From contig NZ_DAOUQB010000015.1 of NCBI RefSeq assembly GCF_030625865.1, positions 1 to 62,675 of the forward strand: a stretch of DNA of 62,675 nucleotides. Direction: 5' to 3'. The position numbers were made by a program, and so were the translations under genes. Below are positions 1-62,675 of this stretch, piece by piece. The notes beneath the pieces were generated by a model that had not been told where the DNA came from, ran no database searches, and saw nothing but the letters and a program-made list of their open reading frames with translations. This stretch comes from Anaerotignum sp. GTDB taxonomy: Bacteria; Bacillota; Clostridia; Lachnospirales; Anaerotignaceae. Within the stretch, counting starts at the first letter, position 1. The number at the start of each line of letters is the position of its first letter.

Positions 1-6
1 AAAACA

Positions 7-891
7 TTATTTCTGGGTAATTTGAATAATAAAATCTTTAAATTTTTCAACAGCAGGGGGTAAATATCGATTTACCATATAAGCAAGATAAACCATACGC
101 TTGGAATAAGCCGTATCCAAATCCAATTTTACTACATTATAGTTTTGAATTGTAGGATTATCGGTAATGATAGCAATTCCTTGATTTGCCGCAACCAACC
201 CCGCCATAGAATTTACATCCTCAAACTGACAAAGAATATTAGGCATAATTTGTGCTTTCGTAAACAGATCATCAATGATTCGACGCATACCACTTTCCTT
301 TGTATAACAAATCAAAGGATAGGGGCAGATATCCTGAATTGAAACTTTCTTTTTTTCAGCCAGGGTATGATTTTCAGGTACGATTACGACCAAGCCTTGC
401 TCGTAAACAGGAATAAATTCTACGTCACATTCATTTTCTACCATTGAGCAAAAGATCAAATCATATTTTTCTCTTTTTAAATTATAAAGTAAAGTTTTCG
501 TATTTCCTTCATAACATGAAAAAGAGATATTTTTATTCTGAGGATTATCTAAAAACCCTGCAATGATTTCCGGCACGAAATTCGTACCCACCGATGTCAT
601 ATATGCCAATCCTACGTGACCGCCCCCCACAGCTATCAGTCTTTCAATTTGATTTTTCCCCAGCTCCAACTGTGTTAAAGCGTTTTCCACATAAAACAAA
701 TAAATTCTGCCATACTTGGTTAATACCACATTTCTTCCCTGCTTTTCAAAAAGATTTGCCCCCAATTCTTTTTCCATTGCAGCAATAGAATGGCTTAATG
801 TTGGCTGAGAAATGCTCAACTTCTCCGATGCTTTTGTATAATGCTCCAACTCCGCCAAAGTCTTAAAGTAATACAATTGGTTTAAATTCAT
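7..891 (-). CDS. LysR-family transcriptional regulator
   Basis: A 294-residue LysR-type regulator. Residues 1-60 form the winged helix-turn-helix (pattern LYYFKTLAELEHYTKASEKL, then SQPTLSHSIAAMEKELG), followed by a linker helix and a periplasmic-binding-like effector domain from about residue 90 to the end. Length is normal for the family. The ATG follows a GGAGG-type site by about 7 bases. It diverges from ablBA with a 448-base AT-rich gap between them, so it could regulate that operon, its own promoter, or a gene beyond the left edge. The ligand cannot be told from sequence. Confidence 0.9.
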   Translation of the reverse strand: MNLNQLYYFKTLAELEHYTKASEKLSISQPTLSHSIAAMEKELGANLFEKQGRNVVLTKYGRIYLFYVENALTQLELGKNQIERLIAVGGGHVGLAYMTSVGTNFVPEIIAGFLDNPQNKNISFSCYEGNTKTLLYNLKREKYDLIFCSMVENECDVEFIPVYEQGLVVIVPENHTLAEKKKVSIQDICPYPLICYTKESGMRRIIDDLFTKAQIMPNILCQFEDVNSMAGLVAANQGIAIITDNPTIQNYNVVKLDLDTAYSKRMVYLAYMVNRYLPPAVEKFKDFIIQITQK

Positions 892-1269
892 TTTTTACCT
901 CCTTTTTCACATTCAACCTCTTCGCAATCATTATAACAAAAATATAGAAACAATCTATCTTTTTTTCCTTTTTCGTCATAATCAATAAATAAAAATAATA
1001 TATTATGCATTTTTTTCAAAAAAATCTATTGTTTTTTGTTAATTTTACCAGTATTTTCTAGAATTTTATAGAAGAATACCACATAGAAAAAAAGAAGCAT
1101 AGTTAATTAATTTCCGCTGTACTTAATTACTCTAAATTTTTTGCGAAATTAATTGGTTTAAATAAAATACGAAAATTACTTTTTAAGTTAAATCTGTAGA
1201 GAAAACGCATTAAAGTTCTAATAAAATATTACAGAAATTGTAAAAAATAATTAAGACGACTCATTTCAC

Positions 1270-1308
1270 TTGATTCTGACAACTTGATATGTTATAATAA
1301 GTTGTCAG
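1270..1308 (+). promoter_or_regulatory. ablBA promoter inside a perfect inverted repeat
   Basis: TTGATT at 1270-1275 and TATAAT at 1293-1298 are separated by exactly 17 bases. The arms CTGACAACTT (1276-1285) and AAGTTGTCAG (1299-1308) are perfect 10-bp inverted repeats that bracket the -10 box. A dimeric repressor bound here would occlude the promoter. The remainder of 892-1269 is AT-rich and shows no gene or other clear signal. Confidence 0.7.
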
Positions 1309-1339
1309 ATGGGATCGGATTGATATTAAGGAGGTACCA

Positions 1340-2185
1340 ATGTACGATACAATCGTTAAAATAAATAATTCTCTCATTCAGCATGGACTCAGGAATAACA
1401 GAATCTATCTTATGCATTTAGCTAAGGAAGACATGCCTGAAATATTAAGTGAATTAGATACTGCGGCTGATAAAAACAGCTATACTAAAATATTTGCCAA
1501 GGTTCCGGATTCTTTTTCCAACTCGTTTATAGAAAACGGATATATTATGGAAGCTCGTATACCGCTGTTTTTTGATGGAAAAGAAAATTGTATTTTTATG
1601 GCTAAATATCTAGATGCAAAACGAAGTTGCACAATAAATAATGAACTGAATAAAAAAGTACTGGAAAATGCACTCTCAAAGAGTTCTTCGGATTTTTCCC
1701 AAGGAAAAATCATTTTAAAGGACGATTTTACTTTTAGAAAAGCAAATGCTCAGGATGCCTTGAACATGGCAAATTTATATACTCAGGTTTTTGACTCTTA
1801 CCCATTTCCAATCTCTGATCCCGAATATATCAAAGAAACAATGAACAGTAATGTAATTTACTTTGGCATTTGGAAAGGAAGTGAACTTATCGCTCTTTCG
1901 TCCTGCGAGATTGGTCTAGAAGATAGTAATGTGGAAATGACAGACTTCGCAGTGAATCCAACTTATAGAGGTTACAATTTTTCTTATTTTTTATTGAGAG
2001 AAATGGAAAAGGAAATGAAAAAACAAGAGATAAAAACGGCATATACCATTGCTCGTTCAGTATCTTATGGTATGAATGCTACTTTCGCAAAATGCGGTTA
2101 TACTTTTTCCGGAACACTTATTAATAACACACAAATCGGCGGAAAAATTGAAGATATGAACGTATGGTATAAATCTTTGCAATAA
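1340..2185 (+). CDS. ablB: Beta-lysine N6-acetyltransferase (GNAT)
   Basis: A 281-residue protein with a C-terminal GNAT fold (about residues 130-281). The acetyl-CoA loop is seen in the stretch TDFAVNPTYRGYNFSYFLLREME, in which RGYNFSY replaces the usual Q/RxxGxG/A. The N-terminal 120 residues are specific to this family. It lies 48 bases upstream of lysine 2,3-aminomutase, which is the ablA/ablB pairing known to make the osmolyte N-epsilon-acetyl-beta-lysine. The start follows a strong AAGGAGG site. Function is assigned mainly from the partner gene plus the GNAT domain. A role in detoxifying beta-lysine rather than osmoprotection is possible. Confidence 0.85.
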   Translation: MYDTIVKINNSLIQHGLRNNRIYLMHLAKEDMPEILSELDTAADKNSYTKIFAKVPDSFSNSFIENGYIMEARIPLFFDGKENCIFMAKYLDAKRSCTINNELNKKVLENALSKSSSDFSQGKIILKDDFTFRKANAQDALNMANLYTQVFDSYPFPISDPEYIKETMNSNVIYFGIWKGSELIALSSCEIGLEDSNVEMTDFAVNPTYRGYNFSYFLLREMEKEMKKQEIKTAYTIARSVSYGMNATFAKCGYTFSGTLINNTQIGGKIEDMNVWYKSLQ

Positions 2186-2236
2186 ATTTCATTTTAATGT
2201 TAAAAATATAAATTTAAAAAATTAAGGGGGACTTTG

Positions 2237-3571
2237 ATGAATAGTGAAGCAATTGTAAAAAATGTTAGTTTAGATTTAAGAGGCAATTTATTAAATAAAA
2301 ATGAACGAATAAATCAATCATTAATAAATAATAAAAATAGTTTTTCTAATGTCAGTGCCAAAGATTGGAATGATTGGAAATGGCAAATGAGAAACAGAAT
2401 AAAAACCGTCGATGATTTAAGGAAATACATCAAGCTTACTCCGGAAGAAGCAATGGGTATTAACAAATGTCTTGGTACTTTAAGAATGGCAATTACCCCG
2501 TATTATCTTTCCTTAATAGACCAGAGTGATCCGAATGATCCCATTAGAAAACAAGCAATCCCAACTACCTCAGAGTTGGAATTATCCAGCTGCGATTGTG
2601 AAGATCCTTTACATGAGGAAGCTGATTCTCCGGTTCCCGGTCTTACACACAGATACCCGGATAGAGTTCTTCTTTTAGTTACTGATAAGTGCGCAATGTA
2701 TTGCAGACATTGTACCAGAAGAAGATTTGCAGGACAAACAGACCAATCACTTCCCATGGAGCAAATTCAAAAAGCAATAGAATATATCGAAAAAACACCT
2801 GTAATAAGGGATGTCCTTATATCAGGCGGGGATCCTCTTTTGCTGTCTGACGAAAAACTGGAACAAATCATAAAACGTCTCAGAGCCATACCACATGTTG
2901 AAATAATCAGAATCGGTAGCAGAGTTCCCGTTGTTATGCCCCAAAGAATAACACCAGAACTTGTAGAAATGTTGAAAAAATACCATCCAATTTGGTTAAA
3001 TACCCACTTTAATCATCCTAATGAGGTCACCCCGGAATCAAAAAAAGCATGTGAGATGCTTGCAAATGCCGGAATTCCCTTAGGAAATCAGACGGTACTT
3101 TTGCGAGGGGTAAACGACTGTATTCATGTAATGAAGAAATTAATGCACGAGCTTGTAAAAATAAGGGTAAGACCATACTATATTTACCAGTGCGATCTCT
3201 CCATGGGGATAAAGCATTTCAGAACAAAGGTTTCAAAAGGAATCGAAATCATAGAAGGTCTAAGAGGACATACTTCAGGTTTCGCAGTGCCAACCTTTGT
3301 TATTGATGCCCCCGGTGGCGGTGGAAAAATTCCAGTAATGCCAAATTATTTGATTTCAACAGCTGAAAACAAAGTAATCCTGCGAAATTACGAAGGTGTC
3401 ATTACAACCTATAATGAGCCGGATGATTATGTTTCCGAATGCAATTGTAAAGATTGCATAGAAAAAAAGAATAATAAACAAATTGGTCTTTTGAAATTGA
3501 TTTATGATAAGAAAATATCACTGGAACCTTCTGGTCTGATCAGAAATGTACGAAATAAAAAAAATAATTAA
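2237..3571 (+). CDS. ablA: Lysine 2,3-aminomutase (radical SAM, PLP)
   Basis: Converts L-lysine to L-beta-lysine using a 4Fe-4S cluster, SAM and PLP. The 444-residue protein (ATG at 2237, six bases after AAGGGGG) aligns to the Clostridium subterminale enzyme with a constant offset of +27. Cluster cysteines are C152, C156 and C159, the PLP lysine is K364 in GGGGK, and zinc cysteines are C295, C402, C404 and C407. Substrate aspartates D320 (YQCDLS) and D357 (VIDAPGG) match D293 and D330. Glutamate 2,3-aminomutase is reported to have Lys and Asn at these places, so lysine is the supported substrate. The N-terminus is extended by about 27 residues compared with C. subterminale. Confidence 0.93.
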   Translation: MNSEAIVKNVSLDLRGNLLNKNERINQSLINNKNSFSNVSAKDWNDWKWQMRNRIKTVDDLRKYIKLTPEEAMGINKCLGTLRMAITPYYLSLIDQSDPNDPIRKQAIPTTSELELSSCDCEDPLHEEADSPVPGLTHRYPDRVLLLVTDKCAMYCRHCTRRRFAGQTDQSLPMEQIQKAIEYIEKTPVIRDVLISGGDPLLLSDEKLEQIIKRLRAIPHVEIIRIGSRVPVVMPQRITPELVEMLKKYHPIWLNTHFNHPNEVTPESKKACEMLANAGIPLGNQTVLLRGVNDCIHVMKKLMHELVKIRVRPYYIYQCDLSMGIKHFRTKVSKGIEIIEGLRGHTSGFAVPTFVIDAPGGGGKIPVMPNYLISTAENKVILRNYEGVITTYNEPDDYVSECNCKDCIEKKNNKQIGLLKLIYDKKISLEPSGLIRNVRNKKNN

Positions 3572-3585
3572 GCTACAAAGAATCA

Positions 3586-3703
3586 TAACCACGCCTAAAT
3601 GACGTGGTTAGCACTAGCCATATAAGGGCTTATCAGTAGCCAGCGCCTAAATGACGCTGGCTTTCACTTCGTTCAAGACTCGGTGGTATGATTATCTACC
3701 ACC
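3586..3703. repeat. Hairpin array with repeated loop; possible IS200/IS605-type remnant
   Basis: Two 25-base hairpins, at 3586-3610 and 3638-3662, have different 8-bp stems (TAACCACG/CGTGGTTA and AGCCAGCG/CGCTGGCT). They carry the same 9-base loop, CCTAAATGA. A third hairpin at 3682-3703 (GGTGGTA/TACCACC) follows a GTTCAAG box. Compensated stems with a conserved loop suggest a structured end or RNA. The CCACGCCTnnA...CGTGG look recalls right ends and guide RNAs of IS200/IS605 TnpB elements, but no tnpA or tnpB is present. The rest of 3572-3802 shows nothing else. Confidence 0.4.
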
Positions 3704-3802
3704 CTTACCTATTAACTTTATTCAAATACACTAACAAAATTTCGTTTCCTCTACTACCTCATTACAGGTGACGTTACTATTAAACTTTATATTTTTAAGC
3801 TT

Positions 3803-4702
3803 CTAAATTTCTTCATTTGATGTTATGGTTTCTGCAACTTCTGTTTTTTTAACCGCAGATTTGAACATCGTTAATGACGTATATAAAATAACTACAATTA
3901 CCAACCATTTCAATGTGTTCAATGGCATAGATTTAACAATATACGCTGCCACCAACACACCAACTGCACCAAATAATGTAATAGCTAGGGATGCTTTCTT
4001 ATCATAGGCTCCTTCTTTTACAAATTTTACACCAGCTGCCGGCATAAGGAAAGCACAAGAACCCATCATTATAGGGAAAGCAACTTTAGGACTAAGACCT
4101 AACGCATATACTAGCGCCATACAAGGTGCATATAATCCGATACCCAATGTCATAAGCGCCCCTAAAATAAAGTTTGCAACAATTCCAATGATTAATTTTA
4201 TTCCTGTAAGGCCAATGGCTTCTCCGCCAACAGGGAAAATGCCTGCTTGACTAAACAACATGATAACTGCAACAACCAAAAGTGCAATTCCCATACCCAT
4301 TTGAACTTTTTTCTCATCAAGTTTCGATACAACACCTGCTCCGAGTACAGCTCCAACCGCCGCTGCACCAAGCATACTAAATAAAGTAACTGCCTCTACT
4401 TTAATAACCGTTAAGAAAACAAAAGCTTCAAGAACAACAGGAATTGTCATTGATACGTTTAAAGTTCCCGGTAAAGTTTTGTCCTTTGATAAATTAAAAA
4501 ACTTAAATAATGCTGTGGTTGGAGCAAAGCTCCCTATCCCTAAAGTGTCAAAAAAATTTGTAACAAATCCTACCCCGCCAAGAGCAAAAAAATTAGTTTT
4601 TTCAAGTTCACCAGCATTTTTCACCTTAATATAATCTCGAATAAACATTACTAAAAAATATAATGTAATAATAAAGAGCAGTCCTAGAACGATTTGTAAC
4701 AC
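3803..4702 (-). CDS. TauE/SafE-family membrane permease
   Basis: A 299-residue integral membrane protein of the TauE/SafE (DUF81) family. It has about eight to nine hydrophobic helices arranged as two related halves, with glycine-rich stretches near residues 45-60 (GGVGFVTNFFDTLGIG) and 180-200 (ILGALMTLGIGLYAP). Members export or import sulfite, sulfoacetate and other small organic anions. It starts with GTG seven bases after GGGAGGA and is the last gene of the prd operon, 55 bases after prdF. An attractive but unproven role is movement of a proline-fermentation substrate or product such as 5-aminovalerate. Confidence 0.85.
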   Translation of the reverse strand: MLQIVLGLLFIITLYFLVMFIRDYIKVKNAGELEKTNFFALGGVGFVTNFFDTLGIGSFAPTTALFKFFNLSKDKTLPGTLNVSMTIPVVLEAFVFLTVIKVEAVTLFSMLGAAAVGAVLGAGVVSKLDEKKVQMGMGIALLVVAVIMLFSQAGIFPVGGEAIGLTGIKLIIGIVANFILGALMTLGIGLYAPCMALVYALGLSPKVAFPIMMGSCAFLMPAAGVKFVKEGAYDKKASLAITLFGAVGVLVAAYIVKSMPLNTLKWLVIVVILYTSLTMFKSAVKKTEVAETITSNEEI

Positions 4703-4757
4703 GTTTTATTCCTCCCTTAAGTTTTTTATGAAAAGTATAGGAATTCCCCTCCGCTAA

Positions 4758-5765
4758 TTAATCAACAACAAAACCGTATTTCAAAGGATCATCAGGATCA
4801 ATCAAAAACTCATTAATACCTGTTATAAAGGCTTTTCCGCAAATTTCCGGAATAACCGCTTTATATTCGCCCACTTGTGTTTCTCCTATGATCCTTGCCT
4901 TAAACATAGTTCCTGTAATACTCTCGTAAACAAATTCTTCATTTATTCCAATGAGTCCTTTGCTATATAATGTTGCAATTTTTGCACTTGTTCCTGTTCC
5001 ACATGGTGATCGGTCAAACTGTCCATCGCCAAAAACAACAACATTTTGGGCAGATGCTTCTGGACTTTTCGCCGATCCATAAAATTCTACTAAATCTGCT
5101 GTATTAATGTGGCTAAGTGTTGGGTGTTGTACCTCAATGGTTTCATTTACAATATTTCGAATCAACATACCCAAGCTACAGATTTTATTGGCATTTGATG
5201 GACTTATTTCCATATTCACATCTTCAGCTTTTACAAGAATAAAGAAACTTCCTCCAAACGCAATATCAACTGGAACTTTTCCAATTTCAGGGATATCTAT
5301 TTCCACATTTTTCTTGTACACAAATGACGGAACATTTGTAATCGTCGTCTCTTGCGCTCTTCCATTTTCAACTTTTACCTTAGCTTTAATTAAACCCGCC
5401 GGTGCTTCCAGCGTAACATAAGTATAGGGTTCTTCAACCGGTACCATACCCGTTTCTACAGCAATCGTTGCCGCACCTATAGAACCATGACCACACATAT
5501 TTAAATAACCACCTGCATCCATGAAGATGATCCCTAAGTCTGCTTCTGAAGATATCGGTTGCGTAATAATCGAACCAAACATATCTTTGTGGCCTCTTGG
5601 TTCATGCATAATACTTGTGCGTAAATAATCCAAGTTTTTATCTAAATATGCCTTTTTTTCTGACATTGTATTTCCCGGTATCACTGGAACTCCTCCTGTT
5701 ACAATTCTTGTAGGTTCGCCCATAGTATGGGAATCAATTGCATGAATTGTTCTTATGGCCTTCAT
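4758..5765 (-). CDS. prdF: Proline racemase
   Basis: Interconverts L- and D-proline without a cofactor, supplying D-proline to the reductase encoded upstream. The 335-residue protein has both catalytic cysteines: C91 in MCGHGSIGAA and C255 in DRSPCGTGTSAK. These are the paired acid and base thiols of the proline racemase family, as opposed to Ser/Thr variants in hydroxyproline enzymes. Length is normal. It is the sixth gene of the prd operon. The context makes proline, rather than 4-hydroxyproline, the likely substrate. Confidence 0.95.
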   Translation of the reverse strand: MKAIRTIHAIDSHTMGEPTRIVTGGVPVIPGNTMSEKKAYLDKNLDYLRTSIMHEPRGHKDMFGSIITQPISSEADLGIIFMDAGGYLNMCGHGSIGAATIAVETGMVPVEEPYTYVTLEAPAGLIKAKVKVENGRAQETTITNVPSFVYKKNVEIDIPEIGKVPVDIAFGGSFFILVKAEDVNMEISPSNANKICSLGMLIRNIVNETIEVQHPTLSHINTADLVEFYGSAKSPEASAQNVVVFGDGQFDRSPCGTGTSAKIATLYSKGLIGINEEFVYESITGTMFKARIIGETQVGEYKAVIPEICGKAFITGINEFLIDPDDPLKYGFVVD

Positions 5766-5870
5766 AATTGCTCTTCTTCCTCTCTTTTTTAAGTTTAAAA
5801 AAGCTAATACATTTTTGCATTATGTTGTAAAACCGTATTTCCCCCAACATTCATTAATTTTTACGGTATC

Positions 5871-7115
5871 CTAAATCAAAGAATGAATTACACCATCCAA
5901 ACATTGATTTGGCGTAATGACAAAAGGAGTGTTTCGCATATCAATAAGATTTCTGGCACCAATATATCCGCCCGGTTGATTGGGAAACACTGCGGTATCA
6001 TACATATTGCCAAGACCGGAAACAATCTTCACCAAAACCACTCTACTACAGTTTGGTCTAATCACATCATAGAATTCATCCGTTGCATATGGCATATCTT
6101 CTATATTATGCATCTGTTTTCGTATCTCATTTAATACATGATCTGCCAAACGATGTGCAGCTTGAATTCCCGTTGCAGTACGCCCCTCTCCATTCTCAAA
6201 CAAAAAATCCATGTGGAGAATACTATCATCTTCAGCTGGCGTGCCTGACTGATTAAACCTGATACAATGATCCATGTATCCTTCCGAAGATCCAATATTT
6301 GAGGGCTGGAAGCCGCTCACATCCTCAACTCCGGTAAGCATAACCGTAGCGCCCGCTAAAAGACGAGTCTCTCCAGCCCCTAAATTGCCACTTTGCTTAT
6401 AGGCTATGGGCATAAAATCCAAATTCGAATTAATAAACTGATGATGTTCATTGGGCTTGATCAATCGGACATGCATTTCTTTTACACTGGGTTCCAAGCC
6501 CACAAATCCTTCTTCAATACCTCCCCTTATTGTCAAAATTCCATGTGAGATATCCGTCTTTTCCCCAAATCTAATCTCTTCGATGGCATAATTCTTCCTA
6601 ATCAACCGCATTACCCTTTTTTCTTCGGCTGCCAAATCCTTTCGAAAATTTCCCATTTTCTTCATCTTGCTCTTAAGCAATGCAACTGCTTTGATTGCAT
6701 CATACGCACTTAGGTTGTTGTCTCCAACAATACATGATTCATATCCGGATGCATTCTTGTTGAAATCAACGATGGTTTCAACATAATTATTTGTACAAAC
6801 AAGCCGCCCCTGCTGTCCTATGTAACTCATGCCAATGGACGGTATCCCCTTCATTCCTAACTGTTCAATCACATTTACAAAATCAATATGGTGATTTCCC
6901 CATCCGTCAATGGCTACAATTGCTCCATCTGCTCTCATGCATCCAGCGATATCTCCAGTCCTTTGCGCTGTAAACACCTTGTCATCAAAACTTTCAGATA
7001 CACCATTTACTATGATTCCGCTAAAATCCAGTTCCTTATCCTTCAGCAACTGTTTCGTAATCGGGCAATGATAGTGATGCAGCGTCGTCATTTTTATACT
7101 CGGTCCTAATCCCAT
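5871..7115 (-). CDS. PrdA-like protein with halves in permuted order (PrdE-PrdD-type fusion)
   Basis: The start is taken at the ATG at 7113-7115, preceded by AAGAGG, giving 414 residues. A longer GTG start at 7151 has no good site. Residues about 1-153 resemble the C-terminal half of PrdA (residues about 410-553), sharing the GxGNxHIDF and GIPxxGxS motifs. Residues about 165-412 resemble PrdA 157-402, sharing TGVEDVSG, GSSEGYMD and the closing TPNQxxDGxIH. The protein stops two residues after that IH, where PrdA continues ALT-Cys and is cleaved. It therefore lacks the pyruvoyl-forming cysteine. Known prd clusters carry PrdA-like accessory genes (prdD, prdE). Here both halves appear as one chain. 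Its role is unknown, perhaps assembly or maturation of the enzyme. Confidence 0.85.
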   Translation of the reverse strand: MGLGPSIKMTTLHHYHCPITKQLLKDKELDFSGIIVNGVSESFDDKVFTAQRTGDIAGCMRADGAIVAIDGWGNHHIDFVNVIEQLGMKGIPSIGMSYIGQQGRLVCTNNYVETIVDFNKNASGYESCIVGDNNLSAYDAIKAVALLKSKMKKMGNFRKDLAAEEKRVMRLIRKNYAIEEIRFGEKTDISHGILTIRGGIEEGFVGLEPSVKEMHVRLIKPNEHHQFINSNLDFMPIAYKQSGNLGAGETRLLAGATVMLTGVEDVSGFQPSNIGSSEGYMDHCIRFNQSGTPAEDDSILHMDFLFENGEGRTATGIQAAHRLADHVLNEIRKQMHNIEDMPYATDEFYDVIRPNCSRVVLVKIVSGLGNMYDTAVFPNQPGGYIGARNLIDMRNTPFVITPNQCLDGVIHSLI

Positions 7116-7194
7116 AACATAACCTCTTGTCCTAATATATGAATAGAGCACAAATTTCCATTCGCACTCTATTCATCAACTACAGTCTTAATCG

Positions 7195-7920
7195 TTATAC
7201 ATTATGTCTGTATTCATAAGGAAGTATCTTTAAACCGTTGTAGCTGGGGCAATCTCTTATCCATTCCAAAGATTCCTTTAAAATTGCTGTCTGCATGGGG
7301 ATGTTATTGGGCTCTCCTGCATTGGAACCGATGGGAACATGGGGAGCCGTAATACGTGGTGCTCCCTGCTGACGAGCAATAGGAGGAAGTGCAGCAATCA
7401 CTACACAACTCATTCCTTCCGCTTCACAACAACGAGTAATGATAGTTGCTGAACGATGGCAAGTTCCACATCCGCCTGTGCACAATACAATATCAACACC
7501 TTGCGCTGCTAATTTTTTCGCGATTTCCGGACCGGTTTCATTACTGAATTTTTCAACATTTCCACCGCCACCCATGAAGGTGTATGTTTCTTTTGGAAGC
7601 GAACCGATGAATCCTTCTTTTAATAACTCATGAAGACGATCAATGGGGAACATTGCATTAACGTCCTTGTTGATATCCGAATTATCAAATCCACCATGGG
7701 TAACCATAAGCTCTGAAGATGGTGTATCAAATTCGATTGTACGATATGAGAAATCACCGGATGTGTTAAATGGTGTCTGACTTTTTTTGTGAATTCCACC
7801 TGCTGTAATAAAAGCCACTTTGCATTCATTGATTGGTTTTTTTAATTCTGTAAAAACCGGCTTTGGTGTCACCGGAACAAAGATTTCGGATTGCATTCCT
7901 TCTAGTGTTGTTAATTTCAT
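7195..7920 (-). CDS. prdB: D-proline reductase PrdB subunit, cysteine variant
   Basis: The PrdB subunit (241 residues) of D-proline reductase, which with the pyruvoyl subunit of PrdA reductively opens the D-proline ring to 5-aminovalerate. In the Clostridium sticklandii enzyme the active residue is selenocysteine (UGA) in the motif CTGG-U-GTCHR. Here the motif is CTGGCGTCHRS at residues 147-157, and codon 151 (7468-7470) is TGT. The reading frame has no internal UGA. All other motif residues are kept, so a sulfur-based enzyme is likely rather than a dead one. It sits between the two-repeat small protein gene and the permuted PrdA-like gene. Confidence 0.93.
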   Translation of the reverse strand: MKLTTLEGMQSEIFVPVTPKPVFTELKKPINECKVAFITAGGIHKKSQTPFNTSGDFSYRTIEFDTPSSELMVTHGGFDNSDINKDVNAMFPIDRLHELLKEGFIGSLPKETYTFMGGGGNVEKFSNETGPEIAKKLAAQGVDIVLCTGGCGTCHRSATIITRCCEAEGMSCVVIAALPPIARQQGAPRITAPHVPIGSNAGEPNNIPMQTAILKESLEWIRDCPSYNGLKILPYEYRHNV

Positions 7921-7974
7921 GAAATTCTCCTCCTGTTATAACTGTTATAATTAATTTCTGTTATAAACGACTTT

Positions 7975-8424
7975 TTAAATAAATGATGCCGGAATCTCTC
8001 TTTTTTGCATCACTTCCATGCAGCTGAGATAACACTCTACGTCCTGCCCTACTTCCAGAAAAAGGGGTGTGAAGAACCAACGTCGGGGAACAGCTACTGT
8101 TCCAAATCCGTTTGCTATCTCAACTTTTCCTGCGGTATCATTTACTTCTATCAGTTTTCCATTTATGAAACACGGTCTAATACTATGGTTTGTATTTAAA
8201 TCCGAAAAGTCATAGTCAAAAGCATCCTCAACGACTTTGATATAGCTAAAATAAAATTGTAGTTCATGACCAGTTTCTATTTTTGTATCTCCTACAATCA
8301 TACTTCTGGGAACTTCCAATACACCAAGTCGTCCATGCAGATGAATTTTAACGGATTGATCTGTTGCCTCTTTCACCAATCCTCCCATTAATACAGGATT
8401 GATTTGATAAGTCGCGGCACCCAT
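7975..8424 (-). CDS. Conserved prd-cluster small protein with two internal repeats
   Basis: A 149-residue protein with no known catalytic motif. It is built from two similar halves of about 50 residues. Residues 13-65 run G-LVKEA...VKIHLHGRLGVLEVPRSMI...GHELQFYFSYIKVV. Residues 85-140 run GKLIEV...GKVEIANGFGTVAVPRRW...GQDVECYLSCMEVM. Both look like small beta-barrels. Its start overlaps the prdA stop as TAATG, so it is translationally coupled to prdA. A gene of similar size lies between prdA and prdB in other proline reducers. I do not recognise a function; a structural or maturation role is an inference. Confidence 0.8.
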   Translation of the reverse strand: MGAATYQINPVLMGGLVKEATDQSVKIHLHGRLGVLEVPRSMIVGDTKIETGHELQFYFSYIKVVEDAFDYDFSDLNTNHSIRPCFINGKLIEVNDTAGKVEIANGFGTVAVPRRWFFTPLFLEVGQDVECYLSCMEVMQKREIPASFI

Positions 8425-10199
8425 TAGTGTAACGTCCCGTTATCAAGTAATTTTGTTTCAGGAAGCCCCAATAACTTGTTGTTCTTATTAATAACGTCAT
8501 TGCTCCATTTCTTTGGAGCAGGAAGAACCTCAACGCCTGCCATCTTATTCTTCAGCATCTGAATTGCACGCACTGCTACTTCTTTCGTTACACATGAGCA
8601 CCCGGCAACATTATTCTCAAATCCGCCCTGATCCATATTCTCTTCAATCATAGCTGTAGCGTACTCATTACCGACCACTAACTGCCCCTGATAAGCACAG
8701 AAAGATACGCCGACTACAGGAATTCCACGCTTACCTGCCTGACCGATATGCTGAATAAAATCAATATGGTTGTTACCAAAACCCTCAGTTGTGATGATAC
8801 AGCCATCAATATCAAGACCTTCCAATAATGATCCAAGTCTCTCAGATACCCATAACTTCTCATCGTTAACCTGCGGCGATCCAATGCATACAACACCTAT
8901 TAAATCTAATTCTTCATCCATTGCCAAACCTTCTACCAGGGGTTCACGGATATAATGACGAGTCATCTCTTTGGTTGCGGGTCCAATACAAGTAAGTGCA
9001 TGGATAGATCCGTCTCTAACCTGGTTCGGCGTTAAAATAATAGGAACGTTACCGCAGTCAACGTTCTTCTGTCCACCGAGGATGCCACAAGGTTCTGTAG
9101 GGCAAAGTACGTTATCATGCATTGCGCCCTGTCCCATGATCTCTTTTACAAGAACAACACGAGGGTTCCCTTTTCTTCTAACGTCTTCACAAATTTCTTC
9201 TTTAATTACTTCGCCTTCATATTGCTTTAATTCGTTCCGAACTGCCTGAATGATATAGTCCTGGCATTTATGTGCCGCAAAAGGCCCCGGTCTTGTCATT
9301 CCTGAAAGTCTCTTAATCACTGCATGACAACGAATGATAATATCATTTTCATCTGCACAACCGGGATGTCCGAAATACATCTTTTCATCAAGGAATCCCT
9401 CTGAAGAACCAAATTCATGAACCTGCACGCCATCCTCGTCAACACCCGTAAGCATAAAGACTACGCCGTCTGCCACTTTTGTGATTCCTTCGCCTAACTC
9501 TCCCTCGATCTTTGTTGCAATGGGGCATACATCCATAATTGTTTCTGTATAGAGGTGACGTTCCTCAGGTTTTATTACATCCAGTTTCAAGCTGACACAT
9601 AAAGGATCTTCTTCCGCTGCTTTTTTTACGATGCTTCCATCAATTGTTATCTTTCCGTCTTTAATTGATGTTTTCTTTCCAATCTCAGCATCAACAATTT
9701 TGATATGCTTCTTGATTAGTTTTCTGATTACATGCTTCTCACCCTTGTTCTCCTGTACAGGTGCCGGTACCTGCATGCTGCCGCCAAGTGCTGCTCCAAC
9801 AGGAATATCTAGAGATAATCCTTCTAACTTATCAATATTTACATGAATCATACCAGTTCCTCCTACATATGTATTTGAAGCCATAATCTGTTCTGAATCT
9901 TTTTCATCTTTCACCAATGCAGTGGCCTTAAGCGCTGTCTCAACCTGATTAACCTTATCCAATACATCCCTTGTAATTGGTGTCAGAGCTTCTACATTTG
10001 TTAATAATGTGCTTCCCAACACCTGTTCAATTGTAAGTGCATCATCACTCAAAGTGAGCAGCCCTGCATCAATCATATCTTCGAATAACCCTGGATCTTC
10101 CAAGTCTGCTGCTCCGATAACCGCCCCTTTCTCCCTACGACAACAAAAAATTGCCGGATCTTTTAAATGATTTTTTAATGTTTCCTGTGTAATTGACAT
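8424..10199 (-). CDS. prdA: D-proline reductase PrdA proprotein (pyruvoyl subunit precursor)
   Basis: A 591-residue proprotein. In the characterised enzyme it is cleaved at an internal cysteine to give a large subunit and a small subunit whose N-terminus becomes a pyruvoyl group that binds D-proline. The matching site here is T403-C404 in SIHALTCIGP, which would give fragments of about 403 and 188 residues. The C-terminal part carries GFGNNHIDF and NVAGCSCVTKE. Start ATG at 10199 follows GGGGTG by several bases. The stop overlaps the next ATG. Length and cleavage position agree with the family. Confidence 0.95.
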   Translation of the reverse strand: MSITQETLKNHLKDPAIFCCRREKGAVIGAADLEDPGLFEDMIDAGLLTLSDDALTIEQVLGSTLLTNVEALTPITRDVLDKVNQVETALKATALVKDEKDSEQIMASNTYVGGTGMIHVNIDKLEGLSLDIPVGAALGGSMQVPAPVQENKGEKHVIRKLIKKHIKIVDAEIGKKTSIKDGKITIDGSIVKKAAEEDPLCVSLKLDVIKPEERHLYTETIMDVCPIATKIEGELGEGITKVADGVVFMLTGVDEDGVQVHEFGSSEGFLDEKMYFGHPGCADENDIIIRCHAVIKRLSGMTRPGPFAAHKCQDYIIQAVRNELKQYEGEVIKEEICEDVRRKGNPRVVLVKEIMGQGAMHDNVLCPTEPCGILGGQKNVDCGNVPIILTPNQVRDGSIHALTCIGPATKEMTRHYIREPLVEGLAMDEELDLIGVVCIGSPQVNDEKLWVSERLGSLLEGLDIDGCIITTEGFGNNHIDFIQHIGQAGKRGIPVVGVSFCAYQGQLVVGNEYATAMIEENMDQGGFENNVAGCSCVTKEVAVRAIQMLKNKMAGVEVLPAPKKWSNDVINKNNKLLGLPETKLLDNGTLH

Positions 10200-10316
10200 T
10201 TGTTATCACACCCCTTTTTTTATTTTGTTTTATCTTTTCAACTCCTTCATGGAATTGTAAAGTGCTATCGTTTATACATCCGATCTTATTTCTATCAAAA
10301 CCCTTGGCTTTTACTT

Positions 10317-11612
10317 TTATTCTTTTATTCTTCGTACCAGTTTCATGTTTACTGCACGCAAGGGACCGTCTGTACAATGATAAACCGGTAATTTCAACTG
10401 TGGTGCACATGACATAACCGTATTGGAGCAATCTGTACAATTACTAATCAGCAAAGCCTGTGCCCCATCTTTTTTTAATTTCAAAACCTTTTGCACCTGA
10501 CCTGGACATTTTCCCGGGTTTTCACACTTTCTCGTCCCGTTTTTTAATTCTTTTGCTTGTTTGCAATACTCTATTCCTACAACCTTGGAACCCATGCTTG
10601 CTGCAATCTGCTCTAATCGCTCTTTGTTCCCACCGCACGCACATACCAAAAGTCCTATTTTTTCAGGTCCCTTCCAAAATTCTTCTGTTGCAATCAAACC
10701 TCCTGTTGTTTTAATAATGGGATCTTCAAGGCTTACCCTTTTTCCTGTAAATGGACCGCCCATAACAATTTCTCCATATTCCAAACCGATTCCGCCGGCT
10801 TCTTTAAACACATCACCAATGAGCATACCAAGGGGCATATCAAGCATAACCTGAAGTAACTTTCCCTGTAACTTTCCCGCAACCGTCATATCTTTCTCTA
10901 TTAGCGGCTTCTTATCTTCCACGGCTTCACGAATTTTGAATACTGTTTCCGCATTTATAACAATGGCATTGGCAGCCATGGGAAGCTGATCAACTTCTAA
11001 AAGTGTTCCAAGAACCTCACGCACAATTGCTCTTTCTTCCCCCATGGGATACATATTAGGGAGGGTTGCCACTGCAATATTTGATTCATTGATACCTGTT
11101 TTCAGCCGTTCAATCTCTTCTGTGTGAATATTCTTGATTGCAATAATTCCCTTGTTCGCCTTTACCGCTTCCATTACAATTTTGAGTCCTTTGATTAATT
11201 TATCTGCTTCTGTATCAATACGACGCATATTATGGTCTAATATCGGCTCACATTCTGCAGCATTTACAATCACCGTTCCCTCACCCGTAAATGGTTTTTG
11301 TAACTTTGCATATGTAGGAAATCCGGCTCCACCAAGTCCTACCAAACCTGATTCCCGAATCAAATCCAACGGTGCATCAGACGTAAGCTTTACATATTCT
11401 TTAGACTGTATTTCATCGGCAATAATACGAATTTGCTGTTCTGTGACTTCTTCTACCTCGCCTGATATGCTGGAAAAAACATTTGCTCCAAGTTGATCTT
11501 TCGGTGCCTCCGCAATCAGCTGACCTCTCAATACTTTGTCTCCCTTTTGTACAATTGGTTTCGATGGACTCCCAATATGCTGTTTTAATAGATATGAGAA
11601 TTTCCGTTTCAT
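10317..11612 (-). CDS. prdC: PrdC, RnfC-like electron-transfer protein of proline reductase
   Basis: A 431-residue RnfC/NqrF-like protein. It has a lipoyl-like N-terminal barrel, an FMN/NADH-binding core (ESGLVGLGGAGFPTYAK and MYPMGEERAI) and a cysteine-rich C-terminus (LLVCACGG, CENPGKCPG, SNCTDCSNT). It is thought to pass electrons from NADH to PrdA/PrdB. Some family members carry selenocysteine; this frame has no internal UGA and shows cysteines only. The start is the second of two ATGs, eight bases after AAGGAG. It is the first gene of the operon, with a 118-base gap before prdA that contains no other gene. Confidence 0.9.
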   Translation of the reverse strand: MKRKFSYLLKQHIGSPSKPIVQKGDKVLRGQLIAEAPKDQLGANVFSSISGEVEEVTEQQIRIIADEIQSKEYVKLTSDAPLDLIRESGLVGLGGAGFPTYAKLQKPFTGEGTVIVNAAECEPILDHNMRRIDTEADKLIKGLKIVMEAVKANKGIIAIKNIHTEEIERLKTGINESNIAVATLPNMYPMGEERAIVREVLGTLLEVDQLPMAANAIVINAETVFKIREAVEDKKPLIEKDMTVAGKLQGKLLQVMLDMPLGMLIGDVFKEAGGIGLEYGEIVMGGPFTGKRVSLEDPIIKTTGGLIATEEFWKGPEKIGLLVCACGGNKERLEQIAASMGSKVVGIEYCKQAKELKNGTRKCENPGKCPGQVQKVLKLKKDGAQALLISNCTDCSNTVMSCAPQLKLPVYHCTDGPLRAVNMKLVRRIKE

Positions 11613-11729
11613 TTTCATCTCTCCTTAGCTTTTTGTACATTTTAAAGTCGAAATATGCTATTCAATTCCCTTTGCTTCTTAAAAACATTTAGCGTATATT
11701 TAGAGTATATTTATAATATTGATATTTGT

Positions 11730-11743
11730 ATAACGATTGTTAT
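11730..11743. promoter_or_regulatory. Candidate LysR-type binding site upstream of prdC
   Basis: ATAAC-N4-GTTAT is a perfect interrupted palindrome that fits the loose T-N11-A LysR consensus. It lies about 118 bases upstream of the prdC start in the divergent region leading to a LysR gene. It is a candidate operator only, because short palindromes are common in AT-rich DNA. Confidence 0.3.
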
Positions 11744-11949
11744 TTCTATCAGTTAGTACAAACATTCATACTTGACCGGATTGTAACGCACCCGTATAGT
11801 TTGGTAAAATATAACTAAATCCAAAGAACTGTTGCAAATGGCAAAAACCTTATTTAAAAGAAAAAGCTCTTCGCCTCTATTCTGGAAGAATGTCGGACGA
11901 AAAAGCTTTATCGAACAATATCATATGAAAAAGAGCACATAATTTACTG

Positions 11950-12265
11950 ATTACAACAGCACCCGTAATAACGCCAATAAATTAAATTTTCAAGAAGAAA
12001 ACGATACCTATAAGAAATCAGACATCTACAATAAGAACTCGTAGATGTGCAAAAGAAAAATTCCTTCTCAAAGCAGAACTAGCAATAAATATGCATACAA
12101 CTGCTTAAAAAAGACATACACCTAGTAAAGAGATCATTCTTCAAAGCGACCAAAGAAGCCAGTTTACATCAACAAATTTGAAAGACTTTTGTGAGAAAAA
12201 TTATGTACATCACCGCATGCGTTGCGCTGGTTGTCCATATAATAAACCACCAATGAAGTGTTTTT
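11950..12265 (+). pseudogene. Possible decayed transposase (IS1182-like)
   Basis: The 805 bases between prdC and the LysR gene hold no intact gene. One frame reads NFQEENDTY near 11985-12011. A different frame reads CEKNYVHHRMRCAGCPYNKPPMKC near 12190-12261 (quoted in parts: a CxxCP-x6-C cluster). This order, an acidic DTY box followed by a CxxCP-C cluster, is typical of the C-terminal half of IS1182 transposases. Stops and frame changes separate the parts. The match is weak and may be chance. Confidence 0.25.
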
Positions 12266-12444
12266 TTAATACACTTAAAGCGAATATTTTAACTTGTATT
12301 CCTTTCACTCATCTGATGAACTCAATCAGGGAATCTATGAGTTTATTTATGTGAATACAATTATGAAAAACCTCATTCTAATTTTATACTCTAGTATTAT
12401 TTTACCTGACTAGTGTCAAACCTCTTTTAGAAAGGTGTGTATTC

Positions 12445-13332
12445 ATGGATCTCAATACTTATAAATTATTTAACATTGTAGCTGAACACGAAAATATTTC
12501 TTATGCTGCCAATTTAACAAAATATACACAGTCGAGTGTAAGCCATACCATGAAACGACTTGAAGATGAATTGGGCTTAAAGCTGTTTACAAGAGATAGA
12601 TATGGTGTTCATTTGACAACGGTTGGGCATGAACTGATCCCTAAGGTCAGAGAACTACTTGCTACCCATGCACAATTAGAACAATTCATAGATGATATTA
12701 AAGGTATTGAGTCTGGTACTATAAACATCGGTACGTTTTCAAGTATTGCTATTCACTGGCTACCTGCAATATTAGACGCCTACCATAAAAAACATCCCCA
12801 AATACATATTTTAATAAAAGAAGGTGGTATTGATGAACTCTACTCCTGGGTAACTAATCGGGATGTGGATTTCTGCTTTTATAATTATTGGCCAAGCCAC
12901 AATATTGAATTTATACCTATACAAGAAGATGACTATGTGGCAATTTTCCCGAAAGACTACCCCTTAGATAAGGATCTTGAAGCCTATCCTATTAGCAACT
13001 TCCATGAGAAACCTTTTATCTTGTTTGACCCAAGTATTGAAAAAAATATTCAAAGATTATTGGCAGAACAATATGTATCACCATACATACTTTGCTCCTC
13101 AAGAGAAGACTTTACCATTATGTCTATGGTTGAACATCATTTAGGCCTCAGTATTCTTCCACGTCTAATTGTAGAACAACGAAAAGAAAATCTGCAGATA
13201 CTACCGTTGTCGCCTTCTTATCAAAGAATTCTTGGTATCGGAATAAAATCGTACAAAGATGCTTCTCCAGCTGCAAAAAGATTCATTGATTTTGTAATGG
13301 ATTTTTTTAACAAAAAATTATCTTTCCAGTAG
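12445..13332 (+). CDS. LysR-family transcriptional regulator next to the prd operon
   Basis: A 295-residue LysR regulator with an N-terminal winged helix-turn-helix (residues 1-60, including SSVSHTMKRLEDELGLKLF) and an effector-binding domain from about residue 90. The start follows AAAGG. It diverges from prdC across an 832-base gap. In Clostridioides difficile the operon is activated by the sigma-54 regulator PrdR, which is absent here, and no -24/-12 promoter was seen. This protein is therefore the best local candidate for proline-dependent control, but that is inference. Confidence 0.9.
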   Translation: MDLNTYKLFNIVAEHENISYAANLTKYTQSSVSHTMKRLEDELGLKLFTRDRYGVHLTTVGHELIPKVRELLATHAQLEQFIDDIKGIESGTINIGTFSSIAIHWLPAILDAYHKKHPQIHILIKEGGIDELYSWVTNRDVDFCFYNYWPSHNIEFIPIQEDDYVAIFPKDYPLDKDLEAYPISNFHEKPFILFDPSIEKNIQRLLAEQYVSPYILCSSREDFTIMSMVEHHLGLSILPRLIVEQRKENLQILPLSPSYQRILGIGIKSYKDASPAAKRFIDFVMDFFNKKLSFQ

Positions 13333-13560
13333 ATCAAAATTTCCGTTTGTTCCAACATGTCATTGTTGAATAACAATTTTTTTGTTGAAATAAATCCCAT
13401 ATATTTAGAAAGAAATAAAACTTAATTCCTTAATAGACGAATAACAGCGCCGATTTACTTCTTAAAAATTTAAATAAGCAAAGGCCGCATTTTCTAAAAG
13501 ATCACACTAAATATTCCTATGCCTAATACAAACGTTACTAATCTTACTGTTGGCATCTTT

Positions 13561-13593
13561 GCCTTTAGCCTTTTTCGCTAAGGGCTTTTTGTT
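13561..13593 (+). terminator. Rho-independent terminator
   Basis: GCCTTTAGC and GCTAAGGGC form a 9-bp stem with one G-U pair and a 7-base loop, followed by a T-rich run. It would end the LysR transcript. The rest of 13333-13762 is AT-rich with nothing recognisable. Confidence 0.7.
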
Positions 13594-13762
13594 ATGTGTT
13601 TTTAAATATAAATCCCAGTGTTTTTTAGCAACCAGAATATAAAAAAGCAAATAATTCGGAAAATGCTTGATTATTGTTTTGCCATTTTAATTAACCTTCC
13701 TTACTGTCTGTTTTATGAAAAAAGGACTAAGTCTATAGGTTTTTAACCTAAGGCTTAGCCCC

Positions 13763-14215
13763 TTATAAAATCCATTTCTCTTTTTTAATATTAAATACAA
13801 CTCCTTTACACCAAAATTCTTTATTTTGATACTTGTATTTTAATTTTCGAAACTGTAGATACAACAGCGTACTGCTTTTTCCCTTCAGCACCTCACGAAA
13901 CTGGAACTGCTTTTTGGATGGCATCTCTAACAGCAAATCTCCCATACCCTTTTCCTTTGTCACTGCCAGAAACCCATAAGCTGTATATATAATAATAGTT
14001 GTCACCAGTTATAGGAACCCACGCTGTTTCAAGTGAACCATATTCAATAAAAACCGGAGCCCTTGCATTTCATGACCTTCCTTCAACCGGTCTGAAAGCC
14101 ATTGTCGCTTTGCTTCAATCCCTTGATGGGGCTTTTTACTGCGGATAATACAGAATAAATACTCATTTTCAAAGTTTTCTGTTGTTAAGTTTACAAAATC
14201 AATATTCATGTTCAC
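13763..14215 (-). pseudogene. Frameshifted YoaP-like GNAT acetyltransferase
   Basis: The first frame (from 14215) begins like YoaP-family acetyltransferases: VNLTTENFENEYLFCIIRSKK, then GIEAKRQWLSDRLKEGH. About 110 bases before its stop the homology moves to another frame, which reads EYGSLETAWVPITGDNYYYI and WVSGSDKGKGYG, the family's core and acetyl-CoA loop. Further stops interrupt the C-terminal part. The two short open frames at 14009-14215 and 13763-14005 are therefore pieces of one broken gene, not two small proteins. Family recognition is from remembered motifs. Confidence 0.75.
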
Positions 14216-14439
14216 CCTCGCTAAAAAAATATAAAATCACAATGCATACAAGTTATTAATTCCCCCAAAACCTAATTTTTCATCTGTCTTTTGTATCTTG
14301 TATATTGCCTTTTTTCTTTTACCATAATAAAAAGTCTCCTATGATATCATATTTTAGCATAGAAGACCCTATAAAATCTATTTACAGAAAAACTTTCAAA
14401 ACCTCCAATAAAACAATATCATGCCCTATCATTGAAAAC

Positions 14440-15564
14440 CTAAAACATTAATGTTCCCGGTTTATAACCATCCGGTAATTCTTCTTCACTCAAAAATTTG
14501 AAATTATCGTCACGCAGTATTGGTAAAAATACTTCATATGGTATCTTGGAAAACTCACATCCATAGTTACTAGAGCCAAACCAGCCGCCTTCTTTTCCAT
14601 TTAAGTTCAAACCTCTTGCAAACTTTGTATGGTTTGAACAATCATGAACAACAAACCCCCATTTTTCTTCAACTGCCGCTTTCATAAATTTCAATGTTAA
14701 TTCCCTACTCCAAATAGGTGAAATATAGCCATGTCTGGATATATACATATTCTCTCCCCAATAATTATCTATGTTATTTCCATTCAAATGCAATTCCGCA
14801 CAATTGATAAAATCAAGTTTTGTATCCAAAATTGCTGGTTTTTTCTTAAAAAAGGCATCAAAGAATTCCGGTGTCATGGGTGTCTCAATGCCCACGTTCT
14901 TAATATATTTTTTTGCTATTCCAATATTTTCAATCACCTTGTCTGAACAATTTGAAGCCCCCAAGTTAAAACGTATTTCATCAAGGCCTGCCTCGCTCAA
15001 AGCTTTTAGTGTTTCTTCTGTCGCCAAAACACCATTTGTATAAAGATGTTGATGAATACCTGCAGCCCTAAATTTCTTTATCACGGAATAATATTTTTCA
15101 ATTTCCATAAATGGTTCTAAATAAACATAAGAAACACCTGTGGGTTTTGGCTGAATTGTAAGAAGTAAATCAATGTCTTTTTCATAAAATTTTGTTCCTC
15201 CAATTTCCCACATTCCTTCTCCAATAGGCGCAATCTCATCCAATTCTCCAAAATTATAGCAAAACTTACACTCTAAATTGCATTTGTTTGTTTTTCTGAT
15301 TGCAGTCAAACCTGTGCCCAAGAGGCAAGAACAACATCCTTTGGGGAATTTCTTATCCTCGCCTACATAAAAAGTTCGGTTTTCCAAAGTTTTTAAACCT
15401 TTGATTTCCGACATTAACATATCATTTCTATAATCAACTGCCCCTTCAATTTGTGCAAAGACAGCATACATAATTTCTTGCTGTGTAGTCAAAAGCGTTT
15501 CATCTTCCGGCAAAGCAGAGAAAAATTCAAACCACATTAGTGCATCTTTTTTTGAAATTTTCAT
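14440..15564 (-). CDS. Radical SAM protein of unknown function
   Basis: A 374-residue protein. The start is the ATG at 15564 preceded by AAAGGAG; an in-frame ATG upstream lacks a site. The radical SAM motif CNLECKFC gives C95, C99 and C102. It is preceded by an unusual GCCSC cluster (C77, C78, C80) that could bind metal. Downstream are TIM-barrel motifs (YLEPFMEIEKYY, LYTNGVL, EIRFNLGAS). There is no recognisable SPASM domain or substrate domain. It stands alone, with no peptide precursor or carrier protein visible nearby, and lies beside a decayed gene. The substrate cannot be assigned. Confidence 0.8.
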   Translation of the reverse strand: MKISKKDALMWFEFFSALPEDETLLTTQQEIMYAVFAQIEGAVDYRNDMLMSEIKGLKTLENRTFYVGEDKKFPKGCCSCLLGTGLTAIRKTNKCNLECKFCYNFGELDEIAPIGEGMWEIGGTKFYEKDIDLLLTIQPKPTGVSYVYLEPFMEIEKYYSVIKKFRAAGIHQHLYTNGVLATEETLKALSEAGLDEIRFNLGASNCSDKVIENIGIAKKYIKNVGIETPMTPEFFDAFFKKKPAILDTKLDFINCAELHLNGNNIDNYWGENMYISRHGYISPIWSRELTLKFMKAAVEEKWGFVVHDCSNHTKFARGLNLNGKEGGWFGSSNYGCEFSKIPYEVFLPILRDDNFKFLSEEELPDGYKPGTLMF

Positions 15565-15820
15565 ATTATTCTCCTTTAAGGTTTCCTTCAGCAAAACACA
15601 ACGTTCTGAAAAACTTTATCTTTTTACAATATTGCATCAGCTTATCAGAAAGTCTATTGTTTGCATTTTTTCATCTTGATTTTTAACTAACCTATTATAC
15701 CATAAAGTCCATTTAGAAGAACAGCCATACCGCATAATTTATCCACATTCAGCATGATACATTGGGATTATTTTCATTTATCACTCATCCACTTTATTCT
15801 CAAAAACTTTCTTTACTTTA

Positions 15821-15865
15821 AAAAAACGGCTATCTGCTCATACAAATTTAGAACAGATAGCCGTT
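15821..15865 (-). terminator. Rho-independent terminator
   Basis: AACGGCTATCTG and CAGATAGCCGTT form a perfect 12-bp stem. Read on the minus strand it is followed by a run of T, ending transcription of the CoA-disulfide-reductase fusion gene. Confidence 0.85.
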
Positions 15866-15896
15866 GATCCCATCATTTAAATGTTATTGCTAATTT

Positions 15897-18377
15897 TTAA
15901 ATAAACAAATTCACATTAGATTCTTCCGCATCTCCGAGGTAAGATGCAACCCCAGCATATTCAACACCGTCAAGTAATTCATCCTTTGTAATTCCCATAA
16001 TATCCATTGACATGGTACAGGCAACCAATTTGATTCCTTTGTTCATTGCATGCTGCATCAATGTTTCCAGAGAATCCACATTTTTGTCTCTCATAACTTT
16101 CTTCATCATAGCAGTTCCCATACCGCCCATGTGCATCTTAGAAAGTTTCAGCTTTTGACTTCCTCTTGGCATCATAGAGCCAAACATTCTGTCCATAAAC
16201 GGTTTTTTCACGGAAGGCCCATGAGATTTTCTTAAAGCATTAAGTCCCCAGAAAGTAAAAAACATGGTAACCGGTCTGCCCATAGAAGCAGCACCATTTG
16301 CGATAATGAATGATGCAAGTACCTTATCCAAATCACCGCTGAAAACAATAATTGTCTTTCCTTGGGGTGTATCTATCACTTGGTTTTCCTTTTTGGGGGT
16401 TACACCTTCTCCACCCTTTTTAATAAAAACAATATTTTCTTTGTTTTCTCTTTCTGTCTTTACCAGAGTATTTCCCGTTCTGCGGCACCATGAAGCAATA
16501 TCCGCTGAGAATCCCATATCCGTAGCGGATACCTTCAAAATTTCATTCTCCTTCATATCAGAGATTGTTTCACTCACCTTCATAATGGGCCCCGGACACT
16601 GTAAGCCACAGCAATTCAAAACTTTCATTTCTTTATCAGAAATTCTTGCTGGTTCTTCATTCTTTTTTTTTTCTTCAGGTTCGAAATGGGTTGTGCTGTT
16701 TTCATAGTGCATGGATTTATAAAATGATGTTCCGCCTGCCAATACAGTCACCTTTTTGAACCCATTTTGTCTTAAAATTCGTGCCGCATTATAAGAACGT
16801 ACACCAATTGTGCAATATATAATAATCACTTTGTTTTTATCCAATTCGCCAAATCTCTTATGCACCTGACCTATAGGAATATGATAAGAGCCTGGAATTG
16901 CAAATACCATTCTTTCCATGTCTTCAGTTACGTCCAAAACAACATATTCATTTTTCTTGCTTTCATCAGCCATTAAGGCATCCAATTCGTTCCACTGAAC
17001 AAAGCTTACTAAATCGTGTAAAATATTCTCTGCTACAAACCCCAACATATTAACAGGATCTTTTGCAGAAGAAAATGGTGGTGCATAAGCAAGTTCCAAT
17101 TCTTCCAGATCATAGACGTTTCCGTTTAAGCGCATTGTGGTAGCAAGGGTATCAATTCGTTTATCTACACCATCCTGCCCAACAATCTGCCCACCAAGGA
17201 TTTTTCCTTCTTTATCAAAAATCATTTTAAGGATTAAAGGTGTTGCTCCGGGATAGTATCCGGCATGGGATTTCTGGTTAATCAATGCCACAAAATAGTC
17301 CTGGTTTTTTACTTTTCCCATAGCTTTTAATTGTTTTTCATTCAGTCCCGTACTTGCAACATTTAAGTCAAATACCTTTGCCACTGCAGTTCCTAATGTT
17401 CCGTTATATGTTTTCTTGTCTCCAACCAAGTTATCTGCCAATATACGAGCCTGCTTATTTGCGGGACCGGCAAGGGGTATCATTGTTTTCTCTTTTGTCA
17501 CATAATTGGAAACTTCAATAACATCACCTACTGCATAAATACCAGGGATAGAGGTTTGGAGATACTCATCAACAAGCACGCCGCCTTTTTTATTCAGTGC
17601 CATTCCTGCTTGTTTTGCAAGTTCACTGTTTGGTCTTACACCAATGGATAAAATAACCAAATCAGCTTCCACAACTGTTCCGCTTGTCAATTCGATTTGT
17701 ACCACATTTCCTTTATGATGGAATTCTTTTACACCATCGCCCAAAATCAAATTAACCCGATTCATTACCATATTTTCATGAACCAAATTGGCCATTTCAG
17801 GATCAACCGGTGCCATAACCTGAGTCTGCATTTCAATTACGGAAACTTCCAAGCCTTCTTCATGAAGATTTTCAGCCATTTCAAGACCAATAAAACCTCC
17901 ACCGATTACAGCCGCACGTTTCGGTTTTTTCTCTGTAAGATAAGCTTTAATTTGATCTGTATCAGGTACTGTCCACAAAGTAAAAATATTATCGGAATTA
18001 ATTCCAGGGATAGGAGGCTTTATGGGTGAAGAACCTGTCGCCAAAACTAAATTATCGTAGGTCTCTTCATAAACCTCACCTGTTTTTTTATTTTTTACCT
18101 CGATTTTTTTCTCTTCTGGAATAATTCTTGTTACTTCACTGGATACCCGTACATCAATATTAAATTTATTTTTCATTGCTTCAGGTGTCTGCAGAAGCAG
18201 CGCATCCCTACTTGTGATTACATCCCCGATATAATAAGGCAAACCACAGTTTGCATAGGAAATATAATCGCCTCTTTCCAGCATAATAATCTGCATAGAA
18301 TCGTCTCTTCTACGAAGTCTTGCCGCTGTGGTAGCGCCTCCGGCAACTCCACCAACGATAATAGTCTTTTTAGCCAT
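15897..18377 (-). CDS. CoA-disulfide reductase / rhodanese / TusA / DsrE multidomain protein
   Basis: 826 residues from the ATG at 18377, which follows GAGGGGG; upstream codons lack a site. Modules in order: FAD/NAD(P) disulfide oxidoreductase (about 1-320; GGVAGGATTAARLRR, single catalytic C44 in YANCGLPYY) and a dimerisation domain (about 330-445). Then come a rhodanese domain (about 460-555; active IIIYCTIGVRS), a TusA-like sulfur carrier (about 580-650; CCGLQCPGP) and a DsrE/F-like domain (about 665-826). Together these suggest sulfane-sulfur transfer and reduction, for example of polysulfide or CoA persulfide, in the cytoplasm. A CoA-binding protein is encoded upstream on the same strand. 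Confidence 0.9.
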   Translation of the reverse strand: MAKKTIIVGGVAGGATTAARLRRRDDSMQIIMLERGDYISYANCGLPYYIGDVITSRDALLLQTPEAMKNKFNIDVRVSSEVTRIIPEEKKIEVKNKKTGEVYEETYDNLVLATGSSPIKPPIPGINSDNIFTLWTVPDTDQIKAYLTEKKPKRAAVIGGGFIGLEMAENLHEEGLEVSVIEMQTQVMAPVDPEMANLVHENMVMNRVNLILGDGVKEFHHKGNVVQIELTSGTVVEADLVILSIGVRPNSELAKQAGMALNKKGGVLVDEYLQTSIPGIYAVGDVIEVSNYVTKEKTMIPLAGPANKQARILADNLVGDKKTYNGTLGTAVAKVFDLNVASTGLNEKQLKAMGKVKNQDYFVALINQKSHAGYYPGATPLILKMIFDKEGKILGGQIVGQDGVDKRIDTLATTMRLNGNVYDLEELELAYAPPFSSAKDPVNMLGFVAENILHDLVSFVQWNELDALMADESKKNEYVVLDVTEDMERMVFAIPGSYHIPIGQVHKRFGELDKNKVIIIYCTIGVRSYNAARILRQNGFKKVTVLAGGTSFYKSMHYENSTTHFEPEEKKKNEEPARISDKEMKVLNCCGLQCPGPIMKVSETISDMKENEILKVSATDMGFSADIASWCRRTGNTLVKTERENKENIVFIKKGGEGVTPKKENQVIDTPQGKTIIVFSGDLDKVLASFIIANGAASMGRPVTMFFTFWGLNALRKSHGPSVKKPFMDRMFGSMMPRGSQKLKLSKMHMGGMGTAMMKKVMRDKNVDSLETLMQHAMNKGIKLVACTMSMDIMGITKDELLDGVEYAGVASYLGDAEESNVNLFI

Positions 18378-18469
18378 ATTGTTATCCCCCTCAGCTCTCA
18401 TTGTTATCTGTTTAACAGTTTTATTGATGTCATTATATATAATTTTCGCAGGTTCTGTCTGTAACCATG

Positions 18470-18506
18470 TCACAAAAAAAAAGAAATCATATCTAATGAT
18501 ATGATT
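18470..18506 (-). terminator. Rho-independent terminator
   Basis: AATCATATC and GATATGATT form a 9-bp stem with a 4-base loop. A nine-base T run follows on the minus strand. It separates the CoA-binding protein gene from the disulfide reductase gene. Confidence 0.8.
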
Positions 18507-18522
18507 CCCAAAATGTTTTCTT

Positions 18523-18885
18523 TTATTTTATTTTTGAATATAATCTTAACCCAACTAATGCGCAACCTTCCAAAAAAGGAGCATGTGTTTTGTCCAAATA
18601 ATCTAATAGCTCTTTACTCTCAGCCCCGGGTTGAATTAAAATATACTTGTAGTCTTTCTTGCATTCTTTCATTAATTTTAATCCCTTTACAGGATGGATA
18701 CATAAATCAATAACATCAATTTCCTCTGTTATATCATTGAGGGATGCTAATTCTTTGCCAACACTATGCACTTGATACCCATGTTCCATCAATTCGTTTT
18801 TTATCTTGAAAGCATATTTTTCTTCGTTCAGTGTATCACCAACAACAGCAAAAACTTTTTCCTGCATGATATCTTTTAAATCCAT
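18523..18885 (-). CDS. CoA-binding domain protein (YccU-like)
   Basis: A 120-residue single-domain Rossmann protein of the CoA_binding_2 family (KVFAVVGDTLNEEKYAFKI near the N-terminus, LCIHPVKGLKLMKE in the middle, ILIQPGAES later). The start is the ATG at 18885, eight bases after GGAGGG. Family members bind CoA or a related nucleotide; their cellular role is unclear. It lies upstream of a CoA-disulfide-reductase-type gene but is separated from it by a terminator. A link through CoA-thiol homeostasis is an inference. The 300 bases upstream contain no convincing gene. Confidence 0.8.
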   Translation of the reverse strand: MDLKDIMQEKVFAVVGDTLNEEKYAFKIKNELMEHGYQVHSVGKELASLNDITEEIDVIDLCIHPVKGLKLMKECKKDYKYILIQPGAESKELLDYLDKTHAPFLEGCALVGLRLYSKIK

Positions 18886-19188
18886 ATAATCACCCTCCAT
18901 TATTATTGATTTTTCAAACTGTTTTTATTACAAAAAATTTTATATTTCTCAATTGCAAGTTCTATATTAAAAAGGATACAGAAAATTTTACAAAATTTCA
19001 ATATTTTTTCTCTATATTATAATCTTTCTACCATTTCCTGTAAAGAAAATATTGATAAAAAAGAGTTTGAGAGAAAAATAAGGAAATTACACCTATATGC
19101 TCATGCTCAAATTCATTGGGGAGGGACTGACTAATTATCAACAATTTATTGTTAAAATTCTGAGACATCTGATTTTGTATTTCCTCTG

Positions 19189-19935
19189 CTAGAATCCCAT
19201 ATTTTGCAACCAATCACTCATCTTAATCTCTCTTTGCAGTTTTTTTTCTTCCCGAAACTTACCAAGGCGCAATTCATCTTTCATTTTTCCATCTTCCAAA
19301 TAAATCACCCTTTCTGCCCTTGCCGCTACTTTTGCATCATGGGTAACAAGAACAATTGCCGCCCCTTCCTGATTTATATCATGAAAAATATCCATAATCT
19401 CTTTTGTGGCAGCAGAATTCAATGCCCCTGTTGGTTCATCAGCAAATAATATGGAAGGAGTATTTATGAAAGCTCTGCATATTGCCGCTCTTTGCAACTG
19501 TCCCCCCGAAACTTTTCGAATATCATAATGGGCAATTTGTGAAATTCCCGTACGTTTCATCAGATCGTCTGCCTTCTTATTGATTTCTCTTCTTGACTCT
19601 TTTCCTAACTGAAACCCCGGAAATACAATATTATCACGGAGGGATAAATTTTTAAGCAAATTTGATTTTTGAAAAATAAATCCCATTTTTTCCAACCGGA
19701 TAGAACTCATTTCTTCCTCGGATAACGCAGTTATTTCTTTTTTTTCAAAGAAAACTCTTCCTCTTGTTGCTCTGTCCATACCGCTAATATTGTATAGAAG
19801 CGTTGTCTTACCGCAACCGGATCGCCCCATAACCGCCACATATTCTCCAACTTGAATGGACAATGATATCTCCCTTAACACCTCGTTACCTTCAAATTGT
19901 TTGCACAAGTGGTTCACTTGTAATAATGTTCCCAT
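19189..19935 (-). CDS. ABC transporter ATPase, MacB/LolD type
   Basis: A 248-residue ATPase for the adjacent FtsX-type permease. It has Walker A (GRSGCGKTT), a Q-loop (IFQKSNLL), the signature VSGGQLQRAA, Walker B (SILFADEPTGALN) and the switch His in VTHD. The ATG at 19935 follows AAAGG; an earlier in-frame ATG overlaps the permease gene and has a poorer site. It is the last gene of a TetR-MFS-permease-ATPase set and probably powers export of an antimicrobial or lipid-like compound. Confidence 0.92.
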   Translation of the reverse strand: MGTLLQVNHLCKQFEGNEVLREISLSIQVGEYVAVMGRSGCGKTTLLYNISGMDRATRGRVFFEKKEITALSEEEMSSIRLEKMGFIFQKSNLLKNLSLRDNIVFPGFQLGKESRREINKKADDLMKRTGISQIAHYDIRKVSGGQLQRAAICRAFINTPSILFADEPTGALNSAATKEIMDIFHDINQEGAAIVLVTHDAKVAARAERVIYLEDGKMKDELRLGKFREEKKLQREIKMSDWLQNMGF

Positions 19936-19951
19936 AGAATATTCCTTTCTT

Positions 19952-22303
19952 TTAATCATTCAAATGATATAACACATTTAACTTTTTTATACTTTTTGTC
20001 CCAAGCCAACAGAAACATCCCGCAAATGCCAACAAGGTTAAAGGAATAATTACCCAGGAAATCATTGGAATAATAAAAAATTGGATTTTTACGATTCCCA
20101 GTTCCATGGCAGAAAAAAGAATGCTCATAAGGTAATCACCAAAAACATTTGCCACCGTTGTACCACAAATAACACCAATGCTTGCAGAAATCAAAATTTG
20201 ATAAAGCTCTTGCTTTCGCAGGTTTTTTACAGAAACTCCTAACGCTTTTTGAATTGCAATTTGTGATGCGGCTCCTGCTAATCTTAGCTTCATAAACAAT
20301 GAAATAACAAGGCCGATAAGACCAATGCCAATTCCCATGGACACCCATGCTGTAACCTTAAGTTGCTTTAACACACCACCCAAAATTTCCGTAATAAACT
20401 CATCCATTTGTTCAATGGTATAACCATTTCCTAATTGATTGCGCCAGCTTTCTATAATTTCTTGTTTGTTATTTTGTTGGATAAAATCAACCATAAATCT
20501 ATACTGCTCCGGTGGTACACCCTCGAAATCTCTCATTGTTTTTGCGGTCATACCTCCGCTGGTTACGTCCTGATAGATTCCACAAACATATAACATGATT
20601 TCATGATTTTCAGAATAAAGGGCAAGGGAATCACCGAAATTTATACCTAAATATTCAGATTCTAGTTTCGATAAAGCAATTTCACTTTCATTTCTTGGTG
20701 CATTTCCCAATAAATATTGAAGTCCCTGGCCTGCCTGTTGTCCTGAATCAATATGAATGCTCTTCCGCTTTCCCTCTGCATCCATGGCCATCATTCTGAT
20801 TCTTTCAAAAAATTGATAATTTGTATTGTTTTTCTTTTGCAAGAGTTTTTCTAAATTTTCAAACCTATTTTCAATGTCTTTCCCCTGTTCAATCTCAATG
20901 AAAACGTCATGAACATCACTGCCCATATAAGAAATGAACTCCTCTGTCTCCATGGTATTTACTATATTAATCGGAATAATAACGATACAAGAAACAAGAG
21001 CCATAACCAAAATAATCAAGGAAAACCTTCTTACCTCCGTTCTAACCTCATGAAGTGCCATAAAAAATGTAGTAGGAATCGGCGAAGATTTATGTAAAAC
21101 ATTTCTGATCTGTTTCTCCCTGGCAAATCCTTTCCCACAAACCAAAGCGTCAACAATACTAATATTTTTCAGTTTCTTTAAAATCCCTTTGCAGTATTGT
21201 ATTGTAACCAGATATACCAGAACACTTCCCAATGCACCAACAAAAAGAATGGTCCAAGATAACGGTTGTATTCCAAAAGTTCTATTCATATGCTCAGAAG
21301 TGTATTGATAGGCAATCAAAGAAAGCAGATAGCCAAATATAACACCAAATATCATTAAAATTCTGATTTTACTCAAGTATAAATTTGCAATGGCCTTGGA
21401 AGAAAGACCCATTGCCTTCATTGTGCCAATTTCCGTTATTTCCTCTTCCATTGCAGTCAATATGGTATATTTCATACAAAATAAAGCAATCAGAGTCAAA
21501 AGTACGCTCATAACAAACACAACCATTACCGTCATAATATCCGTCATTGCACTTAGCAAAAAAATAATTGTATAAGTTACTGCCTGACCATTCTTTGGCA
21601 AAGTCGGGATATACTCTTCATATACCGACTGATAATCAACTGCCATAGAAGGATCATCAAAATATGTTTCCAATAGGTATTCCGTTTCTCCTACAACACC
21701 ATGCAAATCATAAAAGTCACCATCACTTATCAAAAATCTGGTAGAAGAGCATAACGTGGAATTCATCTGCCCATCATAAATATAACTGGCAACAATAAAC
21801 TCCCTTTTTATTCCATTGCTTTCCAAAAATATTTTGTCCCCGATTTTAATTGGATTTTTTTCCAAAAGAATTACAGGAACACCGATTTCTCCTTTCTTTA
21901 AGGAAATAAATTCTCTATTTTCGTTCAACAACACATCATATTGGAGATTTTGCTTTACCAAACTAATATCTAAACGACAATCTGATAATGTAAATTCTTT
22001 TTGTCCCTCTACTCTCAGTTCATCGCCATACACATTAATCATTTCAACAGTTTGCCAGTGGGTAATATTGGGATATGCCTGATTAAATTCGTCTATATTT
22101 TCTTGATCGAGCATACCTTTATGCATTTGGAGAAAATGAGGAGGCAAAGCAGTTTCATACATCGTAGAAATGGATAAAAACAGTTGACTGATAGTAAGAA
22201 TAACCGTGGCAACCAATCCAACGGATAACGTCATAAAGAGCAATAGTACCAAGTTGTTTCCCGGGTTTTTTTTAAAATCATTTTTTACTAAATTTAAAAG
22301 CAT
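19952..22303 (-). CDS. FtsX/MacB-type ABC permease, 783 residues
   Basis: A large permease with an N-terminal helix (LVLLLFMTLSVGLVATVILT), an extracellular domain, then groups of membrane helices arranged in two FtsX-like halves (about residues 255-370 and 660-780). A second large extracellular domain lies between them (about 430-650). Two FtsX domains in one chain resemble bacitracin-type and other drug-resistance exporters. It lies 16 bases upstream of the ATPase start and 24 bases downstream of the MFS gene, so all are probably one operon. Confidence 0.88.
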   Translation of the reverse strand: MLLNLVKNDFKKNPGNNLVLLLFMTLSVGLVATVILTISQLFLSISTMYETALPPHFLQMHKGMLDQENIDEFNQAYPNITHWQTVEMINVYGDELRVEGQKEFTLSDCRLDISLVKQNLQYDVLLNENREFISLKKGEIGVPVILLEKNPIKIGDKIFLESNGIKREFIVASYIYDGQMNSTLCSSTRFLISDGDFYDLHGVVGETEYLLETYFDDPSMAVDYQSVYEEYIPTLPKNGQAVTYTIIFLLSAMTDIMTVMVVFVMSVLLTLIALFCMKYTILTAMEEEITEIGTMKAMGLSSKAIANLYLSKIRILMIFGVIFGYLLSLIAYQYTSEHMNRTFGIQPLSWTILFVGALGSVLVYLVTIQYCKGILKKLKNISIVDALVCGKGFAREKQIRNVLHKSSPIPTTFFMALHEVRTEVRRFSLIILVMALVSCIVIIPINIVNTMETEEFISYMGSDVHDVFIEIEQGKDIENRFENLEKLLQKKNNTNYQFFERIRMMAMDAEGKRKSIHIDSGQQAGQGLQYLLGNAPRNESEIALSKLESEYLGINFGDSLALYSENHEIMLYVCGIYQDVTSGGMTAKTMRDFEGVPPEQYRFMVDFIQQNNKQEIIESWRNQLGNGYTIEQMDEFITEILGGVLKQLKVTAWVSMGIGIGLIGLVISLFMKLRLAGAASQIAIQKALGVSVKNLRKQELYQILISASIGVICGTTVANVFGDYLMSILFSAMELGIVKIQFFIIPMISWVIIPLTLLAFAGCFCWLGTKSIKKLNVLYHLND

Positions 22304-22327
22304 CTCTTCCCCCTTCTTCCGCTAATT

Positions 22328-23584
22328 TCACTTCAACTCCTTAACGCCTCGGGTTTTTTGAACGAAAATCATAGCCAAAATCATACCCAGCCCAGAAAGA
22401 ACCAACATAAAAGCCATTCCCCGCCCCTCGCCCGTGCCGATAATTTTTCCTATACTTTGTGCAAGCAATCCTGAATGCAGAAACATTGGCTCAAAAACGG
22501 TGTCAGCTATTACACCACAGGTTGCATAGGCAATTATCATACCAACTTGGGTGAGCAAACTTACCAATCCCCAAATTCTCCCCTGCAAATCATTGGATAC
22601 ACTCACCCGTAAAAGAACCTCCCCACAGGTATTGATAAAGGGCAGTGTCAAAAAAAACAAGAATAATGCCCCTGAAATAAAAAGCAAATTTGTTCTTAGT
22701 CCGGCGAAAACCATAAACACGCCACATAAAATGGAGGCTGAAAAAAGCACTTTCCAATATTTGTTTTTTTTAATTCCAAAAATTCCAATAAAAATACTCC
22801 CTGCCACCATCCCAACAGCACAGATTGATTCAATATAGCCAACAGTTTGGGCATTACTAAGAGCCAAGATCATTGGTGCAATAAGAGTCTGAATAAATCC
22901 CACAAAAAAACATGTCAACGTCATGACAACAATCAAAGATTGGACTTCTTTTTTTTCATTTAATAGCTGAAATCCTTCACGGAACTCTTTTATAAGGCTT
23001 TCATGTTCTTCTTTTTTCTTAGGTTTTTGCAGATGCCTTCTTGCAATGGAAACGGCTAAAATCGTAATGGCAAACGTAGAGAAATCCAAAAACAAAATCA
23101 AAGAAATATCCGATACACTAAGAAGTATTCCTGCAATGGCAGGGGAAACGAGGTACTTTGCGTTTCCCGCAATTTGCACCATGCCGCTTGCCTTGGCATA
23201 TTCATCTTCAGATAGTAGATCTGACACCGTTGCTCTGTATGCAGGCTCCATTAAAGCAACAAAAATAGAACTTATGGTGACACCAATACATATGGGAAAA
23301 ATACCACCACTCCCATACTTTATACTCAATAAAATATAGAGCAACCCCAATCCTGAGAAGGAATCGCCGCAAATCATCAGCATTCTTCTGTCGTATCTAT
23401 CGGCTAAAATTCCTCCGATGGGGCTTAGTAGTACCGTTGGCATATATGCCAATAACGTAATAAGCGATACATAAGTTACACTTCCTGTCAATTGATATAT
23501 ATAAATTGCTAAGGCAAACGCAGTCATGCCACTTCCAATATTTGAAATTAACTCACCGACCCATATGATTATAAAATTTTTCAT
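22328..23584 (-). CDS. MFS transporter, macrolide-efflux-like
   Basis: A 418-residue protein with about 12 transmembrane helices and the MFS loop 2-3 motif GGILADRYDRRMLM. The start ISNIGSGMTAFALAIYIYQLTGS resembles MefA-type macrolide efflux proteins. It is the first transporter after the tetR gene and is expected to act in the cytoplasmic membrane as a proton-driven exporter. The substrate is unknown. Pairing with an ABC system under one TetR suggests both respond to the same inducer. Confidence 0.88.
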   Translation of the reverse strand: MKNFIIIWVGELISNIGSGMTAFALAIYIYQLTGSVTYVSLITLLAYMPTVLLSPIGGILADRYDRRMLMICGDSFSGLGLLYILLSIKYGSGGIFPICIGVTISSIFVALMEPAYRATVSDLLSEDEYAKASGMVQIAGNAKYLVSPAIAGILLSVSDISLILFLDFSTFAITILAVSIARRHLQKPKKKEEHESLIKEFREGFQLLNEKKEVQSLIVVMTLTCFFVGFIQTLIAPMILALSNAQTVGYIESICAVGMVAGSIFIGIFGIKKNKYWKVLFSASILCGVFMVFAGLRTNLLFISGALFLFFLTLPFINTCGEVLLRVSVSNDLQGRIWGLVSLLTQVGMIIAYATCGVIADTVFEPMFLHSGLLAQSIGKIIGTGEGRGMAFMLVLSGLGMILAMIFVQKTRGVKELK

Positions 23585-23692
23585 TGTTCTATTTCTTTCC
23601 TTCCTATTTCACTAGAAACATTTTGTTGAAATCATTAAATGCGAATCTGAACTTTCCGACACTCCGATGAAGGAGATTTTATTATAAATCCC

Positions 23693-24322
23693 TTATCTTT
23701 GAAAAAACATCTCTGATTTATTCCATAGCATTTGCTTATCAACATTCAGCATTTTATAAAGTACGGTTATTAATGCTTGAAACATACGTTGCCGATCCAT
23801 TTGTTGAATTTGAAAAATTCCATCATCCAAAAGGGTCAAAGCAGATGCTAAGAAAATCTGCATGTATTCCCGGGGATACTCAGCTTGAAAATCGCCCTTT
23901 TTAATTCCTACTTCGATGACATTTACCAGTATGGGTGTAAGTGCTGTCACCGTAGCAGATAAGGATTTTTGATGCATCAGCACATTCTCCGGTTTATGCA
24001 TTTCCTCCAATAAACCCGATGGCATCTCATCTTCTATGCGAATAGATAGGAAGATGTGCATCAATTTGTCTATTGGCGGAAGTTCTGCTCTCTTTGCCGC
24101 GTCCTCTGCTCTGCCAATAATAATCTCTGTTGTTCTTTCAACGATTGCATCCAATACTTCTTCCTTCGATTTAAAATAATGATAAAATGTTCCTTTGGCA
24201 ATTCCTATTTCAGTCAAAATATCATTCACACTACATTGCTCATATCCTTTTATAGAGAAGAGGGTTTGTGCAGTATCTAGAATTTCTTTTTTTCGTTCAT
24301 TATGTTCTTTTACTTGTCTCAT
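23693..24322 (-). CDS. TetR-family repressor of the export operon
   Basis: 209 residues with a classic TetR N-terminal helix-turn-helix (ILDTAQTLFSIKGYEQCSV, then GIAKGTFYHYFKSKEEVLDAI) and a ligand-binding C-terminal domain. It is the first gene of the operon that continues with the MFS and ABC genes. A 19-base palindrome lies just downstream of its own predicted promoter, so autorepression with inducible release is likely. Confidence 0.92.
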   Translation of the reverse strand: MRQVKEHNERKKEILDTAQTLFSIKGYEQCSVNDILTEIGIAKGTFYHYFKSKEEVLDAIVERTTEIIIGRAEDAAKRAELPPIDKLMHIFLSIRIEDEMPSGLLEEMHKPENVLMHQKSLSATVTALTPILVNVIEVGIKKGDFQAEYPREYMQIFLASALTLLDDGIFQIQQMDRQRMFQALITVLYKMLNVDKQMLWNKSEMFFQR

Positions 24323-24343
24323 GATTTATACCCCTTTTCATTT

Positions 24344-24362
24344 TAGACCGACCGTCGGTCTA
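24344..24362. promoter_or_regulatory. TetR operator palindrome
   Basis: TAGACCGAC-C-GTCGGTCTA is a perfect palindrome with 9-bp arms around one central base. It sits 21 bases upstream of the tetR start codon and just downstream of the predicted transcription start. The GACCGACnGTCGGTC core is characteristic of many TetR-family operators. Confidence 0.88.
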
Positions 24363-24371
24363 TTTATGATT

Positions 24372-24400
24372 ATATTATTGTCTTTTATTTCTTTTGTCAA
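24372..24400 (-). promoter_or_regulatory. Promoter of the tetR-MFS-ABC operon
   Basis: On the minus strand TTGACA (24395-24400) and TAATAT (24372-24377) are 17 bases apart. The predicted start point falls about ten bases before the palindromic operator, so a bound repressor would block initiation or early elongation. Confidence 0.75.
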
Positions 24401-24428
24401 GTATTTTTTTCATTCCGTGAAATTATCC

Positions 24429-24466
24429 AAAAAACCCTCTACCCAATTCTCGTTGGGTAGAGGGTT
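24429..24466 (-). terminator. Rho-independent terminator after the nucleoside operon
   Basis: AACCCTCTACCCAA and TTGGGTAGAGGGTT form a perfect 14-bp stem with a 6-base loop. A T run follows on the minus strand. It isolates the nucleoside hydrolase gene from the TetR promoter region. Confidence 0.92.
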
Positions 24467-24470
24467 ACTC

Positions 24471-25403
24471 TTAAAATTTAGCCATTAACGTTTTCACTTT
24501 TTCTATAAAAGCCTCTCGATTTATATCAGTTATAATATAAGCGTTATGCTCCATTTGTTTATCACTATATAAATCTGTAACCGTCTTACCACAGGTTAAC
24601 TGGCCTTTTGTTTCCACACGAATTCCTACATGGTGAGTCTCAAAAATACTATCGTCTACCGTATATAATACAGCCACAGGATCATGGAGGGCAACCCCTT
24701 TATAACCCCATCCTAAGTATTTCTTAAGGCCACCTTGCAGTACGTCACGAAACAATTTTGCCTGGAACGATCCAAAGGCACCGATTTCTTCGATTTCCTC
24801 CGCTGTCATATATGCTTTTAAAGTAACATCTAATCCACACATATAAACAGGCACACCGCTGCAAAATAGCATATCAGCCCCTTCTGGATCAACATAAATA
24901 TTGAACTCCGCAGAAGGTGTCACGTTGCCGCCAATTGCAGCACCACCCATGATTACAACTCGCTTGATTAAACTCGGTAAATCTTTATATTTTGAAAAAG
25001 CAATGCCCAAATTGGTCATGGGACCAACTGCAATAATTATCAACTCCCCATTGCACTCCTTTGCAATACGGTAGATCGCATCCCACGCTTTTTCTTCCCC
25101 GATTTCAGTATTGATGATCTCCTTGGGGTATGCAACACCCCCAAAACCATCACTACCATGAAATTTTTCAGCAGTAACAGCTTCACGAAACATAGGTCTA
25201 TCCGCTCCCATAAAAATGGGGACGTCTTTTCCCATTGCATGTCTTACTTTTATAGCGTTTGCTGTAGTTTTATCAACGCCAACATTCCCTGCAACTGTTG
25301 TAATTGCACGAATATCCAATTCTTCCAATCGACTTGCTAACAATAATGCCGCCGTATCGTCAACACCCGGGTCACAATCGATAATTACTGGGAAACGATT
25401 CAT
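24471..25403 (-). CDS. Nucleoside hydrolase (IUNH family)
   Basis: 310 residues. The N-terminal calcium-binding motif DCDPGVDDTAAL is diagnostic of inosine-uridine nucleoside hydrolases, which split nucleosides into base and ribose. Other family motifs are GPMTNLGIAF, IMGGAAIGGNVTPSAEFNIYVDPEGA and a late HDPVAVLY. Its start overlaps the stop of the second hydrolase by four bases, so they are translationally coupled. It is the last gene of the uptake-hydrolase operon, where it probably handles imported nucleosides in the cytoplasm. Substrate preference cannot be read from sequence alone. Confidence 0.93.
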   Translation of the reverse strand: MNRFPVIIDCDPGVDDTAALLLASRLEELDIRAITTVAGNVGVDKTTANAIKVRHAMGKDVPIFMGADRPMFREAVTAEKFHGSDGFGGVAYPKEIINTEIGEEKAWDAIYRIAKECNGELIIIAVGPMTNLGIAFSKYKDLPSLIKRVVIMGGAAIGGNVTPSAEFNIYVDPEGADMLFCSGVPVYMCGLDVTLKAYMTAEEIEEIGAFGSFQAKLFRDVLQGGLKKYLGWGYKGVALHDPVAVLYTVDDSIFETHHVGIRVETKGQLTCGKTVTDLYSDKQMEHNAYIITDINREAFIEKVKTLMAKF

Positions 25404-26341
25404 TTTACCACCTCCCCATATACACTAATTGCTTCAACCAATAAATCAACAAATCCCTGTCTATCTATTCCCAGTAAAACTTTTGCATTTGGTGCCTTGC
25501 CCAATACTTGATTAAAATCAGCAACAGTTGCTCCTTTACAAAAATCTCCTGTTGTTTCAACCTGAATAAACAAGTCTCTGGATTCCATAATTTCCGGCTT
25601 AATCAGAGCTGCAACTGCAACTGCATCATGCACTGGCGCACCTTCATAACCAATACTTCTATGAAACTGATAAAAAAATTCCAGCCAATCAGCTACAATT
25701 TCAGCCACATGATTTCCAAGCGCACGTATTCTTTCAAAATCTTCCGGAAAAATCATAGCTTTCTCTGTTACATCCAACCCTGACATAATAATAGGTATTC
25801 CAGATTTAAATACTACATCCGCAGCCTCGGGATCAACCAAAATATTAAATTCTGCCGCAGGAGTCCAGTTTCCATGTTGAACCCCGCCACCCATCAATGA
25901 AATCTGTTTAATATTTTTTTTCAATTCAGGATGTGCCAAGAGTAACGCTGCAACATTTGTTAAAGGACCTGTGGGTACAATCGTAATAGGCTCATCACTC
26001 TCACGGATTACTTTTGCCATTAGTGTAACTCCATCCATATCAACAACTTCAAAATCAGGCTCCGGTAATTCCGGACCATCCAATCCTGATTCTCCATGTA
26101 CCGTTGGCGCTATGATTGGATCTGCAATTAAAGGGCGAACACGGCCTTTTGCCGTTGGCACATGTAAGTTGATTAAAGTGCAAATACGCAGGGCATTATA
26201 TGTGGTTTTTTCAATTGTTTGGTTACCACAGCAAGATGTAACAGCACGAATATCAAGAACAGGGCTTGCTTTCGCCAAAACCCAAGCAATGGCATCGTCA
26301 TGCCCTGGATCGCCATCTAAAATAATAGGTATCCTTTTCAT
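25400..26341 (-). CDS. Nucleoside hydrolase, second paralogue
   Basis: 313 residues with the calcium motif DGDPGHDDAIAW, GPLTNVAALL, LMGGGVQHGNWTPAAEFNILVDPEAA and VHDAVAVAAL. The N-terminal DPGHDD (H in place of V) and overall look are closer to RihA/RihB-type enzymes than its neighbour. Having two divergent hydrolases in one operon suggests complementary substrate ranges, for example purine versus pyrimidine nucleosides; this is inference. It follows the permease gene after a 73-base gap containing a hairpin. Confidence 0.93.
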   Translation of the reverse strand: MKRIPIILDGDPGHDDAIAWVLAKASPVLDIRAVTSCCGNQTIEKTTYNALRICTLINLHVPTAKGRVRPLIADPIIAPTVHGESGLDGPELPEPDFEVVDMDGVTLMAKVIRESDEPITIVPTGPLTNVAALLLAHPELKKNIKQISLMGGGVQHGNWTPAAEFNILVDPEAADVVFKSGIPIIMSGLDVTEKAMIFPEDFERIRALGNHVAEIVADWLEFFYQFHRSIGYEGAPVHDAVAVAALIKPEIMESRDLFIQVETTGDFCKGATVADFNQVLGKAPNAKVLLGIDRQGFVDLLVEAISVYGEVVK

Positions 26342-26371
26342 CTTTTCCTCCTGTTTTTCCTTTTGACAGAG

Positions 26372-26404
26372 AAAGTTGGTAAGTTCAAAAGAACTCCCAA
26401 CTTT
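26372..26404 (-). terminator. Intercistronic hairpin, possible attenuator
   Basis: AAAGTTGG...CCAACTTT with an inner AAGTTC/GAACT stem lies between the last permease gene and the hydrolase genes. The T run after it on the minus strand is weak. It may be a partial terminator or an RNA-end stabiliser that sets hydrolase levels below transporter levels. Confidence 0.5.
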
Positions 26405-26414
26405 TTCTTACATA

Positions 26415-27359
26415 TTATTTGTCACTATCTTTAAAACGTTTTACTTTCTTAATGGTACTCATTGCATAAATTACCAATCCGATAATTGTAACTGCATAAG
26501 GGATGGAAGCAACCAAATAGGATGAGAATCCCTGCATGCCTTCCATCTTGTTACCCAAAGCACTTGCAAAACCAAACAACAAGGATGATAACATAGCTCC
26601 AACAGGTTCCCCTTGTCCCATGGCCTGAGCAGCCAAGGCAATAAACCCACGACCCGCAACAATACCAATATTCCAGCTCTGAGAATAATACATAGACATA
26701 TAAGCACCACCCAGACCTGCTAATGCACCGGAGATGGCCAATGCAATATACTGTGTTTTTAATACGCTAACACCAACACTATCCGCAGCATTAGGGTTTT
26801 CCCCTACAGCACGAATTCTAAGTCCCATAGCAGTTTTGTACAGCAACACCCACACAAGAATAACCAGAAGGAATGCAACATAGGTTAATACGGAGTGTCC
26901 TGAAAAAATCTGTCCGATCACAGGAATATCTTTCAGTAAAGGTATATTCACCTTAGGCGTTAACATATTCGGCGTTGTAAGGCTTGCGGTATTTCCCTTC
27001 AAACCTGTAAAAAGATATAATAGAAAAACAGTTCCGCCGCCGCCCAATAGGTTAATGGCAATACCCGCTAAAATAATATCTGTTTTTAATTTTAAAGCAA
27101 AAACTGCCATAATCATTGCAACCAAAACACCAATGACTACAGCGCCTACTACGCCAATAAGCCAACTGTTTGTCCAGTATGAGAAAAGCACACCGAATAA
27201 TGCAGAGATCATCATAATCCCTTCGAGACCAATATTTACAACACCGCCCTTTTCGGCTACAACCGCTGCTAAAGCGGCAAAAAGAATTGGTGATGTAATA
27301 CGAATAATAGAATATCCGAAGCTGGCCGAAAAAACCATGTCAACTAACTGATGAAACAT
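26415..27359 (-). CDS. nupQ: Nucleoside ABC transporter permease 2
   Basis: 314 residues with about eight to nine membrane helices and the BPD_transp_2 core (GLEGIMMISALFGV and GENPNAADSVGVSV). It is the second permease of a BMP-type nucleoside importer, equivalent to NupQ/YufQ of Bacillus subtilis. Its ATG overlaps the stop of the first permease by one base (TAATG). It forms the membrane channel with the preceding gene product. Confidence 0.9.
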   Translation of the reverse strand: MFHQLVDMVFSASFGYSIIRITSPILFAALAAVVAEKGGVVNIGLEGIMMISALFGVLFSYWTNSWLIGVVGAVVIGVLVAMIMAVFALKLKTDIILAGIAINLLGGGGTVFLLYLFTGLKGNTASLTTPNMLTPKVNIPLLKDIPVIGQIFSGHSVLTYVAFLLVILVWVLLYKTAMGLRIRAVGENPNAADSVGVSVLKTQYIALAISGALAGLGGAYMSMYYSQSWNIGIVAGRGFIALAAQAMGQGEPVGAMLSSLLFGFASALGNKMEGMQGFSSYLVASIPYAVTIIGLVIYAMSTIKKVKRFKDSDK

Positions 27360-28471
27360 TACGCATTACCCCCTTCCCCTGAGGTGGCTAATTCTTTTTT
27401 ATGCAATTCTTCTTTTGCGTCCTTCACAACAATTTTCTGACGTGTACCAGACAAGAAGTGTTCCGCTGCAAAGAATAAGAAAATAACAGCCTGAATAATA
27501 TCTATCATTTCTGCGGGAACGCCTGCGTAAATAGACATTAACTCACAGCCTCTATTTAAATAAGAGATAAACAATGCAGCAAACGGTATCATGATAGGGT
27601 TATTCTTGGCAAGAATTGCAACGGTAATACCTGTCCAACCGTAACCCGGCAAATCCAACCACTTGAAAGCATTTTCTCTGCCCAAGATTTCGATAGCGCC
27701 ACCCATACCGGAAAGCATACCGCCAATAACTTGGGACAAAACAATAATACTGCCAACTTTCATTCCTGAATATTTTGAAAAAGACTCATTAATCCCAATC
27801 ATACGGATGGAGTAGCCCCAGCGAGTACGATACATAAAATACGCTACAATAACCGTTGCTAAAATTGCAATAGCAAAGCCCCAGGACAACTCTGAGGTGG
27901 GAATTATTTTGGGTATAATTGCAGTATTCAAAAATGGATATGTTTGCGTAGCACCTTTACTTCTATCAGCAAATACATTATTCAGAAAATGTAAAATAAT
28001 ATACATAATAACGTAGTTCATCATTAAAGAACATACCATTTCACTGGCTTTTAACTTTACCTTAATTACAGCTGGAATAATCATGATCAAACCGCCCATA
28101 ATGGTACCTGCAAGTACGGCAACCAGAATATGAACGCCAGAGGCCATTGGAATATAAATTCCCAAAAGCGCAGCAACAAAACCGCCTAACATAACAGCAC
28201 CCTCGCCGCCTAAGTTGAATTGATTTGCAGAAAACATTACGCAAACCGCTAGACCGGTAAAAATGATCGGCGTCATACGAGCTAAAATAGTAAAAATTGA
28301 TTTTGTATTTAAAGCACCATTACTAATAATTGGCTTAATTAACAGACATTCCAATGCTTTTCCAGGATCGTCAGCGCAAATCAAAATTAAAATAAATGCA
28401 ACGAAAATTGCAATTGCAATGGCTATGAACCCACGGAAAATTTCGAACATATTATAATGCTTATTCTCCAT
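27359..28471 (-). CDS. nupP: Nucleoside ABC transporter permease 1
   Basis: 370 residues with a BPD_transp_2 domain. It has an N-terminal helix (GFIAIAIAIFVAFILILICA), then motifs FNLGGEGAVMLGGFVAALLGI and INESFSKYSGMKVG. It is equivalent to NupP/YufP. The start lies 11 bases inside the ATPase gene's end, which indicates coupled translation. A hydrophilic, charged C-terminal tail of about 25 residues follows the last helix. Confidence 0.9.
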   Translation of the reverse strand: MENKHYNMFEIFRGFIAIAIAIFVAFILILICADDPGKALECLLIKPIISNGALNTKSIFTILARMTPIIFTGLAVCVMFSANQFNLGGEGAVMLGGFVAALLGIYIPMASGVHILVAVLAGTIMGGLIMIIPAVIKVKLKASEMVCSLMMNYVIMYIILHFLNNVFADRSKGATQTYPFLNTAIIPKIIPTSELSWGFAIAILATVIVAYFMYRTRWGYSIRMIGINESFSKYSGMKVGSIIVLSQVIGGMLSGMGGAIEILGRENAFKWLDLPGYGWTGITVAILAKNNPIMIPFAALFISYLNRGCELMSIYAGVPAEMIDIIQAVIFLFFAAEHFLSGTRQKIVVKDAKEELHKKELATSGEGGNA

Positions 28472-30029
28472 GTAAAACCCCCCTTATCTCCTCAGCATCT
28501 TGCTGTTTTAAACCTAACATATACTCACCCATAATCGTGTCATTTAAAACAGAAGTATCTTCAAAGTAAGCAGCAATTTTACCGTTATACATAATGATTA
28601 AGCTATCGGAAAGCTCCATTACCTCGTTTAAATCAGCAGAAACCAAAAGAACAGCTGCACCTTCACGGCTGAGTTCCACCAATTTTTTACGAATAAATTC
28701 TGTAGCACCAACATCAATACCACGAGTTGGCTGATCGGCAATAATTAAAACAGGTTCACTGGAAAATTCTCTGGCAACAACAACTTTTTGAATATTTCCA
28801 CCTGAAAGCATACCAACCGGCTGTCTGCGGGATTTGCAGAGAACTTTATAATCTTTAATTAATTCGTCGCTATCTTCATGCATTGCCTTTAAGTTAAACA
28901 AAAGTCCATTATTATATTTTTTTTCAGATGCACGATCGCTCATTAAGTTTTCTTCAATGGTTCCTGCGCCCGCAATACCAAATGTCATTCTATCCTCTGG
29001 AATTAAAGATACACCCATATCACGAATTTCTCTCTGGGGGCGGCCCAAAATATTCTTTCCGTTAACCTTTGCTAAACCATTATCGGGAACATTTAAATTG
29101 AAAAGCATTTCAACCAATTCCCTCTGCCCGTTGCCTTCAACCCCTGCGATACCTAATATCTCACCTTTTCTTACATCGAAAGACATTTTGTCCAGCATTT
29201 TTTTATTCCATTCATTGGTATATTCAAGGTTACGAACACTTAAAACCACATCTGTAGGCTCTGCTTTTTCCTTCTCAACTGTAAGAACAACATCACGCCC
29301 AACCATTAAGCGAGAGATTTCCTCTTTTGAAATATTTGCAGTTTCATGTACACCCATGGACTTACCACCACGCATAATCGTAAGTCTATCCGTAATCTGT
29401 TTGATTTCGTTTAATTTATGAGAAATAAAGATCAAGGTATAACCCTGTTCTTTTAAATGTATTAATTCTTTAAAAAGCTCTTCTGTTTCCTGGGTTGTTA
29501 ATACTGCAGTGGGCTCGTCCAAAATAAGGATTTTCGCACCACGTACCAAAGCTTTTAAAATTTCAACTTTTTGCTTCATACCAACAGGAATATCTCTTAC
29601 CTTTGCGTGTGGATCCACAAAAAGATTATATTTTTTTGAATATTCCTCAGTAATTTCAACCGCTTTTTTATAGTTGATAAATAATTTGTTTCCTTGCTTC
29701 GGCTCCATACCCAAAACCATATTTTCGGCTACAGTTAAGCTTGGAACCAGCATAAAATGCTGATGTACCATTCCAATTCCTTTGGAAATCGCCACAGTTG
29801 GTGACGAAAGTGAAACTTTTTCTCCATTAATAATGATTTCTCCTTCAGTCGGCTGTTCCAAACCAAATAGCATCTTCATTAACGTAGATTTGCCGGCACC
29901 GTTTTCACCCATAAGTGCATGAATCTCCCCACGCATTACATTAAAGTCGACCCCTTGATTTGCGGCAACACCGTTTGGATAGACTTTGGCGATTCCCTTC
30001 ATTTGAACAACAAGATTGTTGTCGGACAT
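28461..30029 (-). CDS. nupO: Nucleoside ABC transporter ATPase (two ABC domains)
   Basis: 522 residues with two fused ABC domains, as in sugar and nucleoside importers. The first has an intact Walker A (GENGAGKSTLMK) and Walker B (ILILDEPTAVLT) but a degenerate signature (PVGMKQKVEI). The second has a degenerate Walker A (GVEGNGQRELVE) and an intact signature (LSGGNIQKVVVAREF). This reciprocal pattern is usual for the BMP-linked family, so one composite site probably hydrolyses ATP. Equivalent to NupO/YufO. Confidence 0.93.
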   Translation of the reverse strand: MSDNNLVVQMKGIAKVYPNGVAANQGVDFNVMRGEIHALMGENGAGKSTLMKMLFGLEQPTEGEIIINGEKVSLSSPTVAISKGIGMVHQHFMLVPSLTVAENMVLGMEPKQGNKLFINYKKAVEITEEYSKKYNLFVDPHAKVRDIPVGMKQKVEILKALVRGAKILILDEPTAVLTTQETEELFKELIHLKEQGYTLIFISHKLNEIKQITDRLTIMRGGKSMGVHETANISKEEISRLMVGRDVVLTVEKEKAEPTDVVLSVRNLEYTNEWNKKMLDKMSFDVRKGEILGIAGVEGNGQRELVEMLFNLNVPDNGLAKVNGKNILGRPQREIRDMGVSLIPEDRMTFGIAGAGTIEENLMSDRASEKKYNNGLLFNLKAMHEDSDELIKDYKVLCKSRRQPVGMLSGGNIQKVVVAREFSSEPVLIIADQPTRGIDVGATEFIRKKLVELSREGAAVLLVSADLNEVMELSDSLIIMYNGKIAAYFEDTSVLNDTIMGEYMLGLKQQDAEEIRGVLHGE

Positions 30030-30272
30030 TTTCGGTTCCCCCTCCTCTTTTGCATTTTGTTCATTTGAGCAGAAAGTTCATTGATTTTTAATTTTCCATG
30101 CACCTTCAAAAAAATCCTTTTATAAATAAAATAAATGAAAAGGATTTTTTTCACGACACATCGTTTTTTCTTTTTCATATTCTATCATAATTTTTCAAAT
30201 AATAGTATGAAAAATTACGTTTTATTTCAATAAATCCCTATTTATAATAAAATTAATGCATCAATGGTAAAA

Positions 30273-30292
30273 GGGGAGCATAAAAGCCCCCC
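30273..30292 (-). terminator. GC-rich hairpin between the lipoprotein and ATPase genes
   Basis: On the minus strand GGGGGGC and GCTCCCC form a 7-bp stem with a 6-base loop, followed by TTTTA. It lies 40 bases after the lipoprotein stop codon. A partial terminator here would give excess binding protein over transporter, a common arrangement in ABC importer operons. Confidence 0.7.
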
Positions 30293-30331
30293 CTAAGTAT
30301 TATCAGCATATTAATGCTTGGATAAAATTCA

Positions 30332-31465
30332 TCAAGGTTTAACAGATTCCCTTAACTGCTGAACTTCATCTGTTTCATTTCCAATTGCTGTAGGAACTAC
30401 GATATCGCCACTAGAAATGCCTTCAATTGCAGCGTTTACTTTTTCTTTTACAGCATCAGGTGTTTTGCTATCATAGTTTTTATCTGTAACCATGCCAATG
30501 CCGCCTTCTTTCATACCCAATAAAGTATGTTCACCGAAGTGTTCCTTGCCTGCATCCCATTCATCAAAGAACCAAACAAGAGAGTTTCCAATATTCTTTA
30601 AACCGGATGTCAAAGTGATTGCTGCCAATTCAGGAGAGAATGTCAATTCCTGATCGGAGTCAACGCCAATGAAGTATGCTTTTCCTGTTTCCAAAGCAGC
30701 TTCAGCAGCACCGTTACCGGAGTTACCAGCTACGCCCCAGATAATATCACAATGCTTATCGTTAATCATGGATTCAGCTAATTCTTTTGCCTTTGCAGGA
30801 TCAACATAGCTGTTTACATATCTTGTGTCAATTTTAATGTCAGGGTTGGAGCTCTGTGCACCCAAAATTAAGCCATACAAGAAGTCATTGATTACAGGGC
30901 TATCAACACCGCCAACAAAACCAATAACAGCATCCTCGTTAATACCTTCAACACTTGTTTCTGTTGTCATTGCACCAGCATAAACACCAACCAAGTAACC
31001 CAGGTCATTCTGCGCATAGCTTAAGTTTGCAACGTTAGGCAATTCATAGGTTGTATCATCATAGATGAGGTATTTCTGATCGGGGAACTGTTCTGCAACA
31101 TTTTTCAAATAATCAGGCATCTGATATGTGCCACAAACAATGAGGTCATATTCGCCAGACCTGGAAACTTCATCCAGGGTACTCTGCCATTTTGCCTGAT
31201 CCTCTGTTGTACCACCCATTTCAATGGTATTGTACTCGATTCTGCCATCCTCCTGCAGCTTGTTCAAGCCTGCTTCAGCAGAGTCAAAAAAGGACTTATC
31301 TCCTAAAGTACCATTTACCAAGTTACAAACCTTATAAACTTTTGTTTCACTCTGTGTGGCATCTCCATTATCTGCGCCTGTGTTTGCCTCATTTGTGCTG
31401 CCGCAACCAGCCAGCATAGAAACAGCCAGTGCTGAAGCAAGAAGCATGGAAAGCAATTTTTTCAT
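30332..31465 (-). CDS. nupN: BMP-family nucleoside-binding lipoprotein
   Basis: A 377-residue extracellular substrate-binding lipoprotein. The signal peptide ends in a lipobox (SMLAGC) with lipidated C21, followed by an acidic linker and the BMP/PnrA domain (LVNGTLGDKSFFDSAEAGL, VGVYAGAMTTE, IIWGVAGNSGNGAAEAA, FIGVDSDQE). PnrA-like proteins bind purine nucleosides, which fits the hydrolase genes downstream. The first gene of the operon, it starts eight bases after GAAAGGGAG. Confidence 0.93.
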   Translation of the reverse strand: MKKLLSMLLASALAVSMLAGCGSTNEANTGADNGDATQSETKVYKVCNLVNGTLGDKSFFDSAEAGLNKLQEDGRIEYNTIEMGGTTEDQAKWQSTLDEVSRSGEYDLIVCGTYQMPDYLKNVAEQFPDQKYLIYDDTTYELPNVANLSYAQNDLGYLVGVYAGAMTTETSVEGINEDAVIGFVGGVDSPVINDFLYGLILGAQSSNPDIKIDTRYVNSYVDPAKAKELAESMINDKHCDIIWGVAGNSGNGAAEAALETGKAYFIGVDSDQELTFSPELAAITLTSGLKNIGNSLVWFFDEWDAGKEHFGEHTLLGMKEGGIGMVTDKNYDSKTPDAVKEKVNAAIEGISSGDIVVPTAIGNETDEVQQLRESVKP

Positions 31466-31506
31466 AGTTTTTCTCCCTTTCTTTTTGCATATTTTTTAAA
31501 CTAAAA

Positions 31507-31550
31507 TTTGCAAAAGCATATAAAAAGTACAAGCCTTTGCATAAGCATAT
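31507..31550. promoter_or_regulatory. Direct repeat upstream of the nucleoside uptake operon
   Basis: TTTGCAAAAGCATAT (31507-31521) and TTTGCATAAGCATAT (31536-31550) match at 14 of 15 bases and start 29 bases apart. They lie 42-85 bases upstream of the lipoprotein start codon. They may be tandem sites for a nucleoside-responsive regulator; the regulator is not in this window. The rest of 31466-31823 is AT-rich with no gene seen. Confidence 0.4.
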
Positions 31551-31823
31551 TTTACCTCTAATGCTCAATTTTGTCAATAAAACACCCTAATTTGATAAGA
31601 AAATTGTAAAAAGTGTTCGTTATTTTACGACAAAAGTTTCTATTTATTTGTTTTTTATATTATAAAGCGATATTCAAAATGGATATTCGCAAAAATTTAT
31701 GTAATTATTTACCAATTTTATATTTTTTTGAAAACATACTTCTTTGAATAAAGTCTTTTTTGTTTTTATTTCACATTAAATCCTAAGTTATTTCTAAAAA
31801 TCTTGCCTTTTTTATATAACTCT

Positions 31824-31857
31824 CACAAAAAAAGACTCCATTTAATATAGAGTCTTT
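31824..31857 (-). terminator. Rho-independent terminator after yajC
   Basis: AAAGACTC and GAGTCTTT form an 8-bp stem with an 11-base loop, followed on the minus strand by a T run. It would end the tgt-yajC transcript. Confidence 0.8.
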
Positions 31858-31876
31858 AGAGTCTTTTTTTAATCAA

Positions 31877-32332
31877 TTATTCTTCATTACGGCGAAAAAG
31901 ACCTTTTTTCTTCTTCGGCTGCTCAGCCTGAACAGGTGCTTCGTTAGATAAGTTTGGTTCTCTCTTTCCTAATACTTCACCCTTTAAAACAGGAATCCGC
32001 ACTCCCTTATTTATGCCGAACTCGATAATAAAGCTTTCGTATGTGATATCCACAACCTTACCAAACATACCACTGTTTGTTATGATGGAATCACCAACGG
32101 CAATAGCACTTCTCATTTCGGCCAGCTGCTTTTCTCTTTTTTGATTGGGTCGTACAGAAAGGAAATACATAACCCCCACAAGGAGTACGCAATATAATAC
32201 GATTAACATAATCGGATTGCTTGATGCAAGAGAGCCGAAAATATTTCCACTGGAAGACGATGCAGCAGCAGTATCCCCGCTACTGGGCAAAATTGCAGTG
32301 CTTGAATCTAATAAAAAAGGTACGATTGACAT
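31877..32332 (-). CDS. yajC: Preprotein translocase subunit YajC
   Basis: A 151-residue protein. The start is the ATG at 32332 after AGGAGAG; a longer frame upstream has no site. A Ser/Ala-rich N-terminus precedes one membrane helix (about residues 38-58), then the YajC motif SVRPNQKREKQLAEM and DSIITNSGMFGKVVDI. A lysine-rich tail ends the protein (QPKKKKGLFRRNEE). YajC associates with SecDF in protein export. Following tgt is the usual arrangement, though secD and secF are not found next to it here. Confidence 0.93.
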   Translation of the reverse strand: MSIVPFLLDSSTAILPSSGDTAAASSSSGNIFGSLASSNPIMLIVLYCVLLVGVMYFLSVRPNQKREKQLAEMRSAIAVGDSIITNSGMFGKVVDITYESFIIEFGINKGVRIPVLKGEVLGKREPNLSNEAPVQAEQPKKKKGLFRRNEE

Positions 32333-32444
32333 TTGTATCTCTCCTAACATATTTTTCTGTAAGCTTGAACCAAAAAAATTCGATTCATAGCTTTTCACCA
32401 GTATCTAAATAATTATATATAAAATTTAATTTAACGTCAAGGAA

Positions 32445-33581
32445 TTATTTCCCTTTGGCTTGCTGAAATCCTTCTAATTTTGCTTTTTTGTATTCCGGAA
32501 AACGTCCTTCATCCAGAGCAAATCGTATTTCTTCCATCATCGTATTGAAGAAATGAAGATTATGCATAACGCATAGCCGCATCGCCAACATTTCCTTCGC
32601 TTTGAAAAGATGTCGAATATACGCCCTCGTATATCTACGACATACCGGGCAATCACATGTTTCATCAATGGGAGCTTCGTCCAATTCATATTTTGCATTC
32701 ATAAGGTTTAGCTTTCCACCATTGGTATATACATGAGCATGACGTCCGTTTCTAGCAGGTAAAACACAGTCAAAAAAGTCAATGCCCCTTTCTACCGCTT
32801 CCAATATATTTTCAGGCGTACCTACCCCCATTAAATATGTGGGTTTGTTTTGAGGTAAATAGGGAACAACTTCTTCCAATATATGGTACATTTCAGCATG
32901 GGTTTCTCCTACCGCAAGACCACCTACAGCATACCCATCTAAATCCAACTCAGAAATCCGTTTCGCATGTTCAATTCGAATATCGGCATAAGTTGCACCT
33001 TGATTTATTCCAAAGAGCATTTGTTTTTTGTTAATAGTATCGTCCAGGGAATTCAATCTCGTCAGTTCCTTTTTGCAACGCTCCAACCAACGAGTAGTGC
33101 GAGCTACAGAAGCCTCAACATAAGGTCTTTCGGCAGGAATTCCAATACATTCATCGAAAGCCATGGCAATGGTCGAAGCAAGGTTGGATTGGATTTGCAT
33201 ACTCTCTTCCGGCCCCATAAAAATCTTTCTGCCATCAATATGGGAACTGAAACGTACGCCTTCCTCCGTTATTTTTCTAAGAGATGTTAAAGAAAACACC
33301 TGAAAGCCACCAGAATCCGTTAAAATGGGCTTGTCCCAAACCATGAACTTATGAAGCCCGCCCAGCTGTTTCACAATTTTATCTCCGGGACGCAAATGCA
33401 GGTGATAGGTGTTTGAAAGTTCAACCTGACATTTGATCTGCTCTAAATCCTCCGTTGAAAGTGCACCTTTGATTGCAGCCAAAGTTCCAACATTCATAAA
33501 TACCGGTGTTTGTATTATTCCATGAGGTGTGTGAAACTCACCACGTTTCGCCCTACCGCAAGTTTTTAATAGTTTATACAT
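32445..33581 (-). CDS. tgt: tRNA-guanine transglycosylase
   Basis: A 378-residue enzyme that exchanges guanine-34 of certain tRNAs for the queuosine precursor preQ1. The start is the ATG at 33581 following GAGGAG. Motifs: DSGGFQVFSL with the catalytic Asp, GVGTPENILEAVERGIDFFD with the nucleophile region, PARNGRHAH, and the zinc ligands in CDCPVCRRYTRAYIRHL. Length is normal. It is transcribed with yajC. Confidence 0.96.
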   Translation of the reverse strand: MYKLLKTCGRAKRGEFHTPHGIIQTPVFMNVGTLAAIKGALSTEDLEQIKCQVELSNTYHLHLRPGDKIVKQLGGLHKFMVWDKPILTDSGGFQVFSLTSLRKITEEGVRFSSHIDGRKIFMGPEESMQIQSNLASTIAMAFDECIGIPAERPYVEASVARTTRWLERCKKELTRLNSLDDTINKKQMLFGINQGATYADIRIEHAKRISELDLDGYAVGGLAVGETHAEMYHILEEVVPYLPQNKPTYLMGVGTPENILEAVERGIDFFDCVLPARNGRHAHVYTNGGKLNLMNAKYELDEAPIDETCDCPVCRRYTRAYIRHLFKAKEMLAMRLCVMHNLHFFNTMMEEIRFALDEGRFPEYKKAKLEGFQQAKGK

Positions 33582-33706
33582 AATTCTCCTCGTTTCTTTT
33601 TTCATACGTAATCATTATAATAACGTTTTTCCAATTTTTAATCAAGGGAATTTATTTATTTTAAATATAAAATAAGTTGTATTTCCTTTAGCTTTTCATG
33701 ATAACA

Positions 33707-33715
33707 TGTTATAAT
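33707..33715 (+). promoter_or_regulatory. Extended -10 promoter for the rRNA methyltransferase gene
   Basis: TG-T-TATAAT fits an extended -10 element on the plus strand, about 110 bases upstream of the methyltransferase start. It overlaps a 12-base palindrome, ATAACATGTTAT. No good -35 box is present, as expected for this class. Confidence 0.4.
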
Positions 33716-33824
33716 ATATCAAACTACTCGAAAGAATAAGATTACTTCTTTAATTTATATAAAATTTCATAATTTATATATTATTTTCGAGGTATACTAT
33801 TGAAAAATGAACGGAGTTTGAGAA

Positions 33825-34958
33825 ATGAGTATAGAATTAATTGCAAGTACAACCTTCGGGCTGGAATCTGTTGTGAAACGTGAATGCCAAGCCCTTGGAT
33901 TTCAAAATATCCATGTCTCCGATGGTAAAGTGGAGTTTACCGGAAATGAAAAAGATATTGTAACAGCAAACCTTTGGTTGCGCTGTGCCGGAAGAGTATG
34001 GGTAAGAATGGGTAGCTTTACCGCGGTTACCTTTACAGAATTATTTGATGGGACGAAGGCTTTACCTTGGGGCGATTGGATTCCTCAAGATGGAAAATTT
34101 ACCGTAGTAGGAAAATCGGTGAAATCCACACTTTTCAGCGTTCCCGATTGTCAGGCCATTGTAAAAAAAGCAGTGGTTGAAAAATTAAAAGAAAAATATA
34201 AAACCGATTGGTTCGATGAAACCGGCGCCTCTTATACAATCCAAGTGGGTATCTTAAAAGATGTGGTAACCTTGGCTATTGATACTAGCGGCTCCGGCCT
34301 GCATATGAGAGGATACCGTGCAAACGCTTTGGATGCTCCTTTAAAAGAATCCATTGCTTCTGCCATGGTTCAGCTTAGCTATTGGCGCAAAGATCGAATT
34401 TTGTTGGACCCTTTCTGCGGTTCGGGAACAATCCCCATTGAAGCTGCCATGCTTGCAAGAAATATTGCACCTGGATTACAAAGAAAATTTGCCAGCGAAG
34501 AATGGGAGCGCATCGGAAAAGAACTCTGGAAAAAAGGTCGCGCCGAGGCATACCAAGCAATCGATTATGATGTTACACCTGAAATTTACGGAAGTGACAT
34601 TGATCCTGCAGCCATTGCCCTTGCCAAAGAAAATGCGGAAAAAGCCGGCGTGGACGACTGTATCACCTTTGAAGTAAAGCCTTCTCAAGAGATAACTTTA
34701 CCTGGAAAATATGGTGTCATCATAACCAACCCTCCCTATGGTGAGCGTATCGGCGAGCTAAAAGATGTAGAAGAAATGTATCGTACTTTGGGTGCAACGA
34801 TGAAAGAGGATACTACATGGTCAACCTATCTAATCACATCTATGGAATATTTTGAAACGCTGTTTGGCCGAAAAGCCGACAAAAAAAGAAAACTGTTTAA
34901 CGGTCGTATTAAAACAGATTATTATCAATTTGAAGGCCCTAAACCACCCCGCTCTTAA
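33825..34958 (+). CDS. 23S rRNA (guanine-N2) methyltransferase, YpsC/RlmL type
   Basis: 377 residues. The N-terminus (LIASTTFGLESVVKRECQALG) with a THUMP domain (about 45-155) leads into a class I SAM-dependent methyltransferase: RILLDPFCGSGTIPIEAA for the cofactor loop, YGSDIDPAAIALAKENA, and the catalytic NPPYGERIG. This matches the YpsC/RlmL-N family that modifies 23S rRNA guanine at N2. It is transcribed alone, divergent from tgt. Confidence 0.9.
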   Translation: MSIELIASTTFGLESVVKRECQALGFQNIHVSDGKVEFTGNEKDIVTANLWLRCAGRVWVRMGSFTAVTFTELFDGTKALPWGDWIPQDGKFTVVGKSVKSTLFSVPDCQAIVKKAVVEKLKEKYKTDWFDETGASYTIQVGILKDVVTLAIDTSGSGLHMRGYRANALDAPLKESIASAMVQLSYWRKDRILLDPFCGSGTIPIEAAMLARNIAPGLQRKFASEEWERIGKELWKKGRAEAYQAIDYDVTPEIYGSDIDPAAIALAKENAEKAGVDDCITFEVKPSQEITLPGKYGVIITNPPYGERIGELKDVEEMYRTLGATMKEDTTWSTYLITSMEYFETLFGRKADKKRKLFNGRIKTDYYQFEGPKPPRS

Positions 34959-34962
34959 AATA

Positions 34963-35005
34963 AAACTGCATTGCTAAAAACTATTTTGGCAATGCAGTTT
35001 CTTTT
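34963..35005 (+). terminator. Rho-independent terminator
   Basis: AAACTGCATTGC and GCAATGCAGTTT form a 12-bp perfect stem, followed by CTTTT, just after the methyltransferase stop codon. Confidence 0.88.
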
Positions 35006-35075
35006 CGATTATTATAAAAAATGTAATATCCCTCATAATTGAAGGGGCAATAAAATTATAAATTAGTATAATTGC

Positions 35076-35318
35076 TTAGCATAAAACTGAAGCCAATTCT
35101 TCAACAGCCAATGCTTCATCAGCGCCATCCGCAATAATTGTAGCGGTTTGTCCTTCTTGCATGTTTAACGCAATTGTTCCCATAATGCTTTTTGCGTTAA
35201 TTTTTTTTTCATTTACACTCACTTGAATTTCAGAATTAAATTTACTTGCTGTCTGCACAAAATAAGCTGCCTGTCTTGCGTCTAAAGATGTTTTGATTGT
35301 CACTGTTCTCTGTGTCAT
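35076..35318 (-). CDS. crh: Crh-like HPr paralogue lacking the catalytic histidine
   Basis: An 80-residue HPr-fold protein. The phosphotransfer histidine of HPr (LHARPA) is replaced by Asp13 in SLDARQAAYF, so it cannot accept phosphate from enzyme I. The regulatory serine is kept as S44 in NAKSIMGTIAL, the target of HPr kinase. This is the definition of Crh, whose Bacillus version has Gln instead of His. It lies directly after whiA with a 4-base overlap, as in Bacillus. Through S44 phosphorylation it probably acts in catabolite control. Confidence 0.85.
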   Translation of the reverse strand: MTQRTVTIKTSLDARQAAYFVQTASKFNSEIQVSVNEKKINAKSIMGTIALNMQEGQTATIIADGADEALAVEELASVLC

Positions 35319-36274
35319 TTTTCTTCACCCTTACCCTCTCTGAGCGTCTCTGCTAAGTTGCTGATTTTCCGCAGTCTGTGATTTACACCAGATTTGCCTA
35401 CCGGCTCCGCTAAATAAGTTCCCAATTCCTTTAGACTGATGTCCGGATATTCCAACCGAAGTCTTGCTACTTCCTGCAATTGCTTTGGAAGCTTATCAAG
35501 CCCAATAGTTTGTTGGATATATGTAATATCTTCCAATTGCTTGACCGCTGCAAGTACCACTTTATTAAGATTCGCCGTTTCACAATTTACTTTTCTGTTA
35601 ATATCATTTCGCATTTCCTTCACGATTCGAACATTTTCCAGATCCATTAATGCAATATGCGCTCCCATAATATTTAGCAAATCAACGATTTGCTCTCCCT
35701 CTTTCAGGTACACAATAAAATGGTCTTTGCGTTCTACCACTTTTGAGTCAAGGCCAAAGGTATTTACCAAATCTCTCAGCTGCGTTGCCAAATCATGAGA
35801 AGGCAGCACAAACTCTAAGTGATAGTTTTTTTCGGGGTTGTTTACCGAGCCAACCGAAATAAACGCCCCTCGGATGTATGCACGACGACAACATATACTG
35901 CTGACCACCGTAGGATACATCTTATTTCGAATGGTCGGCATACCATTCCTAGTCAACAAGATACCTGTTGCGCTAAGTAATCTTTCAACTTGGTTAGAAT
36001 TTTTTAGTAAAAGAACATAAACCTTTGATCTGCGTTTTTTACCGCCGGATTTGATAAATATTTCACTGTTAATATTAAAAGTATTTTTCAATAATGTAAA
36101 GCATTTTTTCGCAACAAGATAATTTTCGGTTTGAATTTTTAAACAAAAAGAATCCTTATATAATGCAATATGACCACAAATATTTACAAAGGCTGAGAGT
36201 TCAGCAATGCTGCAATGTCTCCCATTTCCAAAATGTTCGTACAACTCTTGCTTTACCTTAGATGAAAATGACAA
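35315..36274 (-). CDS. whiA: DNA-binding protein WhiA
   Basis: 319 residues. A degenerate LAGLIDADG-like N-terminal domain (SFSSKVKQELYEHF onward) is followed by a C-terminal helix-turn-helix (RLEYPDISLKELGTYL, then GKSGVNHRLRKI). The start is TTG at 36274, seven bases after AAAGGAGG; an earlier TTG overlaps that site itself. WhiA affects cell division and chromosome segregation in Firmicutes. It is preceded by rapZ and followed by crh. Confidence 0.94.
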   Translation of the reverse strand: MSFSSKVKQELYEHFGNGRHCSIAELSAFVNICGHIALYKDSFCLKIQTENYLVAKKCFTLLKNTFNINSEIFIKSGGKKRRSKVYVLLLKNSNQVERLLSATGILLTRNGMPTIRNKMYPTVVSSICCRRAYIRGAFISVGSVNNPEKNYHLEFVLPSHDLATQLRDLVNTFGLDSKVVERKDHFIVYLKEGEQIVDLLNIMGAHIALMDLENVRIVKEMRNDINRKVNCETANLNKVVLAAVKQLEDITYIQQTIGLDKLPKQLQEVARLRLEYPDISLKELGTYLAEPVGKSGVNHRLRKISNLAETLREGKGEEK

Positions 36275-36312
36275 ATTTGCGCCTCCTTTCAACTTTTTTC
36301 GTTTATCAACAA

Positions 36313-37191
36313 TTAAGGTTGTTTTCTGTGGCGTGTATCCTTCTCAATATCATTATGCTTCAGTAAAAGTGTATGTTTGTCCCTATCTAAAGCATTATAT
36401 AAAGCGTTTGCCAAAGTCACCGAACGATGCTTCCCACCTGTGCAGCCAATACTGATTACAAGGCTATTCTTCCCCTCTTTCACATAAAGAGGCAATAAAA
36501 ATTCAACCATTTCTACCAATTTTTTCAAGAAATCCTTGCTTTCTTGAAAAGACATGACATAATCGCTTACTGCAGCATCATTTCCGGTCATTTCTTTTAA
36601 CTCCTGAATATAAAAGGGATTTGGCAAAAATCGCACATCAAAAACCAAATCACTATCTACTGGAATGCCATACTTAAATCCAAAAGAGCAAACTGTAACA
36701 ACCAGACTTTCAAAATGCTGATTTTCCATGAAAATACGGTTTATTTGAGCCTTTAACTCTCTTGTAAGTACATTTGTGGTATCCAAAATGTAGGTTGCAC
36801 GACTCTTTACTTCCTTTAGCATCTCCCGTTCTTGAAGAATGCCATCTTCAATGGATCCTTTTCTGGAAAGAGGATGACTGCGGCGTGTTTCTTTATAGCG
36901 TTTAATCAGAGTATGATCCGATGCATCCAAAAAAATAATTTCATATTGATATCCTTTTTTTTCTAAGGTAAACAACACATGAAATAAGTCGTTAAACAAC
37001 TTTCCACCGCGGATATCTACCCCCATGGCAACACGCTCAATTTCCCCTTCTTGTTCATAGCAAAGCTCTGCAAACTTGGGAATCAATGCCGGAGGTAAAT
37101 TATCTACGCAGAAAAAATTAATGTCCTCCAAAAACTTTAGAACAGACGACTTTCCTGCGCCGGACATACCCGTAACAATTACAAATCTCAT
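36313..37191 (-). CDS. rapZ: RapZ/YvcJ nucleotide-binding protein
   Basis: 292 residues with Walker A GMSGAGKSS at residues 8-16 and the family motifs DVRFLPNPFYI and SIGCTGGKHRSV near the C-terminus. In Gammaproteobacteria RapZ is an RNA-binding adaptor for glucosamine-6-phosphate control; in Bacillus YvcJ is a GTPase/ATPase of less clear role. It lies between murB and whiA. The yvcK gene usually found between rapZ and whiA is missing here. Confidence 0.94.
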   Translation of the reverse strand: MRFVIVTGMSGAGKSSVLKFLEDINFFCVDNLPPALIPKFAELCYEQEGEIERVAMGVDIRGGKLFNDLFHVLFTLEKKGYQYEIIFLDASDHTLIKRYKETRRSHPLSRKGSIEDGILQEREMLKEVKSRATYILDTTNVLTRELKAQINRIFMENQHFESLVVTVCSFGFKYGIPVDSDLVFDVRFLPNPFYIQELKEMTGNDAAVSDYVMSFQESKDFLKKLVEMVEFLLPLYVKEGKNSLVISIGCTGGKHRSVTLANALYNALDRDKHTLLLKHNDIEKDTRHRKQP

Positions 37192-37217
37192 AGAAAATCT
37201 TCTCCTTTGTAAAGCAC

Positions 37218-38126
37218 CTAACTCTCTCCGACAATTTTCACTTCTGTTTCCAACATAACACCGAATTTTTCAAAAACAGCCTGCTGGCAAAAAGCGATTA
37301 AGTCTAGAATATCCTGGGTGGTAGCTTTTCCTATATTAATGATAAACCCTGCATGCTTCTCTGAAACCTGACCACCACCAATAGTCTTGCCTTTTAAGCC
37401 CGCATCCTGGATCAGTTTTCCCGCAAAATAGCCTTCCGGCCGTTTAAAGGTACTTCCCGCGCTGGGAAATTGTAAGGGTTGTTTTTCTCGCCTTTGCTCA
37501 CCAAGCTCTGCCATTCTTGCCTTAATAGTATCCCGATTCCCTTTTTGCAATTTTAAGGTAGCCCTCAAAAGAATATATTCCTCTTTTGGCAAGATGCTGT
37601 GGCGATAAGACAGCTCTAAATCTTCCACAGGAATTGTTTTTCGCTCCATTTCTTTTGTGAGAACTTCAACAGAGACTAAAACATCTCTCATTTCCCCGCC
37701 ATAGGCCCCTGCATTCATGGTAGCGGCGCCCCCCAATGTCCCGGGAATACCTGACGCAAATTCCAATCCTGTTAGGCTATTTTCAGCCACCTTTGCCGAC
37801 AGTGCAGCCAGTAATACACCACCTTCAGCGTAAACATATTCTCCATCTATTTCAACGTTCGACATTCTTCCGCCAATCTGCAGAACTGCACCTCGAATGC
37901 CCCTATCCCTTACCAAAAGATTGCTTCCATTGCCGATTACCAAAAAGGGGATGTCGTACTCTTGTAAAATACGAATACTTTCCCTTACTTCCTCCAAATC
38001 AGAGGGCATAATAAAAATATCCGCAGGACCTCCCGTCCGAAATGTGGTATGCCCATTCATTGGTTCATCCGTTAAAACGGCATTCTTGCCCAACAATATG
38101 CGTAACTTCTCTACTACTGAATCCAT
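37218..38126 (-). CDS. murB: UDP-N-acetylenolpyruvoylglucosamine reductase
   Basis: A 302-residue FAD enzyme that reduces UDP-GlcNAc-enolpyruvate to UDP-MurNAc in peptidoglycan synthesis. Motifs: FRTGGPADIFI, FAD-binding VIGNGSNLLVRD, GLEFASGIPGTLGGAATMNAGAYGGE (seen in parts), and the catalytic serine in SAGSTFKRP. Type II length. It sits between hprK and rapZ in the same operon. Confidence 0.96.
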   Translation of the reverse strand: MDSVVEKLRILLGKNAVLTDEPMNGHTTFRTGGPADIFIMPSDLEEVRESIRILQEYDIPFLVIGNGSNLLVRDRGIRGAVLQIGGRMSNVEIDGEYVYAEGGVLLAALSAKVAENSLTGLEFASGIPGTLGGAATMNAGAYGGEMRDVLVSVEVLTKEMERKTIPVEDLELSYRHSILPKEEYILLRATLKLQKGNRDTIKARMAELGEQRREKQPLQFPSAGSTFKRPEGYFAGKLIQDAGLKGKTIGGGQVSEKHAGFIINIGKATTQDILDLIAFCQQAVFEKFGVMLETEVKIVGES

Positions 38127-38138
38127 ATAGTCACCTTC

Positions 38139-39071
38139 CTATTTTGTCTCAGCATGATTGGTTTGCAAAATCCTCTTTTCCAGTTCTTTTGCTGTGTGAT
38201 ACCCCATTTTCTTTTGGCGATTGCTAATTGCCGCAGATTCACAAATTACAGCAACGTTTCTGCCCGGACGAATGGGAATGGTATTACAAAGTACTTTATT
38301 CCCTAAAATTTCCATATATTCCTCGCTCAAACCCAAACGGTCATAGGAGCCCTTATTACCATCCCAAATCTCCAGCTTTATAATTAGGTCTATAGATTTT
38401 AATTGCTTCACAGCACCAATACCGAATAATTCTTTTACATTAATAATACCAATTCCCCGCAATTCGATTAAATAACGAATCAGCTCAGGGCAACTGCCCA
38501 CTAGCGTTTGATCGGCAATTTTTTTAATTTCCACGGCATCATCGGCAATTAAACGATGTCCTCTCTTAATTAATTCCAGGGCAGTTTCGCTTTTTCCGAT
38601 TCCGCTGGCTCCTGTAATTAAAACACCTTCGCCATAAATATCTACCAAAACTCCATGCATTGTTACACGTTCTGCCAACTCTCCTCTAAGCCACATTATC
38701 ATTTCTGCGGCAAAATCCGTGGTAGTTTTACAGGTTCTGAAAATTGGTATATCGTACTTTCTTCCATAGAAAATCATTTCCGAAAAAACTTCTTGGTTTT
38801 TACAGATGATTAAGCAAGGAATATGACATTCAAACAAATGACAAATTGCCTCATCCCTTGCCAGTGCATCCAGCGTTTGTAAATAGCTGTGCTCCACTCT
38901 GCCTATAATTTGTAATCTATCATTATCAAACCTATGGTAAAACCCTGTTAGCTGTAATGCAGGGCGGTTTATTTCCTTTCGGGTAATCACCCGATTTGAA
39001 ATATCTACCTCAGGTAAAACATTCTCTAATTGAAATTCTTCTACAATTTTCGTTAATTTTGCACTATACAT
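38139..39071 (-). CDS. hprK: HPr kinase/phosphorylase
   Basis: 310 residues. Walker A GASGIGKSETALEL lies near residue 155, preceded by MHGVLVDIYGEGVLI, and the family signature LRGIGIINVKELFG is near residue 205. It phosphorylates and dephosphorylates the regulatory serine of HPr and Crh. A Crh-like protein is encoded four genes downstream in the same operon, so the kinase and one target are co-expressed. Confidence 0.96.
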   Translation of the reverse strand: MYSAKLTKIVEEFQLENVLPEVDISNRVITRKEINRPALQLTGFYHRFDNDRLQIIGRVEHSYLQTLDALARDEAICHLFECHIPCLIICKNQEVFSEMIFYGRKYDIPIFRTCKTTTDFAAEMIMWLRGELAERVTMHGVLVDIYGEGVLITGASGIGKSETALELIKRGHRLIADDAVEIKKIADQTLVGSCPELIRYLIELRGIGIINVKELFGIGAVKQLKSIDLIIKLEIWDGNKGSYDRLGLSEEYMEILGNKVLCNTIPIRPGRNVAVICESAAISNRQKKMGYHTAKELEKRILQTNHAETK

Positions 39072-39125
39072 GAAAACCTCCTTACACTACAGGCTTGTAC
39101 TCATTGTTATCATAACCGAAAACGA

Positions 39126-40991
39126 TTAATTTTGCAATTCATCCTGATGGAAAAAAGCATAAACCTGCTCTGAAGAAGGAATGTTCATTTCCTCAACCTC
39201 TAAAAGATCTGCCACTTCCGCTTGGGCAATTTCTTCAATGGAACCGAAATGGCGCATTAATGCCTTTCTGCGAATTTCTCCAATGCCTTTTATATCATCT
39301 AAAACTGAATGCAGCGCCTTTTCTTGCCGTAGCTTCCTATGATAAGTAATAGCAAAACGATGTACCTCATCCTGTATTCTGGTTAAGAGGCGAAAACCTT
39401 CAGAAGTAAAGGGTATTTTAATTTCTTCTCCCTCAAATAAAAGCCCTCGTGTACGATGTCTGTCATCCTTTATCATGCCGCAAACAGGAATATCCATTCC
39501 AAAAGATGCTAAAACCTCTTGAGCCGCCCTCACTTGAATCTTACCACCATCCATAAAAATCAAATCTGGCAAACGGGTAAAACTGCTGGTATTTCCTTCA
39601 GCTTTTTCTCGCAAAGCATGATTCAACCTACGGGTAATCACTTCTTTCATTGAAGCATAATCATTTGCACCAACTACAGTTTTAATGCGAAACTTTCGAT
39701 AATCACTGTTTTTTGCCTTACCATCCTCAAACACCACCATAGACCCAACGGATTCAAAACCTTGTGTATTGGAAATATCATAGGCCTCCACACGTTGAAG
39801 TCGCTGACTAAGTCCCAAAACCTGCCGCAATTCCTCCATTGCTCCTTTGGTACGTTGTTCCTCTTTTCGCAACTTCTCACCAAATTGCTCAAAAATAAGC
39901 ATGGCATTCTTATGGGCAAGCTCAACCAACTTTTGTTTTTCTCCTTTTAATGGGACAATAAAAGTTACCTTTCCACCTTTTTTTTCACTAAGGTATTGTG
40001 TTAAAAGCTCTTTTTCCTCAAAAACCAAGTCTTCCTGAAGAATAATTTCCCGGGGAATATAAGCAGTGCCTGTATAAAACTGCTGCACAAACGCAGTTAA
40101 AATTTCACTACGGCTTTGTTCCTCAGGTGCAGTCATTGTAAAGTTTTCCCGCCCTGTCATTTTTCCACCTCGTATAAAGAAAACCTGTACCAAGCACTCA
40201 TGGAACGCACGGGCCATAGCAACAACATCCGCATCTCCCACAGAAATGTTTGCCATTTTTTGCTTTTGGGCAATGCTCTGCACCGAACGAATTTTATCCC
40301 TTAATGAAGCCGCTTTTTCAAACTCCATATTTTCGGCGGCTTCCGCCATTTCCTCTTCCATTTTTTTTCGGATTCCCTCGTGCTTCCCCTCCAAAAAATC
40401 CATCGCATCTTTTATAAATTCCTTATATTCTTGGGAAGTTATTTTGCCGCTGCAAGGTGCAAGGCATTGACCAATATGATGATTTAAACATGGTCGTTCT
40501 TTGCCAATTTCTTTTGGCAAATTCTTTTTACATTTTCGAATGGGAAAAAGCTTATGCAATGTTTCTACGGTTTCTTTTACAGCCAAAACATCAGTATATG
40601 GACCATAATACTTGGCTTTATCTTTATCCATACGTCGTGTGATAAAAATACGTGGAAAATCCTCCTGAATCGTCACTTTGATATAGGGATAAGTTTTATC
40701 GTCCTTCAGCATGATATTGTAATAGGGCTCATACTGCTTGATCAAATTACATTCTAAAATTAAGGCTTCCAATTCTGAATCGGTAACAATATACTCAAAC
40801 TCCACAATTTGGGGAACCATTGCACGGGTTTTTGCAGTCTGATTTTTACTGCTTTGAAAATATTGTCGAACTCTATTTTTTAAATTAATTGCCTTTCCCA
40901 CATAAATAATTTCACCATTCTCATTCTTCATAAGATAAACGCCGGGTTTTTGTGGCAATTTCTTTAATTCTTCACTAATGTCAAACACCAT
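39126..40991 (-). CDS. uvrC: UvrABC excinuclease subunit C
   Basis: 621 residues. An N-terminal GIY-YIG nuclease domain (PGVYLMKNENGEIIYVGKA), a cysteine cluster (CKKNLPKEIGKERPCLNHHIGQC seen in parts), a UVR domain (AAENMEFEKAASLRDKI), an RNase H-like endonuclease domain (YDISNTQG, FMDGGKIQV) and C-terminal helix-hairpin-helices. It makes both incisions in nucleotide excision repair. It is the first gene of the uvrC-hprK-murB-rapZ-whiA-crh run; the ATG follows GAGAAGG. Confidence 0.96.
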   Translation of the reverse strand: MVFDISEELKKLPQKPGVYLMKNENGEIIYVGKAINLKNRVRQYFQSSKNQTAKTRAMVPQIVEFEYIVTDSELEALILECNLIKQYEPYYNIMLKDDKTYPYIKVTIQEDFPRIFITRRMDKDKAKYYGPYTDVLAVKETVETLHKLFPIRKCKKNLPKEIGKERPCLNHHIGQCLAPCSGKITSQEYKEFIKDAMDFLEGKHEGIRKKMEEEMAEAAENMEFEKAASLRDKIRSVQSIAQKQKMANISVGDADVVAMARAFHECLVQVFFIRGGKMTGRENFTMTAPEEQSRSEILTAFVQQFYTGTAYIPREIILQEDLVFEEKELLTQYLSEKKGGKVTFIVPLKGEKQKLVELAHKNAMLIFEQFGEKLRKEEQRTKGAMEELRQVLGLSQRLQRVEAYDISNTQGFESVGSMVVFEDGKAKNSDYRKFRIKTVVGANDYASMKEVITRRLNHALREKAEGNTSSFTRLPDLIFMDGGKIQVRAAQEVLASFGMDIPVCGMIKDDRHRTRGLLFEGEEIKIPFTSEGFRLLTRIQDEVHRFAITYHRKLRQEKALHSVLDDIKGIGEIRRKALMRHFGSIEEIAQAEVADLLEVEEMNIPSSEQVYAFFHQDELQN

Positions 40992-41136
40992 ATCACCTTC
41001 TCTCCAATCCTTTGCAGGTATCCAAAAAACAAGTGCAAAGGAAATCCTCTGAAACTACTGACAGGAAAGGTACTGAAACCATAGCACTAAACCGCTAGCG
41101 CGGTGGCTATTTCCGAAACCACATATTACCCTGTTA

Positions 41137-41168
41137 AAACTGCTGAAACACGGCAGTTTTTTCTTTTT
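41137..41168 (+). terminator. Terminator upstream of the integrase gene
   Basis: AAACTGC and GCAGTTT form a 7-bp stem followed by a long T-rich run. It lies 40 bases before the integrase start and would block read-through into the element from outside. Confidence 0.7.
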
Positions 41169-41209
41169 TTAGATACAATGGAATCATCACTTTATAAGGA
41201 GATGATTCT

Positions 41210-42097
41210 ATGACTAATGAAGAAGTTTATGTACGAGCTTATGAAGAAATCAAACTAAGGGGGCTATCGCCACACACCGTTGAAGAATACCTTGGGAAAC
41301 TAACTTTATTTCTCAGATACTTCAACAACCGTCCAATCGAGACAATGGGTGAAAACGAGATCCGTGAATTTCTTCTCTACCAACTGGATTCAGGTAAATC
41401 ATCTGGAACCGTAAACATCTACAATAGTGCCTTGCGTTTTATTTTTGGTGCTGTATTAGGACGAAACCTCAATTATCAGCTCATTCCCAGACGTCGCCAA
41501 TATCGTCCTTTGCCATCTATTATGAGCAAAAGTGAAATCGTACGGTTCTTTTCCACCATTAATAATCTTCGGGATAAAGCAATCTTCGAAACTGTATACG
41601 GTGCGGGATTGCGTATATCAGAGGTGGCTCGGCTACGTGTTCAAGATATAGATAGTGAGCAGATGCGCATCTTTGTCTCTCATGGAAAAGGTGGAAAAGA
41701 ACGTTATACAATCCTTTCTCAACGAAATCTTGAGCTTCTCCGAGAGTATTGGAAGCACTATCGTCCCAACCATCCAGATGGATATCTATTTTATTCAAGA
41801 GGAAGAAAGAACAACGTCATGACCACTAGGGCAATTCAAGACGCATTCCATAGGCACTGTAAAAATGCCAATCTTCCCAATACATTTACTGTTCACACAT
41901 TACGGCATTGCTACGCCACACACCTACTGGAGTCCGGCGTAGAAGTATGCTGCATCAAAGAATTATTAGGGCATACCTTTATCCAAACAACATCATTTTA
42001 CCTGCATTTAAGCAATACCAATCAATTGGTTCAAAGCCCGTTAGACACTCTACCAAAAAAGCGTGGTCGCAAGTCAAAGGTGAAGTCCAATGCCTGA
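41210..42097 (+). CDS. Tyrosine recombinase of the IS91-type element
   Basis: 295 residues. An N-terminal SAM-like core-binding domain (about 1-90) is followed by a catalytic domain with all active residues visible: Arg in GAGLRISEVARL, Lys in HGKGGKERYT, HTLRHCYATHL, LLGHTFIQTTSFY with the final Tyr. The C-terminus is a basic tail (KKRGRKSKVK). The ATG follows AAGGAGA. It overlaps the transposase start by eight bases. It probably resolves or assists transposition, but its exact job in such elements is not settled. Confidence 0.9.
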   Translation: MTNEEVYVRAYEEIKLRGLSPHTVEEYLGKLTLFLRYFNNRPIETMGENEIREFLLYQLDSGKSSGTVNIYNSALRFIFGAVLGRNLNYQLIPRRRQYRPLPSIMSKSEIVRFFSTINNLRDKAIFETVYGAGLRISEVARLRVQDIDSEQMRIFVSHGKGGKERYTILSQRNLELLREYWKHYRPNHPDGYLFYSRGRKNNVMTTRAIQDAFHRHCKNANLPNTFTVHTLRHCYATHLLESGVEVCCIKELLGHTFIQTTSFYLHLSNTNQLVQSPLDTLPKKRGRKSKVKSNA

Positions 42098-43190
42098 GGT
42101 GCAAGATATTTTCTCTCAGTACGGAGAAAATTATCGCAGAAAACATAAAATGTCTATTGTACAGCATAAGGCTATGAATGCAATTCAGAACTGCAGAACT
42201 GCCCGGCTCGGCGGGCATATGGATAAATGTCCATCTTGTAACTATGAACGACCATCCTACAATTCCTGTCGCAACCGACATTGTCCCAAATGTCAAACCC
42301 TTTCCAAGGAACGTTGGATTGATGCACGGAAAGCAGATTTACTAAACATCGGTTATTTTCATGTTGTGTTTACTGTTCCACAAGAACTGAACTGGCTAAT
42401 CTACAAAAACCAACGTGCTTGCTACAATCTGATGTTTCGGTGTGTTGCAGAAACACTGCAAGAGCTATCCTATGATAAAAAATATTTAGGTGCATCTATT
42501 GGGTTTACAGCCATACTTCACACTTGGGGTCAGAATCTTTGCTTTCATCCACACATACATTGTATTGTTCCTTCTGGTGGATTAACTACTTTAGGTAAAT
42601 GGCAACCCTCACGCAAAAAGTTTTTTCTGCCCGTACGGGTTCTTTCACGTAAATTTCGAGGGAAGTTTCTGGCGTTGCTAAAGCTCCACATACCTGAAAT
42701 AGAACAAAACCTAGTGGATCTGTGCTACCAAAAAGAATGGGTTGTTTATTGCAAACCACCGTTTAAGGATGCCCCTTGTGTTGTTGAATATCTCGGCCGT
42801 TATACTCACCGGGTAGCGATTTCCAACAATCGTATTCTCAAATTAGAAAACGGTACCGTTACCTTTAAATGGCGGGATTACCGCGACAACAGTCGTTGGA
42901 AAGAGATGGTACTAAATGTTGACGAGTTTATAAGACGCTTTCTTATGCATATCTTACCACAAGGGTTTATGAAGATAAGACACTATGGATTTCTCTCCAG
43001 CCGAGGCAAACAAAAGAAATTGATAATATGTAAAATTCAAACCAGAACTAGTCTTGCCCCCAAAGAAAAGCTTTCTGCCGAACAACTTATCCAAAGAATT
43101 CTCGGCAGAAAACCATCTCAGTGTCCACACTGCGGACACTCCGGTTTGCTCAGAACCGGACTTTCTCCGCCAGTAGCCAAAACTGCATAA
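42090..43190 (+). CDS. IS91-family Y2 rolling-circle transposase
   Basis: 366 residues. An N-terminal zinc-binding region (CPSC, then CRNRHCPKCQ, residues 47-69) is followed by the HUH motif HPHIHC (residues 153-158) and a paired tyrosine motif YLGRY giving Y234 and Y238, spaced as in IS91. These make it a single-strand, rolling-circle transposase. A second C-terminal cysteine pair (CPHCGHSG) is seen. The frame appears intact, so the element may still move. Confidence 0.92.
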   Translation: MPEVQDIFSQYGENYRRKHKMSIVQHKAMNAIQNCRTARLGGHMDKCPSCNYERPSYNSCRNRHCPKCQTLSKERWIDARKADLLNIGYFHVVFTVPQELNWLIYKNQRACYNLMFRCVAETLQELSYDKKYLGASIGFTAILHTWGQNLCFHPHIHCIVPSGGLTTLGKWQPSRKKFFLPVRVLSRKFRGKFLALLKLHIPEIEQNLVDLCYQKEWVVYCKPPFKDAPCVVEYLGRYTHRVAISNNRILKLENGTVTFKWRDYRDNSRWKEMVLNVDEFIRRFLMHILPQGFMKIRHYGFLSSRGKQKKLIICKIQTRTSLAPKEKLSAEQLIQRILGRKPSQCPHCGHSGLLRTGLSPPVAKTA

Positions 43191-43194
43191 TCCA

Positions 43195-43239
43195 GGCAAT
43201 GTTTACCATTGCCTTCAAAGCCTGTTTCAGGAACAGGCT
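43195..43239. repeat. Paired hairpins after the transposase, likely element end
   Basis: GGCAATG-N5-CATTGCC (43195-43213) and AGCCTGTT-N5-AACAGGCT (43219-43239) are perfect palindromes just after the transposase stop. IS91-type replication origins carry a terminal hairpin next to the target tetranucleotide. These are good candidates, but I cannot say which base is the end. Confidence 0.55.
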
Positions 43240-43356
43240 AGCATTGCTACGCTTATTTTAACAGAAAATGGTATGGTTTTACAAGAAAACACCTCATATA
43301 CTGCTTAAAAGTGTGCTCATTCTATGTTTTTTTGAAGGAAATAAAGAATACTTTTC

Positions 43357-43463
43357 CCATAGCATATGTAATCCGAACGCGGTTTCGCGCTATGGAATTA
43401 TCCAACCAAAGGCAACTGGGTCTCTACTCTGTTGCTTTTTTTGAGCCTTTACTCGGATAATTC
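43357..43463 (+). other. Structured intergenic region of unknown nature
   Basis: CCATAGC (43357-43363) pairs with GCTATGG (43389-43395) and encloses CGCG-N4-CGCG. Immediately after, GAATTATCC (43395-43403) pairs with GGATAATTC (43455-43463) and encloses a terminator-like GCAAC/GTTGC stem with a T run at 43436-43442. The layout could be a small RNA with a terminator or a mobile element relic. The rest of 43241-43839 is AT-rich with no gene. Confidence 0.45.
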
Positions 43464-43839
43464 ACTACTCATAATGGGTACCTCATAAATTACAAATAGT
43501 TAAAACTATATAGAACCTTTTTTCAGTAAAAAGAAAAAGAGAAGCGCCAAAGGCTTTTGTGGGAATTTCCCTACCTTTTCTTCTCCTGCCTATTTTATGC
43601 TATTATAAAATATTTTCTCTGTATTTGAAAGAGGTTTCACAGAAATAGTTTTAACCCATTTGTTTTTTTCTTTGGTAAAATGCCATTTTTCCTGTTTTTA
43701 AAAATCAGTTTCAAAAGACAAACCATCACTGATTAAAACAGATGATAAAATCTATTTTTCAAATTTCAGCTGTTTTTAAGGTTGATTTAATTTTAAGTTG
43801 ATAAAGTAACAAGATACAAATATTGAAAGGATGAAATAT

Positions 43840-45480
43840 ATGAAACGAACGGTTCCTCTTTTATTCAGTCTGACCCTTTTGTTTGGCACTACAGCTTGCA
43901 GTAAAACACCTACGGAGAGTCAGCAAACTGAAGCAACATCATATGCCAACGCCCTTTTCGATGACAGCTATGTACATACCATAGACATTCAAATCGACCA
44001 AGATAATTGGGCTGACTTGCTGGAAAACCCTATGGACAAAACGAAATATGAAGCTAACGTTACCATTGACGGCAACTCCGTTGAAAATGTTTCTTTTTCA
44101 ACAAAGGGAAACTCCTCCCTTTCTCAGGTGGCCGGGAGCGATAGTGACCGCTATAGCTTTAAAATCAACTTTGGTAAATTTGTTGATGAACAGACCTATG
44201 ATGGTTTAGACAAATTAAACTTGCAAAATATCTTTTCCGATGCAACCTACATGAAAGATTATCTTAGCTACGAGATTATGGAAGAATGCGGAGTTGCCGC
44301 GCCACTAAAAAGTTACGTTTCTCTCTCCATTAATGGGGAATTATATGGCTTATATTTGGCACTGGAAGACTTAGACGCTTCTTTTCTGGAAAGAAATTAT
44401 GGTGAAGATTACGGACAGCTTTATAAACCGGAGACAGCAATGTTAGGAAATATGAAGCAACGAGACAAGAACAACATGGATCCTCCTGATGGGATGGAAA
44501 TGCCTGATGGGGCGAAGATGCCTGATGGGACAGAAGAATCCGAAGAGATGAATCCCCCTGAAAATAACGAACAAGTGCAAACGAAAGCCGATGGAGAAAA
44601 TTCAGGTGCACCCAAGGATATGGGGCAGCCCCATGACGGCGGTATGGGCATGGGCGGCACTGCAAGCGGTGCTGATCTTGCCTACACTGACGATGAAATT
44701 TCCAGTTACTCTGATATTTTTGACAACGCACAAACGGATCCTACCGATGAAGATAAAGTACGTGTCATTGCCGCATTAAAACAATTATCTACGGGAGAAA
44801 ATCTGGAAACATGCGTAGATGTTGATGCTGTAATTCGTTATTTTGTGGCACATAACTTCGTAATAAACGGTGACAGCTATACCGGCTCTATGCTCCACAA
44901 CTACGGGCTTTATGAAGAAAATGGTGTCCTTACCATGCTTCCTTGGGATTATAATTTAGCCTTTGGTGGTTTCCACATGAATGGTGATGCAACCAGCATC
45001 ATTAATGAAGCAATCGATACCCCATTAAATTCAGAAAGTATTGGTAAACGACCCATGTGGGATAAGATTATGGCGAACGACGAAAATATTCAGCTATATC
45101 ACCAATATTTTAATACGTTAATTACTGATTACTTTGAATCCGGAGAATTTGAAAGCACGGTTAACCGTATCTCCACTATGATCCGACCCTATGTTGAAAA
45201 TGACCCCACCGCATGGTACAGTGTGGATGAATTCGATACAGCGGTAGACACCATTACCCAATTCTGTTTGCTTCGTGCACAGAGCATTCGCAGTCAGCTT
45301 GACGGCACCCTTGCCTCAACTACAGAGGCCCAAGAAGCAACTAATTTGATAGATGCCAGTGGAATTGATATTTCTGCCATGGGCAGTCAAGAAAAAGGGA
45401 ACGGTCACGAAGGCGGTCAAGGTGATTTTCCTGGAGAAATGCCAAGGGAAAGAAATACGGAACAATCGAACAAAAACTAA
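43840..45480 (+). CDS. CotH-family lipoprotein
   Basis: 546 residues from the ATG at 43840; an ATG nine bases earlier overlaps the AAAGGATG site. A lipoprotein signal ends at C20 (LLFGTTAC). The CotH kinase domain follows, with KGNSSL, KINFGKF, DKLNLQN, INGELYGLYLALEDLD and, after an insert, SYTGSMLHNYGLY and MLPWDYNLAFGG. The insert (about 205-290) is rich in Met, Pro, Asp and Gly with MPDG repeats. CotH proteins are protein kinases in spore coats, but surface lipoprotein versions also occur in non-spore settings. Its substrate is unknown. Confidence 0.88.
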   Translation: MKRTVPLLFSLTLLFGTTACSKTPTESQQTEATSYANALFDDSYVHTIDIQIDQDNWADLLENPMDKTKYEANVTIDGNSVENVSFSTKGNSSLSQVAGSDSDRYSFKINFGKFVDEQTYDGLDKLNLQNIFSDATYMKDYLSYEIMEECGVAAPLKSYVSLSINGELYGLYLALEDLDASFLERNYGEDYGQLYKPETAMLGNMKQRDKNNMDPPDGMEMPDGAKMPDGTEESEEMNPPENNEQVQTKADGENSGAPKDMGQPHDGGMGMGGTASGADLAYTDDEISSYSDIFDNAQTDPTDEDKVRVIAALKQLSTGENLETCVDVDAVIRYFVAHNFVINGDSYTGSMLHNYGLYEENGVLTMLPWDYNLAFGGFHMNGDATSIINEAIDTPLNSESIGKRPMWDKIMANDENIQLYHQYFNTLITDYFESGEFESTVNRISTMIRPYVENDPTAWYSVDEFDTAVDTITQFCLLRAQSIRSQLDGTLASTTEAQEATNLIDASGIDISAMGSQEKGNGHEGGQGDFPGEMPRERNTEQSNKN

Positions 45481-45496
45481 CTTTTAAAAGACAGAC

Positions 45497-45541
45497 AAAA
45501 AACCTCAAAATTGCTGGAAATCAACAATTTTGAGGTTTTTT
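45497..45541. terminator. Bidirectional terminator
   Basis: AAAAAACCTCAAAATTG and CAATTTTGAGGTTTTTT form a 17-bp perfect stem. It serves convergent genes, the CotH-family gene and the flippase gene, with T runs on both strands. Confidence 0.92.
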
Positions 45542-47169
45542 TATATTAGATGAAACTGATTTAATAACCCAACAATTTTTCGCCCCATAGGTAAGCTATT
45601 CAAATCTTCTTCCACAATTCCACCAATCAACAGCATAACCATTGCGTAAATTCCCATGGCAAAGAAAACAGCAATTATGGTTGCCAATGCATTGTTTGGA
45701 TAAAGCATCATCATAACATGGTATGCTGCCAATGCCGTAACTCCCATAGCTGTTGCGCCGGCAATTGGTTTTAAAAATGTGCCCATCATATCGAATCTAA
45801 CACCCGTAATTCTGGAAAGCATGATTACGTCAAAAACAGCTGCAACCAGATAGCACCCTGTTGTAGATAAAACTGCCCCCAGTACGTTTAACTGTGGAAT
45901 GCCAATTAATAGATAATTTAAAATGACCTTTGCAATTGCACCTAAAACTGCACCCACAACAGGAATTTTAATATGGCCTATCCCCTGTAGAATGCCCGTT
46001 GCAGTTTGACATAAGGCAAGAAACAATATAGAGATTGCACCTACTGTCAATAATGCGCCGCCTTCCGATGCCAGAGGAAATAATAAGTGAATGATAGGGC
46101 CACCTAAAACGCCAATCCCCACTGCCGCCGGGACAGAAATAATCATAGAAATACGAAAAGTCAGATTCATTTTCCTACGAACTTGCTTATATTCCCTTAG
46201 TTTCACCGAGGCGGCAATACTTGGTAACGCTGCCGTTGCCAAAGCAGTAGATATAGAAACCGGCAGTGTTGTTAAAGTAACATATTTGCCCGAGAGTTGC
46301 CCATATAAATCCATGGCGCCATCGTGAGTATAACCTGTGTTTTCCAAAATGCGGGTAACCATATTCATATCTATTAAATTGGTAATGCTAAATACTGCCG
46401 TCCCCGCAATAATGGGCCATGCTGTTTTCAATAGTTCTATTGCTGTATCTGCACGGCTTTCCTCAAAAGACTGATGACATCGCCTCATCTTTTTTCTGAT
46501 TGTTGGCCTGATTAAAAAATAACTGAACAAGACCACCAAAAGTCCGGCAGCAGCACCAATTCCCGTGCCCGCAGTACCTCCTGCCGCGCCCATAGAAATG
46601 TTTTTTTCTCCGGCACTCACACCATAGCTAAGAAGTACATACGCAAGATAAACGCTAAAGAAAGCATTGAAGATTTGCTCCACTATTTGGGAAATTGCCG
46701 TGGGAACCATGGTATTCATGCCCTGAAAATACCCTCTGTAAGCCGACATAACTGCCACAATAAATATGGTAGGTGAAAGGGTTAAAATACAGTAATAGCT
46801 TTCCGGAGCATTGGCAAAAACTGCAATCTGCCGCCCAAAAATACTAAGAGAAACTGCAAATAGCAATCCTAAGGAACCTGAAACAATCAGAGCGCTTTGG
46901 AAAACTCTATGGGCATTTCGGTACTCCTTCACTGCAATTCTCTCAGAAACCATTTTTGAGATGGCAGCAGGTAAGCCCGCTGAAGAAAGTATCAGCAAAA
47001 AGGTATAGATGTAGTAACCCGCACTGTAAATTCCATTTCCTCGATCCCCTATCATGTTTGTCAGGGGCACTCGGTAAACAAAACCTAAAAAGCGTACAAG
47101 GATACCAGCCGTCGCTAAAATGGCGGCCTGCTTGACAAAGGAACTTTTTCTTTTTGTTCTTTCTGCCAT
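45541..47169 (-). CDS. MOP-superfamily flippase, SpoVB/YtgP-like
   Basis: 542 residues with about 14 transmembrane helices. The N-terminus (FVKQAAILATAGILVRFLGFVYRVPL) and GIYSAGYYIYTFLLILSSAGLPAAISK match polysaccharide/lipid flippases of the SpoVB, YtgP and MurJ-like group. Such proteins translocate lipid-linked cell-wall precursors or polysaccharide units. It lies downstream of typA on the same strand. Whether it is the main peptidoglycan flippase or a sporulation paralogue cannot be decided from this window. Confidence 0.88.
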   Translation of the reverse strand: MAERTKRKSSFVKQAAILATAGILVRFLGFVYRVPLTNMIGDRGNGIYSAGYYIYTFLLILSSAGLPAAISKMVSERIAVKEYRNAHRVFQSALIVSGSLGLLFAVSLSIFGRQIAVFANAPESYYCILTLSPTIFIVAVMSAYRGYFQGMNTMVPTAISQIVEQIFNAFFSVYLAYVLLSYGVSAGEKNISMGAAGGTAGTGIGAAAGLLVVLFSYFLIRPTIRKKMRRCHQSFEESRADTAIELLKTAWPIIAGTAVFSITNLIDMNMVTRILENTGYTHDGAMDLYGQLSGKYVTLTTLPVSISTALATAALPSIAASVKLREYKQVRRKMNLTFRISMIISVPAAVGIGVLGGPIIHLLFPLASEGGALLTVGAISILFLALCQTATGILQGIGHIKIPVVGAVLGAIAKVILNYLLIGIPQLNVLGAVLSTTGCYLVAAVFDVIMLSRITGVRFDMMGTFLKPIAGATAMGVTALAAYHVMMMLYPNNALATIIAVFFAMGIYAMVMLLIGGIVEEDLNSLPMGRKIVGLLNQFHLI

Positions 47170-47200
47170 ATCGCACCTCTTACCTTACTGATTTTATAAA

Positions 47201-49030
47201 TTAATTGCCACGGGCTCTCAGTTTTCTTCTAAGGTTATTGTCCAAAACTTTTTTCCGCATACGCAAGTTTAACGGTGTTACTTCCAAAAGCTCGTCCTCA
47301 CTAATAAATTCCATGCATTGTTCCAAAGACATTTGGATCGGCGTTGTCAACCGCAGTGAATCGTCGGAACCGGAGGAACGGGTATTGGTAAGCTGTTTCT
47401 TTTTACAAACATTAATGTCCATATCATCAACACGCGCATTTCTGCCAACAATCATACCTTCATAAACCTTTGTTCCGGCACCAATAAACAAGCTGCCTCT
47501 TTCCTGCGCATTATACAAACCATAGGTAATTGCCTCGCCACTTTCAAATGCAACCAAGGAACCCTGAGAACGTGTGGGAATCTCACCCTTATAAGATTCA
47601 TAGTCGTCAAAAATGGAGTTCAAAATACCATTTCCTTTTGTATCTGTCATAAACTCGCTACGATAGCCAATTAATCCCCTTGCCGGAATACTAAACTCCA
47701 AACGTGTATATCCACCTTTAGAAGGATACATGTTTCTCATTTCACCTTTTCTGGAACCAAGCTTTTCAATTACATTTCCCGTAAATTCTTCAGGGACATC
47801 AATTGTTACCAATTCCATTGGTTCACACTTTTTCCCATCAATTTCTTTCAATAACACCTCAGGTTTGGAAACCTGAAATTCATAACCTTCTCTACGCAAG
47901 GTCTCGATTAAAATCGAAAGGTGAAGTTCTCCTCTGCCAGAAACACGCATGCAGTCCATAGACTCCGTATCATCTACACGAAGGCTAACATCGGTGTTCA
48001 ATTCCTTGTAAAGCCTGTCTCTAAGCTGACGGGACGTAACAAATTTCCCCTCCTGTCCGGCAAAAGGACTGTCATTTACTGAGAAATTCATAGACAAGGT
48101 GGGTTCCGAAATTTTTACAAATGGCAATGCTTCCGGTTTTTCAGGCGCGCAAATTGTATCGCCAATCATAATATTTTCAATTCCGCTGATTGCAACAATG
48201 TTACCGACACTGGCCTCTTTCACCTCTACCCTTTGCAAACCTTCAAAAAGATAGAGCTTTGTAATACGCAGCTTTTTCTGCACTCCTTCGTTATGCATAT
48301 TTAAAACAACAACCTCATCATTTACATGAATTGTTCCATTTTCTATTTTACCAATACCGATACGGCCAACATATTCACTAAAGTCAATCGTTGTAATCAA
48401 TGCCTGCAAAGGTACATTCAAATCACCCTTCGGACAAGGAATATGATTAATAATGGCTTCAAATAAAGGCAGCATATCTCCTTCTCTTGCAGATGAATCT
48501 GTGGAAGCATATCCCCCTCTTGCAGAGGCAAAAACAAAGGGAGAGTCTAACTGCTGATCATTTGCATCCAGTTCCATAAAAAGCTCCAGCACTTCATCTA
48601 CCACTTCATCTGGGCGAGCTTCCGGACGGTCAACCTTATTCACACAAACAACAACTGGATGATTCAACTCCAACGCTTTACGCAACACGAATTTCGTCTG
48701 AGGCATAGGGCCTTCAAAGGCATCTACCACCAAAACAACACCATCCACCATTTTCAATACACGTTCAACTTCACCGCCGAAATCCGCATGACCAGGAGTA
48801 TCTATAATATTAATTTTCGTATCATTATAGTTTACAGCTGTATTTTTGGAAAGAATCGTAATACCTCTTTCACGCTCAATATCACCGCTGTCCATTACTC
48901 GTTCCTGTACAACTTGGTTTGAGCGAAAAATACCGCTCTGGCGCAATAGCTGGTCTACCAATGTTGTTTTGCCATGATCTACGTGGGCAATAATTGCCAC
49001 ATTTCTGATATTTTCAATCTTTTGTTCCAT
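47201..49030 (-). CDS. typA: Ribosome-associated GTPase TypA/BipA
   Basis: 609 residues from the ATG at 49030 following GGAG. Translation-factor GTPase motifs: AHVDHGKTTL, the switch RGITILSKNT, DTPGHADF and NKVDRPEA. They are followed by EF-G-like domains and the BipA-specific C-terminal region. It is important for ribosome assembly or function under stress such as cold. Length is normal. Upstream, 49031-49318 holds only the terminator of the next gene. Confidence 0.96.
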   Translation of the reverse strand: MEQKIENIRNVAIIAHVDHGKTTLVDQLLRQSGIFRSNQVVQERVMDSGDIERERGITILSKNTAVNYNDTKINIIDTPGHADFGGEVERVLKMVDGVVLVVDAFEGPMPQTKFVLRKALELNHPVVVCVNKVDRPEARPDEVVDEVLELFMELDANDQQLDSPFVFASARGGYASTDSSAREGDMLPLFEAIINHIPCPKGDLNVPLQALITTIDFSEYVGRIGIGKIENGTIHVNDEVVVLNMHNEGVQKKLRITKLYLFEGLQRVEVKEASVGNIVAISGIENIMIGDTICAPEKPEALPFVKISEPTLSMNFSVNDSPFAGQEGKFVTSRQLRDRLYKELNTDVSLRVDDTESMDCMRVSGRGELHLSILIETLRREGYEFQVSKPEVLLKEIDGKKCEPMELVTIDVPEEFTGNVIEKLGSRKGEMRNMYPSKGGYTRLEFSIPARGLIGYRSEFMTDTKGNGILNSIFDDYESYKGEIPTRSQGSLVAFESGEAITYGLYNAQERGSLFIGAGTKVYEGMIVGRNARVDDMDINVCKKKQLTNTRSSGSDDSLRLTTPIQMSLEQCMEFISEDELLEVTPLNLRMRKKVLDNNLRRKLRARGN

Positions 49031-49263
49031 AACAAGCTCCAATCAATTCTAATTTTTAAACATCGTTATATTTTATCACAGCCTTCTTCCCTATGCAATT
49101 ATTCTTTGTCAAAAAATGCTGTTTTTTTCTGTTTATTATAGAAAATTTGCGATATCTTGGGAATAATCATTTAAATTCCCATTTTGCCGTAAGCTTTCTT
49201 CGAGGACAAACAAATTCTGACCGTTAATTTTAGTATAAAACCATTCCATATAACTTATACCGA

Positions 49264-49296
49264 GAAAAACCCCACCAAGAAATAATCCAAGTGGGG
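49264..49296 (-). terminator. Rho-independent terminator
   Basis: CCCCAC and GTGGGG form a 6-bp GC-rich stem followed on the minus strand by TTTTTC, 22 bases after the c-di-GMP protein stop codon. Confidence 0.7.
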
Positions 49297-49318
49297 ACGC
49301 ATTGATGCTGTTCAGTTT

Positions 49319-52300
49319 TCATTCTGTATTTTGGGTGCTCAGAAGATAATAAATATTGACCTTTTCACCATTCCATTCGCCAATTCTTACTTTCATATGA
49401 ACCATTGTTTTACCATCTTTTAAATATCTATACGCATCATAAAAAATCTTTGACGGATTGTTCACTTCAAAACAGAAATCTCTGTTATTATATTTATCCC
49501 AAAATAATTGGTGGCATCTTGCACCTAAGCAACCATCACGAATTTTATTCGTAATTTTACATGCAGCCTCATTTATATAGATAATCTCGTTGGTAAAAGC
49601 ATCACAAACGAAAATTCCATCTGAAACATCATCTAAAAGCAGAAGTGCCTGCTGCTGTATTTTCTCATTTAGTGGAGCTTCCATTCCTTTACGGTAAAAA
49701 AGGAAACGACTTTTATGATTTTCTTTAGCATTTGAAAGGGCTATGTCTGCATTATTGTATAATTCTTCAAAACTTGTTGCATTTTCAGGTGAAATACAAA
49801 CACCTACAGCACAAGTAATTGTTAGACTTTGATCTAAGTTATCATATACCATAGCATGGGAAACCCTCTCAAGCTTTTCCTCTAACAATTGATCCTCAAT
49901 CCGAAATGGAATAAATACTGCAAATAAGTCTCCATCTATTCGGCTCACAAAATTGCTCTCACTAAAAATAGCTTCTATCATTTTACCAACAGCGTGAAGA
50001 ACCTTATTTCCCACACCATATCCATAGGCAATGTTTATTGATTTAAAGTGATCAATATCAATGAGAATAAAAATCCCGAAAAAATCTCGCTTCTGATCAT
50101 AAAAATCCTGAATTCCTATCTTTAATTCCGAACAATTTAAGAGTCCTGATAAAAAATCAACCTCGGCTCGATTTTTCATTTCTACAATTGCATCACTGAA
50201 TTTTACTTCTTTTTGTAATTGCAAAACTTTCATTCGGCATATCACATTTTCCACTGTGTTTTCCATATTTTCCAAAACATACGGTTTAAGCATACAATTA
50301 AAAACACCAATGGAAACCGCATCATTCACCAGCTCCAAGGAAGTATGTATGGTTATCATGGGAACGTCATATTGCTTACAAAGATTATTTATTTCTGAAA
50401 TTTGTTTGATCGTGATGTTTTCACCAACACAAAAAATCAGAATAGCAATGTTTGACTTTTGCTCGTAAATACAATCTTTCGCTTCTTGAAGTGTCGTAGC
50501 TTTTGATAACACATACTTTCGGCCAAAAACACCTTGAAATTGTTGAAATTCTTTTTCTTCTGCATCAAAAATCAGCATATTTTTCTTTTCGATATCTAAA
50601 CGCAAAATATTGCTTGGCAACTCACCATAATTTTCTGCACTATGTATTTCACAATTAATATCATCCTGATTTACTTCAATAACTAATTCCTCAAAGGATC
50701 CTATTGGCAAAGGCTTCGAAAAGAAAAACCCTTGGATACAATGGCATCCCAATATCTTTAACAAATTCACTTGTTCCTCAGTCTCAACACCCTCGGCAAC
50801 CACCATAAGGTTCATCCATTTCGCAAGACTAATTACAAAACTCATGATATTTTTTTTATCTCTGGATCTATCGTGGTTTTGGACAAATCTCATATCTAAC
50901 TTCAAAACATCGATCGGTAGTTCAGACAACATATTAAGGGAGGAATACCCACTTCCGAAATCATCCATTTCAATCAGAAAGCCCAATTCCTTTAATTGCT
51001 TAATCCCATTAATCATTTGTTCTGCATTTTCCGTATATGCGCTTTCCGTAATTTCCAGATGAATATGGCATGGAGATAAATGATACTTATTAAGCAAAGA
51101 AAGCAAGATTGTATCAATATCAGAATTAAAAATATCAGCCCGAGATATATTCACAGAAACAGGAATCAACGCATTTCCCCGATCAATCCATGATCGTACC
51201 CACTTACAAGTTTCTTCCAATACATAAAGATCCAACTCGGTAATAAAACCAGTATTTTCAAATATCTGAATAAACCTCCCCGGCGGTATCAAGCCTCTTT
51301 CCGGATGGTTCCATCGAACCAAAGCCTCTGCACTGCATATCTTTTCATTCCTTAAATCGTACTTTGGTTGAAAAAAGACAACAAACTCTTTATTAATTAA
51401 GGCAGATTTCATATTAGATAAAATAAACTGCTCGTCCAACAGTTTTTGACGAATGCTGTCATCATAATATGCGCAATGTGCGCCGTATTTCCCTTTGATG
51501 GACTCAATGGCAAAACAAGCGCGGGCACACATAATATTCACAGGTAAATTTCTGTCTTCAATTGCATAAATACCAAACTTAATCACACTGTGCAGATTTG
51601 CGTTAAACTGATTAATATATTCTGCACTTTCTATAAAATCTTGTTCCGCGTATTCTTCGCTATGTTCAACCATGGCCGCAAAAATATCGCCGCCAATCCT
51701 TCCGCATATCCCTGCCCCGTTTATCTTATCTTGAATCATTTGCGCAACAAATTTGAGGAGGTCATCCCCCTCTTCGGTGCCAAACAACTCGTTTACCAAT
51801 TTAAAACGTTCTATATCACTGCAAATAATGTCATATTTTTTGTCCGGATTTTTTTGCAAAGTATCCGAAACCAACTGGTAAAAATATTCCCTGGAATACA
51901 AGCCGGTGAGCTTATCCTGCTGAATAAAATCCCTAGGCATGGCCAATTCACTATAATAAATAGCTTTTGCCACTTGCTGCATTATTTCATCAGGCAGGTA
52001 AGGTTTCTGAATAATATCTTGCACACCAATGCACAACGTCTTTCCGCTCCCCTTCATTTTCTCATTTTGAGAAATAAGAATAACAGGAATTTTGTGCAAA
52101 AAAACATCCCTGCTAATTTCAGCCAATACCTGATACCCATCCATAATAGGCATTGCTATATCAAGCAGAATTACAGAAATGCTAGTATATGAATCATGCA
52201 GAATCTTAAGGGCTTCTTCACCATTTTCAGCTTCCAGTATTTTATACTGATGGCATAAAATATCGGATAGCTTTTGCCTATCCAACTTATGATCATCAAC

Positions 52301-52327
52301 GACAAGGACATTTTTCTTTAAAGGCAC
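49319..52327 (-). CDS. Six-module c-di-GMP signalling protein (REC-GGDEF-EAL-REC-like-GGDEF-PAS)
   Basis: 1002 residues. REC 1-125 has phosphoacceptor D56 (ILLDIAMP) and D11-D12. GGDEF-1 (about 140-295) reads RIGGDIF. EAL (about 310-560) looks complete: EALVRW, VNIS, LEITES, DDFGSGYSS, LKLD, AEGVE. A REC-like domain (about 580-700) lacks a clear acidic pocket. GGDEF-2 (about 725-880) reads RIDGDLF. A PAS-like domain ends the protein. Both GGDEF sites are altered, so net phosphodiesterase activity is the best guess. It neighbours the flagellin gene, fitting a motility role. Confidence 0.9.
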   Translation of the reverse strand: MPLKKNVLVVDDHKLDRQKLSDILCHQYKILEAENGEEALKILHDSYTSISVILLDIAMPIMDGYQVLAEISRDVFLHKIPVILISQNEKMKGSGKTLCIGVQDIIQKPYLPDEIMQQVAKAIYYSELAMPRDFIQQDKLTGLYSREYFYQLVSDTLQKNPDKKYDIICSDIERFKLVNELFGTEEGDDLLKFVAQMIQDKINGAGICGRIGGDIFAAMVEHSEEYAEQDFIESAEYINQFNANLHSVIKFGIYAIEDRNLPVNIMCARACFAIESIKGKYGAHCAYYDDSIRQKLLDEQFILSNMKSALINKEFVVFFQPKYDLRNEKICSAEALVRWNHPERGLIPPGRFIQIFENTGFITELDLYVLEETCKWVRSWIDRGNALIPVSVNISRADIFNSDIDTILLSLLNKYHLSPCHIHLEITESAYTENAEQMINGIKQLKELGFLIEMDDFGSGYSSLNMLSELPIDVLKLDMRFVQNHDRSRDKKNIMSFVISLAKWMNLMVVAEGVETEEQVNLLKILGCHCIQGFFFSKPLPIGSFEELVIEVNQDDINCEIHSAENYGELPSNILRLDIEKKNMLIFDAEEKEFQQFQGVFGRKYVLSKATTLQEAKDCIYEQKSNIAILIFCVGENITIKQISEINNLCKQYDVPMITIHTSLELVNDAVSIGVFNCMLKPYVLENMENTVENVICRMKVLQLQKEVKFSDAIVEMKNRAEVDFLSGLLNCSELKIGIQDFYDQKRDFFGIFILIDIDHFKSINIAYGYGVGNKVLHAVGKMIEAIFSESNFVSRIDGDLFAVFIPFRIEDQLLEEKLERVSHAMVYDNLDQSLTITCAVGVCISPENATSFEELYNNADIALSNAKENHKSRFLFYRKGMEAPLNEKIQQQALLLLDDVSDGIFVCDAFTNEIIYINEAACKITNKIRDGCLGARCHQLFWDKYNNRDFCFEVNNPSKIFYDAYRYLKDGKTMVHMKVRIGEWNGEKVNIYYLLSTQNTE

Positions 52328-52672
52328 AACAATATCCTCCTTAATTTTTTTGGAAGAATACCAAATTATTACAAAAACAAATCAATACTTAAAATAAAAT
52401 GACAAAAAGCGCTATAAGTTTCATTTTAAAGTAAACATAAAATTTAGCTAAGTTTTACTGTAAAACTATAATTCCGTATAAAAATACATATTAAAACCAA
52501 TTGTTTTGTTACATATTACCATTAAATTTTAGCATTCTACTGAATAAAAGTCAACAAATTAATCCACTATATTCATTCATTCCATACATTAAAGCCCATG
52601 TCTAATCCATAGAAAAAATGAATAGATAGTATCTAGCTTCCTATCATGCAACCCACGAAAGCATGTATAATG

Positions 52673-52699
52673 AAAAAAAACCCATACCAGAGGTATGGG
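52673..52699 (-). terminator. Flagellin gene terminator
   Basis: CCCATACC-AGA-GGTATGGG is an 8-bp perfect stem with a 3-base loop and an eight-base T run on the minus strand. The rest of 52328-52672 is AT-rich and presumably holds the promoter of the c-di-GMP protein gene; no clear boxes were chosen. Confidence 0.9.
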
Positions 52700-52720
52700 C
52701 TTTTGTAGTTGTAATAAAAA

Positions 52721-54898
52721 TTACTGAAGTAACTGCAGAACGCCCTGAGGCAACTGATTAGCCTGAGCCAACATAGCCTGAGAAGCCTGTGTCAAGATGT
52801 TATTCTTTGTGAATTCCATCATTTCAGCAGCCATGTCTACGTCACGGATACGGCTTTCAGCAGCTGTCATGTTTTCGCTTGCAACACCCAAGTTGTTGAT
52901 TGTGTGCTCCAAACGGTTCTGAACAGCACCCAAATCACCACGGGTTGCAGAAACTGTGTTAATAGCATCTTTGATTTTTTGAATTGCTGCTTCAGCCTCT
53001 GGCTGCCCAGCAACAGAAATATCAGAGATTCCCAAAGACTTTGTGTTCATATTACCAACACTAACAGTAACCTTGTTATAGTCTTCTGCTGTATCACCAA
53101 CCTGAAGGCTTAAGCCGCCGGGTTTCTTCACGCCGCCTGTGGAAGATGTTTCATCAAAGATAAGGGACAAGGAATCGGAGCTAATATCAGCTTTGATACC
53201 GTCCTTTGCCAAAGCAGCCTGCAGGTTTTCCATAGCAGCTGTATTATCAGCTGTATCGCCTAAGCTTACAGCTGTATTTCCACTCTGAACAGCAGCTTCG
53301 CCATTGGTAAATTCATATGTTTTACCATTAACTGTTACTGTATCGCCGGATTTAAACTGCTCGCCTGTTTGCATTGTAAGAATTGTATTACCGCCGGTAC
53401 CTTCTGTTTCTGTTACTACCTCAGTCATAGCAGTATCTGAGGTGGAAATGCCTGTGATTTTAGGAGCACTTGCACCTGCTGTATTATTTGTCAGGGATAA
53501 TGTATCAGCAGTAGTTGTTCCGTCAGCTGTAAATAATTCTTTCAAATCAGCATCATCATTGATTGCAGTTGCTATAGCTTTTGCGGCATCCGTAGCAGAA
53601 GCACCAGCAGCTAATGAGTATTTAACCTCTTTGCTTAACTGATTGCCATCTGCGTCAGTATAGTTAATGGTAGCAGTATAATCAGCCGCTGCATTAGTAG
53701 GAGTACCAAATTTTACATCAAAAGAACCCTTTGTATACTGTTCTGACTGAACAACGGCATTGTCATTACTTACGCCAATGGCAACGTTTGTAGATTCTGT
53801 CTGAATATCATCTGTACCTTCCAGATAGATATTTGAACCATCCATAGCTACACTAAGACCAGCCTTCTGAAGTTTAGTTAATACGTCAGCTGTGGTTTCA
53901 TCTTTCTTCAGCTCAATTGTTTTATCCCCAATAGTTAAATTACCATCCTCTGTAACTTTATCGGAAGCCAAAGCAATACTATATCCAGCATCTCTACCTG
54001 CTTTATTGTTAGCAGAAACAACGGTAGTATCTGCATCAGTAGCAGCAGTAGTATATGAAACTTGAGTGATTACACTGCCAGTCGCACCAGCATCTTTTGC
54101 AGTAAATTTAAGATTGGTTGTACCATCAATGGTAAAGGTTTCCTTCAATACTGCTAATGCATCTTTTGTTGCAGCATCATCCTTGAATGCCAGTGTACTA
54201 CCATCTGTGCCATTCAATGCTGCTGCAATATTAGCATTTGTAAGAGCAGTACCATCACTTGGATCGGTTAGTGTGATGGAATAGCTTTTTCCGTTTGCAT
54301 TAAAACCAATTGTAACAGAATCGCCAGCAGCTGCACCATTCCCTGCAGTACCAGTAGTAATATCCACTTCATAGTTTTCTTTTACAGCAGCTTCATTTGC
54401 AATTGTAATACCCGTGGATGCAGAAGCAAGAACAGTATCTTCCATGCCTTCGCCGGTTGCGCTGCTTGTTGAACCCAAGGAACCATCTAACAAGTTGATA
54501 CCATTGTAGTTAGTGGATTCCGCAATACGGTCGATTTCAGCCTGAAGGGATTCTACTTCCTTCTGAAGGTTTGCACGGTCAGTTTCGTTGTCATATGTAC
54601 CGTTAGCAGACTGTGTTGCCAATTCAACCATACGATTCAGCATGGAGTGAACTTCTGTCAAAGCACCTTCCGCTGTCTGAACCAAGGAAATACCATCATT
54701 GGCATTGTCTGTAGCTGTGTCCAAGCCCTGAATCTGAGCTCTCATTTTTTCGGAAATAGCCAAACCAGCAGCATCGTCGCCGGCTCTGTTGATCTGGTAA
54801 CCAGAAGACAATTTTTCAAGGTTTTTGCTTACCGCATTGTTGTTTACGCCCAACTGTCTGTGGGAGTTTAAAGCTGCAATATTGTGTTGAATTCTCAT
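52721..54898 (-). CDS. Flagellin with large central domain
   Basis: 725 residues, starting at the ATG at 54898 ([16 protein letters not shown]) after AAGGAGG. The D0/D1 N-terminal region (to about 155) and the C-terminal region (about 640-725, ending [13 protein letters not shown]) are typical. Between them lies about 480 residues of Thr/Ala/Asp-rich, beta-prone sequence, far longer than the roughly 270-residue Bacillus flagellin, forming surface-exposed D2/D3-type domains. It is expressed alone between two terminated units and exported by the flagellar type III system to build the filament. Confidence 0.94.
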
Positions 54899-54904
54899 AA
54901 TAAA

Positions 54905-54943
54905 ACCTCCTTGTTTTTCATAGGGAACGCATCCTTGCATTCC
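54905..54943 (-). promoter_or_regulatory. Flagellin leader with CsrA-type GGA hairpin
   Basis: On the minus strand GGAATGCA-AGGA-TGCGTTCC (54924-54943) is an 8-bp stem (one G-U pair) presenting AGGA in the loop. A second GGA lies in the ribosome binding site at 54906-54910. A GGA-loop hairpin plus a GGA in the Shine-Dalgarno is the arrangement used by CsrA to repress hag translation in Bacillus subtilis. Confidence 0.65.
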
Positions 54944-55058
54944 ACCAATCTAAGTATCCAAGCAAAATCCGTGCACTGATTTCACTTGTAAAACTGGTAA
55001 TTACATAACTTACCAATGCATATACAACATTATTTTCCTTTTTTGTTGTACAACTATT

Positions 55059-55085
55059 TTATCGGTCATTTTTTGGACATCTTAA
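55059..55085 (-). promoter_or_regulatory. Sigma-28 (SigD)-type flagellin promoter
   Basis: On the minus strand TTAAG (55081-55085) is followed after 14 bases by ACCGATAA (55059-55066), close to the TAAA-N15-GCCGATAA consensus. It gives a leader of about 155 bases before the flagellin start. Confidence 0.7.
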
Positions 55086-55162
55086 TAGTTTTTGGAAAAT
55101 TTTTTTATGTTTTTATAAATTTCAATAAGGTTGAAAACTAAAACCCTATCCTTTTGGATTTA

Positions 55163-55624
55163 TTATTTTTCTTTTATAGATAAGTAAATATGAAAAGGCA
55201 TGTTTTCTGCAAGCATCTCTAAGCACACTACTTCTGAAAAACTTGAACTTACCGTAAATGCTCCGTTTATTAAAGTAGGGGTAGAAATATCTATGGTTTT
55301 TCCTGTTTCAGAAAGCAAAATACTTGCATTTGCCGCCAGCATATTGCTCAACTCCGAAATGGCACTTTGGGCAAGTTCGTCAAATTCTGCCACTTCCATA
55401 CCACCCATCATATACGAAGCAATTTTCTTGGCACAATCCTCACTCATTGAGAAAAATACATTTCCCGTAAGTTCCCCAATAATGCCGATAATACCAATAA
55501 CCCCTGTAGAATCAATTTGATTATTATATTTTTTTTCGCTTACAAACTCCACATTTGAAATGCCCAGCATAGGCATCACATTTAATACAGCATTGCTAAA
55601 CGCAGTAATAATCTCTTTATTCAT
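55163..55624 (-). CDS. CheX-like chemotaxis phosphatase domain protein
   Basis: 153 residues from the ATG at 55624 after AGGAG. The single CheX/CheC-like domain includes the active helix ISELSNMLAANASILLSE, with the Glu and Asn expected to act on phospho-CheY. The start overlaps the end of the REC-CheX gene by eight bases, so the two are co-translated. It probably dephosphorylates a response regulator, possibly the partner. Confidence 0.85.
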   Translation of the reverse strand: MNKEIITAFSNAVLNVMPMLGISNVEFVSEKKYNNQIDSTGVIGIIGIIGELTGNVFFSMSEDCAKKIASYMMGGMEVAEFDELAQSAISELSNMLAANASILLSETGKTIDISTPTLINGAFTVSSSFSEVVCLEMLAENMPFHIYLSIKEK

Positions 55625-56480
55625 TGCACTCACTCCTGTTAAAGCCAACATTTAAATAAATTTCGCCCAAAATAGTATCTGCCTCCACAGAAGTTACGGT
55701 GTCAAGTTTTAATTTTGAAATGGTAATGGATTCTCCGTAAACCACCGTAGGGGGAGCAACACGCAAACCCCAAATTTCATTTTTCTTGTTTAGCATAGAG
55801 CATGCATTTCCCGCAATAATATTTGCCATTTCCCCCATAACATTAATCACATATTCTTCCGCCAAATCATCCTTTTTCAATAAACCGGAAGCAATTCCCT
55901 TTGTTGAATGAATAGACATGTCCAAAATCATTCTTCCTGAATATTTTCCAATAATACCCATAACCACGGAAATTCCCCTTGAAGAATATTCATCATTTGA
56001 TGTCTTTTTATTTTTATAATCGGGAACGGATTTAAAAAACTTATTATATGTATCCGTTAAAGCTTCTTTAAATGCAGTAAAATATAGCTGTTCCAATTCC
56101 ACAAATAGCTCTTCGTCTGCCATAATTCTTCGTATCAATAATGAAAGCTCATCACCGTCAACTGGTTTTTGAATGTACCCGGATACTTTTTCCTTCTTTG
56201 CCTTACGCATGATTTCCTCATCCATCATAGAGCTGATCACAATTACCTTCAAATTGGGATCTACCTCTCGAATTGCTTTTGTGCATTCTAAGCCGTCCGC
56301 ATCGGGCATGGTCATATCCATCGTCACAAGATCCGGCTTCAACGTTGAAACAGCCTCTACAGCTTCTGATAATGAATTTGCACTACCAATCACTTCAAAT
56401 CCCTTTTCTCCTAAAATCTTGCTAATCATTGCCACTGAAAAAGGAGAATCATCTACTACAACTATTTTCGTATCTCTCAT
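55617..56480 (-). CDS. Response regulator fused to a CheX-like domain
   Basis: About 287 residues. The CheY-like receiver (1-120) has the acidic pair in VVVDDSPFS, a phosphoacceptor Asp in LVTMDMTMP, the Ser in VISSM and the Lys in IQKPVDG. A CheX-like phosphatase domain follows (about 135-288), with EMANIIAGNACSMLN carrying the expected Glu and Asn. A receiver and its phosphatase domain in one chain suggest a self-limiting or phosphate-sink module. It precedes a separate CheX gene and the flagellin gene. The next of two adjacent ATGs is equally possible as start. Confidence 0.87.
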   Translation of the reverse strand: MRDTKIVVVDDSPFSVAMISKILGEKGFEVIGSANSLSEAVEAVSTLKPDLVTMDMTMPDADGLECTKAIREVDPNLKVIVISSMMDEEIMRKAKKEKVSGYIQKPVDGDELSLLIRRIMADEELFVELEQLYFTAFKEALTDTYNKFFKSVPDYKNKKTSNDEYSSRGISVVMGIIGKYSGRMILDMSIHSTKGIASGLLKKDDLAEEYVINVMGEMANIIAGNACSMLNKKNEIWGLRVAPPTVVYGESITISKLKLDTVTSVEADTILGEIYLNVGFNRSECNE

Positions 56481-56718
56481 CATGCACCTACCCTTTTACC
56501 ACTTTTCCCCACAAAATAACAACCATTGTTTTTCAGCAAACCAATTTTTTCCCGATATTCCTTTCATAAAAATAGGAACTTTTGAAAATGCCCTCCTTAT
56601 TTATTTTATGTAACCATTATAACCCATTCTTTTTCTTTCGCATAGAACTTTGTTCTCAATTCAAAAAAATTCTACATTTTGTCTTTTTTTCAGCAAAATC
56701 GGCAGATAATATCAAAAT

Positions 56719-56764
56719 AGCCCTGCACCTCATTACAGCTTTACTGTAAAAGATTAACAGGGCT
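56719..56764. terminator. Hairpin between glutathione peroxidase and chemotaxis genes
   Basis: AGCCCTG and CAGGGCT bracket an inner TTACAG/CTGTAA stem. It lies 77 bases after the peroxidase stop codon on the minus strand, with only a weak T run. It is probably a terminator. The rest of 56484-56840 shows no gene. Confidence 0.5.
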
Positions 56765-56840
56765 TTCATTCATAATAAAAAATCGTTTTATGGTGACTAA
56801 CCATATAAGCTTACTTGAAGCTAAAAAGTCAATTTTATCA

Positions 56841-57374
56841 TTACAGCAATTTTTCGATATCTTGCTCCAATTTTTCAGGAGTGTATGCAGGTGAATATCT
56901 GGCTACCACATTACCGCTACGGTCGATCAAAAATTTACCGAAGTTCCATTTAATATCGCTGGGGGCATTTCCCACAGTAAATTCTTCTACCTTCTTCTCA
57001 AAAGCTTTTGTCTCATCGTTACCCACGTCCTCAGGCGCCTGTTCCTTCAGCCATGCATAAAGTGGATCGGCTTCTTTGCCGTTGATGGCAATTTTAGCAA
57101 ATCTGGGGAAGGTTGTCCCGTAATTCAGTGAGCAAAATTGGCTGATTTCTTCATCCGTTCCTGGTGCCTGCTCTAAAAACTGATTACAGGGAAAATCCAA
57201 AATCACAAAACCTTTTTCTTTATATTTGTTATACAACGCTTCCAAAGCTGAATATTGAGGTGTAAGTCCGCATTTTGTAGCAGTATTTACAACAAGAAGT
57301 ACCTTTCCTTCATAGTCTTTTAAAGATACGTTCTCTCCTATATTGTTTTTCATCTGAAAATCATAAATATTCAT
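56841..57374 (-). CDS. Glutathione peroxidase family thiol peroxidase (Cys type)
   Basis: 177 residues with the GPx fold. The active residue is cysteine in NTATKCGLTPQY, where vertebrate enzymes have selenocysteine. The catalytic Gln and Trp are in LDFPCNQF and IKWNFGKFL. Bacterial enzymes of this type usually use thioredoxin to reduce hydroperoxides. A divergent HxlR regulator lies 165 bases away, which may tie its expression to redox stress. Confidence 0.94.
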   Translation of the reverse strand: MNIYDFQMKNNIGENVSLKDYEGKVLLVVNTATKCGLTPQYSALEALYNKYKEKGFVILDFPCNQFLEQAPGTDEEISQFCSLNYGTTFPRFAKIAINGKEADPLYAWLKEQAPEDVGNDETKAFEKKVEEFTVGNAPSDIKWNFGKFLIDRSGNVVARYSPAYTPEKLEQDIEKLL

Positions 57375-57498
57375 AATGATCTCTCCTTTGCACTTTAATA
57401 TTTAGCATGCCTATAACGGGATGCTTGTTACATTTTTTTTCTTATGTTATAATTATAATAAATTATCACTTTTATACAAGTACGCAGTTATAAATGAT

Positions 57499-57520
57499 AT
57501 AGTATGGAAAAACATACTAT
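57499..57520. promoter_or_regulatory. Inverted-repeat operator upstream of the HxlR gene
   Basis: ATAGTATG-N6-CATACTAT is a perfect 8-bp inverted repeat located 20 bases upstream of the start codon and just before the GGGGAGG site. It is well placed for autoregulation by the HxlR protein and could also affect the divergent peroxidase gene. Confidence 0.6.
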
Positions 57521-57539
57521 TGGATAGGGGAGGATTTAC

Positions 57540-57929
57540 ATGACAAGTACTCCAAATGAAATATCAAAAACCTCAGATAATTATTTCTGCCCCGTTCGCT
57601 ATACCTTGGGCATCCTCGGTGGAAAATGGAAAATGCCCATTCTTTGTATGCTTTCAAAGGAAGACTCCATGCGATATAGCTCCATCAAGCGCAAACTCGG
57701 GGATGTAACGAATATGATGCTGGCACAATCCCTCAAAGAATTGGATGCAGCAGGTATCATACATCGTGAGCAGTATAATGAAATACCACCTCATGTTGAG
57801 TATTCCTTAACAGAAAAGGGAACCAGCTTTATTCCGGTTTTGGGGCAGTTTAGAGCCTGGGGGCTTGAATACATGGAAAATGAAACAAGTTGCACTAAAA
57901 AATGCGACAAATGCCAGTTGACAGGGTAG
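57540..57929 (+). CDS. HxlR-family transcriptional regulator
   Basis: 129 residues with the HxlR/winged-helix DUF24 pattern: CPVRYTLGILGGKWKMPIL at residues 17-35, then LAQSLKELDAAGIIHREQY. Cys17 matches the redox-sensing cysteine found in YodB- and HypR-type regulators, and further cysteines lie in the C-terminal tail (CTKKCDKC). Beside a peroxidase gene, sensing of electrophiles or peroxide is plausible. The start follows GGGGAGG. Confidence 0.92.
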   Translation: MTSTPNEISKTSDNYFCPVRYTLGILGGKWKMPILCMLSKEDSMRYSSIKRKLGDVTNMMLAQSLKELDAAGIIHREQYNEIPPHVEYSLTEKGTSFIPVLGQFRAWGLEYMENETSCTKKCDKCQLTG

Positions 57930-58061
57930 AAGCTTCCTTACTCTTAAATGAAATAAAAGGTTTTAATACATATTAAAATTTTAAGCGAATAAGGATTTAT
58001 AAATATCCGATCAAAACAGCCAATCCCTAACAAAGAGAACGCGGCCTTTTTGTTTGATTTT

Positions 58062-58096
58062 AACCCATCTCATATTCTCATACTATGAGGTGGGTT
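58062..58096 (+). terminator. Terminator after the HxlR gene
   Basis: AACCCATCTCAT and ATGAGGTGGGTT form a 12-bp stem with one G-U pair, followed by TTTCC. The rest of 57930-58231 shows no gene. Confidence 0.65.
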
Positions 58097-58231
58097 TTCC
58101 TTCGTAAAATCAGCACAAACTTTTCCCTTATTACAAACACATTCCTCATAAGCACCCAGCACAATTAAAGAATCCTAAAAAAAACAAGTTATTCCTATGA
58201 ATTTCCTTACCGTATTGCTCTATAAAAAAAC

Positions 58232-58266
58232 AGAAAAAACCCATACTGCAAATTTTGCAATACGGG
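58232..58266 (-). terminator. Terminator after the M29 aminopeptidase gene
   Basis: On the minus strand CCCGTATTGCA and TGCAGTATGGG pair with two G-U pairs and are followed by a long T run. It lies about 100 bases after the aminopeptidase stop codon. Confidence 0.8.
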
Positions 58267-58364
58267 CTTATTTCCAACTCACTTTTTGCGGATATTTCAA
58301 TTGCCATATGACATTAGATACACCTTAAATTTCAATTATATATGTTTTTGAAAATACAATAAGA

Positions 58365-59483
58365 TCATTTTATAATATCTTCCTTGAACTTTCCATTTTC
58401 ATAAAAAAGTTCGCCATCAGCATAAATTTTTCCCTCTAACGTCATATCTGTAATCATATCCCAGTGAATGGCAGATTCATTTTTTCCACCTGCCTCAAGG
58501 AACGCTTCCCCAATTGCCATATGCATGGAACCACCGATTTTTTCATCAAAAAGGATATTTTTCGTATGACGTTGAATGCCGTAATTTGTACCTATTGCCA
58601 CTTCACCAAAATAGCAAGAACCTTCATCTGTATGGATATAGGATAACAACTGGTTTTCTTGCTCTTTGTTTTGGCATACAGCCTCAGTAATACGTCCATT
58701 TTCCACACTTAACCTTACTTTTTCAAATTCATTTCCATTCATGATAGATGGATAAGAAAAGGTTATGTATCCATTGATGCCATCCTCAACAGGAGAAGTA
58801 AAAATCTCCCCATCCGGGAAATTTTCTTGTCCACAACAATTTATCCACCTTCTGCCTTCAATATTTACATGAATATCCGTGTCCTTCGTTAAAATATGCA
58901 ACTCTTTTTTATCATCCAAATATCTTGCCCACTGTTCTTGCCACTTGGCCATCTCCGCCCATTTAGCCACAGGGTCATCCTCATATAAAAAGCCTGCTTG
59001 ATATACAAAATCCTCATATTCTTCCAGGCTCATTCCGGCATTTTGTGCATCTCCATTCGTAGGAAATTGGGTACCGCACCAACGCAAAGAGCCATTTCCC
59101 ATTCTTTCGGAATAAATTTTCCTATTTTCCCGATTTGCAAGACGTCTCTTTTTCAATTTTTCGCCATCAATTGATTGAAAAATCTTAACGTTATCGCTCC
59201 CCCATGCACTAATCCACACATCACTCTTTGCACAGGCACCAAAACGTATATTTTCCCGAGCATATTGCTCTTCTGTTCCATTTTTTATAATTTCTGCATC
59301 CACTTCCGGCATATCAATATAGTATTCAATCAATGCACCTTTTTTCAAAGCAGCACGGGCTACGGCTTTTACAAAAGGCAATGCTGCATCCTCGCCGGAT
59401 ATGGCAACGCGGTCTCCTTCTTTCACCTTTGTAGAGTAATTTACCAATACTTCCGCCAGCTTCTCTAATCGTTCATCCCTCAA
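58365..59483 (-). CDS. M29-family aminopeptidase
   Basis: A 372-residue metallopeptidase of the thermophilic aminopeptidase (AmpS/PepS) family. The conserved core includes NFPDGEIFTSP, GTNYGIQR, LFDEKIGGSMHMAIG and HWDMITD, which supply the dinuclear metal ligands (Glu, His, Asp). It acts in the cytoplasm, releasing N-terminal residues from peptides, in keeping with amino-acid fermentation. It lies nine bases after the end of the cysteine hydrolase gene, so the two are likely co-transcribed. Confidence 0.93.
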   Translation of the reverse strand: MRDERLEKLAEVLVNYSTKVKEGDRVAISGEDAALPFVKAVARAALKKGALIEYYIDMPEVDAEIIKNGTEEQYARENIRFGACAKSDVWISAWGSDNVKIFQSIDGEKLKKRRLANRENRKIYSERMGNGSLRWCGTQFPTNGDAQNAGMSLEEYEDFVYQAGFLYEDDPVAKWAEMAKWQEQWARYLDDKKELHILTKDTDIHVNIEGRRWINCCGQENFPDGEIFTSPVEDGINGYITFSYPSIMNGNEFEKVRLSVENGRITEAVCQNKEQENQLLSYIHTDEGSCYFGEVAIGTNYGIQRHTKNILFDEKIGGSMHMAIGEAFLEAGGKNESAIHWDMITDMTLEGKIYADGELFYENGKFKEDIIK

Positions 59484-59492
59484 AAAAACACC

Positions 59493-60014
59493 TCATTTCA
59501 CTGTAATTTGGCACATAGCTAAAGTTGTTAATGCTGCCTTATGGGTTTCCGGCGTTACACCTGCGCAACAGGAGGAATCCACACTGATTTTCATTTCCGG
59601 CATTCTGGCTTTTAATAAGATTGCATTGGAGACAACGCAAATATCAGTACAAAGACCAACCAGTTCAACCTCAAGCTCTTCATTTTTTGATTCCTGAAAT
59701 AATAACTCCACCAGTTCAACAGAACCAAAAGTTGGCTTATCAATGATACGCACACTTTCTAAAGCTTGGGCTATGCGTTTGTCAAGCTCCCATCCCTCAG
59801 TCCCACGAATACAATGAAGCACGGGCAATTTTTTTCCCTCTTGGGTTTCCAAATAATTTTCTTCATGGGTATCTCTGGTGGCAATTATATTTTCTTTGGG
59901 ATATTGACCGATTTTATCCAATACACACTCAACTATTTTCTGGGCTTCCTTTGTCCCCAAGGAGCCATCAATAAAATCCTTTTGCATATCAATGACAATT
60001 AATATATTTTTCAT
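59493..60014 (-). CDS. Isochorismatase-family cysteine hydrolase (nicotinamidase-like)
   Basis: 173 residues from the ATG at 60014, seven bases after GGAGG; an ATG six bases earlier is too close to the site. The catalytic triad is visible: Asp in VIDMQKDFIDG, Lys in IDKPTFGS and Cys in VGLCTDICVVS. The fold and length resemble nicotinamidases, which make nicotinate for NAD salvage, but a metal-binding DxH pattern is only partly clear. Another amide substrate is possible. Confidence 0.88.
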   Translation of the reverse strand: MKNILIVIDMQKDFIDGSLGTKEAQKIVECVLDKIGQYPKENIIATRDTHEENYLETQEGKKLPVLHCIRGTEGWELDKRIAQALESVRIIDKPTFGSVELVELLFQESKNEELEVELVGLCTDICVVSNAILLKARMPEMKISVDSSCCAGVTPETHKAALTTLAMCQITVK

Positions 60015-60204
60015 CTGCATTCCTCCAAATGTTCACAATTCTTTTTTAGACCTATCATACAACAAGTATTTCGAAATATCTATATATAAATTCCCCATTT
60101 CCGCAAAAGTTTTCCACAGAAAATAAGTAAAATGGCGAATTTCATTCTCTGCCCCTTGACAGAACATTTCCTTTCGGTTTATCATATTATTTGATAAAAA
60201 CAGT

Positions 60205-60415
60205 GATAGAGAATAGTAGAAAAGCACCTTGTCTACAGAAAATAGGCGGTTGATGCAAGCCTTGGCAAGCCTTTTTGAACCTTCCTCTTGAGTTCCGTAG
60301 GGAAAATACGGCGTACTTGGCGTTAACAAGTTTGAGTGGACGGATTTTTTCCGTCAATGAGGGTGGCACCGCCGATTCGACCTTGGTCCCTTTTTGGGGA
60401 TTTAGGTCTTTTTTT
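60205..60415 (+). promoter_or_regulatory. T-box leader of proS (proline specifier)
   Basis: The conserved T-box AGGGTGGCACCGCC is at 60360-60373. The Stem I region begins near 60205 with an AGTA motif. In the specifier loop, GAA is followed by CCT at 60280-60282, a proline codon. The terminator hairpin GACCTTGGTCCC/GGGGATTTAGGTC (60379-60408) with seven T bases follows. Uncharged tRNA-Pro would stabilise the antiterminator and switch proS on. Confidence 0.95.
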
Positions 60416-60491
60416 GCGAAAAAAATCAAACATCAGCCCTAGGAAAAAATAACCCTGTTTAAAAGAAAATAAATGTTAGGAGGAGTTTAAA

Positions 60492-61928
60492 ATGGCAAAG
60501 GATAAAAAATTGGTTGAATCTATTACCGATATGGAGTTGGATTTCCCCCAGTGGTACACTGACGTAGTAAAAAAAGCGGATTTAACTGACTATTCCACTT
60601 TAAAAGGATGTATGATTATTCGTCCATATGGCTACGCAATCTGGGAATTGATTCAAAAGGAATTGGATAGACGTTTTAAAGAAACAGGCCATGAAAATGT
60701 ATACATGCCCATGTTTATTCCAGAAAGTTTGTTGCAAAAAGAAAAGGATCACGTTGAAGGTTTCGCCCCAGAGGTTGCATGGGTAACTCATGGTGGTGAA
60801 AATAAATTGCAGGAGCGTATTTGTGTACGCCCTACCTCTGAGACCCTTTTTTGCGATCATTACGCAAGCCTGATTCAGTCTTACCGTGATTTGCCAAAGC
60901 TTTACAACCAATGGTGTTCCGTTGTTCGTTGGGAAAAAACCACACGACCTTTCTTGAGAACCACCGAATTCTTATGGCAAGAAGGTCATACAGCCCATGC
61001 GACTGCAGAAGAAGCAGAAGAGGAAACCATTCGTATGCTTAACGTATATGCGGATTTCTGCCATGATTTCTTAGCCATTCCTGTTATTAAAGGAGAAAAA
61101 ACCGCAAAAGAACGCTTCGCAGGCGCAAAAGCAACCTATACCATCGAAAGCTTAATGCACGATGGCAAGGCGTTGCAATCAGGAACAAGCCACAACTTTG
61201 GCGATGGCTTTGCCCATGCTTTTGACATTCAGTATACAGATAAAGACAATCAGCTTCAGTATGTTCATCAAACAAGCTGGGGGATGACAACCCGTTTAAT
61301 TGGTGCAATCATTATGGTTCATGGTGATAATAGTGGTCTTGTTTTACCACCAATGGTAGCCCCTACGCAGGTCATTATTATCCCCATTGCCCAGCATAAA
61401 GAAGGCGTTTTGGAAAAAGCAGAAGCTTTAAAAGAAAAACTGAGCAAAATTTGCAGAATTAAATTAGATGATTCTGATAAATCTGCGGGTTGGAAGTTTA
61501 GTGAATACGAAATGAAAGGGGTTCCTCTCCGTCTTGAAGTTGGTCCTAAAGATTTGGAAAAGAATCAGGCTGTTATCGCAAGACGTGACACCGGGGAAAA
61601 AATTGCTGTTTCCTTGGATGAACTGGAAGAAAAAATTCCTGCTTTATTGCAAGATGTACAGGATAGTCTGTTAAGAAAAGCAGCGGAAAGAAGAGATTCT
61701 AAAACTTATGTTGCAACAAATATGGAGGATTTTGAGCGCACGTTAAATGAATCCCCTGGTTTTGTAAAAGCAATGTGGTGTGGCGATCAGGCTTGCGAAG
61801 ATGCAATCAAGGAAAAAACTGGAGCAACAAGCCGTTGTATCCCCTTTGAGCAAGAAGAAATCTCCGATACTTGCGTTTGCTGTGGAAAGAAAGCAAAACA
61901 CATGATATATTGGGGTAGAGCTTATTAA
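60492..61928 (+). CDS. proS: Prolyl-tRNA synthetase (short, archaeal/eukaryotic-like type)
   Basis: 478 residues. The class II catalytic core includes [26 protein letters not shown] and SHNFGDGFA, with an anticodon-binding domain (about 285-390) and a C-terminal zinc-like domain ([16 protein letters not shown], ending in Tyr). It lacks the editing insertion of the longer bacterial type. It charges tRNA-Pro and is controlled by the T-box leader. The ATG follows AGGAGG. Confidence 0.96.
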
Positions 61929-61940
61929 TATTCTAAAATG

Positions 61941-61979
61941 AAAAAGCCGCCGAATCCATAATGGTTTGGCGGCTTTTTA
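61941..61979. terminator. Bidirectional terminator
   Basis: AAAAAGCCGCC and GGCGGCTTTTT form an 11-bp perfect stem. It serves convergent genes proS and the small coiled-coil protein gene. Confidence 0.92.
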
Positions 61980-61984
61980 TTCGC

Positions 61985-62254
61985 TTATTTTAAATCTTGA
62001 ATTTCCTTTTGCATAGATGCAATTAAATTTTCTTTTTCTTCGATCTGTTGGCAAAGTTGAACGATTTCATTGGGAAAAACTTCTCTCTGTTGATATTTCT
62101 CAAAAATAACTCCCCCGATTTCTTCTTTTAAAGAAGAAATATTCTGCTTCTGAGACATAATTTTTGCGTTCAGTTTTCCTACTTCAACCATATCTCCCGT
62201 TTTATCTGCCGCTTTTTTTGCCATATTTCCTACCTTGTCCATAAAACCAGCCAT
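61985..62254 (-). CDS. Small coiled-coil protein
   Basis: 89 residues from the ATG at 62254, which follows AAGGGGG better than an ATG six bases earlier. The N-terminus (MDKVGNMAKKAADKTGDMVEV) is amphipathic, and the rest is mostly coiled coil with heptad-like spacing (KLNAKIMSQKQNISSLKEEI and later QLCQQIEEKENLIASMQKE). No signal peptide. It resembles the N-terminal portion of zinc-ribbon proteins common in Clostridia but has no zinc ribbon. Function unknown. Confidence 0.75.
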   Translation of the reverse strand: MAGFMDKVGNMAKKAADKTGDMVEVGKLNAKIMSQKQNISSLKEEIGGVIFEKYQQREVFPNEIVQLCQQIEEKENLIASMQKEIQDLK

Positions 62255-62312
62255 AATCATTCCCCCTTATTTGTTTTCAAAACATTCCTCTGCATATTTA
62301 CTCAAAATTATA

Positions 62313-62341
62313 TTGCCAGACAATTCTCTGTGAGATATGAT
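62313..62341 (+). promoter_or_regulatory. Predicted promoter at the right edge
   Basis: TTGCCA (62313-62318) and TATGAT (62336-62341) are 17 bases apart on the plus strand. A second pair, TTGACG (62474-62479) and TATACT (62497-62502), also 17 apart, lies closer to the secreted protein gene. Confidence 0.5.
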
Positions 62342-62370
62342 GATATTATCTTCTACGGGAAGGATTTGCA

Positions 62371-62523
62371 ATGGTTGGGAAGGATTTTCATGCTACTATT
62401 GATACCTGTGGTACAAATTGGCGTTTTTATAAAATACAAGTAGGATACAAAAGGTTACCGAAGGAATTTATTTTTGACGATTTTTTGACGGAGCGTTATA
62501 CTAACAATGAGGTGGATGTATGA
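62371..62523 (+). CDS. Possible 50-residue protein coupled to the next gene
   Basis: An open frame starting at ATG 62371, preceded by GGAAGGA, encodes about 50 residues (including CGTNWRFYKIQVGYKRLP and FDDFLTERY). Its TGA overlaps the next gene's ATG as ATGA, a usual sign of translational coupling. A promoter is placed upstream. No family recognised. It may instead be spacer DNA that carries the second promoter. Confidence 0.45.
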   Translation: MVGKDFHATIDTCGTNWRFYKIQVGYKRLPKEFIFDDFLTERYTNNEVDV

Positions 62524-62675
62524 AAAATAAAATAATTCTTTGCGCTGTAATAATTGCAGCTGGACTTTTAATGAATCCAAGCCAGCCCCAACTAATCGAG
62601 GTAGACGGCGGCGATCTATCGGGCTACCGAGAGCCTAATGTGGTTGTCGACGTTGGCTATGGCGATAGAGAATAC
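62520..62675 (+). CDS. Secreted protein, truncated by the window edge
   Basis: The first 52 residues of a longer gene. A short hydrophobic signal (IILCAVIIAAGLLMNPS) is followed by a mature start containing GYREPNVVVDVGYGDREY. The ATG follows GAGGTGG. The phrase PNVVVDxGYGDREY resembles clostridial secreted proteins annotated as DNA/RNA non-specific endonucleases, but the catalytic region lies outside the window, so this is only a suggestion. Confidence 0.6.
   Translation, partial: MKNKIILCAVIIAAGLLMNPSQPQLIEVDGGDLSGYREPNVVVDVGYGDREY

Follow-up and report, generated by a model that had tools for sequence, protein, structure and literature searches.

The window analysed here is a stretch of 62,675 nucleotides from Anaerotignum sp. 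(contig NZ_DAOUQB010000015.1), which carries on its minus strand a run of genes in the order prdC, prdA, a CBO2463-domain gene, prdB, the gene under study (ED in the following) and a proline racemase gene. The ED gene starts with an ATG at 7113-7115 and ends with a stop codon at 5871-5873, while the plus-strand translation of the same range contains many stops. For better orientation, all features are summarized in Table 1.

Table 1. Predicted features of the proline reductase gene run in the window, with the basis of each assignment.
Feature	Position	Strand	Basis
Proline racemase (prdF-like)	4758..5765	-	PRK13969, 576 bits
PrdE-PrdD fusion (ED), 414 aa	5871..7115	-	Open reading frame; halves match PrdA in swapped order; 33 distinct sequences including the window's
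D domain of the fusion, residues 164-414, with homology to PrdD and PrdA (~154-403); last residue corresponds to T403	5874..6626	-	Profile and sequence comparison
Variable E/D linker	6627..6659 (bounds approximate)	-	Alignments, linker lengths
E domain of the fusion, residues 1-152, with homology to PrdE and PrdA (C404 onward); G2 in place of C404	6660..7115	-	Alignments
prdB-ED intergenic region with 17-bp hairpin	7116..7194	-	Hairpin z -5.1; comparison across loci
prdB, 241 aa, Cys (TGT, 7468-7470) at the selenocysteine position	7195..7920	-	TIGR04483, 442.7 bits
CBO2463/CBO2479-domain protein, 149 aa, two matched stretches	7975..8424	-	NF041553
prdA proprotein, 591 aa, IHALT followed by the cleavage cysteine C404 (8988-8990)	8424..10199	-	TIGR04480, 864.5 bits; C404 invariant in a 37-row alignment
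prdC electron-transfer protein	10317..11618	-	TIGR04481

With the SelB model as the only probe, no SelB above the family cut-off was detected in the window's genome (best score 192.9 bits vs. 242.25). Outside the gene run, the window encodes an 858-aa protein that combines a CoA-disulfide reductase part and a DsrE2 part (15897-18473, minus strand) and, near the prd cluster, a radical-SAM-like protein with weak family matches only (14440-15594, minus strand). An acetyltransferase adjoining a lysine 2,3-aminomutase (1340-3571, plus strand) resembles the gene pair responsible for synthesis of the osmolyte N-acetyl-beta-lysine.

When the ED protein was searched against its own genome, the only matches were the protein itself and two parts of the neighbouring PrdA, in swapped order. 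Residues 3-153 matched the part of PrdA behind its cleavage cysteine (34% identity, E=9e-29) and residues 164-413 the part in front of it (35% identity, E=6e-44), the E-values being those for one genome. This is the correspondence that a preliminary description, made from the letters of the window, had claimed for the two parts, and the search bears it out. A profile-profile comparison reported only residues 161-414 (E=5.7e-58), with the last residue paired with PrdA T403, and G2 stands at the position of C404. The proposed PrdA paralogue, reversed at the processing point and holding both ends of processed PrdA in one chain, was therefore recovered as described, except for a detail of its end: the chain stops three residues (S-L-I) after the IH motif instead of two, which places its end precisely at T403. 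Within the 414-aa chain, nothing matched the PrdA N-terminal domain (about residues 1-153).

Separate PrdD proteins already stop, and separate PrdE proteins start, at the site where PrdA is cleaved; as judged from sequence comparison, the gene is therefore a PrdE-PrdD fusion in reversed order (E-D). The break falls exactly at the processing site, yet this is a trait of the PrdD/PrdE family that did not originate with the fusion. The earlier idea of a break at precisely this site consequently holds for the position and fails for the origin, as the break was not made by permuting PrdA; it was inherited from prdD and prdE, whose ends and starts fall at the same residues. Direct permutation of PrdA was also discarded on account of the trees discussed below, which put the fusion with PrdD and PrdE, apart from PrdA.

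Comparison with known families supports this assignment of the parts and shows where the fusion departs from each of them. The second half covers positions 2-245 of 246 of the PrdD profile (TIGR04482) and shares its C-terminal end, whereas it sits behind a PrdE part and reaches 235.4-235.5 bits, under the curated cut-off of 320 bits; one relative (L062) exceeds this cut-off with 350 bits. The first half starts with M-G-x-GPS as PrdE does, with Gly at the C404 position, and is 41-53% identical to PrdE proteins (38% to one divergent copy). However, PrdE is a free-standing protein of about 160 aa, while the E part of the fusion is joined to PrdD via a variable linker; no dedicated NCBIfam model for PrdE was among the matches. 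Both halves are homologous to the two processed parts of the PrdA proprotein (TIGR04480), but the order is swapped, the N-terminal domain and the cleavage cysteine are absent, and the score is 346 bits vs. a cut-off of 700. GrdE/GrdG (PF09338, component B of glycine/sarcosine/betaine reductase) is a distant superfamily match (73.7 bits, gathering cut-off 22.2) that differs from the fusion in order, size and enzyme system.

The loci for comparison were gathered by several searches and are not a random draw. A search with the PrdD model covered 295 genomes of the order and 391 of the class, from which 34 stretches were fetched, and 41 named loci were added from a genome-contig scan in which at least 80 stretches matched its patterns. 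The domain census, with true stop codons, comprised 77 PrdA, 38 E-D fusions, 30 D and 31 E proteins, duplicates included, so that the survey for split and fused forms suggested in the preliminary description found both. Without duplicates, 33 fusions remained, all of them distinct and the window's among them. Loci from duplicate genomes (L098, L101, L105, L117, L120) were excluded from the gap survey, the concatenated and PrdA trees, the end counts, the dN/dS estimates and the codon-bias comparisons of the fusion with PrdA and with PrdB, while L120 and L102 were excluded from the codon-bias comparison of PrdD plus PrdE. The gap survey also omitted L095 and the PrdA tree L073.

For 25 of the 30 D proteins, a PrdE was found within 2 kb and the order was always D then E. 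As for the remaining five, PrdE lies far upstream in L067, and four are at contig or stretch ends or are fragments. An accessory D-E single chain did not occur in the census. A short D-E chain in L080 turned out to be a PrdA truncated by the contig end, and apparent D-E chains in L126 and L127 arose when the TGA stop of prdD was taken as selenocysteine (Sec), the genes being separate with true stops. A PrdA-like D-E chain that lacks the N domain and keeps the cleavage cysteine was seen outside the census on a Peptoclostridium acidaminophilum plasmid (L156, 5875-8007, plus strand); it continues in one frame into PrdB, with only the Sec TGA inside, and the annotation gives prdB alone. In several Sec-type clusters, the PrdA N-terminal domain is also found as a separate small gene (about 130-180 aa from stop to stop) just upstream of prdA, e.g. 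L126 3367-3783 and L090 6179-6643 (plus strand), so that each of the three PrdA domains also exists in free-standing form.

The fusion is uncommon. Among the 58 genomes of the window's family it was found in its own genome only, and no other of these genomes gave any match at all, PrdA included, which suggests that the fusion-bearing cluster in the window's genome was gained by transfer. Among the matches listed, the order sample of 295 genomes held the fusion only in its own genome, and the phylum sample of 398 gave whole-length matches only there. By the loci examined, the class sample of 391 genomes contained the fusion in eight (its own, G394, G423, G469, G489, G508, G564 and G586). The hosts are Bacillota, a Desulfovibrio, two metagenome-assembled genomes (MAGs) labelled Deltaproteobacteria and a spirochaete, and one further fusion, beyond the 33 distinct sequences, lies on the complete Enterococcus gilvus megaplasmid NZ_CP030933.1, where the record labels it 'glycine/sarcosine/betaine reductase component B subunit'. 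No relative was found on viral contigs, and a megablast of the region against plasmids returned none. In 31/33 distinct fusions, prdA lies within the same locus. Two Mediterraneibacter MAG contigs carry a fusion without an adjoining prdA (L123 5213-6463, L125 7001-8251); one of these MAGs has prdA on another contig, and in the other none was found.

This distribution bears on the concern that two genes had been joined by an error in sequencing or assembly, or that the gene is a decaying pseudogene. Such an artefact would fit the odd order and two draft relatives without an in-frame start at the expected place (L107, L113), and nothing beyond. A sequencing error, which the preliminary description had named as a way to overturn its claim, is excluded by the 32 other distinct sequences, which show the same order across the hosts listed above, and by the complete plasmid, and dN/dS far below 1 speaks against decay. 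The probability of an artefact is therefore negligible.

With regards to the chain ends, six residues lead from a conserved DG to T403 in PrdA, and all 33 fusions stop after the same count. The 28 PrdD proteins with an uncut end do likewise, at the T403 position; for this count, the D piece of L102 and the 66-aa piece of L132 were left out, both at contig ends, and the piece of L136 was kept. PrdE starts with M or V followed by G-x-GPS in 28/29 cases, the 29th being the second copy in L081, with VGIST. This divergent PrdE-like protein (L081 11159-11701), which starts with VGIS in place of MGxGPS, is perhaps the PrdE2 named in C. difficile papers. The fusions start with M-G-x-GPS in 30/33 cases and with L-G-x-GPS in one (L124), the other two being the drafts mentioned above, and the inner E/D joint is variable among relatives. 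The C404 position is occupied by Gly in 97% of the 33 fusion rows and in 29/29 PrdE. Ends so fixed at the cleavage point would suit a maturase that binds around the cleavage loop in place of the processed neighbour and promotes the self-cleavage of PrdA and the formation of its pyruvoyl group, a role to which we return below.

Of the positions conserved in PrdA, the fusion retains 33/61 in the D domain and 22/52 in the E domain, and C404 is lost; it is therefore probable that the fold has been retained and that the pyruvoyl chemistry has not. No chain matching the fusion or PrdA was found in a Protein Data Bank sequence search (E up to 1). The retained positions also speak for a stoichiometric pseudo-subunit, in which the fusion would fill PrdA-like positions in a large reductase complex as a structural or docking element, e.g. 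for PrdC. On the other hand, N273, I274, Y372, D70 and W72 are invariant in the fusion and differ from PrdA, as might be expected of a separate enzyme that acts on another substrate by a chemistry without a pyruvoyl group. We consider such an enzyme very improbable, given that C404 is lost and prdA accompanies nearly all distinct fusions in the same locus.

In quick trees of the D domain (96 rows) and the E domain (99 rows), the 33 fusions formed one branch with a support of 99 each, and in a concatenated tree (82 rows) the fusions formed one branch with 100/100, as did PrdA, with the PrdD plus PrdE rows in between. The PrdA rows had been thinned to every second in the domain trees and every third in the concatenated tree. 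If PrdA is taken as outgroup, a root that is not proven, these trees are most simply read as a single fusion of previously separate genes.

A tree of 70 PrdA separated two clades, the first with 31 fusion clusters and two clusters with no accessory, the second with 29 PrdD/PrdE clusters and eight with none, and no exchange was seen between them. Two of the 29 PrdD/PrdE labels (those for the second prdA in L126 and in L127) were taken from the PrdE in the adjacent cluster, because the fetched stretch ends there, and one of the ten 'none' labels (L075) comes from a short contig that may have lost an accessory at its end. The fusion is accordingly found in 31/33 clusters of one deep PrdA clade and in 0/37 of the other. 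In the two clusters of the fusion clade without an accessory (G627, G166), a whole-genome search for PrdD found PrdA only. Several genomes with both systems pair each accessory with its own PrdA (e.g. L067, L122; L064/L087, L063/L088, L103/L126, L097/L133). Such pairing with one PrdA clade is a further point in favour of a pseudo-subunit. PrdB carries Cys in 27 of the 31 fusion clusters and Sec in four (L114, L118, L121, L124), while the PrdB of the other PrdA clade has Sec wherever readable. The change from Sec to Cys was considered as a cause of the fusion and rejected, since these four clusters have both the fusion and Sec; the fusion follows the PrdA clade, not Cys.

In eight of eight close fusion pairs, dN/dS was 0.03-0.15, with dS near saturation in some, which indicates that the fusion is under purifying selection. 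The dS of the fusion was higher than that of PrdA in 7/7 pairs and than that of PrdB in 6/7. Codon bias of the fusion was below that of length-matched PrdA in 30/31 clusters, with L106 as the opposite case, and below that of PrdB in 23/30; the window's own difference is small (48.5 vs. 47.3). For PrdD plus PrdE, it was below length-matched PrdA in 23/24. If codon bias and hairpins are taken as proxies for the amount of protein, this weaker bias suggests that the fusion is expressed less than PrdA and PrdB.

The hairpin between prdB and the fusion in the window has 17 pairs, and a z of -3 or lower was found in 19/25 prdB-fusion gaps and in 16/20 prdB-prdD gaps that reach 30 bases (of 23). Altogether, a strong RNA hairpin precedes the accessory gene (fusion or prdD) in 35/45 measured gaps; its sequence changes, and its position is fixed. 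In control gaps of at least 30 bases, the same threshold was passed by 3/18 between the CBO gene and prdB, 2/23 and 1/3 between prdC and prdA, 0/7 and 0/10 between prdA and the CBO gene, 0/2 between D and E, and 1/4 between the fusion and the racemase gene. Where no accessory lies downstream, 0/6 prdB-racemase gaps reach 30 bases. The hairpin matched no Rfam family at gathering thresholds (window 3500-12500). Possibly, it sets the ratio of the core enzyme to the accessory; it could instead stabilise the upstream message.

These data allow the possible roles to be weighed. We favour, with a probability of about one half, a non-catalytic factor of low abundance that imitates processed PrdA and assists assembly or stability. 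E and D together would make up a PrdA-like body that lacks both the N-terminal domain and the pyruvoyl-forming cysteine. As the chain starts where the small subunit of cut PrdA starts and ends where the large subunit ends, it would copy processed PrdA with the cleavage junction open. The fusion may then hold PrdB, or PrdA before its maturation, as arranged in the finished enzyme and later be replaced by cut PrdA, and in ordinary clusters PrdD and PrdE would do the same job as a two-chain complex. We infer that the fusion is made in smaller amounts than PrdA and PrdB and acts in this manner. Among the roles put forward in the preliminary description (chaperone, scaffold or pseudo-subunit of the reductase), the codon bias, the position behind a hairpin and the absence of an accessory from some clusters favour a helper of low abundance over a stoichiometric pseudo-subunit. 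In 10/70 clusters, no accessory was seen, i.e. it is not obligatory. One report argued for a protein-stabilising role of PrdD and PrdE from their absence from a second gene set (PMC3091704), in agreement with an assembly or stability factor.

Some observations run against such a factor. Two clusters of the fusion's own PrdA clade manage without it, and the reversed order arose once, so that it counts as one event and does not support an open junction repeatedly. Moreover, hairpins with z of -3 or lower were also found in 3/7 gaps between the stand-alone PrdA N-domain gene and prdA. In C. difficile, which is of the PrdD/PrdE type, a transcript study with ebselen gives increases of 11.2-, 11.3- and 18.6-fold for prdD/prdE vs. 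7.1 and 6.9 for prdA/prdB (PMC8557875). Accessory and core genes thus respond together, and a response of prdD and prdE like that of prdA would suit the pseudo-subunit.

The pseudo-subunit is the main rival, possible but doubtful. Besides the lower codon bias than PrdA in all but one of the clusters and the hairpin that separates the fusion from prdB in most gaps, the clusters without an accessory and the two MAG contigs with a fusion and no adjoining prdA count against it, and the purified C. sticklandii enzyme reportedly consisted of PrdA fragments and PrdB only. The maturase introduced above is rather improbable. The termini and the Gly at C404 would fit it, as would the proxies for low expression, but the ten clusters without an accessory do not, and in vitro processing of the PrdA proprotein is said, by the title of one paper, to have been described. 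We also entertain, as an unlikely and speculative extension, that the fusion and PrdD/PrdE are standing copies of processed PrdA that serve as maturation templates, driving self-cleavage, pyruvoyl formation and the exchange into the PrdB-containing complex; here, the cut junction would never be closed in the reversed single chain.

The similarity of PrdD and PrdE to PrdA is already published. In the parts of the literature covered by our search, the two have no agreed role in D-proline reductase, which belongs to anaerobes that ferment amino acids, and these parts contain nothing on the reversed fusion, its clade specificity, the two PrdA clades or the fixed termini. The fusion provides Rosetta-stone evidence for PrdD and PrdE acting as one unit and shows an orientation that permits their joining. 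Whether the pieces are separate or fused, their ends stay fixed at the point where PrdA is cleaved. As a single-chain accessory, the fusion is a more convenient object for expression, labelling and testing than a complex of two proteins. Finally, the fusion marks a second proline reductase clade, in which PrdB mostly carries Cys in place of Sec, and this Cys-PrdB clade lets a genome without a clear SelB, like that of the window, carry the proline reductase pathway.
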